A stretch of 64,000 nucleotides of DNA, taken from the NCBI RefSeq assembly GCF_030384665.1, contig NC_083679.1, forward strand, positions 1-64,000. Reading direction: 5' to 3'. Under the pieces are notes generated by a model. The model was not told where the DNA came from, did no database searches, and worked only from the letters and a program-made list of their open reading frames with translations. The translations under genes were made by a program, and so were the position numbers. Position 1 is the stretch's first letter, and the number at the start of each line of letters is the position of its first letter. This stretch comes from Lodderomyces elongisporus (lineage: Eukaryota; Ascomycota; Pichiomycetes; Serinales; Debaryomycetaceae). Positions 1 to 64,000 of the stretch are shown one piece after another.

Positions 1-490
1 TTCAAGTGCATCCTTACACCGAGTTTCAAGTGCATCCTTACACCGAGTTTCAAGTGCATCCTTACACCGAGTTTCAAGTGCATCCTTACACCGAGTTTCA
101 AGTGCATCCTTACACTGTTTCAAGTGCATCCTTACACCGAGTTTCAAGTGCATCCTTACACCGAGTTTCAAGTGCATCCTTACACCGAGTTTCAAGTGCA
201 TCCTTACACCGAGTTTCAAGTGCATCCTTACACCGAGTTTCAAGTGCATCCTTACACCGAGTTTCAAGTGCATCCTTACACCGAGTTTCAAGTGCATCCT
301 TACACCGAGTTTCAAGTGCATCCTTACACCGAGTTTCAAGTGCATCCTTACACCGAGTTTCAAGTGCATCCTTACACCGAGTTTCAAGTGCATCCTTACA
401 CCGAGTTTCAAGTGCATCCTTACACCGAGTTTCAAGTGCATCCTTACACCGAGTTTCAAGTGCATCCTTACACCGAGTTTCAAGTGCATC
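1..490. repeat. 24-bp minisatellite, about 20 tandem units, truncated at the window edge
   Basis: The array is nearly perfect with period 24. One unit (96-117) is 22 bp because the end of the unit is altered. The last copy breaks off after 13 bases at 490. Since 24 is a multiple of 3, the forward frames stay open and read as 8-residue repeats such as FQVHPYTE or SSASLHRV. The 22-bp unit shifts the frame, so no single frame crosses the whole array in one repeat register. The array could be an intergenic minisatellite or the repeat region of a gene that starts left of the window. The frame after the array runs only about 30 codons before a stop (576) and has no recognisable domain. I favour non-coding. 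Confidence 0.9.
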
Positions 491-2492
491 TCAATCTTAT
501 GCACAGATCTCATCCCTTTCATGGTGACTCTCCGTTAATTGCTCTACTTTTCCATCAACATCTCTCATTTTACTAGACACTTACAATTGAACACCTCACA
601 ACATGCCAACTTTTCTACTTTCTATTACTGTAAGGAATCCATGACTAAACTTACTATATTTTAATTTTCTTGTTAATTGTTATGAATGTCAGCACATGAT
701 TCATCTGCATTTGGTTCAATTTCCAGTCAAATCAGTTCACCAAAATTTAAAAGTGAGTGTTTTGTCAACTTTTTCTTTTTTCCTTGAACAATTTTGACTT
801 GTCTTTAAAGCTCATCACTCATAATTATTTTTCAATCAGTAACATCACCTCCTAGACTATATCAAACTACAATTTTATCTGCTCAATGGATTCTGTATTG
901 GCTCTTCATTAGCTCTACCCTACTTAATCACGTGAAGAGCAGAAACAATGTCAAGCACTGGTGCTACCAACTTTTCTCTCGTCTCCCTCATTAAGTTGTT
1001 CCTGCTTGCCCTGGTTATGTATATAACAAAGTTCATATTTAATGGCCAACGCCTCTACCTTCCATAGACATCTTTTAAAAATAGCTTGCAAGTGTAATAC
1101 ACTGACTATTTTTACACCTCGTTATTACATAGTATCTGTACAGATACCACTCGTTTCATTTATGATATTCGATTTAGACGAAACAATCGCTAACCACTCC
1201 TACAGTAAGTACAATCACTTTGCCTTTTGAATACATTACTCTAGAGTAATTTTGTACACCATTAGAGACTAGGACACTTCATACTTTTACAATTAACCCC
1301 ACTCCATCTCTTTATTTTAACTTCCATGGTCAGAACCTGCTACGAAATATGGCTATGTGATTCCGGTTGCTCGTCTCCATCATCATCACCATCTCCCCTC
1401 ATCGTCAGGCGTGGGTCCGCCAAAACCACTTCATTCTTTCCCTATTCACAAAACTTCAATGCTCTTGTTTTATCGTTCTCCGCTCTAAACTTCCTTCTTT
1501 TTTTGTCTATTTCTCCACAATTGTTCTCAATCTCAACGAGCATCAAAATTGTTAAAGAGCAAAGAAAGAAACAGAAACGGACCAAACTTCTTCTCGCGCA
1601 ATAATCTTGTATGCTGACTCACGTGATGCAGTAAAGAAACTCAACCATAATTGGATTTCAATTCTAATACCACCCCAACACGAAACACCGATTTTTCCAT
1701 GATATACAGACAAGTTATCCTTGTTCTATGAGCACCAAAGAATGTAACTCTACCTTTGAATTTGCTCGATCATTTTTTTTTTTGCTTTCCCAATGTGGTA
1801 GAAAAAAATGTTTTAATGTATACATTAATACATGTACTTTGTGAAGAGTGTGAAGAATCGCAATTTTTTCCATGACACAAGTACCTAAAACACTGGCATC
1901 CTTATAGTCGCTTTTTTCATAATAAACAAACTACTTTTATAAAATGCAATATCTAATGGGATCTGTTCTCTTTCTAATTGTTGTTTTTGTTTTTGTATTT
2001 CTCTGTGACGGTATATTGAGAATTGCATTGATCATTTCTTTCTCTGATCACATTCCTTTTTTTTGGCGCATTTTAATACAAAAATATACGGAAAACAAAT
2101 TAAGCTTTGATATCGAATTCGTGGAAAATTATTGAATCATTAGACTACAAAACTTTCAAATTCTGAATCATACAAGCAGTCTTCACATCATTTATGCATA
2201 GTTTGGCTTTATACTTCTTACTTAATTTTTACTTATACCCACAATTTCTCATTCAGATAACTGCTTCAAAAAAAAATACAACAAACTCATTTCATAATTA
2301 AGCAGTCCTCGGTCCTATAGTTGTACTCATTCGCTATTTACTCTAAACATTACTCAATAATACATATTCATACATAAATAAACACACACAAACACACATA
2401 CACACATACACACATACACACATACACATATACACAATTATAATTATAATACACACACACTAACTCATAGGTTTAGTGTTTCGTGATTGCTA
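491..2492. other. Gene-free AT-rich region between the minisatellite and the SAC7-like 3' end
   Basis: Open frames here are all under 100 codons and low in complexity, and I support none of them. Two items stand out: a perfect 16-bp palindrome at 1132-1147, and a CA/CATA microsatellite at about 2380-2440 in the 3' flank of the next gene. Confidence 0.6.
1132..1147. promoter_or_regulatory. 16-bp perfect palindrome GTATCTGTACAGATAC
   Basis: The sequence equals its own reverse complement. Its 14-bp core TATCTGTACAGATA recurs exactly at 24596-24609, upstream of FAR1. No gene is identified beside this copy, so any role is inferred. Confidence 0.45.
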
Positions 2493-4664
2493 TCACGTCT
2501 TTACATTAGTTGCTACAATCACAGGTTTTCCAATAAGTTCCATCGGACTAGTCTTGGGACTGCTCATGGTACTAGGTGGCCGAATTTCATGAAAATACGA
2601 TTCTTCAGCATCTGACCCTACTCCATCTGAAACTTCGTACTCTACATCAGATTCATCAGGAATGCACTCTGTGGCATTGTGTTTATACCCCATCACGATA
2701 TCCTCGTGTTGTGGTGTAGAACTTAGACTTTTAGAGTGCAGCCCTTGGAACCGAGGAGTTAATTGTTGCTGTTGTTGTTGCTGCTCTTGCATAACCTGAC
2801 TAGATGAGGATGCTGATGCTGCTTCCACTACTGACAGTTGACCTTTCTGTGCTTCCCGCGTGGCTTCTGAGTTGGAAAGAGAGTCTTGTGGCCCAATATC
2901 ATCTGCAGAGGCATTCGCACTTGCACTCGCACTTGCACTTGCACTCGCACTTGCACTTGTTGCAATTGGCGGTGGCGGCGATGGTTCCTTGTGCGATGGC
3001 AACAATTTATACGAATACTGAATCAAAAATTCAACCACTAGTTGTGACAATGCATACTCTTCAGGATCAAGATCATGGTCTGGATGCGAGAGTATCAGTG
3101 GCTGGAAAATGGCAGAAAGGTTGCGTGCACTCATCAAGTTCTGTTTCAGATAGCTTTGTACCATAGCAAGTAAGTCCAAGATGTAGAATAAAAGTTGTTT
3201 CGATGCTATTGGGAGATTGTTTAATAATACTCGGTAGATGTCGATAGCAGTGCGCACATCATTAGTGAGTTTCTTGTAGTTTTTTGCCTTCTTCTTTTTC
3301 TGCTTATTGGAGAAATCTTCTTGACTACTTTGGGGAATGGATAGCAGGAGGGTTGGTTGTTGAAGTGAAGCAGTAATTGTCGAAGCAGGAGCAGTTTGTG
3401 CAGTTTGTGCAGTTTGTGCAGTTTGCGGAGCTTGCGAAGTTGGAACTGCTGAAACTGCTTGAGTATCTGGTAAATTACTTGGTGTAGCTCTCGCGTTGCT
3501 CAGGCTTTCTGCATTCACAGACAGAGCATGATTATCGTTATGACGTCCCATGTTGGCTTCAGTCAACATCTGTGACGAGTCTCCTTCACTTTTCTTTCGA
3601 AGACTCCTCGTTGGATTCTCTGCCTTGTACTTCATATAGCTTATAATTCTAGGTCGTTCTTTCAAAACAACTCTAAACTCCTCATAAACATCAAGCGGAA
3701 TCAATGGTTCTGGTAATGCATTCAAGTACCTTCGCAAGATTGATGCTGCGTCATGAACAGTATACCCATCCCAGATCAACTTCTTACCATAATCAGGAGG
3801 TGTATTGAATATAACTTGCAACTCCTTCAATCGTTTTGAAGAGCCACCAACACGAAATATTCCTTCAACTGTCAATCCATTCTTTTTCAAGTATACTCCG
3901 CACTTGGCAACCACAATGGGTATTTCACCATACTGCAAACCACTCGTCTGGTCATCTGATGATAACACCGAGATCTTGGCTGCTGCCTCGGAAAGCGCTT
4001 GTTGTAATGGTACACCAAAATACTTTGAGTTTTCGTCAACTAGCGAATTGCTCTGCAAAAAGGAGTCACGACGATTTCGTATACTATTCTCGGAGTTGGA
4101 TCGTACTCTAGACACATTGTTTGTTGATCTCAGTTTGTGGTTCAATATAGGTCGCAAGAAATCGTGCGTTGATGATGATGCAGTCGGCGAAGTGCCCAAA
4201 TAATTCGAAGTTGAAAAGCTCGACTGCGCATTATTGTGCAGCAGTATCGACTGTCGCTGGTGGAAAGGCAGTGGGATATAGTTTGATGGAGACGGGGAGA
4301 TTGCTCCCGGCTCCAAGTTCCCACTGATACTCGATGACATTGGGATGCTGTTGCTGTTAATGTTGCTATTGTTGTTTGTGTTGGATGGAATATTCAACGG
4401 ACTTCGCTGTGGTTGAAGACGTGGCATCTGTTGCTGCTGTTGTTGCTGTTGTTGTTGCTGCTGAAGTTGCTGCAGTGATGAAGACGGAACTATTGATGGA
4501 AATGCTCCTGCATTTATCAGTTTCGTGGGTGAAAACTTTGAACTGGCATTGTCTGAGTCGCTAATCTCATTAACTGAGTCATTGGATAAAAGATGTGATC
4601 GTTTCAAACTCTTGGCCCATCCAAAGATGGATGAGCTCCTATTGGGAGATGAGGAGTGGCTCAT
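2493..4664 (-). CDS. SAC7: Rho GTPase-activating protein, Sac7/Bag7 type
   Basis: A 723-aa RhoGAP. In budding yeasts the Sac7/Bag7 family switches off Rho1, restraining cell-wall integrity signalling and actin organisation. The RhoGAP domain starts near residue 213 (YFGVPLQQAL). The arginine finger is R271 in GIFRVGG, followed by PPDYGKK and ILRRYLNALPEPLIP. The second half (residues about 467-558) carries LMSARNLSAIFQPLILSHP, which is very like Sac7. Between the halves, residues about 345-465 are a Ser/Gln/Ala-rich insert with an AQT repeat, so the catalytic domain is interrupted in sequence but should fold as one. The N-terminal half is disordered with a polyQ tract. The C-terminal part has an Ala-Ser repeat and a second polyQ tract. 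The ATG at 4664 is the first in frame. It is placed in Sac7/Bag7 rather than Rgd1 or Lrg1 because there is no F-BAR or LIM domain. Next to CSA1 in C. albicans as I recall. Confidence 0.9.
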   Translation of the reverse strand: MSHSSSPNRSSSIFGWAKSLKRSHLLSNDSVNEISDSDNASSKFSPTKLINAGAFPSIVPSSSLQQLQQQQQQQQQQQQMPRLQPQRSPLNIPSNTNNNSNINSNSIPMSSSISGNLEPGAISPSPSNYIPLPFHQRQSILLHNNAQSSFSTSNYLGTSPTASSSTHDFLRPILNHKLRSTNNVSRVRSNSENSIRNRRDSFLQSNSLVDENSKYFGVPLQQALSEAAAKISVLSSDDQTSGLQYGEIPIVVAKCGVYLKKNGLTVEGIFRVGGSSKRLKELQVIFNTPPDYGKKLIWDGYTVHDAASILRRYLNALPEPLIPLDVYEEFRVVLKERPRIISYMKYKAENPTRSLRKKSEGDSSQMLTEANMGRHNDNHALSVNAESLSNARATPSNLPDTQAVSAVPTSQAPQTAQTAQTAQTAPASTITASLQQPTLLLSIPQSSQEDFSNKQKKKKAKNYKKLTNDVRTAIDIYRVLLNNLPIASKQLLFYILDLLAMVQSYLKQNLMSARNLSAIFQPLILSHPDHDLDPEEYALSQLVVEFLIQYSYKLLPSHKEPSPPPPIATSASASASASASASANASADDIGPQDSLSNSEATREAQKGQLSVVEAASASSSSQVMQEQQQQQQQLTPRFQGLHSKSLSSTPQHEDIVMGYKHNATECIPDESDVEYEVSDGVGSDAEESYFHEIRPPSTMSSPKTSPMELIGKPVIVATNVKT

Positions 4665-6730
4665 CTTGGTTGCTTAGTCGTTGAATTGATGGGTGAATAA
4701 GTTTTCGTGGAGGTCTGAACGTGCGAAGGTGTGGGTAAATGAAATAGGAGTAGAGACTGTGACTCCTATCAATCAATAGATTTTAGCAGTTGCTGATAAA
4801 TAAAGATGGAGAAGCTTAGTTTATGGATATCTTGTTGCTGTGCTTGTGTTATCAAATAGTCCTTGTCAAAAGGAATTTGACAGAAACTTGAGATATATTT
4901 CAAACTAGTTGGTTTGCTACTTTAGTGATGAATCTACAGCAAAAAGTTGGTATATTCTTATGGTGTAGAAATTAAATATTTTTGGTTTTGTTTACATGTG
5001 TGGTTTTCTCCTTCTCAGGCTGTGACTCTCGCTTTATTTTTTATTTGTATTTTTAGTTTATTTATTTATTTTTTATTCATTTATTTTTTATTTATTTTTT
5101 ATTTATTTTTATGTTTCTCTTTTTGTCACACACTCACTTTCTTTTTTTCTTTTGTCCTGTTTTGTACAAAATATGTTCAAATTTGTGTAATCCACGTCTT
5201 CAACAGTATGTACTAGAACGTGAAGAAAGGCTACTCAAACTCTCTCCTCATCCTGAACCAATACACTCTAGTCAACTCAATGCGTAGTTTTCTCCAGTAG
5301 CTCCAATAGCTTTGGTGAGGACTTAAGCGCCAGTGAGAATTTTAGAGTAACATTCATCTTTTTAATTTTTTATTATATTCATAATAGGAAGATTCATAAC
5401 TCAGGCAAAGCAAGAAGAGCAAGATACAATTGAATACTACCAACTATTAAGCAAATGATATAAAACATTTTCCACCTATGTCCTTCCTAAAGTAACTTAC
5501 AAGCTGCTTCCTCTGCAGGTCAATCTAACCCCGTCGCCGCTGCAACTGCTACTACTACTACTACTACCACAACCACTATTAAATGCTTTATTTATTTGAC
5601 CTTGTTTGCAAACTCTGAGCCAGTTTCTATTTATACTTCGACATTATAATCTTGTATTGACACTTTTAGACAACTTCTAGTATACATACATGTATATATA
5701 AATTAATATATAAATCAATATATATATATATATACATATATATAATTCGATGTCAATATACTACTTAGCCTGACGAATGCTATTGTCGTGTCCTAGAACA
5801 CATTACACACTTCAATAGTGATTGACGATGCCGTCTATTGTCAACTATTATCTGTTGTCATTTCCGCAATTTACATGCACTGTCTCAATTTGTCTCAATT
5901 TATTTCAAAGTAGGCAACGATATAAACAATGACACAAAAACTAAATATAGGTCTTTGCGGACCAAAAAAAAAATAATAATATTTGAGGTCTAGAACTGCC
6001 CCGCAGACCTCAAGTGAGACTACACATCACGACGAAAATTAATTCTACCAGGGGGCACGTACTTTGGAAAACTCAAAAAAAAAAAATGGAGAAAAATATA
6101 AATAAAAATAAAAATTAAAAAAGGCGAGAGGAAAAAAAAAACACACACGAATCTAAGTGGTGTAAAGTAGAACTACAACAACCACAACCACAACCATTAA
6201 TTCATTCTCACTACAAATGGATCTAGATTTTTTTCAATTTTCGACACGACACTCGTAGTTTTGCCAGGTCACGTGAATAAACAGTCGTACAAACGTCAAT
6301 TCAGTATACACCAATCCTAATATTATCTTTTATTTAAAAAAAGTTTATATCTTTCTTCTTTGTTTCTTCTATTTTAAATGTCACCACACCTTCTTTTCCA
6401 CAATTTCGAAAGACCCCTCTAATTGAATAATCTCTTCTACAAATATCCCATTTAGTTTACTTTAGTTCAGTTTTTTTTTTGAAAAAAATTACTATTTATT
6501 GTTTTGAAATCTAATTCTCTACTTGAAAAATTATTTATACAATTTTTGAACCGAAAAATGAAATAACAAAAAGTGGCCGTGAAATGTAATAGACACACAC
6601 CACTTGAAGAAGGGTATAAAAGAGAGGGAAAAAAAGAGACCAATGATACTTTCTTCAATCAATCACACTGAAGAATTCAGTAGACGTTGAGAAAGAACAG
6701 AAAAAAAAAGGGGGCAAGGGTTCAAACTCA
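4665..6730. other. 2.1-kb intergenic region, promoter side of SAC7
   Basis: The 5' end of SAC7 and the 3' end of the CFEM gene flank this region. It is AT-rich, with T-runs, a TA-dinucleotide stretch near 5690-5750 and an E-box CACGTG near 6272. No supportable gene was seen; the longest open frames are low-complexity. Confidence 0.6.
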
Positions 6731-9700
6731 TCAGATCAAGAATCCAGCAAACACAGCTATTGTGGATGCAAGCATTGCAAAGGATGAAGTGCCAATTTGT
6801 CTTGAAGCACCATTAACAGCAGCAGCAACTGTTTGTGCTGCGCTTCCTTCAGAAGTTCCAGAAGCAACAGCTACATTAGTTTCAGATCCTGCAGTGGCTC
6901 CAGCCTGCTCTCCACCAGTAGTAGTTGAAAGAGTTTTACCTCCAGCAGCAACTGTTGGTGCATTACCTTGCTGAGCAGCTTGTCCAGCACTTTCAGAACC
7001 TTGCTCAGCACCTTCGGTACCTTGTCCAGCACTTTCAGAACCTTGTTCAGCACCTTCGGTATCTTGTTGAGCACCTTCGGAACCTTGTTCAGCACCTTCT
7101 GTACCTTGTCCAGCACCTTCTTGAGATGCTTCACTAGTTGAGCCTTGACCTTGTTTACCAGTAGATTCACTAGTTCCTACATTTGCACCAGTTTCTTGTG
7201 CAGCGGCACCACCATTGACGCCGCCAGTGGCTGCAGTCTTGTGTGCTTGAACAGTGACATTCTCAGTGACGGTGGTTGTAACATCCACAGTTACACCGAC
7301 TTCAGCAGCTGATGATTTGGCTGCTGACTCAACACTGGCAGCATGCGCAGCCTCTTCACTGGCTTGGGAAGCTTGTGCAACAGCACTTTGAGCATGAGCA
7401 ACTGCCTCAGACGAATGTTGAGCCTTGGCTGCACTCATTTGTGCTTCAGCAGCAGATTGTTGAGCAGCAGCAGCAGAGGTTTGAACTGCAACAACAGACT
7501 CATGTGTAGAAATGATGGCCTTCAAGGTACTTTGGGCACCCGCTTCAACCAGACTAAGTGAACTTATAGCACTTTCACAGCTTTGCACAACCTCTGTTTT
7601 GGTAACCTTAGCTGCACTTTCTTTCACGCTCTCAAGTGACAGGATAGCCGATTCACAAGACACAATGACTGTGATGATTTCCTGCTCATGTACCGTCAAT
7701 GTAGACTGCACAGCAGCAGCGCTTGTTTGTTCGCAGCTTGCTTCAGACTGCACTGAGCTGGCTGACAGTTGGGCACAGTACTCAGTAACTTCAGTGACAA
7801 TTATGGTGGTGGTGTAGACAGAGGTTGATCCGGATTTGTCGGTAGTAGTGACTTCACTCAACACTGTGGATGTAGCGGGCAATGAAGTCTCATCACCCAG
7901 AGTAGTTTCAGTAGCAAAAGAGCCAGAGCCAGAGCCAGAAGCTGTAACATCTCCTGTAGCAGACTGCTCTTCACTTTCCTCACCAGTAGTTGTGGCTCCA
8001 GATGATCCTGTTTCACTTGCATCTCCACCTTCACTTGTTTGAGTGTCACCGTCCGATGTTGGACCAGCAGATGTGCTGCTTGTTTCCGGGGTAGAGTCGA
8101 CTTCTGAGTTGAGTTCAACACATCCTTCGCGGTTCTTCACAGATACAACGTAACCAACCTCAGCAGGACATGCATAAAAGGTAACAACTTGATCATCACG
8201 TTTCGTGAATGCTGGAGAGTCAGATGGTAGCGTCAATTGGTTATCAGTCATACCCCATCCGGTAGTAGCCTCTTCCGCATCATCAACAACAACCAAATTA
8301 CCAATTTCATCGACCTTGACGTAGCCACCAGCCAACAAGTGGAGCAATCCGTCATCTAATTCAAACAATGCTTGAACTCCATCAAAGAGCTTAATATGTG
8401 TACCATTGGATTCAAATACAGCAGTTTCATTTAAGAAGCTAACAGATACTGAGAAGCCATTAGCAGACTCAGTTGGCTCCAAGTCATCAGTAGTAGCAGA
8501 TCCAGAAGCAGATTCAGAAGCGGATCCAGGAGCAGATCCAGAAGCGGATTCAGAAGCGGATCCAGTAGCGGACTCGGACGAGCTAACATCAGAGCCACCA
8601 GTAGTAGCGGATCCAGTTGCGGATTCAGAAGCAGATTCGGTTGAGCTGACATCAGTGCCACTAGTAAGAGTAGGCTCAGAAGTTTCAGTAACATCACCAG
8701 TAAGGCCAGCTGAGGCAGCCGAGTCCAATAACGAGCTAACACTTGCTGGAGGCATCCAGTATGGATCCCAAACACCAGCACTAGAACAGACTGAAGTAGC
8801 CAAAGATCTAGCATCGAGCACGTCCTCTCCGCGACAATTGTCAGCAATACATTCACCAACCAATGCTTGGAACTGAGGCATGATACAGAGACAGCCGGTA
8901 TCCCAGTATGGACATGGGGTGATACCGGTGTTTTGGTACATACATGGCTGAGCACATGCAGGTAATTGGTCATAGATTCTGTCAGCAAAACCATTGATTG
9001 AGGCGGTCTTTGCCACAGATGGGTATTGAGTATATTGGTTACCAGTGTCATCAGAAGTTGGAGCAGATGTGATTAATGAATCGGACGAGGAAGCGTTATT
9101 GGTATTGGATTGTTGACCTGAAGTGATGGAGCTTGAAGTTGATTCTTCAGATGCTTGAGAAGATGACTCTTCAGCAGTAGCAGAAGAGGAGGAAGAAGGA
9201 GAATCACTAGAAGAGGCAACATCGGTGCTTGACGAGGTGTCATCAGTAGTAGTGGCAACGGCAGTAGCAGCATACTCTAATGAAGAACTGATACTAGCAG
9301 GAGGCATCCAGTATGGATCCCAAACACCAGCACTAGAACAGACTGAAGTAGCCAAAGATCTAGCATCGAGCACGTCCTCACCGCGACAGTTGTCAGCAAT
9401 ACATTGGCCAACCAATGCTTGGAACTGAGGCATGATACAGAGACAACCAGTATCCCAGTATGGACACGGGGTGATACCGGTGTTTTGGTACATACATGAT
9501 TTAGCACATTCTGGTAATTGGTCATAGATTCTGTCAGCAAAACCATTGATTGAAGCAGTCTTTGCCACGGATGGGTATTGAGTGTATGGATTATCTGCTC
9601 CAGTGGTGGTTGGAGCCGATGTGACCAATGTGTTTGAAGCAGTCTCAGTAGGAACGGTTTCAGTGTTTTCATCGGTTGTGGTGGTTGTAATGGCGTTGCT

Positions 9701-10825
9701 GTCCCAAGATGCAGTAGCAGCATATTCCAAAGCAGAGGTTACACTGTCATCTGGCATCCAATATGGTTCCCACATTTGGGCACTGACACAGATTGAGGTG
9801 GCCAATGATCTGGCATCCAAGACATCTTCACCATGACAGTTGTCGGCAATACACATTCCGACTGGGTTCTGGAATTGAGGCATCATACAGAGACACTGGG
9901 TATCGTAGTAAGCACAAGGGGATACACGAACGTCCTGTTTTACGCAGGGTTTAGCACACTCTGGTAAACGGTCGTAGATCTTGTCTGCAAAACCATTGAT
10001 TGAAGCTGTCTTTGGGATTGTCACATACCATCCGGAGGAGGTTGAGGAGGTGGTTGGTGCTGTTGTGATCAATGAGTCAGAGGAGGAAGCGGTATTGGAG
10101 GTTGATTGTGTTTCCGAAGAGTCTGAACTTGATTCAAGAGCAGCAGATGATTGGGTGTTGGAACTTGACTCTTCAATTGTCGAATCAGTAGACGATGCTT
10201 CTTCGACAGCAGTAGATGAAGTTTCTTCAGCTTCGGTTGAGGAGGCTTCTTCTTTGGTCGAAGAAGAAGAAGAAGAAGAAGAAGAAGAAGAAGAAGAAGG
10301 AGAATCACTAGAAGAGGCAACATCGGTGCTTGACGAGGTGTCATCAGTGGTAGTGGCAACGGCAGTAGCAGCATACTCTAATGAAGAACTGATACTAGCA
10401 GGAGGCATCCAGTATGGATCCCAAACACCAGCACTAGAACAAACTGAAGTAGCCAAAGATCTAGCATCGAGCACGTCCTCACCGCGACAGTTGTCAGCAA
10501 TACATTGGCCAACCAATGCTTGGAACTGAGGCATGATACAGAGACAACCAGTGTCCCAGTATGGACATGGGGTGATACCTGTGTTTTGGTACATACATGG
10601 TTGAGCACATGCAGGTAATTGGTCATAGATTCTGTCAGCAAAACCATTGATGGAGGCGGTCTTTGCCACAGATGGGTATTGAGTATACTGGTTACCGGAA
10701 TTATCGTCAGCAGCTGCAGCAGGTGCTGGTGCATTGGTGATACTTGCAGCGTCTGATGAGCTTGAGCCATCGGCACTCACGAGGGAAGCCAAAACGAATG
10801 GAATTACAAATGAACTGAGCTTCAT
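6731..10825 (-). CDS. CSA1: CFEM-repeat GPI-anchored heme-binding surface protein (CSA1-like)
   Basis: A 1364-aa cell-wall/membrane protein. It has a signal peptide (residues 1-19), four CFEM domains at about 55-140, 271-357, 421-507 and 604-692, long Ser/Thr-rich spacers, a Gly/Glu/Gln/Ala-rich repeat near the C-terminus, and a terminal hydrophobic tail (FAMLASTIAVFAGFLI) typical of GPI attachment. Each CFEM domain keeps the cysteine ladder and an Asp in the DTxCLC motif. In C. albicans Rbt5/Csa2-type CFEM proteins that Asp is the axial heme ligand. Domains 1, 3 and 4 are almost identical, while domain 2 is divergent (CVKQDVRVSPCAYYDTQCLC). Known role of the family: taking heme from hemoglobin or albumin and passing it across the wall. 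The multi-CFEM architecture matches C. albicans Csa1. The ATG at 10825 directly precedes the signal peptide. It is divergent from the FRP gene, its likely membrane partner. Confidence 0.93.
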   Translation of the reverse strand: MKLSSFVIPFVLASLVSADGSSSSDAASITNAPAPAAAADDNSGNQYTQYPSVAKTASINGFADRIYDQLPACAQPCMYQNTGITPCPYWDTGCLCIMPQFQALVGQCIADNCRGEDVLDARSLATSVCSSAGVWDPYWMPPASISSSLEYAATAVATTTDDTSSSTDVASSSDSPSSSSSSSSSSSSSTKEEASSTEAEETSSTAVEEASSTDSTIEESSSNTQSSAALESSSDSSETQSTSNTASSSDSLITTAPTTSSTSSGWYVTIPKTASINGFADKIYDRLPECAKPCVKQDVRVSPCAYYDTQCLCMMPQFQNPVGMCIADNCHGEDVLDARSLATSICVSAQMWEPYWMPDDSVTSALEYAATASWDSNAITTTTTDENTETVPTETASNTLVTSAPTTTGADNPYTQYPSVAKTASINGFADRIYDQLPECAKSCMYQNTGITPCPYWDTGCLCIMPQFQALVGQCIADNCRGEDVLDARSLATSVCSSAGVWDPYWMPPASISSSLEYAATAVATTTDDTSSSTDVASSSDSPSSSSSATAEESSSQASEESTSSSITSGQQSNTNNASSSDSLITSAPTSDDTGNQYTQYPSVAKTASINGFADRIYDQLPACAQPCMYQNTGITPCPYWDTGCLCIMPQFQALVGECIADNCRGEDVLDARSLATSVCSSAGVWDPYWMPPASVSSLLDSAASAGLTGDVTETSEPTLTSGTDVSSTESASESATGSATTGGSDVSSSESATGSASESASGSAPGSASESASGSATTDDLEPTESANGFSVSVSFLNETAVFESNGTHIKLFDGVQALFELDDGLLHLLAGGYVKVDEIGNLVVVDDAEEATTGWGMTDNQLTLPSDSPAFTKRDDQVVTFYACPAEVGYVVSVKNREGCVELNSEVDSTPETSSTSAGPTSDGDTQTSEGGDASETGSSGATTTGEESEEQSATGDVTASGSGSGSFATETTLGDETSLPATSTVLSEVTTTDKSGSTSVYTTTIIVTEVTEYCAQLSASSVQSEASCEQTSAAAVQSTLTVHEQEIITVIVSCESAILSLESVKESAAKVTKTEVVQSCESAISSLSLVEAGAQSTLKAIISTHESVVAVQTSAAAAQQSAAEAQMSAAKAQHSSEAVAHAQSAVAQASQASEEAAHAASVESAAKSSAAEVGVTVDVTTTVTENVTVQAHKTAATGGVNGGAAAQETGANVGTSESTGKQGQGSTSEASQEGAGQGTEGAEQGSEGAQQDTEGAEQGSESAGQGTEGAEQGSESAGQAAQQGNAPTVAAGGKTLSTTTGGEQAGATAGSETNVAVASGTSEGSAAQTVAAAVNGASRQIGTSSFAMLASTIAVFAGFLI

Positions 10826-12299
10826 TGTGTGTGAATGTGTTCCCTTTGTTCAGCAAGTTGATACTTTATGACTAAGTAAGCGAGTGAGTTAGTGAGTTAG
10901 CGAGTAGATATGTTTACAACTTTTATGCGTTTCTATTGTGTTTTCACTTTTACAAGATCTGGGCAAACATGGTCTATTATATGCTGCAAAGATTCTGGTT
11001 GATGGGAAAATTCTTCTCTAGCTTATTTTTATTTTTTATTTCTTATGTTTTTAAATTGGTTTTGATTTCGGTTTTGCAGCCTTAAATTACCGCACGGGTA
11101 TTGCCTTGATCTATGGCCGTTGCCAATTTCCTCCAATGAGAAGTGAGTCCGGTAACTGCAAATATAAAAGAACAGGAAAAAAGAGATAAGAAGGCTCTTG
11201 ACCCTCTAGGTTACTAATTTCCAAGTCAAATTATTTTTATTTAAATTTTTTATTTAAATTTTTATTTTTAATTTTCAAGAATAAGAAGAGGGACAAAAAA
11301 AAAAGAGTTTCGTATGTTACTCTTTGCCTTCTTTCTACCCCCTCCCCCCCGCCGCCAAAATAAAAGGACAATTCCGATTATCAAGTATGAGCTGCTCAAT
11401 ATTGGTTATGAACAATGGAGAATTACAAAGAAAATGAAATGAAGAACAAAAAGAAGAGGAAGGGAAAGTGAAAATGTAGTAATTCTTTTTTAGTCATGGT
11501 TGCAAATACTTAACACAATTGACTTTGTGCACTATTTTTGCAGTAACTTTATTAAGATTTTTCTTGCACTCTTAATCATTTTTTTTTCTCTCTCTTTTTT
11601 TCTCTATTATTTTGTCATTTATGGTAACTTTATGTGCAATCAATTTTTTATTCCAAAATTAAAAAAAAAAAAATCGCGATTGAAAACAGTACAAACCCTT
11701 ACAAATATTATATAACAGAGGAGTGTTGCAGGTGCAATGTAGTTTGGTATCGCGTCAACTAGCATCAACTGAAGGGTTTGAGTGAGTGTACGTCATTACA
11801 TAGATATTCAAGACTTTCCCTCTTCTTCTTCCCTCTTTTTCTCTTTTTCTTTACAGATAAATATGTGCCTGTGTATATATTGAGTTGATTGGGTGTGCTT
11901 CATCTTTGGCTTTGCAAATAATTGCCTAGGATAAAATTGCAAACAAAACAAACAAAAGAACATTTCACACTAAATGGAAATCATGGTTTGAGCAGGCACC
12001 TTGTAGCATCAATAACGCGTAAAGTATAAGCTTTTTCAAAGCAACAACAATAATAATAATAACAACATTATACAATCACGAGAGAAACTACAACAACAAC
12101 AACAACCACCACCACTACAACAATAAATACATCGGCTATATGTGCATGTGCAGCAACAATGTCAGCATTGTCAATAGTAGCAAAAATGGGAGACGGTTTG
12201 CAGCATTTCATGGAAGGTCCGAGTGCAACAATTGGTTGTTTTTAATGAAGATATGTTTCCCAATTGTTTTTTTTTTTCTTGTTCTTCTTGTTCTTGTTG

Positions 12300-12338
12300 T
12301 TTTGTTTTGTTTTGTTTTGTTTTGTTTTGTTTTGTTTT
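12300..12338. repeat. (TTTTG)n pentanucleotide microsatellite
   Basis: About eight tandem copies of a TTTTG unit in the intergenic region between the CFEM and FRP genes. Confidence 0.9.
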
Positions 12339-12715
12339 CCAATTTTTATCTGTAGTACTTTGCTTTTTTTTCTTTAATCTCTTTGTCTCTAGTTTCGTAA
12401 TTCTTTCAAACCCGATAACTTCATAGTGTTGCATCGGAAATGAACTATAGGTGGAATTCTTTTAGTATTTGCAGATAGTGCATGACTCTAACATGCCTTT
12501 GTCAAGCTTTTTTTTAAAACTTTGAAATAACAATTAGCAATAGGTAATATAAAGTGTTAAGTAATGAGCAATTGACTTTCAATCACTAAATCCATCCTCT
12601 CTTCTACGAATATCAAAGGTTAAGGAAAAAGAAAGAGGATTAGGGAAAAGGCAAAAAAAGTATGCATCACGTGTCTCTTGTTTCTCTTTTATTTCAGTTT
12701 TTGTGTCACTGATGG

Positions 12716-12724
12716 ATCTGATAA
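12716..12724 (+). promoter_or_regulatory. Putative GATA-factor site ATCTGATAA (Sfu1-type iron repressor)
   Basis: An exact match to ATCWGATAA, the consensus of fungal iron-responsive GATA repressors (Sfu1/SreA/Urbs1 family). It lies between two likely iron/heme genes. Function is inferred from position and consensus only. Confidence 0.5.
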
Positions 12725-13783
12725 CTTTGATCAAAATTTCTCATTTTGTTTTTCTCCGTTTCCAAATTTTTTATTTTTATTTTCGTATCCTTTGATTCCC
12801 TTTATTGTTTTGTATCACACATACAAATGCTTCAACTGACATAAATAAAAAAATACAGGACTAGAGGACAAAAAAAAAAGGCTTAATGGCTCAATGGCTC
12901 AATGGCTTAAGGGCTAAAGGGTCCATTCCTCTCTTTTCTTTCTGAATGTATATATAAAAATGAAGAGAAAAAATAAGTGACGTTTTGTTCTACAAGACCA
13001 TTGGGGAAGGAATAGATTAGAAAAGAAAGCCCTCTTTAAGGAGCTTTAGGGCATTAATAAGAGAGGAAAAAAGCAAAGAAAAAATGAGAGAGAATAAAAG
13101 AGAATACTAATAACTAAAAATAAGTTGTTAAATCATTATAGTGAAAAAAGAGAAAGAGTTCGTCGTGTTTGATATAAAAGGGAAAGTTGGTGATGAAATC
13201 AAGAAAAAGAATTTGTTCCTTCTTTTTCTTTTTTTCTTTTCCATTGGATGTCTTTAATTACTCTTGTAACTGTTGTTGTAGCTGCTGTTGTTGTTGTAGC
13301 TGCTGTTGTTGTTGTAGTAATCTCTTTTTCTCTCTCTATACATTTCACTCTAGTATCAATATCTATATATGCAATAAGTATTACCAAGAAAAACTGTAAA
13401 ATGTTATAGAGACAATTCTTTCTAATAACAATATTAAGATACAATTTTTGGCAAACATAATTTGCTCAAAGTAGTAGTGAGCACGAAACAACTTCCTATT
13501 GGCTAATTGTGTTAAGCTACAGAGACAAGTTCGGGAATAAGCTATTCGGGATTATCGCTGTTTTCGCTTAAATCGTTTTTAGAGCTACCACACACAAACA
13601 CACAAACTCTCTCTGTCTCGCACTCTCTTGGCTTCCTCTTTATTATTTGTTTGCATGTATTTTTTCAAGTTTTATGTTTTTTGTGGCATTTTCATATTTG
13701 TATACAGCCCCATACTGTATTCTTTTTTTTTCCTTTCTCTCCCAATATTTTTCTTGGAGATGAAATTGTATGCAAAAGATGTA

Positions 13784-13792
13784 ATCTGATAA
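13784..13792 (+). promoter_or_regulatory. Second putative GATA-factor site ATCTGATAA
   Basis: A second exact copy of ATCTGATAA in the same divergent region, 1.4 kb upstream of the FRP start. Confidence 0.5.
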
Positions 13793-15169
13793 TCTAAATT
13801 TACAAAGAAGAAAAAGGACAATAGGAGCCAAAAAAACACTTTAATTTCGCAAACTTGAGAAAGTGTTATGATATACAATTCAAAATGGTGAACATTTGCC
13901 AATAGAGATCATTACTCCAGTACTCCAGTACAGAGATGGCAATACACAAGCTATTGAGTGCAAACTATACATACTTTTAACATATATATATATTATATAT
14001 ATGAACATGGCAAACAGAACAAACAACTGATGCGGCTAAACCAATATCCTCATATGTATTCTCTCTTCTTTTATTGCTATCCTTATTTACTTATTTACTT
14101 GATGGCATACTATCTTTTCTGCTCCTGCTTTGCTTTGCCATGTAGCTTTTGCAACCAACTTCAGCTCAGCCAAGTTACGACGACATCTGATTACTATTGT
14201 ATTTTTTTTTTTATTTATGTTTATTTTCAGCCAGTCACAGCAGTTGTAATACATTTATCCACTATACTCTTGGCACGCTGTTTTCGCATCAAGAGGATAG
14301 GAAGAAGGAGAACCTGTGTCCTTGGAACAGATGCAAAAGAAACATCCAAGAAGTTCAAGAAGTTCAAGAAAGCTTATGAGGATGATGATGGTGATGACGG
14401 TGGTGGTGAGTGAACTTGCCAGTAGTTGAATGTGCACACTTTTCAACACAGCCTTTCTGGTTTTTCTTTTCTTTGTTTCTTTTCTTTGTTTCTTTTCTTT
14501 CTCTTACTAAGCCCCTCCACATTTCACGGCTTATGCTCCCGCTGACACTGCCGTTGCTGCACACTCTTCTGTAACTCTTCTTGCTCTCTCTCTCTTCTCT
14601 CTCTTTCTCTTTTTTTCTGCTACACAAGAGATGTATATTTTATTTCATTTCAACTCATTCTATTATTTTTTTTCTGGGCAAAATCAATACTCATATTGTC
14701 TGTCCGTAAAGGTCTCATTGAACCAAAAAAAAACAACAACATACACACACACAATACACAGCACTTGGGATTGGCAATTGTCTTTAATGAAGAAGGAGGA
14801 GAAATGAAGTATAGGTAATCAAAGAAATGAGTTTTTAAGTAAGACTTGAGACTTGAATGTAAGTTTTTTTCTTCTTTTTCTTTTTTCTTTTTTCCTTTTT
14901 CTTTCAATGAATAGGTATTTCTGATATATCTTTAGCACATATACTCAGTTTCCAATAATCATATAATCCTAGATCATCTCCACAACTTTTTTGTTTTTTC
15001 AAAATCAGTTTTTTTGTTCATTTTTTATTTTCATGTTTCTTTAAGATTGCCTTATTTTGCTTAACAATTCATATATTCCAATCTACACATCTTATATTGA
15101 TTTTAGAAACTCAAACACAGACTATTGTTATACTCACAACCAAAATAAAATAGAAACTAACAAGCAAAG

Positions 15170-17326
15170 ATGAGCACTACTACTTCCTCCTCCACCACCA
15201 CCACCACACTATCAGTGGATATGCAAAAACTGCTTGAAGCTGACAGAAACACCAAGTACCAATGGGAAAGTTGCATCTTTAGTTTGGTCATATTCGTAAT
15301 CAATGGGATCCTCTTCTTTTGGATCCCCAGAAACTTACGACAAAAGAGGTACACCAAATCCAATAGATTTAAACCATACTTTATTTGGCTAAGTATTTGG
15401 AACACCATCAACTCATCATGGTCAATCAAAGTATTTAGCAAAAGATACTTTTTCAAACCAACCATCTTAATCTTGTTTCTATTCTACATCTTACTCAATG
15501 GTAAACTCTGCTACCACAACACCGACGACATTGTTTACATCCCCAGAATATTTGTGGTTGCAAAAAGATGCGCAAGAATCGGTATTGCCCAAATACCTGC
15601 CATTTTTCTTTTGGTCACCAAGGGTGACTTTATTACCGGTATCACAGGCTTAACCTATGAAAGAACAACTTTTTTACACGTTTGGTTCTCATTTATGATG
15701 TTTGTTGTCGTTACCTTCCATGTAGGTGTTGTATGCTACTACTGGGCAAGTCCCGTATACCAAGACTTGCACCCAAAGTACCCCAAGAATGCCTATGGTA
15801 TATTGGCATACGTTACATTTGTATTCTTGGCCCTCGGCAACATAAAACTCATTAGAAAATTATCCTTTGACTTGTCAATGGTCCACCACCGTGCACAATC
15901 ATTTATCATGTTGCTCATGGCATTCTTTCACAACAACCACGCCAAAGCCATGGTAATTATCGGTGTGCATTTGCTTGTCTTGGACAAGGTCATTGGCAGA
16001 ATTTACGGAATTGTCCACGGCATCAAATCTCCAACTAAAGGATGGTCAGAGTTTGAAATGTTGGATGAGGAAACAATGAAGGTTTCAATCCCCATAAAAG
16101 TCAACCACAAATTTAACCCAAACTCATGGTTTGGTCTTATCAAGTTCAAATACGGCAACTGGAAAGCTGGCTCCCACATCTACTTTAACGTTCGAAAGAT
16201 TGACTTTTTCCAACACCATCCATTCTGCATCTCAAGCTTACCCGATAGCGGCAAGATGGTTCTCATTATTAGAAAGAAAAACGGATTCACAAAGAAAATG
16301 TTTGAAAAAGTCAAAGACTTGCAACAAAAACAGATTAATGGAACTCAAACTGAAGATGACTACATTCCAAAATACAGAATGAAATACAACCAATTGAAAA
16401 ACAAATACTTTAAAAAGAACAAAGCTGCAACCAATACATCTGAAGAAGAAGAAGAAGAAGAAGAAGAACAGCAAACCAAGCTTCCCGACTATAGGAAAAT
16501 AGTTGACCCAAATATCGTTATACTCAAAACTGCATTCCGTGGACCAAGTGGTGCTAAATGCCAACCACTCATCACTTTTGACTCAGTTGCATTTTTTGCT
16601 CAAGAATTGGGTGCAACCTTTGTCTTACCTATAGCCTTGGATCTTTTACAAACCGCAGAGAAGAAAGAAGTAATGAAGGACTACTTGGGGAGACCTCCAC
16701 ACCCTGTATTGAACATTTTCTGGACAGTAAAGACCAAAAAACACATTTTTTGGCTTTCACACATCCTCGATAAGATGTTAAAGTATATACGCGATGGCAG
16801 ATTAACAATCAGTGTGTTTGTATTGGAAAACGATGTTGAAATGAATACTATTGAAATTATTGACGAGAATCCATTTACCCTGGCAGTTGCATCAGTACCA
16901 ACACTGAGACTTGAACTGACACTGACACTGGCACTGACACTGGCACCACCACCACCACTTGTCACAACACCACCCACCAAGAAAGTAACTACTCAAGTAG
17001 AGCAACTCGAATTGAAAAAAACCAATTCCAGTAACCTAAGCGAAGAAGAAGACGAACAAGGTAGAAAAGGAAAAGAAGGAGAGGATGTCAAACCAGATTA
17101 TTCGCTTTTGAATATCAACTATAAGCCACTTGATTCGGATGAGGCATTGCAAAGCCACATGGCTAGTGTTAAATATTCAGACGAGAACCATTTCAGGTCA
17201 ATGGCTGTTGTTTGTTGCGGTGAGGAACACACATTTGGTAAAACAGTGGAGTACAATTTGCAACACTACCGCTGGATAAAACATGCTCCGAACATGTACT
17301 TTTACAACGAGTCTTTTGATGCGTAA
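15170..17326 (+). CDS. FRP2: Ferric-reductase-related heme-uptake protein (FRP1/FRP2-like)
   Basis: A 718-aa polytopic membrane protein of the FRE/NOX superfamily. The first membrane segment starts near residue 36, with no signal peptide and no extracellular N-terminal reductase domain. That absence defines the C. albicans Frp1/Frp2 class, needed for heme use with CFEM hemophores. The ferric-reductase core has two His-x13-His pairs (H170/H184 and H240/H254), enough for two membrane hemes. An FAD-binding HPF motif sits at H350-F352. The NADPH region is degenerate: GPSGAK (458) is present, but the usual glycine-rich AGGTGIT-type loop is AQELGAT (477-483). A nine-Glu run (425-433) and a CTG-encoded Ser/Thr linker (578-592) are insertions in the cytosolic part. 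The C-terminus ends in the FRE-like YFYNESF. Likely function: accepting or transporting heme handed over by the CFEM protein. Assignment to FRP2 rather than FRP1 rests on the CSA1 neighbour (recalled synteny). Confidence 0.88.
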   Translation: MSTTTSSSTTTTTLSVDMQKLLEADRNTKYQWESCIFSLVIFVINGILFFWIPRNLRQKRYTKSNRFKPYFIWLSIWNTINSSWSIKVFSKRYFFKPTILILFLFYILLNGKLCYHNTDDIVYIPRIFVVAKRCARIGIAQIPAIFLLVTKGDFITGITGLTYERTTFLHVWFSFMMFVVVTFHVGVVCYYWASPVYQDLHPKYPKNAYGILAYVTFVFLALGNIKLIRKLSFDLSMVHHRAQSFIMLLMAFFHNNHAKAMVIIGVHLLVLDKVIGRIYGIVHGIKSPTKGWSEFEMLDEETMKVSIPIKVNHKFNPNSWFGLIKFKYGNWKAGSHIYFNVRKIDFFQHHPFCISSLPDSGKMVLIIRKKNGFTKKMFEKVKDLQQKQINGTQTEDDYIPKYRMKYNQLKNKYFKKNKAATNTSEEEEEEEEEQQTKLPDYRKIVDPNIVILKTAFRGPSGAKCQPLITFDSVAFFAQELGATFVLPIALDLLQTAEKKEVMKDYLGRPPHPVLNIFWTVKTKKHIFWLSHILDKMLKYIRDGRLTISVFVLENDVEMNTIEIIDENPFTLAVASVPTLRLELTLTLALTLAPPPPLVTTPPTKKVTTQVEQLELKKTNSSNLSEEEDEQGRKGKEGEDVKPDYSLLNINYKPLDSDEALQSHMASVKYSDENHFRSMAVVCCGEEHTFGKTVEYNLQHYRWIKHAPNMYFYNESFDA

Positions 17327-18087
17327 AACATATTTACTCTTACCCCACGCCTTTTCATTAATTCGTTCTTTCCCTTATTTTTTTTTTTTAACATCTTAAA
17401 CAACTGGTTAATATGTACTTGGCTTTATTTTTATTTTTATTTTAACTTTTATTTTTATTTTGATGAGTTATTTTATCATTGTTAGCAGTGAGCAGTCTCT
17501 AAACTCTTTGTATAAAATGTACAACATATTTTACTCTTTTGATAGCTTTAGTCAATTTTTGCAACCGAAAAACTTTACTACCACAACATCCAATTTTTGA
17601 CCGAAACAATTTTTCATATGGAAATGAATTTATAGCTTCATCATTAGCCAAGAGACCAAACAAATAGGAAGTAGTTCCATATATAAAAAATAGTACAAGA
17701 CATTATGACCATGTTTTTCGTCAGAAGACAAAAATAAAAAAAAGAGAAAAAGAGAAATCAAAATAAAAGCGATTTGTTAATATGTATCAAATATTCGGAG
17801 GGAATTTGAAAAGTGTATTTTCTAGTTGAGAGGAAAAACAAGGCAAAAAAAGTGTTACGCAAAATTTACTAGCGCGTGAAAAGTAGAAAAATAAAAAGCA
17901 AGAAGCTACTGATCTAAGATAAGCGCCTCCCTGCCCCCCTTTTTCTTTTCATCAAGTTTCAAATACTGCCATTCACCTTTAGTTTCTTACCACTTACAAC
18001 TCACGATCCACCACTGAGTTTAACTTCACAAGAAATTAAAAATAAAGACACACACACACAAACAAACACAAACACACACATAGATAT
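17327..18087. other. Intergenic region before FIS1
   Basis: AT-rich, with T- and A-runs downstream of FRP and a CA-rich stretch just before the FIS1 ATG. No gene seen. Confidence 0.6.
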
Positions 18088-18555
18088 ATGATATTCAACA
18101 GGACAGGCTATCCAGCTCTAGCTGAAGTTAAAGAACCGCTCTCTTCCGAGGAGCTACGTGTATTGCGTGATCAATTGGATTCTGAAAAACCCAATCCCAC
18201 AGCACAGTCTCAATTCAACTATGCATGGGGCTTGCTCAAATCAAATTCACTTCGACATCAAGAGCAGGGAATCCATATACTCGAAATCTTGTACAGATCA
18301 GAACCCAGTATGAGAAGAGAATCGTTGTATTACTTGAGTTTGGGAAATTTCAAAACTGGTAACTATACTGATGCAAAGAGGTATATTCAGACATTGCTAA
18401 AGTCAGAACCAAACAATGAGCAAGCACAGCAATTGTTGGAAAGTATAGAGGATCAGATTACCAAGGACGGGTTGATTGGAATTGGTGTTGCTGGTGGTAT
18501 ATTGGCTGTGGGAGTAGGGATAGTTGGCGCCCTAGTTAGAAAAAATAGGAGGTGA
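18088..18555 (+). CDS. FIS1: Mitochondrial fission adaptor Fis1
   Basis: A 155-aa tail-anchored outer mitochondrial (and peroxisomal) membrane protein that recruits the dynamin Dnm1 through adaptors such as Mdv1. The cytosolic TPR-like bundle keeps the diagnostic FNYAWGLLKS (residues about 47-56), RRESLYYLSLG and DAKRYIQTLLKSEPNN. A C-terminal membrane anchor (about 131-150) is followed by a basic tail RKNRR that directs outer-membrane insertion. The length equals S. cerevisiae Fis1. The ATG at 18088 is preceded by an in-frame stop within two codons, so the start is secure. No intron is needed. Confidence 0.96.
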   Translation: MIFNRTGYPALAEVKEPLSSEELRVLRDQLDSEKPNPTAQSQFNYAWGLLKSNSLRHQEQGIHILEILYRSEPSMRRESLYYLSLGNFKTGNYTDAKRYIQTLLKSEPNNEQAQQLLESIEDQITKDGLIGIGVAGGILAVGVGIVGALVRKNRR

Positions 18556-18945
18556 ATAGTGGTGGTAGACAGTATTTAGAGTTTCAATTTTCCCATCTTT
18601 TTTTTTTTCCCTCTTTTTCTTCTGTTCATAATTCAGTAGACATATACCAATATGGTCTGTTTTCCAAGTTCTTAACTGGTGTTTCAGAGTTTACCATTTT
18701 TGCTCTAAAAGCATTGCAGTTTTCTTTCTGTATCAAAATCTGTGGCAAACAACGTTTGTAATGGCTGCGAGGAATAGCTAGTGGTACTCCTTGATCAATG
18801 TGACTTTTTGATTTACAAAAATAAGCGCACACCTACACACACACATATATATATATATACATAAGTATATATAATACACACGCAAGGGCCTTCAACAACC
18901 CGAATTCCTCCAATCTATTTACCACACACAACCTAAATATAGTTG
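18556..18945. other. Intergenic region before TAD1
   Basis: 390 bp holding FIS1 3' sequence and the TAD1 promoter, with CA/TA microsatellites near 18835-18880. No gene seen. Confidence 0.6.
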
Positions 18946-20052
18946 ATGAATAATGATGTTTTCGGTGATCTCATTGCAGAAGCAGCACTATGTGCTTTTA
19001 GCAAGCTAACATGCAAGTCAGGTAAACCTTCAATACGATCCAATGGAGTCCAAGAATGGACGGTTATGGCCAGTGTTGTGGCCATCATGGATAATGAAAC
19101 TATCGAGCCATTGACAATAGCCACGGGTGTCAAAGTCATGCCTAATCGTGTTAGAGCATTTTCACAAGGCTTTATTGTTCACGACATGCATGCTGAGATA
19201 CTTGCATTGAGACTTTTCAATTTTTTTCTTCTCCACGAATGTGCAAAGGAGTCTTCAATATGGGTAGAGCAAGGTGGTAGTAATGCAAAGTATCGACTAA
19301 AACCAAGTGTAAAATTGGCATTGTTTGTTACTGAACCGCCGTGCGGTGATTGTTCGATGGAGTACCTTGCATCATCACTCGATTCAAATGAGCCATGGAC
19401 AGAGGAAGCTGAGCTCAACGATCAGTTTCATAGGGGACGCAACAATTTTGACCGTGTTGGTGTTGTTAGGACAAAACCCGGGAGGCCGGATAGTTTAATC
19501 AGTTATTCCAAATCATGCTCTGATAAGCTTTGTCTTAAGCAATTGACAGGGATATGCAATACTACAACAGCACTAATTTTTGACCCTATATACTTGGATT
19601 ATTTAGTTGTCAATGGCGTAAAGACAAAAAATTTCGAGCGGTGCTTCATTAATCGTTTGAGTGGTATTGAACCCATAGTGCACCATCTTAAATTACTACA
19701 TTATACAAACGATGGCTACGAATACCACAAGGCACAAGACAAGGAACCATCACCCGTATCTTTGCTTTATATAGTACCTAGCCAATTTGTGCAAGTGTTA
19801 AACAACGGAATCAAGAATGGTGCCGCGGCAGCAAAAAACAAGACTCCTAAAGCTGGTACAGAAAGTATTATTTGTAATCAGTCATTCATTACTGCCTTTA
19901 ATAAATTGCCTTCCACCTCAAGCACCATTGCAAGTCCCACATACCTTCAATTGAAAAGATCGCAGGTGAATAGAGAGAGGCTCAAAAATATTGGCAAAAC
20001 CACTCTACAAAATTGGAAACCTACTGATGATGACGAGTTCTCTATAATCTAG
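18946..20052 (+). CDS. TAD1: tRNA-specific adenosine-37 deaminase Tad1
   Basis: A 368-aa ADAR-family deaminase. Yeast Tad1 converts A37 to inosine next to the anticodon of tRNA-Ala. All zinc and catalytic elements are present: H82-A-E84 (zinc ligand and proton shuttle), C133 in PPCGDC, and C191 in SCSDK. RTKPGR (175-180) is the motif that binds inositol hexakisphosphate in ADARs. The start is the ATG at 18946. A TTG codon immediately upstream is in frame but should not be used. The C-terminal 70 residues are Ser/Thr/Lys-rich and poorly conserved. It converges with the ankyrin gene, only 99 bp away. Confidence 0.93.
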   Translation: MNNDVFGDLIAEAALCAFSKLTCKSGKPSIRSNGVQEWTVMASVVAIMDNETIEPLTIATGVKVMPNRVRAFSQGFIVHDMHAEILALRLFNFFLLHECAKESSIWVEQGGSNAKYRLKPSVKLALFVTEPPCGDCSMEYLASSLDSNEPWTEEAELNDQFHRGRNNFDRVGVVRTKPGRPDSLISYSKSCSDKLCLKQLTGICNTTTALIFDPIYLDYLVVNGVKTKNFERCFINRLSGIEPIVHHLKLLHYTNDGYEYHKAQDKEPSPVSLLYIVPSQFVQVLNNGIKNGAAAAKNKTPKAGTESIICNQSFITAFNKLPSTSSTIASPTYLQLKRSQVNRERLKNIGKTTLQNWKPTDDDEFSII

Positions 20053-20151
20053 ATAATAAACGAGAATACAAAAAATAGAAAATAATAAGAATAATGATAA
20101 TAAAAAAAAAATGAATTTGTCATTGATTTGGATGCAGATGATTCAAAAAGT

Positions 20152-20781
20152 TTAGTCCGTTTCAGATTCCGATCCTGAAGCAGAACCTTCCTTATTTCCA
20201 TTTTCTGTTTCCCCCTTGGCATCTACTCCATTTCCATTTCCATTTCCAGTTCCAGCTTCTCTCTCTTCAAACTCCCTCAATTGATCCTCCTCACGTGGCT
20301 CCATTGAGATTGCATACTCAGCGCTTTCCAACAAGTCCAATAATTTCTCATTATCTTTGCTGACATAGTCCCTTGGCTTCAACCCGTCTTGATCCTTGAT
20401 TCTTGGGTCTGCACCAGCATCCAACATATTGTCAATCACAAAACATCCATGCTCAGGTTCGTTTACGGCATACTTTGCAGCAACATGTAATGGTGTCTCT
20501 TTTTCTCGATTCTGTGGGTCAATCTCAACCCCCTCAATGTCCAACACAATGTCTATAAACTCCCAATTACCCAAATTACAGGCTAGATGTAATGGAGTGT
20601 TGTTTGTGATGACTTCTCTTGACTCATTGATAAGGTGTGCTAGTTTCTCTTGATCGTTTCCAAGCTCAGACTTTATCTGTAGCAACAACTCTGTGTTATT
20701 CCTCCTTGCTGATTCTAGTATTTGTTCCCTATACGAGGCACCATCTGCTTGTGGGGTCTTGGTTTCTTCTTCTCCTGACAT
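20152..20781 (-). CDS. Small ankyrin-repeat protein (YGL242C-like)
   Basis: A 209-aa soluble protein with about three ankyrin units between residues 15 and 150: TPLHLACNLGNWEFIDIVL, TPLHVAAKYAV and a degenerate GADPRIKDQDGLKP. A Glu/Asn/Gly-rich acidic tail follows. The features ARRNNTELLLQIKSELGND, DIEGVEIDPQNRE and EHGCFVIDNMLDAGADPRIKDQDG resemble the uncharacterised yeast family of YGL242C. The ribosomal-protein chaperone Yar1 is a similar size but I see less likeness. The partner and function are unknown; ankyrin repeats indicate protein binding. Confidence 0.88.
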   Translation of the reverse strand: MSGEEETKTPQADGASYREQILESARRNNTELLLQIKSELGNDQEKLAHLINESREVITNNTPLHLACNLGNWEFIDIVLDIEGVEIDPQNREKETPLHVAAKYAVNEPEHGCFVIDNMLDAGADPRIKDQDGLKPRDYVSKDNEKLLDLLESAEYAISMEPREEDQLREFEEREAGTGNGNGNGVDAKGETENGNKEGSASGSESETD

Positions 20782-21579
20782 TGAGGTATATTTTTTATTT
20801 TCGTAGAAAAAGTTTTAGCTGTCTATTCTTGTTTCAAGAGTTTCTCTTGCTTTCGGCTGTATAAAAAGAGAAATTCAAGATTTCAGTGTTTTGGAGCGCC
20901 GATTCCGTAAATAGAAATGTGAGATACAATTATGTGGGAAATAAATGAGTAAGTGAGTAAGTAAGTGAGTGAGTGAGTAACGGAGCGAGAAAGCAAAACG
21001 AGAAACATAGTGAGAGTCGCCATTGACGTGACGTGACCGTCGAGCCAAAAAAGAAAAAAAAGGTACAGACTTATGGTGTTACACCTACTCGAATGTCGAG
21101 ATTAGGTGCAGAATAAGAATTAATAAAATAGAAAAGAAATATTTCTTTTCTTCAAGTCTTTTAAGTGAAACTAAACATATAACACATCCAGTTCACCACA
21201 GTATTTATATATAAAAAAAATAATTGCTATTATAACTTTCTTGGAATAATGTCGACGACTAGTTCACCCGTACCTTCTCTTTATATATATATATATATTT
21301 TTTGTTGGCTCAAGACAAAGTTTATAAAATGAATGTATCAGTCGCACTAGAATTCCCCGGATCTTTAATAAAGAACGGAAATTTCGCCCATACTCAAATC
21401 TCGATTGCTTAATTAATTTCCTTTTGAACAGAATTATTTCAAGTGCACCATTGGGACCAAAAACACCACCACCAGCACCAACACTTACACCACCACCAGC
21501 ACCACCTTTACCGCTGACACGCAAACAAAAAAGAAAGCACTAGCAATTCAAGCATCTTTTTTTAAAAAAAAAACAGAAA
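20782..21579. other. Divergent promoter of the ankyrin gene and RPE1
   Basis: About 800 bp with a (GTGA/GTAA)n purine stretch near 20948-20985, T-runs and a short TA microsatellite near 21280. No gene supported. The Gly-rich frame on the minus strand (21264-21524) is the antisense of a CACCAC-rich 5' leader. Confidence 0.6.
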
Positions 21580-22272
21580 ATGGTCGAACCAATTATTTCA
21601 CCCTCAATTCTTGCATCCAACTTTGCTGATTTGGGATGCAGCTGTAAAAGAGTAGTCGACACCGGAGATGTCGATTGGTTACATTTGGATGTCATGGATG
21701 GCCACTTTGTTCCAAACATCTCGTTTGGACCACCAGTGATTGAGAGTTTAAGAAAACAGTTTCCAAGAGACAGCAACAAGCCCATTGTGTTTGATTGCCA
21801 CATGATGGTTTCGGACCCAGAGGAATGGATTGAGGCCATTGCCAAAGCTGGTGGAGATTCGTACACTTTCCATTACGAAGCAACCAAGGACCCCGCTTCA
21901 GTCATTGCCAAGATCAAGAAACATGGATTGAAAGCAGCAATGGGTATCAAACCAAACACACCAATTGATGTTGTTTACCCATTTGCAGACGATTTAGATA
22001 TGGTATTGGTCATGACCGTTGAACCAGGTTTCGGTGGTCAAAAGTTTATGGCCGATATGATGCCAAAAGTTGAGACTTTGAGACAGAAATACCCACACTT
22101 GAACATCGAAGTCGATGGTGGTTTGGGTAAGGATACTGTTAAGCCCGCGGCAGTTGCAGGAGCTAATGTGATTGTTGCTGGTACATCGGTATTCAAGGCA
22201 GAGAATCCAAAAGAAGTGACACAATTCTTAAAGAAAACTGTAGAAGAAAGCATATTAGCTAGATCTAAATAG
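21580..22272 (+). CDS. RPE1: D-ribulose-5-phosphate 3-epimerase
   Basis: A 230-aa TIM-barrel enzyme of the non-oxidative pentose phosphate pathway that interconverts ribulose-5-phosphate and xylulose-5-phosphate in the cytosol. The family signatures are intact: [12 protein letters not shown] at the N-terminus, [17 protein letters not shown] (metal ligands and catalytic Asp), [19 protein letters not shown] and [11 protein letters not shown] (second catalytic Asp and phosphate loop). The length is standard. Codon use is strongly biased to TTG for Leu, as expected for a well-expressed yeast gene. The ATG at 21580 fits the conserved N-terminus. Confidence 0.97.
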
Positions 22273-22686
22273 ACTAAACATCTAAAAAAAAAAAATTAAG
22301 AAAAGATGTAAAAACATAAAGTAAAAAAAACATGAACTGAAGAAGAACAAGAATAATAGTAGTAGTAGTGGTTATAATAAAAAATGCAACAAAGTTTTGT
22401 AAGAAATGACGTACAGGAGGGCCAAAGATTATCTTTTGTTACCTCAAGTACAACTTGTGGTTTGTAGTATGAATAGCTGAGAAAAACCACAAACAAACCA
22501 TTATGTCAAAAGTGGAAACAGGAGTTGGAGGCAGGGAGGGGGGGAGGAAGAAGGCAACAGGAAAGGTGCAATTCAAAAGAAAACAAAGCAGGTCAAATCA
22601 AATCAAATCAAAGACGGAGATAAAGATTGGTAACTTCCACTCTCTCATACCTTCATCAATTTTCACCACTAAAACATCCTTATGGA
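22273..22686. other. Convergent intergenic region RPE1/ALB1
   Basis: 414 bp, AT-rich, shared 3' flank. The short + frame at 22503-22712 is purine-rich and not supported as a gene. Confidence 0.55.
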
Positions 22687-23136
22687 TTAAAATGATTGCA
22701 CACCCAAAGTAGTGCCTTCTCCTGTTGGCAACACTGTTGGTCCATTCTTTTCAAAATTTTCAATCAAGTCCCACAATGCTTTTTTGACTTTGTCCAATCT
22801 TGATTTCTCCTTCATTTGCTTATCCATATCCATCATGAGTTCATCTTCTTGCTTTTGCGACAAGTACTTCTGGTTTCTAGCGATTTTCTTTGCTCTCTTT
22901 TTCGATAATGTGTTTGTTGTCATCACGGATTGCGACAGCGGGGTTTCACCGGTATATAAGGCCAAGGACTTGGAATCGGTAGGTCTTGGTGCAGTCAACG
23001 ACTTTGAAGCGTATCTGGAAGTAGAAGATCTAGTTTGGACCGATGAGCGTGCTGCTCTTTTCCTGCTTAGTGATCTTGCATGGCTCTGTGCCAACATCTT
23101 GATTTTTGGTTTGTTAATTGCATTTCTTCCAGCCAT
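22687..23136 (-). CDS. ALB1: Pre-60S shuttling factor Alb1
   Basis: A 149-aa basic protein matching yeast Alb1, which rides late pre-60S particles with Arx1 from nucleus to cytoplasm. Shared features are the N-terminal NAINKPKIKML segment, the central TNTLSKKRAKKIARNQKY, the acidic-to-basic DELMMDMD region, the KALWDLIEN helix and the terminal GEGTTLGVQSF. The length is slightly shorter than S. cerevisiae (175 aa). The first ATG of the frame gives the conserved N-terminus. It diverges from FAR1 over 1.5 kb. Confidence 0.93.
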   Translation of the reverse strand: MAGRNAINKPKIKMLAQSHARSLSRKRAARSSVQTRSSTSRYASKSLTAPRPTDSKSLALYTGETPLSQSVMTTNTLSKKRAKKIARNQKYLSQKQEDELMMDMDKQMKEKSRLDKVKKALWDLIENFEKNGPTVLPTGEGTTLGVQSF

Positions 23137-24647
23137 TTTTGCAGAAGGTAAAGAAAAAATTTGAAATAAGTTGTTTCTTGAGAAAAAAGGGGTGAAGAAA
23201 GACTATGTAGAACAACTATGTCTCGTTGAGCTTAATAATCTAAAAAGTATAGTTTTAAAGGTAGTCTTGTACATTATCAAAGCTTTTGGCATCTCTTCGC
23301 AAAATATTTAATGAGAATGCTTAATTTTTCATATGGTAGCATCGAGAGTTGGAATCATTATCATTACAACGATTATTTTTAACAAAGATTGCGTTATTCG
23401 CCTTATTTCGCTTAGAGCATTCTACGAGCTGGGTTGGATTGGTTTAACCAAGAAATTAAATCGTGAAAAGAGTGTTTTGTGAAATGCATGATTCTTGTTA
23501 AACGACTCTTAGCAAAAAAAAGCTCTATTTGTACAGGAGTAAAGCTATAAAATACCAATCGAGAATAAAGTTTGAACTTGCTGCCATTGTTGCTGCAGCT
23601 GCAGCTTATGAAGAAAAGGAAGAAGAAGAAGATGATGATGATTAAGAAAGAAGACAGAGTTCAGTTTCTGAAACATCACGTACATATAATTTTCTTTCTC
23701 CATTTCATTAAACATTTTTCTTTTGACAAGTGTCTGCCTGGATTTTAAATGTAGCGAACAACGTTACACTCGCCATTTTATATGTTAAAGATATAATATT
23801 GTGCTCCAACATTTTATTCGCACCATAAGGCGGCTGCCATCTCGTATAGTTTTTCAGTAAAAATAGTAAAATAAAAACTGAGGAGAAATAAAAAAAAGAA
23901 AATGGGACAAAAAATATGGACAAATACACTGTATGCCATTCCAGAGTAGACCAAATCAATAGTTTAGAAATATTTGTATGTCCTTTCAAGAGTGTAAAAT
24001 GCGTTAGCTCTGGAAGAGCTTTGGTAATGAAAACAATTATAAACTTTGATGGCTAAAAGGTTAGTGCTAGCCAGCCTGCGATTAAACAACGACGCTACCA
24101 TAACTCTACGTTTCAAATTCAATTAGTTATTGAGACCGGAATTATTTTGTTCGCGATGTACTCCACATTTCCATAAACTTTTTATTCTAAAATGTCAAAG
24201 GTAGAACCAAACTTTTGTAATACTCAAGTGGACAAGATATTATAATTGCAGAGTCATACCACAGCTTTGTGCTAAGAGATTTAATCACAATGAACACACG
24301 TTACACTATGATGTAACATAAAGAAACCCGCACTTTACCCCAACCTGTTCCTCATCCTCATCCTCCTTCTCCTTCTCATTCTCATTCTCGATTCTCCACC
24401 ATGCGCCAATAAACTGAGATAAATATTATAATTCGTTTTTTTAAGCCAGTTGAAATTTTCTTTTATTTTTGACGGTCCCAAGTAAATGGACAAGGTATTT
24501 TTAGATGCTAAATCCTACTCAGTAGGTAATTTAATTTGCTAAAGATGGTTTATTCTTCATCGTACAATCCATTACCACTACTGGATATCAAGAGTTATCT
24601 GTACAGATAACAACAACAACACCAATTACAACAACAATAATAACAAA
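23137..24647. other. 1.5-kb divergent region ALB1/FAR1
   Basis: The long upstream region of FAR1. It contains a 49-codon ATG frame (23334-23483) and an open frame without ATG (23502-23642) ending in AAAAAYEEKEEEEDDDD. Neither has recognisable homology. A pyrimidine-rich TTCTCATC-type repeat lies near 24340-24390, and the palindrome at 24594-24611 is listed separately. Confidence 0.5.
24594..24611. promoter_or_regulatory. 18-bp perfect palindrome GTTATCTGTACAGATAAC upstream of FAR1
   Basis: It ends 36 bp before the FAR1 ATG, so it is either a core-promoter operator or a 5'-UTR hairpin. It contains two inverted GATAA half-sites around a TGTACA centre, and shares an identical 14-bp palindromic core with 1133-1146. 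No known factor is assigned. Confidence 0.6.
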
Positions 24648-27600
24648 ATGTCGAGAAAAAGAGTCTCGTGGCGAGACAAACTAAAGAGGAATTCAAAGTC
24701 CTTACCACCAACTCCGACAACTCCAACAACTCCGATGGCTCCGACAACACTGGCAACGCCAGTAACGCCAACCTCGCCAGTCAACTCTTCTAGCCCAACC
24801 AGATCCACAAGTTCAATCACTCCCACAAGGTCCACAATTAAACTGAAATTGTCATTTTCACCACAGCAATCCGTGCGAAGCGACCGCTTTTCACCTCAAC
24901 TGTTCCTGTTTCTGTTGCTGCCACCACCACCACCACCACCACCATGTACTTCAGATGCAGTATCCTTCGACTCGAGAATGTCTGGGCAAAGTAGTCTGAA
25001 GCCTTCAAGAATGTCATTTTTGTCACAGGACAGTGTTCGTGTTGTTGAACCACAACGATACGATTATGCCAATTGTTGTTTCTGCGAAGACTCTTTAACT
25101 ATAACGTTGCCGGGTGAAGTAGTATTACATTTATTGTGCGATCATATCTGTCATAAGAATTGTTATGCATTAGTTTTGGACAAGTATGATCAAGAAAAGA
25201 GACCAATTTGCGGACAGTGCAAAATACACACAAAATGTCGAGAAGAAGAAGTGCATAGGGCTATAGTTGAGCAGTATTTGTCGTGCCATGATGATGTGCC
25301 AGATATCGAAGAAGAACCAGATGAGGAACTTGAAGAGGAATTAGATGAAGCACTAGTGGATAGGAAAGGAAAGGGGAAAGTGGAAATAGAAATGGAGACG
25401 GAGATGGAGATAGAAGCGGGGGAAATGGCGGAGATGGATGGAGGACAAGAGAAGAAAACAACAGACAAACCACAGATAAATGCAAAAAGAGTTAAATGCG
25501 GTGGTAATCACCTGAGAACTTCATCGATTATGTCCTATGAAAATGAATCAGACAATGCAGAAAATGAAGTATTTTCTCCCGCGGGACCACTACCTTCAAA
25601 CGATCCGATTGGATCACCACCATTGCTGGTTAGTTTTCCACCATTGATTGCTGAAGGGTACGAGGAATACGTTTATCGACCTTCAATAACGTTTTCAAGT
25701 GAAACGGCAGAAGTCAGGGTGGGGGGAGAACTGGATGAGATAAGTTACATATTGAATATCAAGCCTCCGCCTATATACAACGAGTCATCATTAATGTCCA
25801 ATTTGCAAGATTATCAGATCCAGGCCAACGTAAATAGCTACATCAAACGACAATTGCAACTAGATTTTGACTTGGGCGATTTGGTGATATTTGACAATAT
25901 GCAGATTAGTGTTGATGGAATGAATTGGGATGACTCCAAGATTTATCTATTCAGCAACTATTTGCTACTTTACAATGACAAGACACTTGAAGGAATGATC
26001 TCAATAGCAGATGACTTGTGTTCAGTGACGTTTTATCATGGTATTCTTAATTTGAACCTTGCAGATGGTGCCTTACCAGAGTTGAACATCCGTAATAAAC
26101 TAACCGACGCATTGACTGAAAAATGGGCGTTTTATTTGAACCAAGTAAGAAATCAGCAAAATCCAGAAGTGAGTCTATTCCAATTCACGAGCACTTGCTG
26201 GTTAGAGTTGCAAGATGAATTTGAGATTCCAAGCAATCTTGCAAGGTTTTGCAAGTTATTATTGCATGGAGGCGAGCTTCTGTCAACGTATATTGCCAAA
26301 ATATTACCACCACCAAAACCTTTACCATTGAATTTAATCTTTGCCTGTCCGCTATATAACGCAACTGAGAGTATTACCAACAAAGAGTATACAAAATGGC
26401 TTCAGGATGTTTTAAAAACTGCGCTTGAATCTTTGAGGCCGCAATATGATTATTTAACTGTGATATTTCTTGGTGTTGATGCAGATAGACTGGCTGCGAA
26501 AGATTCACTGTTTGTATGTGCGCCATGTCAATGGGACGGTTGGGAGGAGTTTATTGATGAGATTGAAGTGGTATTGAAAAATTCATTTCACAGCATCGCT
26601 GAAGAGTTAAATGCTGCTCTAGGTAAGTGCCAAGCAATACTTTCTTTCCTTCCTAACAAATCCAGCTCAATCAACAAGTTGTTGTTTTTAGGTTTAGGGG
26701 CAAGCACAACAAGAGGAAAAAAACTGAATGAAAAAGAGACACAGGAAGGAAAAGAAAACAAAATTAGTGCACCTAGTCTCATTAATTATACAGAATTACT
26801 CGATACATTATCGGTCACAGTATTGAAAGTTGGATCACACGATCCAGCACTCAACGAGGCTCTTGATAAACTACCTTTAAAATTCGGAGGTGTACAACTA
26901 ATCCGTTTTGCCACTGCACTGAAACTTTTGGCATCGCTCGTGACAATCATCAGAGAGCACATACAACGAATTTGCATTCCTCGTTTGAGTATTCAACTTC
27001 GTGCATCCGAAGGTGTTTATGTCTCAAGTATTGAATCCCATGGGCTGATGACTAACCTCCAAGAAAAAGAGTATACAATTCAAGCGATTGATATTCTACC
27101 CAATAGTGAGATAAATACCATGGTCAAATTCAAACTTGGGCACATTGGTCTGCACTATCACGATACTGGCACCGTGTCAGTTTTCCATTACGCGGTTAAA
27201 TGGCTATTCAGTTCAAGTCTCGAAAAGACAGTGTACTCCAAGGTCCAGATGATGAATAAAATGACGACGACGACAATGATGGTACCGTCCCCTTCTACTA
27301 CGAAACTTATGGGAAGTACAGAAGATATTATTGGCAACCCGTTTATTGATTGCACTGACACATCTAGTGTGCTTTCAAGGATCAAGGACCCCTCTTACAT
27401 GGATATTCCTTTAATGCCACCACTCTCTCCAATTCGAGGCTCTTTATTTGCCAAACGTCAAGTAGAGTTGTTGGTTGTTAAAAAATTGAAAAAGGCAGTT
27501 GCTTTGAATGATGAGACAATTCTTGATGATTGTATATCGTTGATTCACAAAGAGTCATGTGGTAATTCTACTGGGTTTTTGGCAGCTGATTATAATAGTG

Positions 27601-27959
27601 ATGATGATAATGATGATGATAATGATGATGATAATGATGATGATAATGATGACAAGGAGGAGGAGAAGGAACATGTTAATTCGAAAGTAAAGAATGGAGC
27701 TAATGACAAACATGAAAGCCTGGAATTGATTTCCAGAGCATCCGAATCTGACGACAAAGCCTACTCAAGTATTGAGCTATTGACTGAGATAAAATATGCG
27801 TCGAATGGTCTTGAAACATATGTCGAGTTTTTAATTAGCCAAATAAGGCTAATAATCAGAAAACTTCATGCCAGTATCGGTGATGTCGAAACTGAGTCTG
27901 TCGGTGCTTCATCAGAGGCTTTAGATTATTGTCAAGATCTTATCTACGCTTTAATCTGA
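24648..27959 (+). CDS. FAR1: Far1/Ste5-family mating scaffold (Far1)
   Basis: A 1103-aa scaffold. In S. cerevisiae Far1 binds G-beta-gamma, polarises growth toward pheromone and inhibits the G1 CDK. The order is: a basic N-terminus (SRKRVSWRDKLKR, a possible membrane or nuclear signal), a Pro/Thr/Ser-rich stretch, a RING-H2 domain at about 143-195 (C143-x2-C146, CDHxCHxxC, CGQC) that in this family binds G-beta, an acidic linker, a PH-like domain at about 400-510 (GDLVIFDNMQISVDGMNW), and a vWA-like region at about 560-760 with WDGWEEFIDEIEVV. That last motif matches Far1 better than Ste5. The protein is longer than S. cerevisiae Far1 (830 aa), in part from a DDDN repeat near residue 985-1000. 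Four CTG codons in the polyproline region support the CUG-Ser code. Recalled C. albicans synteny also favours FAR1. Confidence 0.85.
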   Translation: MSRKRVSWRDKLKRNSKSLPPTPTTPTTPMAPTTLATPVTPTSPVNSSSPTRSTSSITPTRSTIKLKLSFSPQQSVRSDRFSPQLFLFLLLPPPPPPPPCTSDAVSFDSRMSGQSSLKPSRMSFLSQDSVRVVEPQRYDYANCCFCEDSLTITLPGEVVLHLLCDHICHKNCYALVLDKYDQEKRPICGQCKIHTKCREEEVHRAIVEQYLSCHDDVPDIEEEPDEELEEELDEALVDRKGKGKVEIEMETEMEIEAGEMAEMDGGQEKKTTDKPQINAKRVKCGGNHLRTSSIMSYENESDNAENEVFSPAGPLPSNDPIGSPPLLVSFPPLIAEGYEEYVYRPSITFSSETAEVRVGGELDEISYILNIKPPPIYNESSLMSNLQDYQIQANVNSYIKRQLQLDFDLGDLVIFDNMQISVDGMNWDDSKIYLFSNYLLLYNDKTLEGMISIADDLCSVTFYHGILNLNLADGALPELNIRNKLTDALTEKWAFYLNQVRNQQNPEVSLFQFTSTCWLELQDEFEIPSNLARFCKLLLHGGELLSTYIAKILPPPKPLPLNLIFACPLYNATESITNKEYTKWLQDVLKTALESLRPQYDYLTVIFLGVDADRLAAKDSLFVCAPCQWDGWEEFIDEIEVVLKNSFHSIAEELNAALGKCQAILSFLPNKSSSINKLLFLGLGASTTRGKKLNEKETQEGKENKISAPSLINYTELLDTLSVTVLKVGSHDPALNEALDKLPLKFGGVQLIRFATALKLLASLVTIIREHIQRICIPRLSIQLRASEGVYVSSIESHGLMTNLQEKEYTIQAIDILPNSEINTMVKFKLGHIGLHYHDTGTVSVFHYAVKWLFSSSLEKTVYSKVQMMNKMTTTTMMVPSPSTTKLMGSTEDIIGNPFIDCTDTSSVLSRIKDPSYMDIPLMPPLSPIRGSLFAKRQVELLVVKKLKKAVALNDETILDDCISLIHKESCGNSTGFLAADYNSDDDNDDDNDDDNDDDNDDKEEEKEHVNSKVKNGANDKHESLELISRASESDDKAYSSIELLTEIKYASNGLETYVEFLISQIRLIIRKLHASIGDVETESVGASSEALDYCQDLIYALI

Positions 27960-29045
27960 AATGATCATCTTATTGGCGCTTGTATTTTATTATTAAAAAA
28001 ATTTGTGAAAAGATCTACACTCTTTTTTTTGTTTTTTTTTTTGAATTATATTTTAACAATAATTGCCTATTCAGTCTTGTACCAACAAAGGTAATGAGAC
28101 TAAGTTTGTGGCAATTGCCTAAACTTCACCGTAGTTCCATGGAGTATACTGCGCCTCTCCTTTCATTTCTTTTAAAAGATTCAACTTCAACCAGAAATTA
28201 ATGATGTACCACGTATTGCCTCCTCACACACACACACACACACTCTTTCTCTGACTCTTTGACCTCACCACTTTCAACTTCAATCATCATAATGCATCAT
28301 TGATGGCTGGTTGTGTTTTTAAAAGATCGGCCAGGGGTTAGTTGGTCAAGTAGAAAACTTTGACAAGGCTTATCTCAAAGTTTCAAATCCCAGTTTCCCG
28401 ATTGTGTTTAAATTTTCCACCTTTGTTTCAGCGTCGCATGGCTTTGAAGTTTATTAGTCAAAAAAGTCATAGAGTTGTAAAGTTGCGAAAGGGGAGTCCC
28501 CACAGCCCCTTAACTTACAAACACCGAGAAAGTTTTGATTTTGTGTCATCGGCAAACTAAGTAACTGCTGTAATTTTCTTTATTCTTTTTTTTCTATTTA
28601 TTCTTTTTTTTCTATTTATTCTTTTATTCCTTTTTTTTGTTCTTTTGTTCTCTCTCTCTTTGTTTGTAACAAGTCTGTGCACAAGAGAAAAAAAATAAAT
28701 TAAAAATCAAAAATCAAAAAATGGCTGGCTGTTGCTGGTCTTTAGATCAGTCGAAAACAATCGGGATCAACTGAGATCACACTTTATCTGTTTAAGCGAA
28801 GATGAAATCATGGCTATGTGACGCAAAAGAACGTGTCAAAACTTTGAGTATAAATAGTAGGGAAAGTTTCTCATTTGAGATGATCGACAGTTGACTTGAC
28901 AATACATCAACCATTCTTTACCAATATAAAATATATACTACATATATATATATTAATATATATTTATATAAATTAAGGTTTAAACTTCAAAGTGCAAATA
29001 GTCAACGATAAGCTCAAAGTTCTTTCAAAATATACAAATACAATA
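27960..29045. other. 1.1-kb intergenic region FAR1 to wall-protein gene
   Basis: It holds CA repeats near 28226-28242, a TTCTTTTTTTTCTATTTA direct repeat near 28580-28625 and a TA-rich stretch near 28930-28975. A tRNA-like fragment was considered near 28330 and rejected. No gene seen. Confidence 0.55.
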
Positions 29046-29807
29046 ATGCCATCATTTTCATACATCACTGCTGCTACATTGGCACTTGCTATCATCAACA
29101 CCTCACACGCTGCTAACTTGGGTGGATTAGACGGTGTTCAACAGTCCACGGATGTAACAACCACTACTACTGGTGCTGAGACTAAGGCAGCAACAACTGC
29201 CACATCTGCAACAGTTCAGACCCAACAGTCACAACAAACTCAACAAACACAACAGTCACAACAAACACAACAGTCACAACAAACTCAACAGTCACAACAA
29301 ACTCAACAGTCACAACAAACTCAACAAACACAACAATCACAACAAACACAACAAACCCAGCAACAAAGTCAAGCTTCACAACCATCTGCTCAATCAATCA
29401 ATCTCTTATCTGCATCACAAACAGCAGTCTCCCAACATACACAAAGCAATCTTGTTGGTACAGAGATTAGCTCTACTGCTTCGGCCCAATCCACTGCTTC
29501 AGATGCTTCTCAGACTGCTTCATACAATCAATGGGGATTTACTGGTTCACAATCAGTATGGCTGGCCAATACTTTGACTACTTCAGGTGTCTCTGGAAGC
29601 GATAGTGCTAGCTCGGGATCAAGTGCTTCATCTGGTTCGGAATCTGGATCTTCTGACTCCAGTCTGGAATCAACCACCCACTCTGTTAATAGCACCTCTA
29701 GCGCTAACAGAGTAATGGGACTGGTGGGCGAAAAGAGCTTGTTCTGGAAACAAACAGCATTGGTTGGCGGTGTTGTGTGTGTGAGTGTTTTCTTTAACGT
29801 GTTATAG
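29046..29807 (+). CDS. Gln/Ser/Thr-rich secreted wall protein, probable GPI anchor
   Basis: A 253-aa protein I do not recognise as a named gene. Its layout is that of a small fungal wall protein: a signal peptide MPSFSYITAATLALAIINTSHA (cleavage after about residue 22), a Thr-rich segment, a Gln tract of QQTQ/QQSQ repeats (about 59-110, DNA 29220-29375), a Ser/Gly-rich segment (SGSSASSGSESGSS), and a C-terminal hydrophobic stretch (TALVGGVVCVSVFFNVL) that could be a GPI signal. The start is the ATG at 29046; an upstream in-frame GTG (28992) should not be used. The Gln repeat is built of 9- and 18-base DNA units and is likely to vary in length between strains. Confidence 0.8.
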   Translation: MPSFSYITAATLALAIINTSHAANLGGLDGVQQSTDVTTTTTGAETKAATTATSATVQTQQSQQTQQTQQSQQTQQSQQTQQSQQTQQSQQTQQTQQSQQTQQTQQQSQASQPSAQSINLLSASQTAVSQHTQSNLVGTEISSTASAQSTASDASQTASYNQWGFTGSQSVWLANTLTTSGVSGSDSASSGSSASSGSESGSSDSSLESTTHSVNSTSSANRVMGLVGEKSLFWKQTALVGGVVCVSVFFNVL

Positions 29808-30745
29808 ATGTTGGATATAGATACATTTATATGAAGGGATATGCCTCTATCCGTTGCATTCCATTTCGTTTCGTTTTGTTTTGTTCTCGTTTCGTTTTTG
29901 TTTAGCTTTACTACTTTTTGCATTTTTATCATTTACTAAAATACATAAAACAATTTGGCTAATAATTTACAGTGTAGTGTACTTTTTTTGTTCGTTTTTT
30001 TTTTTGTTGTTGTTGTTCTGTGGTTGCAAAGTGGGGTCATTAGAAGTACTGTTGCTCTAATTCTGGGATGATAAGGGCGGTTTGAAGCCATGATCGTGCA
30101 AGGCTCGACTTATTTTCCGCCGTCATTAAGTGCCCAAATCTGAAACAACAAGAGGAATCAGCCTTCACCCCGACCTCCTCCCCCACACTCACACATTTTC
30201 TCTATCTCTCTCTTTCTGCCCAATATTATTTCTTTTCTCTCCATATAGAATAACGTCAATATTGACACACAGAACAGGCATCAAAGATAAAAAATAATAA
30301 AAAAAAAGTTGACTCGGAAAAACAGAATTTCAAGTTATCCGATAATTTGATAATCTGATAATCTGATAACCTTTTGTACCCGTATTCTCTGATATTCCTA
30401 TCGCGCTGTTAGTAGTTTAGTCCAATTTCTTTTTTTTTCTTCTTTATTTTTTTACTTCGAAAAAAAAAGGGCGCGGATTCGGTCAATCGTCCCACAACAC
30501 ATAGACACACCTCTCTTTGCTCACCATACCTCCCCCTCACACTGACACACACACCAACAATCTCTCTCTCACACACTACCCCCCACCAACCCAACCCAAT
30601 TAATTGAAATCACATTTATTCACGAGCCTACCATATATCTGCTTTGCTTCTAGCTCCTGGTTTATTTAGAAACAAACATACACCCCTTCATCCAAAAAAA
30701 AAAATAAACAAAGTAGTGGACTGTGAGTAACATTTGTTTTGCAAA
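29808..30745. other. Intergenic region and KEX1 promoter
   Basis: T-rich 3' flank of the wall-protein gene, a four-copy GATA repeat (separate entry) and CA/CT-rich leader sequence before KEX1. No gene seen. Confidence 0.6.
30341..30372 (+). repeat. Four tandem 8-bp GATA-containing units upstream of KEX1
   Basis: Units are GATAATTT, GATAATCT, GATAATCT and GATAACCT. Together they create two overlapping ATCTGATAA sites (30353-30361 and 30361-30369). This may be a clustered GATA-factor binding site in the KEX1 promoter, or a chance microsatellite. Confidence 0.7.
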
Positions 30746-32854
30746 ATGTTAATTTCATCCATCTATACTATATGCCTATTCATCATCACTTCAGTCCTAG
30801 CTATTCCACCAAAGGAAGGAAGTGATAGTGACCCGGCAAAGCAATACTTGGTGACGGATCTACCAGGGCTCCACGAAAATATTGACGATGATTTCAAGCC
30901 TATAATGTATGCTGGCCAAGTCGAGCTTTTTCCCGAAAACAATACAATGTACTTTTTCTGGAAGTTCACCGACCCCAAGAAATCAACCGACTCGGCATAC
31001 TCCAAACGATCAATCTTTTGGCTTAATGGAGGACCAGGCTGCTCATCGATGGATGGCGCTTTACTTGAAACCGGGCCTTTTAGAATTAACCAAGATGAAA
31101 AAGTTGTTATGAATAATGGATCCTGGCACAAGGCCGGAGATGTGGTTTACGTTGACCAACCAGCTGGCACGGGATTCAGCTATACCGACCAAGGGAAATG
31201 GCTTCACGATTTGCCAGATATGGCTTTTTATTTTCTAAAGTTTATGGAGAAGTATTATGAGATTTACCCCGAGGAGATTGATAATGATATTTACTTTGCT
31301 GGCGAATCCTATGCCGGACAATATATCCCATACATTGCAGACGCCATCCTTAAAAGAAATGCAAAATTGGAAGAAGGACAAAAGAAATATAATTTGAAAT
31401 CACTTTTGATTGGAAATGGCTGGGTGTCGCCAAATGAACAAAGCTTATCTTACTTGCCATTTTTCATTGAGAACAAATTGATCGACAAGGAAAATCCCAG
31501 ATGGATGGAGTTACTTGGAGACCACGAGAAATGCCAACGAATAGTTGATGGTATTGACAGCAAATTCGACGACAAGGAATTGAACCCAGCTGAGTTGGAC
31601 TCAAATTTGTGCGAGGGGATCTTGACGAAACTCTTATCGGCTACTGTAAACGGTGATGGTGCTGATGATGATCAAAGGTGCATTAATATGTACGATTTCA
31701 CGTTGAGAGATTCGTGGCCTGGATGCGGAATAAACTGGCCTTTTGAACTTAAATACGTGACTCCTTTTTTGAGAAATGATGAAGTCAAGCATGATTTGAA
31801 TTTAAGAGTGATGAAGACATGGCGTGAGTGTAGTGGTCGAGTAGGAAGAAATTTTAATGCTCAGCATTCATTCCCCTCGGTGCATTTGCTTCCTGATCTT
31901 TTGAAACAGGTTCCCATAATCTTGTTTAGTGGAATGAATGATATCATTTGCAATTCAAAGGGAACCTTGCAATATGTGCTGAAATTGAATTGGAATGGAC
32001 GCAAAGGATTCGAAAATCCAGATGCTAAGCTTGACTGGATTCACGATGATAAGAAAGTTGGATATGTGATTCAGGAACGGAACTTGACATTTATCGATAT
32101 TTACAACTCGAGCCATATGGTGCCATACGATTTGCCAGAGGTGTCGAGAGCTTTGTTGGAAATTGCAACTAATAATTATGATATTAGGGATGTTGACGAA
32201 ACAAACCAAAACCTTGTAACTTATCCACTTGGTGTCCAAAAGAAGGGTAAGATTGAGGTAAATCCTCCATCTACGCCATCGTCCAATGATGATTCTACAA
32301 CATCAGAAACCAGTGATTCGCAACCAGATACTGTGTCATCGGCTGGTACCTCAGCAGAAGCAGAAACAGAAACAGAGGCAGAACCTACTGTCAACAAAGT
32401 TGCGCGTTTGATCCAACTTGCAGTCATCCTCATTGTTATTTGGGGTCTTTACCTTCTCTATGCATCGTGGAGAGCCAGGCCATCTCCAATAATGAAGAAA
32501 AATGGAGGCAATGGGCGCAAGAAGAATGTGCAATGGGCAGATCAATTAAGTCGATTTGAAGAAGAAGCAGACGCGTCGCAACTGAAGGGATTTTTTGCAA
32601 AGACTATGGATAGATTTAGAACTACAGAAGGTCAAGGGTCGTATGCGAGAGCTCAGAGTGATGATTACATTGATGATATAGAATTGGGCGAAGGTATTGG
32701 CGAGACTCAACTTGATGATTTCATCATCGGAAGCGATGACGAGAGAGAAGGAGAGCTGGAGCAGCCCACTCACAAGAGTGGCAATATGGACACAGACACA
32801 AATAAAAACATGAAAAATAGCAGCAACGAGAGCAAGAACAAAAATACAGTATAG
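30746..32854 (+). CDS. KEX1: Golgi carboxypeptidase Kex1
   Basis: A 702-aa type I membrane serine carboxypeptidase that trims C-terminal Lys/Arg from peptides after Kex2 cleavage, for example during pheromone processing. It has a signal peptide (about 1-19), then the substrate-binding LNGGPGCSS and the catalytic triad S188 (GESYAGQ), D399 (GMNDIICN) and H457 (SSHMVPYD). A Ser/Thr/Glu-rich stalk and one transmembrane segment (about 554-573) follow, then an acidic cytosolic tail with YIDDIELGEG-type sequence. The lumenal domain is complete. The start is the ATG at 30746; an in-frame TTG 12 bp upstream is not used. A CTG at the position of the S. cerevisiae TIDNL segment fits Ser better than Leu. 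Confidence 0.96.
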   Translation: MLISSIYTICLFIITSVLAIPPKEGSDSDPAKQYLVTDLPGLHENIDDDFKPIMYAGQVELFPENNTMYFFWKFTDPKKSTDSAYSKRSIFWLNGGPGCSSMDGALLETGPFRINQDEKVVMNNGSWHKAGDVVYVDQPAGTGFSYTDQGKWLHDLPDMAFYFLKFMEKYYEIYPEEIDNDIYFAGESYAGQYIPYIADAILKRNAKLEEGQKKYNLKSLLIGNGWVSPNEQSLSYLPFFIENKLIDKENPRWMELLGDHEKCQRIVDGIDSKFDDKELNPAELDSNLCEGILTKLLSATVNGDGADDDQRCINMYDFTLRDSWPGCGINWPFELKYVTPFLRNDEVKHDLNLRVMKTWRECSGRVGRNFNAQHSFPSVHLLPDLLKQVPIILFSGMNDIICNSKGTLQYVLKLNWNGRKGFENPDAKLDWIHDDKKVGYVIQERNLTFIDIYNSSHMVPYDLPEVSRALLEIATNNYDIRDVDETNQNLVTYPLGVQKKGKIEVNPPSTPSSNDDSTTSETSDSQPDTVSSAGTSAEAETETEAEPTVNKVARLIQLAVILIVIWGLYLLYASWRARPSPIMKKNGGNGRKKNVQWADQLSRFEEEADASQLKGFFAKTMDRFRTTEGQGSYARAQSDDYIDDIELGEGIGETQLDDFIIGSDDEREGELEQPTHKSGNMDTDTNKNMKNSSNESKNKNTV

Positions 32855-33262
32855 TTATAGTTTAGAAATAGATTTTTATTAATTACTAAGCAACCTTGCT
32901 ATGTTTTGTTTAAGTTTCTTGTACTCAGTTTTTTTTTTACTTTTCTTTTTCTTTTCTTTTTCTTTTCCTTTTCCTTTTTTGGATTGTAGATCTAGTGGAT
33001 AGTTGGGGTGATCGAATATTTGTATGTCTCTATATAGAATATTCTAAAGTATTTGTGCGTGCGTATGTAATCGCACAATGCATATTTATAATAGTCGCTA
33101 CCAAAGCCTTTCGACCAAATAGGAATTAGTATTAAAAAAAATTCCAATGTCAAATCAGTTGGAGGAAATACCAACAAGAAGAGGTATACGAGCATTCCAC
33201 CAATACTCAAAGGTAGAATCGTTGTAACTAGTTATACACATTAACTTTTCTGTTTTGTCAGT
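32855..33262. other. KEX1-YML6 intergenic region with a small minus-strand frame
   Basis: Contains a pyrimidine-rich TTTTC repeat (32935-32975). On the minus strand an open frame (about 33229-32992) reads GGMLVYLFLLVFPPTDLTLE and on through two hydrophobic stretches. Its only ATG is internal, no homology is recognised, and it would lie in the YML6 promoter. I do not annotate it as a gene. Confidence 0.4.
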
Positions 33263-34156
33263 ATGATGCTCCGTTCGATACGAAGATTGGCCACCATGGC
33301 ACCTGAGGCTAGCACCATTGCTTCCGCCTCCGCAGCATCATCATCATCATCATCATTACCATTAACAACAACAACTACTACTACTACTACAACACCAATC
33401 AAATCATCTTCCGAACCTTCGCTTCATTTTGAACAACCACCAAGCTATACATTGGCGCAGCTTCGAGATTTTCCAAGTCTTGCCCCTCAATCTTTTATCC
33501 CACTTCCTACCTGGTTCTTCCGTACTGAGCAGCCTACACGTCGAGATCTTTTATGGAATGCTGTTGTTTACGAAGCAGATGCTGACCGTGTTGGTTCCAA
33601 TTATGTTACATTAAAGAGTGACAAACCATACTCTGGTCGCAAGTTGCGTCCTCAAAAGGGTACTGGGCGTGCTCGTTTGGGAACTGGTAACTCGCCACAT
33701 TTGGACAATGAAGTTAAAGCACATGCAATCAAGGGACCACATGACTGGAGCACGGATTTGAACAAGAAGCAATATGACCAAGCCATGCAAGTCGCATTAA
33801 CCTCGCAATACAAGCAAGGAAACTTGTTTGTCACTCAGAATGAATGTCAATTCAAACAAAGCAATTTGGAAGTAGCACAAAGTTTTGTATCAACACACAG
33901 GCTTGAACAATTGTCGATGCTATTCATTACAGATGGAGAGAGGGAGAATTTGTCACAAAGCATGAGACAGTTTTTCATTAGCGACAAAAAGTTAGAAAAC
34001 TTGTCAAAGCCAGAGAAAATAAAGGCATTGAGGAAATTAAAGGGCAGAGTGCTCTCCAAGGAAGAAGTGCAAGTGAGAGACATCTTGAAAGCGAATAGAG
34101 TCTTTGTGGAGAAGCCAGCAATGGAATGGCTTATCGCCAAATATGATGGTCAATGA
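33263..34156 (+). CDS. YML6: Mitochondrial large-subunit ribosomal protein uL4m
   Basis: A 297-aa nuclear-encoded L4 of the mitochondrial ribosome. The basic N-terminus MMLRSIRRLATM followed by an Ala/Ser/Thr-rich low-complexity segment (to about residue 45) looks like an import presequence plus linker. The L4 core has RRDLLWNAVVYEADADRVGSN, the rRNA-binding GRKLRPQKGTGRARLG signature and the KGPHDWSTDLNKK segment. The C-terminal part includes ILKANRVFVEKPAMEWL. Two consecutive ATGs begin the frame at 33263. Confidence 0.93.
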   Translation: MMLRSIRRLATMAPEASTIASASAASSSSSSLPLTTTTTTTTTTPIKSSSEPSLHFEQPPSYTLAQLRDFPSLAPQSFIPLPTWFFRTEQPTRRDLLWNAVVYEADADRVGSNYVTLKSDKPYSGRKLRPQKGTGRARLGTGNSPHLDNEVKAHAIKGPHDWSTDLNKKQYDQAMQVALTSQYKQGNLFVTQNECQFKQSNLEVAQSFVSTHRLEQLSMLFITDGERENLSQSMRQFFISDKKLENLSKPEKIKALRKLKGRVLSKEEVQVRDILKANRVFVEKPAMEWLIAKYDGQ

Positions 34157-34703
34157 AGTAATGAGATTGTAAATAGAGATATCTTTAATAGGAACAAATG
34201 TGTTTGAAGCGTGAAATGCTCCAGTAGTTTTATCTCTACATTCCCCGTGTCTTGTTCGCCAACCCTTACCAACCCTTGCCAACTTTTACACACATCACCT
34301 ATCCTACTCTTATAAATATATAAATATATATATATATATTTGAACATTTGTATGTACGTATACATGTATGTCTATATCTATTTCTATCTCTATATCTTCC
34401 TTGTTGTTTACACTCATGCTGTACACTCAATTACTTACGTCTTTGCAGTGAAAGTACCTCTCGAGGGTATCACGTGATGTAAATAGGGCTATAAACTCGC
34501 TCTCGGCTACCTAACTTTGTCCTCTAGTACATGTGTGTGTGTATAATCTTTGTGTGTGTGTCTGTGTGTGTGCGCGCGATGTATGTACAGTTTTGCCAGG
34601 GAGAAAAAAACCAACGCCAAGTATAGGAAATTTTGAAAAAAAAAAGTCTACTTTTGGAGTTCTAAGAAAGACCTAGATACCATCAACAGACTATAGACCA
34701 AAG
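34157..34703. other. RPS18 promoter region
   Basis: About 550 bp with a TA microsatellite near 34315-34340 and a GT/TG-rich stretch near 34530-34575. Cbf1- and Tbf1-like sites are listed separately. Confidence 0.6.
34463..34490 (+). promoter_or_regulatory. Cbf1 box (CACGTG) flanked by Tbf1-like GGGTA/TAGGGCT motifs
   Basis: CACGTG lies at 34471-34476, TAGGGCT at 34484-34490 and GAGGGTA at 34463-34469, about 215-240 bp upstream of the RPS18 ATG. In C. albicans, ribosomal-protein promoters are bound by Tbf1 with Cbf1 rather than by Rap1. The pairing here fits that arrangement; binding is inferred. Confidence 0.65.
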
Positions 34704-35737
34704 ATGCCATTAGTTGTCCAAGAACAAGGTTCATTCCAACACATTTTACGGTATGTGGACTATCAAGCGCGATGAGGATTGAATGGAGACCATCGCAGCG
34801 AAAAGTGGACGAATATATCAAGTCAAGTGAAGGAGTAGCAAGATGAAAGCAGAGCAGGGCACAATTATCACTATTATTATCACGAGTAGCAGTAATGGCA
34901 ATACCAGTACCAATACCAATAGCAGCAGAAGTAACAACGGCAACAACAATAGCATTACATTGTGAAGTACTTTTTCTACCATCAATAGAATCGAATATAC
35001 AATTTTTTTGGAGCAAGAAGTCATTAGCATTAATAACTGAAGTTTTGCAAAAACTGGAAGGAAAAACATATAATGGAAATGAGTTCATTTTCACGATCCT
35101 TCTTTTCCATGATTACTACAAGAGAGTTTACACTACTATCAAACATGTGAACTGCTACTCAAGTGGTTTGGTAGTCAACAAAGCCTGATAAGTTTGCCAG
35201 TGGGAATAAAAATGTGCTACAAATCATCTACTAAGCTTTAACTTGTTTTTTTTCTATTCATTTACATTACTTTTCCATCTCCATGAATGAAATTTAATTT
35301 TACAATTTTTTTCAAAACAATTACTAACATAATCTTATTTTTATAGTTTGTTGAACACCAACATTGATGGTAGAATCAAGATCATGTACGCCTTGACCAA
35401 GATTAGAGGTGTCGGTAGAAGATACTCTAACTTGGTCTGTAAAAAGGCTGATGTTGACTTGAACAAGAGAGCCGGTGAATTGACCCAAGAAGAATTGGAG
35501 AGAATTGTCACCATTATGCAAAACCCAACCAACTATAAGATCCCAGCTTGGTTCTTGAACAGACAAAAGGACCAAGTCGACGGTAAAGACTACCACGTCC
35601 TTGCTAACAACTTGGAATCTAAATTGAGAGATGACTTGGAGAGATTGAAGAAGATCAGATCCCACAGAGGTATCAGACACTTCTGGGGATTGAAGGTTAG
35701 AGGTCAACACACCAAAACCACTTCTCGTGGTCGTTAA
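34704..35737 (+). CDS. RPS18: 40S ribosomal protein uS13 (Rps18), two exons
   Basis: Spliced gene: exon 1 34704-34750, exon 2 35347-35737, 145 aa in total. Exon 1 encodes [16 protein letters not shown], the conserved S18 N-terminus. The Arg codon is split (two bases in exon 1, one in exon 2), and exon 2 continues with [21 protein letters not shown]. The core carries [32 protein letters not shown] and the terminal [21 protein letters not shown], all standard for this small-subunit head protein, which contacts the initiator tRNA region. The total length matches the family. Codon bias is extreme (TTG Leu, AGA Arg), as for a highly expressed gene. Exon 2 alone lacks an ATG start. Confidence 0.96.
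34751..35346 (+). other. RPS18 intron, 596 bp
   Basis: Donor GTATGT at 34751, branch site TACTAAC at 35322-35328, acceptor TTATAG ending at 35346, giving 19 nt from the branch A to the acceptor. The intron has a long, moderately complex interior with open frames on both strands that I judge fortuitous. A C/D-like pair (TGATTA near 35111, CTGA near 35186) is too weak to call a snoRNA. Confidence 0.93.
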
Positions 35738-37196
35738 ATTATTTAAATCTTTGTAGATACAAGTAATTTTCTTAAAGAAATCAATGAATTAAATAATTAA
35801 AGTTTTAAATTTTGTTACTATTTTTTATACAAAATTGTAGATATACAGAGGAGGAGTAGGAAAAGGAGGATGAGAAGGGGATGAATACAATACGAGGTAA
35901 GTACATAAATTGTTTTTATCTTGTATTTTTGAATAATTCATGTATTTCAATTTCGATTATAGAAATAATCGGATTTGACCTATTTAAGTAGAATGTTTTG
36001 CTTTCTGGTATTACTCTGGTCCTATTCTTCTGCTTTATTATTTTGATGTATCCTTTTGATTGATTAAAGAGATAGAGTAAAGATGGGTGTACAAGAATAG
36101 CTGTTAGGTATATTTTGATCCAAAGAGATTAAATAAGGAGGAGGAGGAGGAGAAGATGGAGATAAACGGTTATCTGAACACTTATTCAACTACGAAGATA
36201 TCTTAGTGATCACTTGAGATTTACTTTACCGATATCAAGTCCCTTCTTGTTACAATTTGTATTATATTGTACTTCTTTCTGTACATTCTTCTTCGTCTTA
36301 TTCAACTTTTAATATGCAAAGTATCCAGAGTGAAACAAACTCAAAAGATGCTACCAACTGTCTTGTAACACCAATTTACTTCCCAAATGTTTGGTTGTTT
36401 CTTTTGGCCAATTCTCTTGTTTGATAAACAGTGGCTCCAATAAGAGAATGCTCATGACCTTATTCATGAAGGTCTTTGGCTTATGATGGACATGCTTTTT
36501 CAGTGGTGGCAAACACCTTTTTCATTTGAGTCAATTATTACAGGTTTTTCTGTTTGGTATGTTTTTTTTTTGCATCAATTCCAATCAAAAAATTATTACT
36601 TTGACTACTTAACTCTCATCTTGTTTTCTTTACTATATATGACCCTAGTAATGCGTAATTTCTTACAGTCTTTGACTCTTGCTTGAGAGCCAACATCTCT
36701 TTTTACTCTACCATGAAAACCTGATAAAAAAAAAACCAACTTAAGATTGATGGTTGCATTAGATTCGTTTAAAGAAACAAAATTTGAGGAGAAGGGGAGG
36801 AAGAGGGTGGTCTGTGTGCTCTAGAGTGCTCTCTTTCTTTCTTACTTTCTTAGTCCAATAAAAATTGAAAGGGGTCTGCACGCTTATACACACACAAAAG
36901 GTAACGCTCATGATAGTTTGTTTTAGGTAAACACTTTTTTTGTGGCAAGATGCATCGCGACCTATTTTCATTATCTTTTTTTTTTCCTTTCCCGTTTCTT
37001 TTTAATACTTCATCGTGGTGTAAGTACTCCTTTTTGTATATTTTTTCTTTTAAGTTTTTATTACAAAACATCTTGTTAATTGTCAATGTAGAAATGAAAG
37101 TGTTCGTAAATTGAAACGTTACAAATTTATATACTTATTATACATTTAATAATACATTAGCTTTATAGTGAAGAATTGTCCCCCCTCTTTCTGTCT
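35738..37196. other. 1.46-kb convergent intergenic region RPS18/YOX1
   Basis: Unusually long for a region where both flanking genes end. It includes a GAG repeat (about 36139-36156) and a hairpin at 36456-36474 with a 6-bp stem (GACCTT/AAGGTC). No coding frame and no recognisable RNA gene. Confidence 0.5.
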
Positions 37197-37600
37197 TTAC
37201 ATACGGTTGGTGATGTCGCCCAATACTTTTCTTTCTGAGCTCATCATCATTCCAAGACTTTCCATTCTCAATTTCTGGGTAACCTTGCTTCCTCCCAAGC
37301 TAGGCAACATATTTGAATTGGTTGAGTTTGAGTTTATGTTAGGTATCAACTTGAATGTCATTGTAGATGTAGTGTTGCCATTCAATGCAGTTGGTTGTTT
37401 CTTGTTTGTTTCAATCATGGCGCCATGTTGTAATTGTTGAGGTTCGTTAGCTTCGATTGTCACACTCAATGGTGTTGACGATGCTGCTTTTAGGAGCAGC
37501 TGTGGTACTGTGGTAATATGTGGTTTGCTAGGTGTTGATGAAACAATAGATGGTAATGATGTAGAAACGGTTGGGACTGACTCAATCGGTTGCTGTTGTT

Positions 37601-37634
<34 letters not shown>

Positions 37635-38750
37635 CTGCTGTTGCTGTTGTTGCTGTTGCTGTTGAGTGGCCAATTCCTCTTGTTGTTGTTGTACAGAGAC
37701 ATTGGTCATTGGCAATACCAATACTTCCTTTTCACAGCTGCTTTGTTTTCTAATACTCTGTCTCTTATTCTGAAACCATATTTGTACTGCTTTTTCAGTC
37801 ATGTGCACCTTTTTGGCAATTTCTATACGTCTCATTTTGTTTGGTGTGGTTCCAATTTCAAATTCCTTGTTGAGCAAGTTGAGTTCGTGGGGTGAGGTTC
37901 TTCTTCTCTTGCGACGTGCTAGTGGTGCATTGTCTATAGCTGGTTCTTGTGAAGGGTAAGTAGCTGGCGAGTGAGAGATGAATGCATATGCTTTTTCTGA
38001 TGTGGGTGAAGTTGTAGATTTCACAAGCACAGTCGACGCTGGTCTCACCGCTGAAGCTGATAATGATAAAGTTGATGTTGCTGCTTTGGATGTGTTTGTC
38101 ATTGATTTGCTTTTGCGGAGTTCGAGTATACTTGTGTCCATTATAGATGAGTCGTCGATGCTGGAAGAGTTGTATGCTCTCTTGTTGGAATAAAACAGTG
38201 GGTGGTCTCCATTTGCAAATGATTGTGGTTGTGGTTGTGGTTGTTGTTGTGGTTGTTGTTGTTGGTATGGTAGTGGTAATGGTGGTGGTGATGGGTTCAA
38301 CAGTAAGCTGGAGGTTGAGGATGCAAAGCTGCTTGGTTGTGAATGATAAGCAGAAGATGTGATTGGGAAACTGTGCAGGTGTTGTAGTGAGTAATATGGA
38401 GTAGATGCTATAATTGGTGTGCTTGAATATGACTCAATTGGTGATTGTTTCTTGTAAGGTGTAGCAGTTGGAAAAGTAGATACACTAGTGTTTGCACTAG
38501 TGTTTGTTGATGATGTTGGTGGAAGCATGGTTAATGGGTGATCTTTGTAGTGGTTTGATTGTGCTGAGGAAAGGATCGATGATAATGGTGGTAAGGTAAC
38601 TTTCTGTTGAAATGCAGAAGCAGGTGTATGAGAAGTAGCATGAGCAGAAGCAGGTGTAGTATTAGACATTGTGGATGTGTTTGGTGTCATTGCCTGTTCT
38701 TTCATCTGAGTGAATGTGGGTAATTTGCTGGGTGTTTGTAATTGAAGCAT
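37197..38750 (-). CDS. YOX1: Homeodomain transcription factor, Yox1/Yhp1 type
   Basis: A 517-aa protein with one homeodomain at about residues 278-336: [19 protein letters not shown], then the recognition helix [13 protein letters not shown] with the invariant WFQNKR. Yox1/Yhp1 in yeast repress early cell-cycle box genes together with Mcm1 at the M/G1 boundary, and the similarity extends to [16 protein letters not shown]. The rest is Ser/Thr/Pro-rich and disordered. It has a polyQ tract of about 25 residues directly after the homeodomain (37590-37664) and a shorter Gln/Pro tract earlier. The C-terminal [10 protein letters not shown] may be a short conserved motif. The start ATG at 38750 gives [13 protein letters not shown]. 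Confidence 0.88.
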
Positions 38751-40429
38751 GGTATGAGGCGAGGAAGGGAGGGGAGGGGGTTAAGAAAGTAATAATTTGT
38801 AAATGAGGGAAAGTTTTGAAGATAAGAGTCAACAGTTGGTGTGAACAAAACTATGCAATAAATAAACTTGTGAATGTAAATTTTTGAAATATATGAAGGA
38901 AAGGTACTAGAGTATATATATATATATATGTATACTGAAGAGAGCAAAAAAGGGTATGGGTGAATTGGGGTACAACAAACAAACAAACAAATAACCAAAA
39001 TACGCGTTATATGATATTTGTTTGTTTGTGTTTACATAAAGAGAGAGAGAAAAAGAGAGAGACTAAAAAAGGGAAATACATTAATTATAAAGAGAATAGA
39101 ATATTAGCTAATATAAAGTGCAGTTTGTCTGTGATGGAGATGTTCAATTAATGCATCCAATTTAATCGGTCATAAATAATATATACATATAAATATGTAA
39201 ATCTGTTTTCCAATGTTGTGCTTTTGCATTGTTTGGTTGATTGACCACATTTTGCATTTGCTATTCTCCCAAATTTTTTCACATTTAATTTAAATTTCAC
39301 GTTGGTATATATATGTAAATTATATATATAAAGAGCCAAAAAAAGGAGCACAGTGTTTACATTTGAGATGTTTTGTATTTTGTTTATTAAAAAAAAAAAA
39401 AGACGCGGTTTTCTTTAGGAACTAAAAGAGAGTTAGAGAGTCTTTGTGTCTATGTTTGTGTTTGTGTCAACTGAGGTAAACTACAGACACAGAAGTAGAA
39501 AATAACAAAGTGCAATTCTTCTTTTCTTCCTGTTTTTGGTTGGCAATCTCTGCATCTACTTCTTACCCTATTGCGAAGTGACAACAACAACAACAGCATT
39601 AACATCACCAACATCAACATCATCATTACCAACATAAAACAACACGTAGAGTTATTGCGGGGCCACACAAAGTTGGGAAAGGACAAAAAATAAAGAGAAA
39701 AAAAAGAAATAAAAAGGAGTTTCTTCAAACTAATCACAGCCACTATCAGGTACCCTCCCACAGAATTTACACGCGAATCATTTTTTATTAATTTCTCTGA
39801 ATTACACTTCCTATTCAGGAGTATGCCCTTCCCCCACCCAAAGGAAAAAATAGAAGTAAAAACTTAGAAACTATAATTTAAAAAAAAGGTTTTTTTTAAT
39901 ACTATAAACCATCGTGTAAGTGTTTATCTTTCTTTCTAAGCGTCAAGATCATAGAAATTTGGATTATAGAATCTCTAACATCTTATTGAGATTTATCTCT
40001 AATTTTTAAGAGCAAAAACAAAAACAACAACAAAAACAAAAAAAACAAAAAAAGAAAAAGAGCTACAAATTGTCATTACAAATCTTGTAAAAAATAGGTT
40101 ATGAGAGCTGGTATGGTAATAGTGATAGTAATAGTAAGGATAGTAATAATAGAATTTCGAAATTAGATTTGGAGTATGACACAATATTTGACTGGATAAA
40201 GAAAACAGAATCCAATATGTGCCCAGTGCAACAAAGCAGGAGAAAGACAGAGAGGCAAGGAGAGAGCACATAATTTATTTGTCTCTTTTTTACTTTTTGT
40301 ACTTTTTGTACTATTTCCGTTTCCTGTTTTCCCTTCCTTTCATTGCCAATTTCTTTCCGCATATAGCAAATTACTTCTCTTTTGGGTAATAAAATTGAAT
40401 GTCGCAACTGTATGTCGTAGAATTATATG

Positions 40430-41400
40430 ATCCACTATGATCCACTACAATTTCTCCTATTTTAATTTTACAAGATTCTTGTTTCCTGTCATATTTTATA
40501 TTTGCGACACAGGCTCTACTATACAAACTAACAAAACACAATAGCTTATATATATATATACATATTGTCGCATAGCACTGTCACAAGTGACAAGTGTACG
40601 ACTGCTGAGCATCGGTTTGAGCTGGTAGCTCACCGATACCAGCGGTTTGAGTTCGTGACTTGATAGGCTATATTCCAACTAAGTGTAATTGTCAATGATC
40701 GCACCTATAAAGGTCTCAATGCTCATAAGTTAAGAGAGTAAATTGTCTCATACAAAGTCACTAGTAAGGAGAATCGTGAGAGTATACACTCTGCACAATC
40801 ACCTAGTGATTTGTGTTCAATGTAGTTGACCGTATAAATTCTGTATTTAACCGATATTTCTATATAATAGTGATAAGTTAATTTTACCACTTCTCGTTCC
40901 TATTTATATAAACTCATCTTGTTTGAAGTTTCAAGTTTCCTATGTCGTGCAATATTTTCCAAATATTCACTTAGCGGAAACGAGGGCACAGAGCGTCCAG
41001 TGTGTGTCGCACTGTGACACATATATATAAAGCATGCTATCTTCTATTGTAGATCTTACTTAACAATATACATACATATATATATATATAACAATTAGAA
41101 TAGAGGAAGCTTAAAATATTATCCACATAACCATTAGTGATGATGGATTAGATCTCTACTAAGATGATTTAGAGTTACTTGGCTAGACTATACTTTAAAG
41201 TTGACATTTAAAGAGACAATTATTCTAATTATATCATGACCTTACATTTTAATATTTACTTGATTATTCCTTTTACATTAACTCTCTTCTCCTATTTATC
41301 TCTCTAACTGAGCACATACAATACTAATTGTAGAAACGAGTAGGAAAACTAGTAAGAAAACTAGTAGGAAAACTAGTATGAGCGTGGACACGTGCTGCTC
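40430..41400. other. Complex non-coding island rich in short inverted repeats
   Basis: No coding frame crosses it, yet it is not low-complexity like its surroundings. It contains a 10-bp direct duplication (ATGATCCACT, about 40428-40447), TGTCAC-AA-GTGACA at 40579-40592, an 11-bp stem hairpin at 40611-40637, TGTGTC/GACACA around a 7-nt loop at 41003-41021, and three 12-bp AGGAAAACTAGT-type units near 41340-41377. Possible explanations are a decayed LTR, a non-coding RNA gene or a regulatory island. I could not fix ends or target-site duplications. Confidence 0.4.
40611..40637. other. Hairpin with 11-bp stem
   Basis: ATCGGT pairs with ACCGAT, and GAGCT pairs with AGCTC around a GGT loop, with one 2-nt bulge. 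It is followed by a partial direct repeat of CGGTTTGAG at about 40642. Confidence 0.6.
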
Positions 41401-41695
41401 AGATGTATTGGTCGTGTATCCATACTAATAATACCCCCTGCAACCATAATCCCGGTTTCGAAATTAACCATTACCCTCCACTCTTTTTAACCCAGATGGT
41501 CATTTTGCATTGCAACACAATCTTTATATATATATATATATATATACAACCACACACACACAGAGACACATACACATACCTTACTTGCAAAATATACGAT
41601 TATCTAGACCAGAGTTTGCAAAACTCTGCTCAATAGTCAACAAGTACTTTTTCTTTTTTTGACACATTTCCCTCTACTTGTTGTTATTGCACAGG

Positions 41696-43924
41696 ATGCC
41701 GTTGCTACTAGAAAAAGAAGACCTGATTTACAACCCAAGCCATAAGTCCAACAGCAGGGTTTATGGAACCAATAGTGCAACTAAGGTGCAAACATACATC
41801 AAGGGCATATTCATACTGTTGATGGCAATAGCATCACTATTTGCTATAACAAAGTTTGATACAAGTACCAACACTAACACTAATATTAATACCAACACTA
41901 ATATCAATATACAATTAACTGAACCGAGCCTAGCACAACAAAATGATCTCAAAAGATTGGGTCTTACCCCGAAAAAGTCCATCAAGTTAACCACACCAGA
42001 GAAAGGCGAACAAATTATTCATGGCCGATTTTTGCACATTACCGATATCCATCCCGACCCCTATTTCAAGATAGGCTCCTCCTTCGATGAGGCTTGCCAT
42101 GGCTCAACCGGTGATGCACAGAAATACGGTAACGCCATTAGTGGTTGCGACTCATCAATGATTGCAATGAATGACACAATAAAATGGATAGCTGAGAATT
42201 TAAAAGACAAGATTGACTTTATTGTATGGACTGGAGACAATATACGCCATGACAATGATCGAAATTTCCCACGTACAGAACAAAACATCTTTGAAATGAA
42301 TGAATTGGTGAGCAACTTGATGTACGAAACATTCAAGAAGAAAGACACACCAGAATTGGAAGTTGACCTTATCCCAAGCTTGGGGAACAATGACGTGTTT
42401 CCTCACAATTTGTTTAGTGTTGGACCAACATTGCAAACCAGAGAATTATTTCAGATATGGCAGAAATTTATTCCACAGGCCCAAATGCACGTCTTCAACC
42501 GTGGTGCATATTTCTTCAAAGAAGTCATTCCCGGAAAACTAGCAATCCTCTCAATAAACACCTTATACTGGTACCAACTGAACCCATTGGTTGACAACTG
42601 CGATGGCAAAAAAGAACCCGGATACAAACTCTTTGAGTGGTTGGGGTATGTCTTGAAAGAAATGAGAGCAAGAAAAATGAAAGTGTGGCTCACTGGCCAT
42701 GTCCCACCAAATGAGAAAAATTATGATTTGACATGTTTAAGAAAATACGTGGTGTGGACCCACGAATTTCGCGATGTCATAATTGGTGGATTATACGGAC
42801 ACATGAACTTAGACCACATCATACCATTGGACAGCGTTGCCGCTTATAAATCTATAAAAGAAGACCAAGAAAAGAAGAAGAAGAAGAAGAACAAGAACCA
42901 GAAGAAGAACCAAGAGGGAAAGAATAAGTCAAAATCAACAGGTTTATTATCGTATTTCCAATCTGAAGATGCTGACGAATATGACGAATATAAGGACACA
43001 GCACCACTTGGCAAAACGCCGCTTTTTAAAGCACTCGATTCGAAATTCGATGATGGGTTTTTCAGAGTCCAAGGCGGCGTACCAGCGAACAAAGTTGCAT
43101 ATATGGAAACTCTTCGTGAATCACTATATGCAGAGGTGAAGGGCAAACGCAAATCGGGCAACTATGGTGAACGATACTCCATTGCCCACGTTGCAAGTTC
43201 AATAGTGCCAACATTTAACCCAGGATTGAGAGTTTGGGAATACAACATCACAGAACTTGCTAATGAACTCAAAACCATTAAATTTGAACCATGGGATAAA
43301 TTTTTTTACGAGATTGAAACACTCATTGAAAAGCAAAGTTTATACGACTCCGAAGATGAAAGCAAGGAGGACAAATTCTCACTTTTCATGTCAGCCGAGA
43401 AGAAGCGCGACAAGACATTCCCGCTTCCTATGCCCAAAACGGCCAAGCTCGGCCCCGCATACATTCCACAAACATTTACACCTGAACGTTATGTCAATTA
43501 CTATGCAGATTTGGAAGCAATCAACAAAGGCGACAAGCCGTTTGGATTTGAGATTGAATATATGACGGATGATGCAGATTACCAATTACCAGTGCTCACT
43601 GTTGATTCGTGGTTGAAACTCGCCAGGGATCTTGGCAAACCCATAAAAACGAAGCGCGAAGAACTTGACAATAACAGCAACAGCAACAGCAACAACAACA
43701 ACAACAACAACAACAATGTTGATTACGATGATGATGATGACGAGAAGGAAGAAGAGAACGGAAAAGGAATACAAGAAGAAAATGAGGGACAAGTTGCTGC
43801 AAAAGGCGGTAAAGGCAAGAAAGGTGGGAAAGGTAGGAAACTGGATAAGTTGGAGGCTCTATGGAAAGTATATTTGAAAGATGCATTTGTAAGCTCTGAT
43901 TATGAGCATAAAGGGCTAGGCTAA
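41696..43924 (+). CDS. PPN1: Vacuolar endopolyphosphatase Ppn1
   Basis: A 742-aa type II membrane metallophosphoesterase that cleaves long inorganic polyphosphate in the vacuole. It has a cytosolic N-terminus, one membrane anchor at about 37-52, then the calcineurin-like core: GRFLHITDIHPDPY (metal ligands D and H), SGCDS, IVWTGDNIRHDNDR, LGNNDVFPHN, LTGHVPPNEK and GGLYGHMNLD. These match S. cerevisiae Ppn1 closely. Insertions include a Lys/Asn/Gln-rich basic loop (about 395-420), an Asn run and a Lys/Gly-rich C-terminal region. The start is the ATG at 41696; an earlier TTG-initiated frame is not real. The yeast enzyme is activated by vacuolar proteolysis. Confidence 0.95.
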   Translation: MPLLLEKEDLIYNPSHKSNSRVYGTNSATKVQTYIKGIFILLMAIASLFAITKFDTSTNTNTNINTNTNINIQLTEPSLAQQNDLKRLGLTPKKSIKLTTPEKGEQIIHGRFLHITDIHPDPYFKIGSSFDEACHGSTGDAQKYGNAISGCDSSMIAMNDTIKWIAENLKDKIDFIVWTGDNIRHDNDRNFPRTEQNIFEMNELVSNLMYETFKKKDTPELEVDLIPSLGNNDVFPHNLFSVGPTLQTRELFQIWQKFIPQAQMHVFNRGAYFFKEVIPGKLAILSINTLYWYQLNPLVDNCDGKKEPGYKLFEWLGYVLKEMRARKMKVWLTGHVPPNEKNYDLTCLRKYVVWTHEFRDVIIGGLYGHMNLDHIIPLDSVAAYKSIKEDQEKKKKKKNKNQKKNQEGKNKSKSTGLLSYFQSEDADEYDEYKDTAPLGKTPLFKALDSKFDDGFFRVQGGVPANKVAYMETLRESLYAEVKGKRKSGNYGERYSIAHVASSIVPTFNPGLRVWEYNITELANELKTIKFEPWDKFFYEIETLIEKQSLYDSEDESKEDKFSLFMSAEKKRDKTFPLPMPKTAKLGPAYIPQTFTPERYVNYYADLEAINKGDKPFGFEIEYMTDDADYQLPVLTVDSWLKLARDLGKPIKTKREELDNNSNSNSNNNNNNNNNVDYDDDDDEKEEENGKGIQEENEGQVAAKGGKGKKGGKGRKLDKLEALWKVYLKDAFVSSDYEHKGLG

Positions 43925-44544
43925 ATATCAAAAATACATGTATAAATAAATGAAGAAAGTTAAAGCAAAAAAAAAAAAAGAAAGAATCATCGAAATGGAA
44001 TTGGAGATAACCAATCTTATTAGTACTATGCTGAGAACTATGTTGCACAGACATGTCTTAGATCTAATGACTAGTATTACCACCACTACTAGCAACACTA
44101 TCATAGATAACTAGCTAGTTGTTGCATTTCTCATATGACAATTAAAAGAGATAGGCGCTACCACAAGATCTAATTCATTTATGTCTCACCGAGTCACATG
44201 ACCTGAGGGTTGAAAACTTTTTTTCTTCCTCTTCATACTAATTTTTCTCCTGTTTTTTTTTACCTTTTCTCTCTCTTTCTCTCTCTTTTTCTACACTTGA
44301 ATTCTGCACAATATTATCTCTTACTATTTTCGCGCACACTAGATTCTCGTCCCCCCCCTCGCTTCGCACCTTCTCGCCAGTTGGTGAAAAATTGCAAAAT
44401 CCTTCTTCCAATGCGCCTTATACTATTATAGCCTTTTTCTACCTGTTTCCTCTTTTCCTCTTTTCCTTTTTTTTTCTTTCTTGATACGTCATTGACATAC
44501 CATTAAATTCCTATCGTCACAGTAATATAATCAAACAAGTCGAA
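43925..44544. other. RPP0 promoter region
   Basis: 620 bp with a palindrome AACTAGCTAGTT (44109-44120), a CACATG/GAGGGTT cluster at 44195-44211 that resembles degenerate Cbf1/Tbf1 sites, and a long pyrimidine-rich leader typical of highly expressed yeast genes. Confidence 0.55.
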
Positions 44545-45489
44545 ATGGGTGGTACTAGAGACAAGAAAGTTCAATACTTCTCTAAATTGAGAGAATTGTT
44601 GGAAGAATACAAATCAATCTTCGTTGTTGGTGTTGACAATGTCTCCTCCCAACAAATGCACGAGATCAGAAAGGCTTTGAGAGACGATGCCGTTGTCTTG
44701 ATGGGTAAGAACACTATGGTCAGAAGAGCCATCAGAGGTTTCCTTTCTGAATTGCCAGACTATGAAAAATTGTTGCCATTTGTTAAAGGTAACGTTGGTT
44801 TCATCTTCACCAACGGTGACTTGAAGACCATCAGAGACACCATCACCTCAAATGTTGTTGCTGCCCCAGCAAGAGCAGGTGCTGTTGCTCCAGCTGATGT
44901 CTGGATTCCAGCTGGTAACACCGGTATGGAACCAGGTAAGACCTCTTTCTTCCAAGCTTTGGGTGTTCCAACCAAGATTGCCAGAGGTACCATTGAAATT
45001 GTTTCAGATGTCAAGGTTGTTGAAAAGGACGCCAAGGTTGGTCCTTCCGAAGCTACCTTGTTGAACATGTTGAACATCTCGCCATTCACCTACGGTATGA
45101 CTGTTGTTCAAGTTTACGACAATGGTCAAATCTTCCCATCATCTATCTTGGATATCACCGATGATGAATTGATTGGCCACTTTGTCAGCGCTATCAACAC
45201 CATTGCCTCAATCTCATTGGCTGTCGGTTACCCAACCTTGCCATCAGTTGGTCACTCTTTGATCAACAACTACAAGAACGTCTTGGCTTTGTCTATTGCT
45301 ACTGACTACACCTTTGAAGGTTCAGAAGCTATCAAGGACAGATTGGCTAACCCAGAGGCTTACGCTGCTGCTGCTCCAGCTGCTGGTGCCGCTGCTGCTG
45401 GTGCTTCCGAATCTGCTGCTGCTGAAGCTGCTCCAGAAGAAGAAGCTGAAGAATCCGACGACGACATGGGATTCGGTTTATTCGATTAA
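44545..45489 (+). CDS. RPP0: 60S acidic ribosomal protein P0 (uL10)
   Basis: A 314-aa base of the ribosomal stalk, which holds P1/P2 dimers and takes part in elongation-factor GTPase activation. The rRNA-binding N-terminal domain has [37 protein letters not shown] and [15 protein letters not shown]. The central region and [17 protein letters not shown] are standard. The C-terminal Ala-rich hinge and the shared stalk end [12 protein letters not shown] are intact. The start at 44545 gives the family N-terminus MGGTRDKK. No intron. Codon use is heavily biased (TTG Leu, AGA Arg, GGT Gly). Confidence 0.98.
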
Positions 45490-45744
45490 ACTGAATAATC
45501 TTGTATGATTGTATATTCTACAGAAATAGAATCTATTCTTTCTTCAATGGTTTAGGACTCGTAGTGTTCTTTTTTTTCCTACTTCCTCTCTTCGAGATGC
45601 TCTATTTTTTTTTTTAATGTATGATCCGTACATACGTACTTTTATTCTTTGGCTCTATTTGTTGTTTACATATTTGTATTTATATTTATATTTTGCAACA
45701 CAATTTTTGAATATGAATTATACATCTAAAACAAAAAAAAAACA

Positions 45745-47226
45745 ATGATTGTTGAAGAACCTTTTGGGTACGAAAGTTTTAGTTCGAATGTGACTAATTC
45801 GAGTTTGAATACAAGCTGTTTCTTGCAGTACGCTCAAGAAAATGGTCGTAGTATTGAAGACAGATCCCGCCGACGGTTGGGAAAAGAGGCACAGAGAGTA
45901 GCGGAGTTTCTGAAAATCATTTACGCATTGGATAAAACCCCATTAGAGAATTTGGATGCTTATATCACCGTTTGCATTAAAATTCTAAAAAGTTTAGATG
46001 TTTTGGAACTGAATTTGCAAGTAAATATGGAATATATGGAAAGCGTTATCGCGTTTTTGTCCAATAATAGATTGAAATACATCATGGAACGCATTGTCCT
46101 TGAAGCGTTGTCCAAATTCAGATGCCGTCGCATCACAATCCAAGAGCAACAAGGAATAGGCTTTATTGCAAAACTTGTTCAAAAAGTCTACATGTTTGAC
46201 TCTATATGTGGCCATGTAATTGATCCCACATTGAGTGCCAGTGTATTGGAAGCAGTGATCAATACTAGAGCGCGCTATTTGGCTGCAAATTCACGCACTG
46301 AAGACTATAAACTCAAAAATTTCACGGTAATCTCAACTACAGTATTAAACAATTGCTTCTGGCCACCTTCAATTCAAATTTTTGATGTGTTGATACTGTG
46401 CGTTGAATCAATTTATATAAATGACGATGAGCAAGCTAAGTATATGGTTCAAAACATTGGAGTGTTTTTCGCCAACTTGTACCAACACCATTCTGAGATT
46501 GATGTCTCTATATTGTCCGAGTTGAAAATCGCGGCGCTGGCGCTTGTGATGGCCGCCTTGAATTTGAAATACCAGAGATGTAATGGAGAAGTAATGGAGA
46601 TTGTTCAAAATCAATTTGAAGTGATCTTTGGTTCTCCATTAGAATATACACTGACACCGGTGATTGATAAACATCCATTTCCAGATAACCAATACTCTAT
46701 ACTTGCCCAACATTTGAGATACCCACCGGGAAAGCAAAACCTGGATTTTTATTGCTATGACAAAAAAGTCGACAGTAACGATTTAGCAGAATTCCCTAGA
46801 AGAATGACTCCGTTAAACTTTGAACTTTTTCATCAAAAAACTGCAAATAACCAGTCTTGCAAGAACAACATAGAGGAGAAAGAAGGCAACAACGACGGTG
46901 ATGATAATGATAATGAAATTGATAATAAAGTTGATAATAAAGTTGATAATAAAGTTGATAATAAAGTTGATAATGATGTTGATAATAAAGTTGATAATTC
47001 TATTAATAATTATATTGATAATGAAAATGGTGACGGTGATGGTGATGACAGAAATAATAGTAGTAACGAAAGTTCGAGTGAGGTAGAGCTTCATCAAGGC
47101 AGGTTTGAGCCAATCAAATCTAAATTCAAATACAACTTCACCAACCGATATTTCAAAAAGAGGCACAATTCTACAGGACCAGGCGCAAATAAAAAGTCCA
47201 GATGGCACATCTTTCATAAAGCATGA
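45745..47226 (+). CDS. Unrecognised 493-aa protein with an acidic Asn/Asp repeat
   Basis: I do not recognise this gene. Residues 1-370 look like a folded, mainly helical, non-membrane domain (RRLGKEAQRVAEFLKIIYALDKTP, LDVLELNLQVNMEYMESVIAFL, FWPPSIQIFDVLILCVESIY). An acidic low-complexity tail follows: KVDN repeats encoded by 12-bp units (46920-46998), then a basic C-terminus (KSKFKYNFTNRYFKKRHN) that could be a nuclear signal. The first ATG follows an A-run typical of yeast leaders. The conserved-looking codon structure and length argue for a real gene. Function unknown. Confidence 0.85.
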   Translation: MIVEEPFGYESFSSNVTNSSLNTSCFLQYAQENGRSIEDRSRRRLGKEAQRVAEFLKIIYALDKTPLENLDAYITVCIKILKSLDVLELNLQVNMEYMESVIAFLSNNRLKYIMERIVLEALSKFRCRRITIQEQQGIGFIAKLVQKVYMFDSICGHVIDPTLSASVLEAVINTRARYLAANSRTEDYKLKNFTVISTTVLNNCFWPPSIQIFDVLILCVESIYINDDEQAKYMVQNIGVFFANLYQHHSEIDVSILSELKIAALALVMAALNLKYQRCNGEVMEIVQNQFEVIFGSPLEYTLTPVIDKHPFPDNQYSILAQHLRYPPGKQNLDFYCYDKKVDSNDLAEFPRRMTPLNFELFHQKTANNQSCKNNIEEKEGNNDGDDNDNEIDNKVDNKVDNKVDNKVDNDVDNKVDNSINNYIDNENGDGDGDDRNNSSNESSSEVELHQGRFEPIKSKFKYNFTNRYFKKRHNSTGPGANKKSRWHIFHKA

Positions 47227-47376
47227 TTGACCAAACCTGGTATTCCCAACCTTCCCCAAAAGAAAGAAAACAGAATTTTCACATAATTTTTTTTTTCCTC
47301 TATTGCTATTTATTTACAAAAAAAAAAAAACAAACCATAAAAAAAGGAAATAATACATCCTTGTTTCTCCTTTGGT

Positions 47377-47814
47377 TTACCTATATTTCTTATCATTTCT
47401 TGGTCTCACTGGTTCAACTGGTGTTTCTTGTACCTCTTTAACGTCCTCAACAACCGGTGATGGAACCTGTTGTGTCAATTTAGCAGTCGCAGGCCAGAAA
47501 CTTGGCAAGATTCCCGCTTTTTTGAATAACCAAGCCACTTTCTCAGTTGGCTCAGCTCCCTGACCCAACCAATACTTAGCCCTATGGAAATCTAAGCTGA
47601 TATCTTTCACAGGTGGAGATTTGTCATGCAATGGTTGCGGAAGGGGTACCGCATTATATGTACCTATCACTTCGAGAGGTAATTTTTGCTGTGCTTTTTT
47701 GGCTTTCATTACAACAATATTGAACACAGGTTGGTTCTTACGACCAAAACGCGCAAGTCTTATCCTGACCAAATTCCTCTTGTGCGCAGTTCTTTCCGCT
47801 AGTGTCATAGACAT
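47377..47814 (-). CDS. MRPS16: Mitochondrial small-subunit ribosomal protein bS16m
   Basis: A 145-aa nuclear-encoded S16. The family signature [24 protein letters not shown] opens the domain, followed by PLEVIGTYN and [29 protein letters not shown], all conserved. The C-terminal Val/Pro/Glu-rich tail (about 110-145) is an extension over bacterial S16. Two ATGs are possible (47814 and 47808), giving an N-terminus differing by two residues. No cleavable presequence is obvious, as is common for this protein. It converges with the unrecognised gene, 150 bp away. Confidence 0.95.
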
Positions 47815-48240
47815 TTTGGGATCAATGTTAGTGAATAGTTGTTGTAAATGGCGGGTGTGATGGCCTTAGTATTAATAGTAAAAAGAGTGGGAAGAGTGAG
47901 AGTACTAACTAAATCAGAGAGTTTTTGATGATTTTGATGAAACACAACTGGTAAGAAAACGAGAAGCAAAAAAAAAAGGGAAAAGAAAAGAGAAAGCCAA
48001 ATAAAAATAATAATAATAACTTTAATAAAAACTTAAGCAGAGAGAATCCAAAGCCGCACAAGGTACCCTATTTGGCCAATATCTACAAATATTTTTTTAC
48101 TTTTACTTTTACTACAACTAAATTATTCATTTGTTTTTACTCTCTTTATTCTGTATTCTTTATTTTGTTTATAAAATTCGTGTATTAATTTGCTACTTCC
48201 TCCGACCCTCTATTACTCCTTTTCAAAAATGTCCACAGAT
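47815..48240. other. Intergenic region MRPS16/RRP12
   Basis: AT-rich, about 430 bp, with an A-run and AAT repeats. It serves as the MRPS16 promoter and the RRP12 3' flank. No gene seen. Confidence 0.6.
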
Positions 48241-51200
48241 TCAAAATTTCTTTTTAGCCTTGAATTTTTGCTTGTTTGATGGCTTTGATATCTTTGATTT
48301 CCCAAGGGTTTTAGATTTCTTAAGGGCAGATTTGGGATTTGCGCCTGCTCTGTCATTATTATTATTATTAGTATCATCATCATCATCATCATCAGACCAA
48401 TTGTCACCATCATCGTCATCACCACCCTTGGTCTTTTTGAATTTCAACTTGTTCTTTTGACCTCTCACTGGAGCCTGTTTAACAGCATCCAAGTAAGCAT
48501 CAATACCCGAACCACTCTTTGCCAATGGATCTTCTTTATCACTTCCTTTAGCAATTGCACCATCTTCCTTGAAAACCAACTTGCCGTTTTTGGTCTTGAA
48601 CTCATCTGTCTTTGATTTAAGATCAGATTTTGTGAATTTCTTTGGCTTGGAAGAAGAAATATGAGCTAATGCTTGACGATCTAACAAGTTGAGAGGCTCA
48701 TCACCACTCTCCAAAATAAATTGGTTGGCTTTCTTGCCCTTATTCTTTCTTGAAGATGAAGATCTTTCTGCATCCTCATCGTATATATCAACGTCATCAT
48801 CTGAGACATCCGAGTCGTATAATGCCTCCTCGTAAGCAGACACAAATTTCTTTTTGGCGCTCTTGGCATTGTGGGTTTCACCTTCAGCTACATCACCAGA
48901 CTCAGGCAATGCTTCTTGCTTTCTCTTGGCTCTGTTTCTTGCCTTTTTGATGTTGATGACAAGTTTACGATCTTCCTCAGGGATTGCATTCTCCACCTCT
49001 TCGGCACCAAACTTTCGAATCAACCTTTCAATAATATGTTTAACCTTGCTCTTGAAGTGTCCCTTGTGCTCGTGCGACCATTTCATCAATTTAGTAAGGA
49101 GCTCGCTCAAATTGTTTCTCACCATTTCTTCGGGTAATGATAAAATCTCAACTTTCACAAATCCAATAGCTGATTTGGCAATCTCTCTAGAGTTGTGTGT
49201 GAGGAACAACTCAACAGTAGAGGCAATCTCCATCAACGTATCTATGGGCAAGTCATTTTTGAACTCAAAAATCAAACACGAAATCGCAGTGATTGTTGCC
49301 GAGATCATGTGTGGGTTTTGAGCTGCCAAACCAGCACTTATCATGGTGAAAAATTCCGAAAGCGATGATTCAGTGGATGGCGCATTTGCATCAAATCCAG
49401 GAACCTTGGCATTCTCAATTACACCACCTTCCTTCATCTTTTGACCCATCTTGATCAAAATTTGATAAGACAAGCCTCTTGAACGTTCATTCACATCCTT
49501 TGTAGCCATAATAATCTCCTGAACAATTGCTGGTATAAAGTACAAATCGGTTTGAGGAAGCAAGTCTAAAATTAACAAAATAGCATTCAATCTAGAGGCC
49601 TTTGCAGATTGACTAGTAACGCTTGTGGTCTCAATCAACTTCTTCTCAATCTCAACAATAAATTTCTGAATAGAAGCTCTGCCTTGCTCTGACTCTGCAA
49701 GATTGGTGATAATTCTGTACGATCTCTTTTGCAACAATGGCTTGCTTTCTAAATCTATCGTGAGTGCAAAGATCGAGAAAAGTGCATTGTGTGACTCAAC
49801 AGGTAAGTACTTTGCCATTACAACAACCAAGTCCATCATTGTAACACCATTATCAGGAGTGGAGTTTTCCCCTTTTTTATTCTTGTTTTTATTCTTATCT
49901 TTATTTCCGGAACCCTCTTGCAAATCCTCATCCATTGCAGACTTCAACATCCCACAAACTTTATCAAAAGTTTGACTCAACTCTGGGGCTGGCACAATGC
50001 GCAAGTATGCCTCAATTGTTTCCAAAACAAAACCTCTGGATTCAGGCATGGTATAGGAAAAAACATTGAACAATACTGTGAGTATGTTTGACGCAATTGT
50101 AGACAAATATTCAATATTTGTACTTGCCGCTTGTTGTGGAAATTCCTGTTGAAGAAGCAACAAATTTGGTTGCTCTAATTTACCATCACGATACGCCAAA
50201 TTCGATTCAACAAGCGTTCTCCATGCATGACAGATGAAAGTACGCAATTCAACCTTGGCAAACATCAAATCAGCCAATTGTGTTGCAAAAGCTTCATCGA
50301 AAGCAGACCTCAAATCTTTTGGCAAGTCGCAAAACTTTGGCAACAATGACCAAATCTGATCAATGATTGTTTGAAATATTTTGTTATTAATAGATTCCTT
50401 TTGTACAGAATTTGCAATTTTGGACTCAAAAAATTGCACAATAGGCAAGATTTGGGATTTGTAAAATCCGAGTTCAGCACAGCTAACATTATCTCTGAGA
50501 AGTGGCAACAACCAAGCTCTTCCAGGTCCATTAACATTCTCGCCCAAGTTCAATGGGAGTACACCCAATACAGCTTCAGGACCAAGTGCAGCAATAGCAG
50601 CCGCTAAACACTCCTCAGCCTCTTTGTTGTGCGGGAAATTATCCTTCTCGCTAGTTCTCCACTCACCAACAGTTTGCACAATGTTTAAAAAATCAGGGTT
50701 GGCTCTTGATTGAAATTTCAAAATTGTAGCTCTGACAAATTGCAATATCAAACCTGTTGCATTTTGGTACTTGATTGAAAATAGCTCTTTTTCGATAAAC
50801 TCAGCAACAAACGTGATTGCCTCATCAACAGACTCGTAAATGTCTTCTGTGATTCCGTACTGCGCATTTGGTTGTAAAAGATATGTTTCTGGTACAGCAT
50901 GGTTAATGATGGCAATCAAACACAGTGAAGCACTAGCATAAATGTCTCTGCTATCTGAAGAGAGGAACTCCGACACAATTTGAAGAACTTGTGGTAATTT
51001 TTTGATGCTCTCAAGCGGTGCCAATGCGCTAAATCCTTCAAAAGCTTTTGCTACAACGGCCAACCAAGCGGTACTCAAGTGGGTGTCATTCATGCTTGGC
51101 TTAAGATCAAAGATAATGTTGAGCACCTTGACGTACTTTTGCACGTCAATCACATTGGTCATGGACTTGAAGAGTCCTTCAAATGCTTCAAATGCGGCAC

Positions 51201-52041
51201 GGATCAAGAATTGGTCTGATGTGTTTGCAATCTCCAAAAGTGCATCGCACAATTGCTCTATGCTTTTCACAGGCCACGAGTTGGCAGAAGTGATTATAGT
51301 GATGAGTTGAAGGCAATGAATGATTTGCGAGTTTAATTCTTTATCAGCACCACCCTTTTTATTGTGGTTGAAGTTCAAAAGTAGCTCTTGTAAATGCTTC
51401 AAAGTTACATCGGAAACGGCTGGTGCTGCAACATGTACAGTACTATTGTTGCCATTTGCACTTGCACTTGCACTTGCTGGTGGATGCAGAAGAATCTGTT
51501 TCACTGAATCTTGTGCTCTCTTTCTAACTTTGGGTCTTGGGTCAAAGGATAATTCCACAAGCGCAATGAGAGCCCTATTTGGCGAGACTGCACCACGGTG
51601 CAACCACTGAGCCCTGTCCTGGGCCAACAATAAACTTTCAATGGCTCCAATGGTAGACCTGACCAATGGTGCTTCTGCATCAATATTCAAAGGTTGTGAC
51701 AATTTCAATAAGATCTCACTAAATTTTTGCTTTAACAAAGGCTTTGGTGTGAATGGAAATAAAAGGTCAAGGAAATAGGCAGTTGTGGCAGCAAGATTAC
51801 TATCAAGTATTTTGTCATCCTGAATACATTGATCTAGCAAAGACAAAAAGGAAACCACATATGATACTGGTGTTTTTTCATTCTTTTGTTCTTCTATGTT
51901 TTCTTCGACTGCCGATAATATTATTGCCAAATGCTTTTGGTTTTCTAATTTCGAGTTGATTTGTGTGCGAATTTTCGAAAGCTTAAGTTCAAGCTCAAGC
52001 TCATTATTATCAGCTGATACGTTCGAAACAGCTTCAGACAT
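48241..52041 (-). CDS. RRP12: Ribosome-biogenesis HEAT-repeat protein Rrp12
   Basis: A 1266-aa protein, close to S. cerevisiae Rrp12 (1228 aa), an export and maturation factor for both pre-40S and pre-60S particles that binds Ran and RNA. Almost the whole length is alpha-helical HEAT-type repeats. Diagnostic stretches include WLHRGAVSPNRALIALVELSFDPRPKVRKRAQ and KSKVKHIIERLIRKFG. The C-terminal 250 residues are charged, with SAYEEALYDSDVSDDD and a basic end KQKFKAKKKF that should carry nuclear and RNA-binding function. I start it at the ATG at 52041 (MSEAVSNVSADNN). The frame runs 75 codons further upstream to another ATG at 52266, but that extension is translated polypyrimidine leader. Confidence 0.94.
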   Translation of the reverse strand: MSEAVSNVSADNNELELELKLSKIRTQINSKLENQKHLAIILSAVEENIEEQKNEKTPVSYVVSFLSLLDQCIQDDKILDSNLAATTAYFLDLLFPFTPKPLLKQKFSEILLKLSQPLNIDAEAPLVRSTIGAIESLLLAQDRAQWLHRGAVSPNRALIALVELSFDPRPKVRKRAQDSVKQILLHPPASASASANGNNSTVHVAAPAVSDVTLKHLQELLLNFNHNKKGGADKELNSQIIHCLQLITIITSANSWPVKSIEQLCDALLEIANTSDQFLIRAAFEAFEGLFKSMTNVIDVQKYVKVLNIIFDLKPSMNDTHLSTAWLAVVAKAFEGFSALAPLESIKKLPQVLQIVSEFLSSDSRDIYASASLCLIAIINHAVPETYLLQPNAQYGITEDIYESVDEAITFVAEFIEKELFSIKYQNATGLILQFVRATILKFQSRANPDFLNIVQTVGEWRTSEKDNFPHNKEAEECLAAAIAALGPEAVLGVLPLNLGENVNGPGRAWLLPLLRDNVSCAELGFYKSQILPIVQFFESKIANSVQKESINNKIFQTIIDQIWSLLPKFCDLPKDLRSAFDEAFATQLADLMFAKVELRTFICHAWRTLVESNLAYRDGKLEQPNLLLLQQEFPQQAASTNIEYLSTIASNILTVLFNVFSYTMPESRGFVLETIEAYLRIVPAPELSQTFDKVCGMLKSAMDEDLQEGSGNKDKNKNKNKKGENSTPDNGVTMMDLVVVMAKYLPVESHNALFSIFALTIDLESKPLLQKRSYRIITNLAESEQGRASIQKFIVEIEKKLIETTSVTSQSAKASRLNAILLILDLLPQTDLYFIPAIVQEIIMATKDVNERSRGLSYQILIKMGQKMKEGGVIENAKVPGFDANAPSTESSLSEFFTMISAGLAAQNPHMISATITAISCLIFEFKNDLPIDTLMEIASTVELFLTHNSREIAKSAIGFVKVEILSLPEEMVRNNLSELLTKLMKWSHEHKGHFKSKVKHIIERLIRKFGAEEVENAIPEEDRKLVINIKKARNRAKRKQEALPESGDVAEGETHNAKSAKKKFVSAYEEALYDSDVSDDDVDIYDEDAERSSSSRKNKGKKANQFILESGDEPLNLLDRQALAHISSSKPKKFTKSDLKSKTDEFKTKNGKLVFKEDGAIAKGSDKEDPLAKSGSGIDAYLDAVKQAPVRGQKNKLKFKKTKGGDDDDGDNWSDDDDDDDTNNNNNDRAGANPKSALKKSKTLGKSKISKPSNKQKFKAKKKF

Positions 52042-52481
52042 TTGTTTTGGTTGTTGTTGTCTGTTGAGATGAAAGAGTACAGTTAGCTTGTTCTTGATAA
52101 TAAGTGTCTCCCTCGTACTATATTTGTGTATTTTTACATATATATATATATTTTTTCTAGAGATCTGAGATGTGCTTTTCGCGAGATGCCCCTTCTCCTT
52201 CTCCCCTTCCTCTTCTTCTTTTTTTTCCCTCTCTCTCCCTCTCTGTGTTTTATTTTTTTTATTCATTATTTACTTTAAAAAAACCATAAGAGTCACGTGT
52301 AAAAAAGTATATGTGTACACACATACAGACATATAAATGGACTTGCAATGAAAATATTAATATACTCTTTTACCTACCAGAATTATTTCTTTTCTTCTCG
52401 TAAAGGAGAAAACAAAGAGATGAAGAAAAGAAACAAAAATCAATGAAAAAGTTCACGACTAAACAACTTAAGTATCACACG
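52042..52481. other. RRP12 promoter region
   Basis: 440 bp with a TA microsatellite (about 52138-52150), a long CT-rich tract (52190-52250) and a CACGTG at 52294-52299. Confidence 0.6.
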
Positions 52482-54491
52482 CTAAGCATCTAAGTTTAAG
52501 CTCTCTAACATAGTGTCTACAATCTCGATATCCCGTTCGTATTTCACAACCGCGCTTTGGTACAATTTGATATTCTCTGAATGCCAATCTCTTCCAAAGG
52601 ATAATGGATCAAATGTCTCGTTATCCTGACTTATTGCATACTTTTTGGTTAAATAGTATCGAATATCATCAACCAACTCAATCGTATCGGTATCTTGACG
52701 CTCTTGAATCCTTGCTGCAGAGTCCTGAATTAAAGAGGCTAGTCTTTGCTTTTCATGTTCGTCTTTGAAAATGTACTGTAAGTTATGAGCAATCATCTTT
52801 GTTACATGTTGTTCAAGTTTGTCACATCTGGTTTGCCACGCCACGCGGATTAAATCGTAAGCATCGTGGTCGAGTTCATCAGAGAGCAGCTGAAACTCTG
52901 CATAGTCTAGTTTAGAGAAATAGGAACTGACTCGAACAGCACACATGGTTTTCAACCTGTCTAGAAGTAGTTCGTCTGCCGTGTAAAGAAGCTCAATTAG
53001 ATGCTTCAAATGCATCTCCTTAACATCATCGTGGTAAAGGTATGAAAGTACCATATTTGCAACTTCTTGTGTCGCAATACTGCTGGAAAGCTGCAAGAAT
53101 GGAAGATGTTCATCTTCAAAAGCCGGACGATTAACAATTTTGATTAACCCTTCTGTATAAAGTGACGACTTCTTTTCATGTGCAGAGGATGCGGAGAATC
53201 CAACTTTGAACATTGTGTCAAAGTATTCTGACCTTGCTAAGATGGATTTGTTTCCTGGGTAATAAAATACTGATTCAGTGGCCAAGTCTATAATGCCAAG
53301 AACCACATCGGGGATTGAAGGTTGTTGCAAGAAATGGGCACGATCTTTTTGTGACAAATACGACAGACAATCAATATCTTCAAAATCCACCTCTTGGTCA
53401 AAGTTTAGTGGTACTTGAACACTAGTCAGAAGAATATTTTCAGCGAGAAAGATGTCCAAGTCTTTGCGTGCCTTTTCAACAAAAGTGATTGCCAAATTGT
53501 GCTTGATTTTATACTGTTCTTTTTTACTTTGGGCTTTGGCAATTTCGTCTAGACCCTCGACCAAATCTTGAAGTTGGTATTCTTTTGCCAAGTCTCTGAC
53601 TTTTTTTTGGATTGATTTGTCAGTGAGAGCCATTGAACTAGTCCTAAGGTACAAGTAGTCCACAATTACTTGAAATGCTTCAATCGTCACTGATTTGGGG
53701 AGGGTTACTACAACTTTATCCTTCCAATCACCAGAAAGAAGTTTGCGTTTGAAAAAGGGACTTCTCGCAGCTAGCAAGAATCTGTGCAAGCCAATATATT
53801 CCTGTTGCAGTTCCTGTTCGAATTCAAGTTCAGGTTCAAGTACCTTATTCTCTTTCTCATCACCACTAACATGAGTCGCTGGCTCTTCCAGTTGAATCTT
53901 GAAAAGAATATCTTTTTCTGCGCTTGAGTTGAGTAAAGAGGCGATATGAGCAGCAAAGGGCTGGTTGACATCTACTGCCTTTGAGATGTCAAAACTCACC
54001 AAAAGATCTCTAATTTCATCGGTTAATGCACCATAAACACATCTTGCACCTTCAAAAGTGTCTCTATCACAAACTGCGCCACGCTGAAGTAGGAGTTCGA
54101 CAATTTTAATATGGCCACACAATGAGCTTAGGATCAATGGTGAATTATCGTATTCATCCACCTGATTGATATCTAGATTGGGAGTACTAAGAAGAGAGTC
54201 AACAGCTTCAAAATCTCCAGTTCGGCACGCTAGACATATCCTGGCAAACGCGTGTTTTGCTGGTGTCAAACCATCGTCATCTTCTCTATCATCACCACCA
54301 GTAGCTCTAGTCGTAGTGGCAGTGGCAGCGGTAGTAGTAGTAGTGGTAGTAGTAAAAGAAGAAGATGGTTGCCCATTTGTCGAAGGTGGCGATGTTGATG
54401 AAAATGGGCGGTTTTCAAAGTCGCCATCTCCGTTTGCGGAAGATAGCAGTTCGCTTGAATTTGAGTGCTCTTCGTGCTGTTCTAGTGACAT
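52482..54491 (-). CDS. Ankyrin and double BTB/POZ protein (YIL001W-like)
   Basis: A 669-aa soluble protein. A Ser/Thr-rich N-terminus (polyThr about 48-56) precedes two ankyrin units (about 77-150; ICLACRTGDFEAVDSLL, SPLILSSLCGHIKIVELLLQRGA). Then comes BTB domain 1 (about 190-310), split by an acidic insert (EPELEFEQELQQE) before GLHRFLLAARSPFFKRKL. A helical linker follows, and BTB domain 2 (about 400-560) includes SEYFDTMFKVGFS and EVANMVLSYLYHDD. The same ankyrin-BTB-BTB order is found in yeast YIL001W and animal ABTB1, usually discussed as possible Cul3 substrate adaptors. Substrate and role here are unknown. Confidence 0.88.
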   Translation of the reverse strand: MSLEQHEEHSNSSELLSSANGDGDFENRPFSSTSPPSTNGQPSSSFTTTTTTTTAATATTTRATGGDDREDDDGLTPAKHAFARICLACRTGDFEAVDSLLSTPNLDINQVDEYDNSPLILSSLCGHIKIVELLLQRGAVCDRDTFEGARCVYGALTDEIRDLLVSFDISKAVDVNQPFAAHIASLLNSSAEKDILFKIQLEEPATHVSGDEKENKVLEPELEFEQELQQEYIGLHRFLLAARSPFFKRKLLSGDWKDKVVVTLPKSVTIEAFQVIVDYLYLRTSSMALTDKSIQKKVRDLAKEYQLQDLVEGLDEIAKAQSKKEQYKIKHNLAITFVEKARKDLDIFLAENILLTSVQVPLNFDQEVDFEDIDCLSYLSQKDRAHFLQQPSIPDVVLGIIDLATESVFYYPGNKSILARSEYFDTMFKVGFSASSAHEKKSSLYTEGLIKIVNRPAFEDEHLPFLQLSSSIATQEVANMVLSYLYHDDVKEMHLKHLIELLYTADELLLDRLKTMCAVRVSSYFSKLDYAEFQLLSDELDHDAYDLIRVAWQTRCDKLEQHVTKMIAHNLQYIFKDEHEKQRLASLIQDSAARIQERQDTDTIELVDDIRYYLTKKYAISQDNETFDPLSFGRDWHSENIKLYQSAVVKYERDIEIVDTMLESLNLDA

Positions 54492-55984
54492 GAGATAGTC
54501 TTTGACATCTGCTGCTTTGCCATTAGAACTTGGTGGTTACAATTTTACGCAAAAAATGGTCAAGAAATTATACACTACAAAACCCATTAGAATTGCGGAG
54601 CCACAAGTGAAAATAAAGCACATCGGCTCTTTCTGATTTCTGATTTCTAATTTATATTTTTTTTTTAATTTTTAATTTTTTTTTTTTTTTAATTTTTAAT
54701 TTTTAATTTTTAATTTTTCAAAAGTTTTTTGGAATTCGCTACCATCGACAAATGCTCAAACAATAAAAAAGTTGATCATATTATATCATAACTCACCATC
54801 TCATTGAGAGGTTATATATTGTTTGCAATAGAAAAAAATTAAAGAGGGATGGAGTTAATTTTTAATCTTATTACACTAGGAGCCCAAAAGTTCAACTCAA
54901 TTGTTGTTGTTACCCCCCTCCTTCCTTTTTTCCTGTTTGTTCTATTCTTCTTCTTTTGTCTTTTTCTTCTACTTTTTTTTCACCAGTTTTCGTTTCGATT
55001 TGTACGTTTGTCAATCCATAAAGGTATAATATGATCTACTATTTCCCAAATTTCATTTTTTTCTATGTTTCCATTTCTCCATTTCTCCATCTCTCTATTT
55101 CTTAACGAAGCAATGACCTACAGGCAATCCTTCTACATACATTTAAGCCAAGATGATTGACGACTAATAAACAAAACTTTACACACCTTTGATATAACTT
55201 ACTCATGGTTTTGATCTACATCAACACTCATTATTAATAAAGTCTATTTCTTTAGGTGGCACAATTTTTTTCCATTATAAGGGATTTTCAATGCTACCAA
55301 ATTTAAAGTTAACTTGTTTTTGTTTCTGTTTTTTTGATGCCGTTCATGGCTTTTTGATCAATCAATGAATCAAACTATCATGAAGAATGAAAATTCAAAT
55401 TCTTAAAGAGACAACCACTATTGTCAAGAATCCATATGCTTTTAAGTTGCTTTTAAATCACTTTGAATTTGAGGAAAAAAAAAAACCAAAGGAAAACCTC
55501 CACACTGCCACCACCTCAATCACCAGGCCATGTTCATGCAACAAAAATTACGTTTCTTTCTTTTCCTTTTCCTGTTCCTTTTCCTTCTCTGTTCTGTTTT
55601 TCTCTTTTCAAATTAGGTTGTGTTTTTTCCTTTTTTTTTCAAATTGTAATATACTTTATTTGCACTTTTTTGTACTTGCAATACTCTAGCAAACAAACCC
55701 TGCATCAGCTGCTAAACGAGGGTTCTCTCTAACAAATGTGTGGAATTTAGTATGCAACTAACCCGCCATATCAAGAGTCCACTTGGGAGAATAAACACTA
55801 TCAACCAATATATATATATATCAGAGTTTCTTGATCCTGATTCTCTATAATATTGAAACAAATAGACTAAATTTTTACTTCATACCACTTATTTCCATCC
55901 TCAATTTATCCTCAATTTATCCTCAATTTATCCTCAATTTATCCTCGATTCAAATCAGTGCAAATCAAATTTATTAATAGAGTG
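54492..55984. other. 1.5-kb divergent region ankyrin-BTB/GRE2-like
   Basis: It contains a long T-run with repeating TAATTTT units (54655-54720), other pyrimidine-rich stretches, a TA microsatellite at about 55809-55822 and an 11-bp repeat just before the GRE2-like ATG (separate entry). No gene is supported. Confidence 0.55.
55899..55942 (+). repeat. Four 11-bp CCTCAATTTAT repeats in the GRE2-like leader
   Basis: Four exact tandem copies and a fifth degenerate one, ending about 40 bp before the ATG at 55985. They probably lie within the core promoter or 5' UTR. Confidence 0.85.
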
Positions 55985-56995
55985 ATGTCTGAAACTGCAG
56001 AAACTGTGATTGTTACCGGAGGAACCGGATACATTGGCCAGCACATTGTTGCCGAATTGCTCAAGGATGGATACAAAGTTGTTGCAATTGTTCGTTCGGC
56101 ACAAGCAAGTTTAAACCTCATTAAACTATTCAACCATCCATACTTGTCGACTCAAGTTGTTGAGCAATTGGATAAACCCAAATCGATTGACTTTGTTTTA
56201 AAACAACACAAAGAAGCTACCGCTTTTATTGCTTCCGCCGCCGTTGTCAAATTTGATGCTCAAGATCAAGAAGAAGAAGTCTTGAAGCCAAGTCTTGCCA
56301 TCATTGAAAACACATTGAAATCAATTCATCATTATGGCGAGCAGATTAAAAGAGTCGTGTTGACATCTTCAACCGCGGCAATTGTTGGCCCCGATAAGGC
56401 ATTCAGTGCCACAGCTGAGTATTCCGAGGATGACTGGTCACCTTTGACTTATGAGGCCGGCAAAGCAAATGGAACCATGGCTTATTTCACTTCGAAGAAA
56501 TTGAATGAAGAATATGCTTGGAAATACATCAAGGAAGAAAAGCCGCATTTCGATCTTGTTTCCGTGAACCCGGCATTAATTCTTGGCCCCGTAACTTTTG
56601 CAAGCGAGGTTAGCTTGGAGAAATTTCCATCTACAACTGGTATGATTGGAGGTTTATTGCATTTGCAAAAGGATAGTTATGTTACCGAACTCCAATCTGG
56701 CGCCATCGATGTCAGGGACGTTGCGAAAGTCCACGTTTCTGTGATCAAGAACCCCAAGGCTTCAAATCAAAGATTGTTGCTCGAAGCATACAAGACTACC
56801 AATCCAAACATGATCAACATCATCAAAAACAATTTCCCCGAATACAACGACAAGTTACCCGACGTCGCACCTGATTCTGAGTCCGATTTTAAACTTCCAT
56901 CGGACACCAAAACAAAAGAAATTTTGGGAATCAAACACTATGAATACACATTGGAGCAATCTGTTGTTGATTTGGTCAAGCAGATTTTGAAATAG
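55985..56995 (+). CDS. GRE2: NADPH-dependent aldehyde/ketone reductase, GRE2 family
   Basis: A 336-aa extended short-chain dehydrogenase, close in size to S. cerevisiae Gre2 (342 aa), which reduces methylglyoxal, isovaleraldehyde and other carbonyls. The N-terminal Rossmann motif is VTGGTGYIG (G12-x2-G15-x2-G18). R47 after the second strand fits NADP preference. The catalytic set is TSS (S128/S129) and Y167-x3-K171. The substrate side carries VNPALILGP, as in the family. Candida species have several paralogues, so the symbol marks the family, not strict orthology. The true start is the ATG at 55985; an upstream in-frame GTG is not used. Confidence 0.88.
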   Translation: MSETAETVIVTGGTGYIGQHIVAELLKDGYKVVAIVRSAQASLNLIKLFNHPYLSTQVVEQLDKPKSIDFVLKQHKEATAFIASAAVVKFDAQDQEEEVLKPSLAIIENTLKSIHHYGEQIKRVVLTSSTAAIVGPDKAFSATAEYSEDDWSPLTYEAGKANGTMAYFTSKKLNEEYAWKYIKEEKPHFDLVSVNPALILGPVTFASEVSLEKFPSTTGMIGGLLHLQKDSYVTELQSGAIDVRDVAKVHVSVIKNPKASNQRLLLEAYKTTNPNMINIIKNNFPEYNDKLPDVAPDSESDFKLPSDTKTKEILGIKHYEYTLEQSVVDLVKQILK

Positions 56996-57351
56996 CTTTA
57001 GTCTAATAAGTCTTTCAACATATGTGTACATATACATATACATATATATATATAAATAAATAGACAAGATTTTCAATTACAAGGTTCTCTAGTAATATTC
57101 AGTTCTTTCCTCTGTTCATAACAATACACTCTAATCTTTGATATGAAAAATTGATAATTAATAATTAACGCGTAAAACTATTCTGTAAATATAAAACTTT
57201 AACTAATACAAAAAACTTATGAAAAAAATTGATAAAAAAAAGATAATAATAATAATAAAAAAATATAATCAACGAAAAGCAAAGCATTGTAAAGCAAATG
57301 TTTTTAATAAAGAAACAAAGTTACCGACCTAAGTCCAACTCTTTTTGAGGA
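56996..57351. other. Convergent intergenic region
   Basis: 356 bp of AT-rich 3' flank shared by the GRE2-like gene and the large disordered protein gene. It has TA and AAT microsatellites (57030-57060 and 57244-57262). No gene seen. Confidence 0.6.
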
Positions 57352-60300
57352 CTACTCCTCATAAGAGTTTACGAAATACTTCATCATCTTTTGTTTAAAC
57401 TTGCTGGGCTTTTTCTCTTTCTTTTCCTTGGTCTTGCCTTTCTCTTTCTTTCCTGTCTTGTCATTAACAACAACAACATCTTCTCCTTCTATGCCCGCCC
57501 CGCTTCCAGAAACACCACCAATATTCGTGCCTGCGCCTACTGGCTGATGAGCTTCTGCATCGTGAGTTGATTGCGTAGTGGGCACTGTATCAGCACTGGC
57601 CTGCACAGAATCAGTACTTCTTTCAGCCTCGTCAACAGTTAAAAAAGTATCTTGTTGTTGAGGTGTTTGAGTGGATCGCACCTGCTGCTGCTGCTGTTGC
57701 TGTTGCTGTTGCTGTTCTTTGGATAAAGCAAGGTTGTTAAACTGCTTGTTACCATTTATCTGCTTTCCATTTGGTGCATCTCTCTTGATGAACTGTGATC
57801 CAGCAACACTCTCGTTTACCTTTGGTGCTGTAACACCTGGTGCATTCTTTTTGACAAATGCCAGCGACTTGACCTCATTATGATGGTATTGTTGAGGCTG
57901 CTGTTGTTGCTGATTTTCTTGAAAATTTGGTTTAGGCTGATATTGTTGTTGCTGTTGTTGTTGTTGTTGTTGTTGATTTTGCAAATCGTCAAGATCTTTT
58001 CTAGGTGGAACAACCACTTCATCTTGTGGCAAATCTTTTCTTGGTGGAACATCATCAACATCTCCATCAACCACAGGCTCTTCCACAATTATGGCATCCA
58101 CTATTCCCGCACCTTCAAGGGTTTGATCAGAAATAGGAGATCCGCTGATTATGGGAGTTCCATGTTCATCAACATCTGCACGTGGTGGCACATCATCCTC
58201 AACCAGAACCAAACCTTCATCAATTACTGCGACTAAATCTTCTTTATTACCATCACCATTTTTTTCGCCCAAATCAGTTGCAGTTGAAAGGTGTTCGTAG
58301 CTTTTAAAGGATGGCTCGTTAGTAGAATGGTCCTCCTCTTCCTCTTCTTCTTTGTCATCATCATCATCATCATCATTGATTTCATTCAACTGTGGAACCG
58401 ATACTCGAGACACATCATCATTTTTATTTTGGGTCGCACCAAAATGTCCCTCTTCTGCCTTTGATCCAGCTTCTACACCTGCAATACCTGCAGCAGCAAT
58501 CACAGGAGCAGCATCATAAACTGAGTTTCTCGGTTTGCTGCTCAAGTTTGGCAGTGGGTAATATTGATCTGGAAGTGGGGTATTCGATGCACTCTGAATC
58601 GTCGTAGATGCGAGACCTGTCGAGGATGAAGCTGGAGCATTAGCCGTAGCATTAGCATTAGCATTAGCATTAGCATTAGCAGGAGTAGGGACAGTTCTAC
58701 TTCCCAAATCGGATTCGTTTAATGCTGGTTTTTCATTGTCTTCAATTTTATCACCGTCTTCGACGTGATGGCCCTCATGTGAATAGTTTCTTGGCACAGA
58801 AATTTTGTAAAACTTTTCATCATCTAACGCATCACCACTTTCTTCCAGACCAGAACCACGAAACTCGTCATTTACAACGATTGGAACAGCAGGACTCAAA
58901 TAAGCAGGCTCACTCAATTGAGTATCATTCGACAAACTAACACCAGTAGTAGAAATAGTTGCATCGGTTTCATTTACTGCTGTCGGTTGCTTTTTTGATC
59001 CACTGACTGATGTAGTGTCATTTACTATAGGCTGTGGACTTGCCAACCGTGGATCTAATGACTTTTGACCAGGACTTGCGACAGATTTATTTGTCTCCTT
59101 CACAACCTCTTGTTTTTGCGGAGTCGTAATACGCTCAAGCGGTTGCGTATTATAAACTGCTCCAACTGGTTGAGTTTTGCTCACAGTCTGTGTAGGTGGC
59201 GTCCTAGCAGGTTGGACACTACTATTAGTGGTATTAGCAATAACAGGTTTGCTAGCCCCATTTGTATCCATACCAGTTCCAGTTCCAGCACTAGCGTTAA
59301 CTCCAGTACCAGCGACATCACTAGCAATGACTGGTGATGCAAATGCACCGTGTTTGAAATCAACGGGCTCCGAAATACTTGGTTTTGTGTTGGCACCTTC
59401 TTTTGATGCAATGGTTTCCAGTTGACTTTGGCGTCTTTTCTTTCCAAATAAACCACCAAACAACTTTCTATCCTTCTTCTTTGCATCCTTTGCATCTTTT
59501 GCATCCTTTTGCGCTTGCTTCTCAGCTTGTTTTTCGGCTTTCGCATACTCTTTCTCGGCCCTCTTTTCATTCTCCGCACGTTCTTTTATTAATCGCTTCT
59601 CCTCCTCTTCATGTTCCTTAACAACTCTTTTCTGTTCATTTTCCTTAGCCTTCAATTGTTCTTTCACTTTATTACGTTTGTCCTTCTCACGTTCTTCAAC
59701 AAGTCTTTTTTCCTCCTTGGCACGTTCTTTACGATTGGCTGATACGGCAGGCGCATCCCTCATGGAATACATCTTAAACTGTTCATGGTGATTACTATAT
59801 TCGTAATTTGCTGGCACAGCTTGACCGGCACCACTTGTACCACTTGCACCACCCACGCCTTGTAATTCTTCTGGCTGCGAGTTCTGTTGACCTTCTTCAG
59901 CAACATTATTGTTTTGAACTGGAGACAATGCCGTCGCAGGTGCCGATTGAGGTGCTGCGAGAGATCCAGTTACAACTTGCAGTTGCTGTTCAGTCGAATA
60001 ATCCCTGGATTGAGCACGCTGTTTTCTTGGACTCAATGATAAAAATCCAAACTTCTTTTTCTCTTGTTGTGGTTCATATTGCTGTGGCTGCATATTAGGT
60101 GTTGGAGCACCGGCGTTGAAACTAGATGATTGTGGTAATGGAGGTTGTTGTTGAGGTTGTTGTTGTGCTTGTGTTTGTACTTGTGTTTGTGTTTCTGTTT
60201 GTGATGGTGGTGGTGGTGGCACTTGACCAGGATCACGATCACCGTAAACGTTTCTGTATGCCGCTTGCATTGCAGCCGCATAAAAGTCTGGCGATACCGT

Positions 60301-62448
60301 ATTAGATGTTCTAGTACCTGAAGAAGTTTTTGATTTATTATTTGAAATATGTTGGTGAGGTGAAGATGTCGAATTTCCTGTAGAGATGGTTTTATTCACT
60401 GGAACAGGAATTGTTTCTACATGATCATCGAACTTGATTGAACTTCCCGAAGATTGACCAAAGCTAGTTCTATCCCTGGATTGAGAGGGAGAAGTAAAAC
60501 GTCCTGCGAGGCCAACTTTAGGAGAAGGTGCACTAGCAGGATTTGTCAAAGGACTCCTTGGAGATCTCAATGTTCTAACCTGCTGCTGCTGTTGTTGTTG
60601 TTGTTGATAATGTTGTTGTTGATAATGTTGTTGTTGTGGTGGTGGTGGTTGTGGTGCGTAACGTTGTTGCTGTGAAGTCGTATCAGCCAAATTCTTATAT
60701 GGGTGGTTCGAAGCAGAGGCTTGGGGTTGCTTGCTTGGAGAGTTTGCGTGCACTGCAGCCGATGCAGCTGATGCAGCCGCTGCTGCTGAGTTCTGTTTCG
60801 CAGAAGGAGATGTTGGTACAACTTCCCTTTCAGTTGGGCGGTCCTCGACTCTTGTTTTCAAAATTGATCTTAATGGTTGACCCCGACTGTCCAAAGAAGA
60901 CGTTCTATCTTGAGAAGGAAGGAATGCCTTGGGCGGTTCAAAAGCTTCTCCCAACGCCTGGTGTGGAGCTGCTTGGTCAGCATTGAGAGTGTCGTCAATA
61001 TCATCATCGCCATCAAATGTTGTTTCTTGAATGCTATCAAGGTTACCATTCCCATTCCCATTATTAATTCCACTTGCGCCTCCAGTCCAGTTTTCACCAT
61101 TTCTTTGCTCTTCATCAGTATTCAATTTGAGTGCGTTTCCTCTCGACTCAGGTTCATCTACTTGGTAGTCATAATCAAAGTTTTGCAAGTCTTCGTCAAT
61201 CTTGCTCAAACTGATGGGTATCTGCGTTAATGAGTTATTTCTGTAATTTGCTGAGCTAAGCGAGTTGTTTCTTGAATTGCTTCTGGAAATGTTTTTAGTA
61301 GAGGTTTCAACAATATTTGAACCATCTGGGAAAGTCTTAATTGTCTTTGTAGTGATAGATTGTACTCTTCCGTGAGCATCAACAACTTTTGTTGTTGTAG
61401 TAGTTACTACAAATTCTTCTTCTTCTTCTTCTTCTTCGTCGTTGTCCTGCTCTTCTTCCTCCAAACCTTGCTCTTCCCCTTGGCCCACTAACCTTTCATC
61501 GCCGTATCGTGCATTTCCCCTTCTGCCAAGACTTCCTGCTCTTTGTTTTGCCCCTGCTGCTCTTCTTTGTCCTGAAATGTGTTCACCATTGTGGTCATAG
61601 TAAAGTTCATCTTCGGTCTCTTCAGGCAAATAACTACCATACTGTTGCTGTTGATGTTGGTGTTGCTGGTGTTGATTTTGATTTTGATTTTGATTTTGTT
61701 GCGAATTGTAAAGGTTGCTGTGCCTTTGCTGCAATTGGTTGTGGCTCAATTGGCTGCTTCTGGTTAAACTTCCTCTACTTTGTAGTGATGCTGCAGTTAA
61801 ACTATTTGATCGTCTCGAAACGCCCACTCTTGATTGTACAGGGTTGTATGATGCCAGTGGGTTGTAAGTGTATTGTCTCAACGAATTTGCTCTACCGCTT
61901 GAACTCAATGAATTTGATCTTGCAACTGCTCCATATTGTCTTTGCGCAGCTGTTCTATTGAATTGGTTAGGATTGTTTTGCACAGGACTACTATGAAGTC
62001 TCAATGCAGCGGCAGCAGCCTGTCCAGCACTGGTCATGGATTTTGTTCGTTCATTTTGAGAGTTTACGGGTAATCCGGCATGTTGCGTTTGTTGATGGTA
62101 TGTGTTGAGGTCATGAGCATACTTGCTGAATCCTTGATAGGAGTCTGATCTTCTCTATTATAATTAAAAAGTTAGTAAACTAGTTAAATGGAAATTTTCT
62201 TTGGGTCATATAATGATGAGATAACCAATTGGCGGGGGGGGGGGGGGTGATTTGATTGGAGCAAAAATAACATTGTATTTTCATTTCCCTCACTGAGATA
62301 GATTAAGCAAGTTAAATTTACTCAATCAAAGTGCCGGTTGGTAAAATAAAAACTAATGTGATGATAAACAAGATAATAGTATGGAAAAATATAAACAAAC
62401 AACTGGGGTTGATTGATTGACACATACTCTTCTATCGAATAAACCCAT
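57352..62448 (-). CDS. Large disordered protein, possibly Epo1-like, two exons
   Basis: Spliced gene: exon 1 62428-62448 (7 codons, MGLFDRR), exon 2 57352-62154; 1607 aa. The upstream part of exon 2 reads RRSDSYQGFSKYAHDLNTYH and joins in frame to the downstream ATG at 62037, which would otherwise be taken as the start. Most of the protein is Gln/Ser/Asn-rich and disordered. Notable parts are an acidic run before VVTTTTTKVVDAHGRVQSIT (a beta-rich conserved-looking segment near residue 260), a Lys/Glu coiled coil (KERAKEEKRLVEEREKDKR, about 820-920), repeated PPRKDL/PPRADV motifs near the C-terminus, and a basic end KPSKFKQKMMKYFVNSYEE. Layout and ends suggest the fungal Epo1/YMR124W polarity family, but I hold that loosely. 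Confidence 0.85.
62155..62427 (-). other. 273-bp intron of the large disordered protein gene
   Basis: On the minus strand: donor GTATGT (62427-62422), branch site TACTAAC (62177-62171), acceptor TAATAG ending at 62155, giving 17 nt from branch A to acceptor. A 14-base homopolymer (G on the plus strand, 62234-62247; C in the transcript) lies between donor and branch. Splicing at the first AG keeps the frame; the next AG, two bases on, would not. Confidence 0.9.
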
Positions 62449-64000
62449 TGGTAATATGGTATGATATGAGGAGAAAAGATAATTAGAGAAGAAAGAGAAT
62501 GGTGAGGGTGATGGTGGTGGTGGTTATAAAAAAAAAATGGTAATAATATCTTTTGAAATTGATCAAGTTTTATGATCTCGTATTCCAAATTTGCGGGATA
62601 TATTTATATGGATATATAATCTATTTTGGGTATACCTTAGAGGCATTCCCCTTATTGTGGTTTAATATTTTTGTTCTTCTTTAATTTACTTTATTATTTA
62701 TAATTTGTTTTTTTATTTTAGTTTATTTTTGCTACTGTTGCTATTTCACATATAGAGACACATATAGACACACAAAGAGAGAGAGACAAAGAAAGTGTGT
62801 GTATGTGTATAAAGAGTTGCATCATTAGAACAGAAGCTTCCGCATTTCTTTCCTTACTTAAGCGTAACTGAAATTTCAGTGCAAAAGGTTGTTTCCACCA
62901 AATAACTGAAGAAGCTTTAAAATACCAAAAAATCCTTTTAAATACAAAAAGGGAAGAACAATAATAGTCTACTAACCTAAATCTTTCAGAAGAGAATATA
63001 TATTCTCATATCATTAGCACAACGCAGAGTTAAAATAGTACATGATAATAATACAATAAACACCTTATAATAAGCAATTCATCTATTCTATAAATTTAAA
63101 ATATAAAAAAATACTACATTTCGTGACTAACAAAAATCATTTGGCTTATCCCTTAATGAGTAGAAACAGAAAAGTTAAAGAAAAGTGTAGAAAGAAGAAC
63201 AAAAAGAAAAAAAAAAAGACAAAGACAAAGATAATGTAGAGGAAGAATAGGAACAAGGAGGGGGAGGGGTGGAAGAAGCACTAATCGACGTTCCATATAT
63301 ATTGTAAATTTGTTTTTCCTTTACCTTTTTCCCTTTCACGTTGTTTTTTTGTTTTTTTGAGTTCAGTATGGTTGATGCTACATAATATAGCCGTGAATAT
63401 TGTTCAAGATTGCGATGACACCATAACTTTAGTCAACTTGAGTCTAAAGGACGGTAGGAAGGGGGAAAAAAATAAGAGTTGTTTTGAAAAAGAGGCTTTG
63501 CAGTAAGTTTTGCAAGAAAGAATGATAAAAAAAAAAGCAGTCATCGTGTTCTCGAGCAACTTTTCTCACTCGTATTGTTCTCTCTCTGGCTAAGACCCGA
63601 CTTTCTTTGTTCTCTTGTCAATTTAACAAATTTGTTTTTTAATTTTTTTTTTATTTGCTTTAAAAAGATACAAAATATCAAGAAAACAAAACAATTGGTT
63701 TATGAAAATTTCATAGTCATTCAAAGTATATAACTTTTATTAGTTAATTTAGTGGAATTATTGGTTCAACGGTGGAAACTTGAGGAAGCAAAGTGTAGTT
63801 GAAAAACGATTTGCAAGATAGGAATTGTGCGGTAATCAAGGGGAAAAGCTAAGAGAGATAGATAGATAGAGAGAGAGATAGAAACAGAGATAAGAATAAG
63901 TACAATATGCGATGGCTTTCAATCTCTAATCGAATGCAGACTACTTTTAAATGTAACACAAAACAAATAATATAAAGCCGAAGTGTCAGTAACGGTAGAA
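62449..64000. other. 1.55-kb region upstream of the large protein gene
   Basis: AT-rich, with a GGTGGTGATGG stretch (62505-62525), T- and A-runs and a GATA/GAGA microsatellite near 63858-63890. No coding frame is supported. It probably holds the promoter and 5' UTR of the gene to its left. Confidence 0.55.

Follow-up and report, generated by a model that had tools for sequence, protein, structure and literature searches.

The window, the 64,000-nucleotide stretch of DNA analyzed here, comes from Lodderomyces elongisporus NRRL YB-4239, where it forms the left end of chromosome C7. The assembly comprises 16,086,460 bp in 8 contigs, with C1 as the largest scaffold (3,597,007) and an N50 of 2,328,861 (C3), and a 24-bp telomeric motif has been described for it (PMC10586162). 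Less than 18 kb from the telomere, CSA1 on the reverse strand and FRP2 on the forward strand are divergently transcribed and stand head-to-head, with 4,344 bp between their start codons. An in-frame stop lies just upstream of each start, 3 codons away for FRP2 and 8 codons away for CSA1. The features are as follows:

1..490, no strand: telomere, roughly 20 tandem units of 24 bp (TRF), a repeat found also at other chromosome ends
6731..10825, reverse: CSA1 orthologue, 1364 aa, with four CFEM domains and Ser/Thr-rich stretches (domain matches; homologue P0116, C. albicans CSA1)
10436..10627, reverse: CFEM domain 1 (PF05730, 68.8 bits)
9788..9976, reverse: CFEM domain 2, the divergent one (profile match)
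9335..9526, reverse: CFEM domain 3 (profile match)
8783..8974, reverse: CFEM domain 4 (profile match)
10826..15169, no strand: candidate shared promoter between the start codons, 4,344 bp
12716..12724, forward: iron-GATA-like site, ATCTGATAA (sequence motif)
13547..13558, forward: Hap1-like site with one mismatch, the sole one between the genes and not above chance
13784..13792, forward: second iron-GATA-like site, ATCTGATAA (sequence motif)
14030..14413: candidate open reading frame of 127 aa inside the intergenic region
15170..17326, forward: FRP2 orthologue, 718 aa, ferric-reductase-related membrane protein (domains, trees, and AU test)
15572..15931, forward: Ferric_reduct transmembrane domain, heme histidines 170, 184, 240, and 254 (profile match, motif table)
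16154..16348, forward: FAD_binding_8, with HPF kept and HPFT changed to HPFC (profile match, motif table)
16598..16612, forward: NADPH loop, residues 477-481, AQELG, where FRP1 of the same genome has GAGSG (alignment)

Domain matches and open reading frame positions thus bear out the first-pass annotation, which had described a four-CFEM gene back to back with a ferric-reductase-like gene lacking the N-terminal domain. Genome-wide, profile matches numbered 13 for CFEM (a copy on C6 included) and 12 for Ferric_reduct, and there was one heme oxygenase match, at C2:397822. A second head-to-head CFEM/FRP pair with the same layout lies at C5:408303-413718, in the RBT5/PGA7-FRP1 cluster. The C6 match is a second copy of CSA1, which is broken and looks like a chimeric-read artefact; a real duplication is unlikely.

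CSA1 carries four CFEM domains

The CSA1 open reading frame, translated in code 12, contains four CFEM stretches (PF05730, E = 8.9e-66). Domains 1, 3, and 4 are nearly identical, and domain 2 shares 72-73% amino acid identity with them, falling to 45-51% at third codon positions. Every one of the four domains has the eight cysteines and the aspartate of DT.CLC, the heme-iron aspartate, and domain 3 aligns over the full solved Csa2 chain (4y7s, E = 7.9e-48). An N-terminus resembling a secretion signal and a hydrophobic C-terminus, both judged by eye, are the basis for a putative GPI anchor. At 1364 aa, L. elongisporus Csa1 is larger than C. albicans P0116, which has 1053 aa.

The reductase-like gene is an FRP2 orthologue

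The FRP2 protein matched Ferric_reduct (E = 7.3e-20), FAD_binding_8 (E = 9.2e-13), and NAD_binding_6 (E = 1.5e-5), domains that it shares, together with the four heme histidines, with canonical fungal FREs. The latter differ in having an N-terminal domain, for which Roy et al. inferred a CFEM-like fold (PMC9635878). By Kyte-Doolittle scan only, the first hydrophobic segment of FRP2 is at residues 34-52 (its Ferric_reduct match starts at residue 135), whereas all seven canonical FREs encoded in this genome have an N-terminal stretch ahead of a segment that starts at residue 158-188; C1:2568k among them has an additional hydrophobic segment at 29-47. C. albicans Frp2 (P0015) resembles the window protein in that its first hydrophobic segment is likewise early, at residue 19. 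Judged from its sequence, FRP2 is without the extracellular N-terminal domain of FREs.

In tree analysis, the window protein fell within a 100/100 clade of 21 rows that includes P0015. This C. albicans protein has 592 aa, starts with MDEELQ, and ends with YNESYET, and these ends fit the FRP2 primers and +1776 fusion of Roy et al., which we translated by hand. In a 34-row tree, whose rows are our own selection from 125 and whose clade labels are our reading of the trees, six FREs were separated from all 28 FRP rows (100/100). Grouping the window protein with the six FREs of its own genome was rejected by the AU test (p-AU 0.00036). The protein is therefore an FRP rather than an FRE, as had been proposed from the sequence, and more specifically FRP2. 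The FREs could join the FRPs at more than one point, since grouping FRE with FRP1 was not rejected (p = 0.178); joining FRE to eight FRP2 rows gave p = 0.031. FRE, FRP2, and basal FRP2 together form one side of an existing branch (98/85), and the FRE outgroup attaches there. The FREs in the trees were 6 to 10 proteins, all from this genome, with FRP relatives recruited by similarity; the 109-row tree, in which the window protein again fell with C. albicans Frp2, left out 16 of the 125 rows as near duplicates, fragments, or long branches, and the FRE at C7:95457, which has a split frame, entered one tree only, as its first piece.

The NADPH and FAD sites are changed in the FRP2 clade

The four heme histidines are present in the window FRP2 and in 21/21 FRP2 rows. 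The GxGxG NADPH loop is absent from the window protein, which has AQELG; NOX2 and NOX5 have GAGIG at this loop. NOX5, NOX2, DUOX, and SpNOX share with FRP2 a membrane heme core and an FNR-type dehydrogenase fold. The absence from this FRP of NADPH-site signatures present in FRP1 had escaped the first-pass annotation. We tallied motifs in 122 of 125 rows, omitting plant P0114 and, from C1, the pair of divergent FRE-like proteins 989k and 3465k; these rows are not independent, as P0003-P0008 and P0058-P0064 are close relatives. The middle glycine of the loop was kept in 2/21 FRP2 rows, compared with 24/24 FRP1, 62/63 other FRP-like, and 7/7 canonical FRE rows, and position 2 of the loop was Q, E, K, or H in all 21 FRP2 rows. 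GP[Y/F] occurred in no FRP2 row (0/21) and in every FRP1 row (24/24). HPF[T/S] was seen in 2/21 FRP2 rows against 24/24 FRP1 and 63/63 other FRP-like rows, the window protein having HPFC. CG(S/P) was missing from all FRP2 rows (0/21) but also from all seven own-genome FREs (0/7), which have CGH or CAH, so its loss was not taken as diagnostic of a dead NADPH site.

Ratios of FRP2 to FRP1 distances, taken from 45 pairs in ten species with some rows partial, were 1.24 for the membrane part, 1.29 for FAD, 1.19 for the NADPH core, and 1.16 for the C-terminus. A relaxed decay of the NADPH lobe in FRP2 is thus unsupported, as the lobe evolves no faster than the membrane part relative to FRP1. For this reason, the change looks specific rather than a product of decay, and the lobe may still bind nucleotide. 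Structure models had a mean pLDDT of 83.5 for FRP2 and 82.0 for FRP1 (P0051), with an identical strand-helix at the NADPH loop; the predicted fold of FRP2 is intact, and such models do not separate nucleotide binding from non-binding. The FRP2 NADPH-site change was not found in the literature searched, which took in few subscription papers. In the main text of PMC9635878, figures and supplements aside, the words "FAD," "flavin," "electron," "catalytic," and "motif" do not appear, and "NADPH" appears in a reference title only.

Motifs between CSA1 and FRP2

For GATA, CCAAT, and Rim101, we scanned with patterns that we take to represent these sites, ATCWGATAA being presumed iron-GATA-like. Between CSA1 and FRP2, ATCWGATAA occurs twice against 0.10 expected, with 3/500 shuffles having as many; the count of CCAAT was reached by 9/500 shuffles and that of Hap1 half-sites by 11/500, and as 12 motif-by-region tests were made, these enrichments are weak. 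WGATAA is below expectation (6 versus 9.07), and GCCAAG is not unusual (84/500). No exact Hap1 site (CGGNNNTANCGG) lies between the two genes, whereas in C. albicans both FRP2 and CSA1 are listed as having one. Single-mismatch Hap1 sites number 18 in the window, against a shuffle mean of 6.22 and a largest shuffle count of 13, and we discarded this excess as promoter evidence because 9 of the 18 fall within the CSA1 coding region. Genome-wide, there are 95 exact Hap1 sites versus 269 for a reversed control pattern.

The C5 region around RBT5, PGA7, and FRP1 (C5:400001-416000) also has no exact Hap1 site. The C5 pair region is high for GCCAAG (3/500), Hap1 half-sites (16/500), and WGATAA (27/500), is not high for CCAAT (450/500), and has no ATCWGATAA. 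Given these differing counts, the CSA1-FRP2 and C5 promoters share no one pattern. For a shared promoter, 4.3 kb is a long region, and the genes may have separate promoters.

Discussion

We regard the two genes as CSA1 and FRP2 of L. elongisporus, orthologous to the C. albicans genes of those names and with a role in heme uptake, at a probability of about 0.82. This kind of gene pair has been published before; the present one adds another example, and its interpretation is largely in print already. FRP2 and CSA1 are reported to be head-to-head with a promoter region in common and to show synteny in 70% of genomes (PMC9635878), in line with the first-pass annotation's claim of a conserved linked pair. 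L. elongisporus is reported to grow on hemoglobin and hemin (PMC7175094), and heme uptake dependent on Frp1 and Frp2 was shown in C. albicans. The C. albicans pair (orf19.7114/orf19.7112) is likewise head-to-head and combines a multi-CFEM hemophore with an FRP of the same clade that has no FRE N-terminal domain; what sets the L. elongisporus pair apart is its subtelomeric position and the 4.3 kb between its genes. PGA7-FRP1 of C. albicans and the C5 cluster also have a CFEM gene and an FRP gene standing head-to-head, but their CFEM partners have a single domain, and FRP1 keeps the loop glycine throughout. Further literature on these subjects is cited here (PMC9491583, PMC3228736, PMC12153323, PMC3591440, PMC4654585, PMC11564096, PMC4183699).

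Ferric heme would be held by Csa1, acting as a wall-anchored hemophore with multiple CFEM domains, and handed to Frp2, which as a protein of the plasma membrane and endomembranes would take heme or porphyrin inward. What Frp2 does with the heme is where the altered cofactor site bears. Since the NADPH loop is altered while the membrane heme ligands are kept, Frp2 may be mainly a receptor or shuttle rather than an NADPH-driven heme reductase, a reading from sequence to which we give slightly less than even odds. A more specific and more tentative version is that the Candida/Lodderomyces Frp2 is a pseudo-reductase, which lost its NADPH-driven electron supply after FRP1 and FRP2 split and serves as a heme or porphyrin receptor or relay. 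It would have retained the two-heme membrane core and a folded dehydrogenase lobe, and Frp1 would still carry out the reduction by which CFEM proteins are made to release heme. The loss would have been stepwise, with the site intact in Scheffersomyces FRP2 relatives, partially changed in the Spathaspora/subhashii branch, and strongly changed in Candida/Lodderomyces.

Alternatively, Frp2 could be a normal heme reductase that depends on NADPH, with a loop that tolerates such changes, and could reduce CFEM-bound ferric heme for release. Roy et al. suggest a heme reductase role for both Frps (PMC9635878). We find this possible but doubtful: the glycine, position 2, GP[Y/F], and HPF[T/S] are changed nearly throughout the FRP2 rows, whereas FRP1 keeps the glycine and both motifs in every row, and in SpNOX the nicotinamide is reported to be held by XGXGX and CG(S/P) motifs.

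Whether CSA1 and FRP2 act as one unit is a separate matter. The long intergenic region would coordinate the two genes, and in C. albicans both are reported to be Hap1-dependent with hemin. C. albicans FRP2 is needed for porphyrin uptake, and the flow of heme into the cytosol is reported to be strongly lowered in frp2-/- cells at pH 8.5. The claim of one capture-and-transfer unit is nevertheless weak, because in C. albicans no phenotype of csa1-/- was detected, alone or in combination, and growth of frp2-/- on heme iron is affected at alkaline pH only. FRP1-PGA7 is reported to carry the essential function there, FRP1 being essential for heme-iron use. The adjacency could also be an inherited relic, with Csa1 and Frp2 acting in different steps and not co-regulated as a pair in L. 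elongisporus. That would fit the missing csa1 phenotype, the unequal low-iron response in C. parapsilosis (logFC of 1.96 for CFEM6, CPAR2_300120, and 0.69 for FRP2, the next tag, CPAR2_300130), and the FRP2 dependence of GaPPIX toxicity in C. albicans at pH 7.5, for which a CSA1 counterpart was not seen; however, the synteny in 70% of genomes, the like layout of FRP1-PGA7, and the shared Hap1 dependence make it unlikely. Least of all do we favor a true FRE whose N-terminus was lost and whose place beside a CFEM gene is due to chance, which is highly improbable even though all three FRE domains are present, given the AU rejection, the full separation of FREs from FRPs, and the early hydrophobic segment of C. 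albicans Frp2 itself.

If Frp2 is a pseudo-reductase, this would explain why FRP2 is unable to replace FRP1 and why FRP2, not FRP1, sets the toxicity of the redox-inert Ga-porphyrin at pH 7.5. More broadly, a receptor role for Frp2 would separate the heme reductase and heme receptor roles that were left open for Frp1 and Frp2 in 2022, and would give a reason for the two paralogues being kept. How heme gets out of a CFEM hemophore and into the cell could then be tested by comparing two proteins whose difference lies in a defined cofactor site.

Gene layout at the left end of C7

The L. elongisporus NRRL YB-4239 genome comprises 16,086,460 bases in eight contigs, and the window (C7:1-64000) is a left chromosome end, as a 24-bp telomere repeat occupies its first 490 bases. 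From the telomere inward lie a RhoGAP-like gene, a four-CFEM gene, a 4,344-bp gap and a ferric-reductase-related gene.

Features of the CFEM/FRP loci (window positions unless a contig is named)
1-490: telomere, 24-bp repeat
2493-4664, minus strand: RhoGAP-like gene, named by eye
6731-10825, minus strand: four-CFEM gene (CSA1), 1364 aa
15170-17326, plus strand: ferric-reductase-related gene (FRP2), 718 aa
C5:411646-413718: FRP1 gene of the second pair, 690 aa

The gap holds a single open reading frame of at least 120 aa, a candidate of 127 aa. A 91.5% identical copy of the RhoGAP-like gene was seen at C4:10134-12278, about 10 kb from the left end of C4, and the frames are open in both copies (723 aa on C7, 736 aa on C4).

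All four CFEM domains of CSA1 carry eight cysteines and the DT.CLC aspartate, and alignment to domain 3 covers the whole chain of Csa2, a solved CFEM protein. Third codon positions of domains 1, 3 and 4 (window 8783-10627) agree at 88-91%, against 45-51% for domain 2 with these three, which points to recent intragenic homogenisation or duplication that bypassed domain 2. Domain number appears to vary, since counts of the D[T/S].C.C motif run from one to six among the 15 CSA1-like proteins found, some of which may be incomplete entries.

The same chromosome end appears again on C6, where bases 1-10443 are 99.9% identical to window 116-10560, differing by a single substitution and in length at eight places. 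This copy breaks off inside CSA1, has broken RhoGAP and CSA1 frames, and abuts an internal telomere array (C6:10441-10807) oriented like the end repeat; none of the 12 genome matches to Ferric_reduct lies on C6. The assembly is described as built from reads >20 kb only, from a data set with a mean read length of 13,294 bases (PMC10586162), a choice expected to favour joined molecules. We think a chimeric read likelier than a real transfer of the chromosome end; if so, the extra CSA1 and RhoGAP that it adds to the assembly, both with broken frames, are spurious.

The window genes are a CSA1-FRP2 pair

Ferric_reduct, FAD and NAD domains were identified in the window membrane protein, in which the earliest hydrophobic segment lies at residue 34. 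In all seven canonical ferric reductases (FREs) of this genome a segment starts at residue 158-188, behind an N-terminal stretch; one of the seven has an extra hydrophobic segment at 29-47. Domains, cysteines, hydrophobic segments and coordinates thus bore out the first-pass annotation of a four-CFEM gene back to back with a reductase-like gene lacking the N-terminal domain. In two trees the protein formed a strongly supported clade with P0015, a homolog of 592 aa (N-terminus MDEELQ, C-terminus YNESYET), which we take to be C. albicans Frp2 because its length and both ends meet the FRP2 primers and +1776 fusion of Roy et al. (PMC9635878). P0069 (554 aa, MAIPFDQ to YCYTESF) likewise matches their FRP1 primers. 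Grouping the window protein with six FREs, a small sample from its own genome only, was rejected (p-AU 0.00036), in agreement with the earlier assignment to FRP rather than true FRE. On C5, an FRP1 gene and two genes with one CFEM domain each make up a second pair in the same head-to-head layout. P0026, an FRP2-like Spathaspora protein, is predicted as fused to superoxide dismutase; the annotation probably merged two adjacent genes.

Cofactor residues of FRP2

Cofactor residues were tabulated for 125 proteins and tallied by clade for 122, partly close relatives and therefore not independent. The Candida/Lodderomyces FRP2 clade (21 rows) retains the four heme histidines and HPF throughout. In the NADPH loop, only 2 of 21 rows have the middle glycine, the others carrying Asp (12), Glu (5), Asn (1) or Ala (1) instead, and every row has Gln, Glu, Lys or His just before this position; GP[Y/F] occurs in none and HPF[T/S] in two. 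All 24 FRP1 rows have the histidines, middle glycine, GP[Y/F] and HPF[T/S]. Other FRP-like rows have the middle glycine in 62/63, HPF[T/S] in 63/63 and GP[Y/F] in 50/63, and the latter three features are present in all seven FREs of this genome. The three Scheffersomyces FRP2 relatives keep all cofactor residues, and a Spathaspora/subhashii branch (n = 4, one unnamed) is intermediate, with the loop glycine in 4/4 and GPxG in 0/4. The loop reads VAQDYG in C. albicans Frp2 versus FAAGSG in Frp1, and by profile alignment this position matches GAGIG of NOX2 and NOX5; in SpNOX, the nicotinamide is reported to be held by XGXGX and CG(S/P) motifs. We found no description of the FRP2 change in the literature searched. 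Frp2 may not act as a reductase.

Elsewhere, a weak CFEM match (C4:515030-515197; 23.5 bits, cut-off 22) shares an open frame with a canonical FRE reductase domain, which lends support, at the level of sequence, to the CFEM-like fold published for FRE N-termini. The frame of a ferric-reductase-like gene at C7:95457-95819 appears split into two ORFs, by either an intron or a break (2962-4029 and 4123-4848 in the coordinates of surrounding subregion L040).

Linkage, regulation and heme uptake

Roy et al. (2022, PMC9635878) describe FRP1 adjoining PGA7 and FRP2 adjoining CSA1, head-to-head with a promoter region in common, and report synteny retained in 75% and 70% of genomes, respectively; the proposed conservation of the linked pair accordingly holds. 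In protein listings, CSA1-like P0119 and FRP2-like P0014 share one longest-contig value (99,745), as do P0118 and P0026 of Spathaspora sp. JA1 (197,783), which suggests linkage in both sources. For C. jiufengensis these values differ (P0115, 3,099,340; P0009, 215,628), so the listings indicate no linkage.

In C. albicans with hemin, CSA1 and FRP2 are reported as Hap1-dependent, each listed with an exact Hap1 motif. The 4,344-bp region between the L. elongisporus genes has no exact Hap1 site and one single-mismatch site. Against shuffles, it is rich in ATCWGATAA (2 versus 0.10 expected; 3/500), CCAAT (17 versus 9.45; 9/500) and Hap1 half-sites (4 versus 1.15; 11/500), and WGATAA (6) falls below the 9.07 expected. 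As six motifs were counted in two regions, this excess is only a hint of possible iron or heme control. Genome-wide, 95 exact Hap1 sites were listed; one (CGGNNNTANCGG, C5:1257570-1257581) lies ~640 bp upstream of a single-CFEM, CSA2-like gene of 148 aa (C5:1256482-1256928).

The first-pass annotation also cast the two genes as a co-regulated heme-uptake unit. Identity, linkage and the heme uptake that Roy et al. link to Frp1 and Frp2 (PMC9635878) favor a heme-uptake pair. A tight unit fares less well: published accounts of C. albicans give no detected phenotype for csa1 mutants and a heme-iron growth defect at alkaline pH only for frp2 mutants, and in low-iron C. parapsilosis CFEM6 (CPAR2_300120) is reported at logFC 1.96 versus 0.69 for FRP2 (CPAR2_300130, the next tag). 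Hemoglobin and hemin are reported to support L. elongisporus growth (PMC7175094), and the genome has a heme oxygenase match. With the pair, the Frp heme role and the heme use of this species already published, the inference was mostly a rediscovery. The pair is real and was correctly spotted, its explanation was already available, and it is one more case of a known gene pair.
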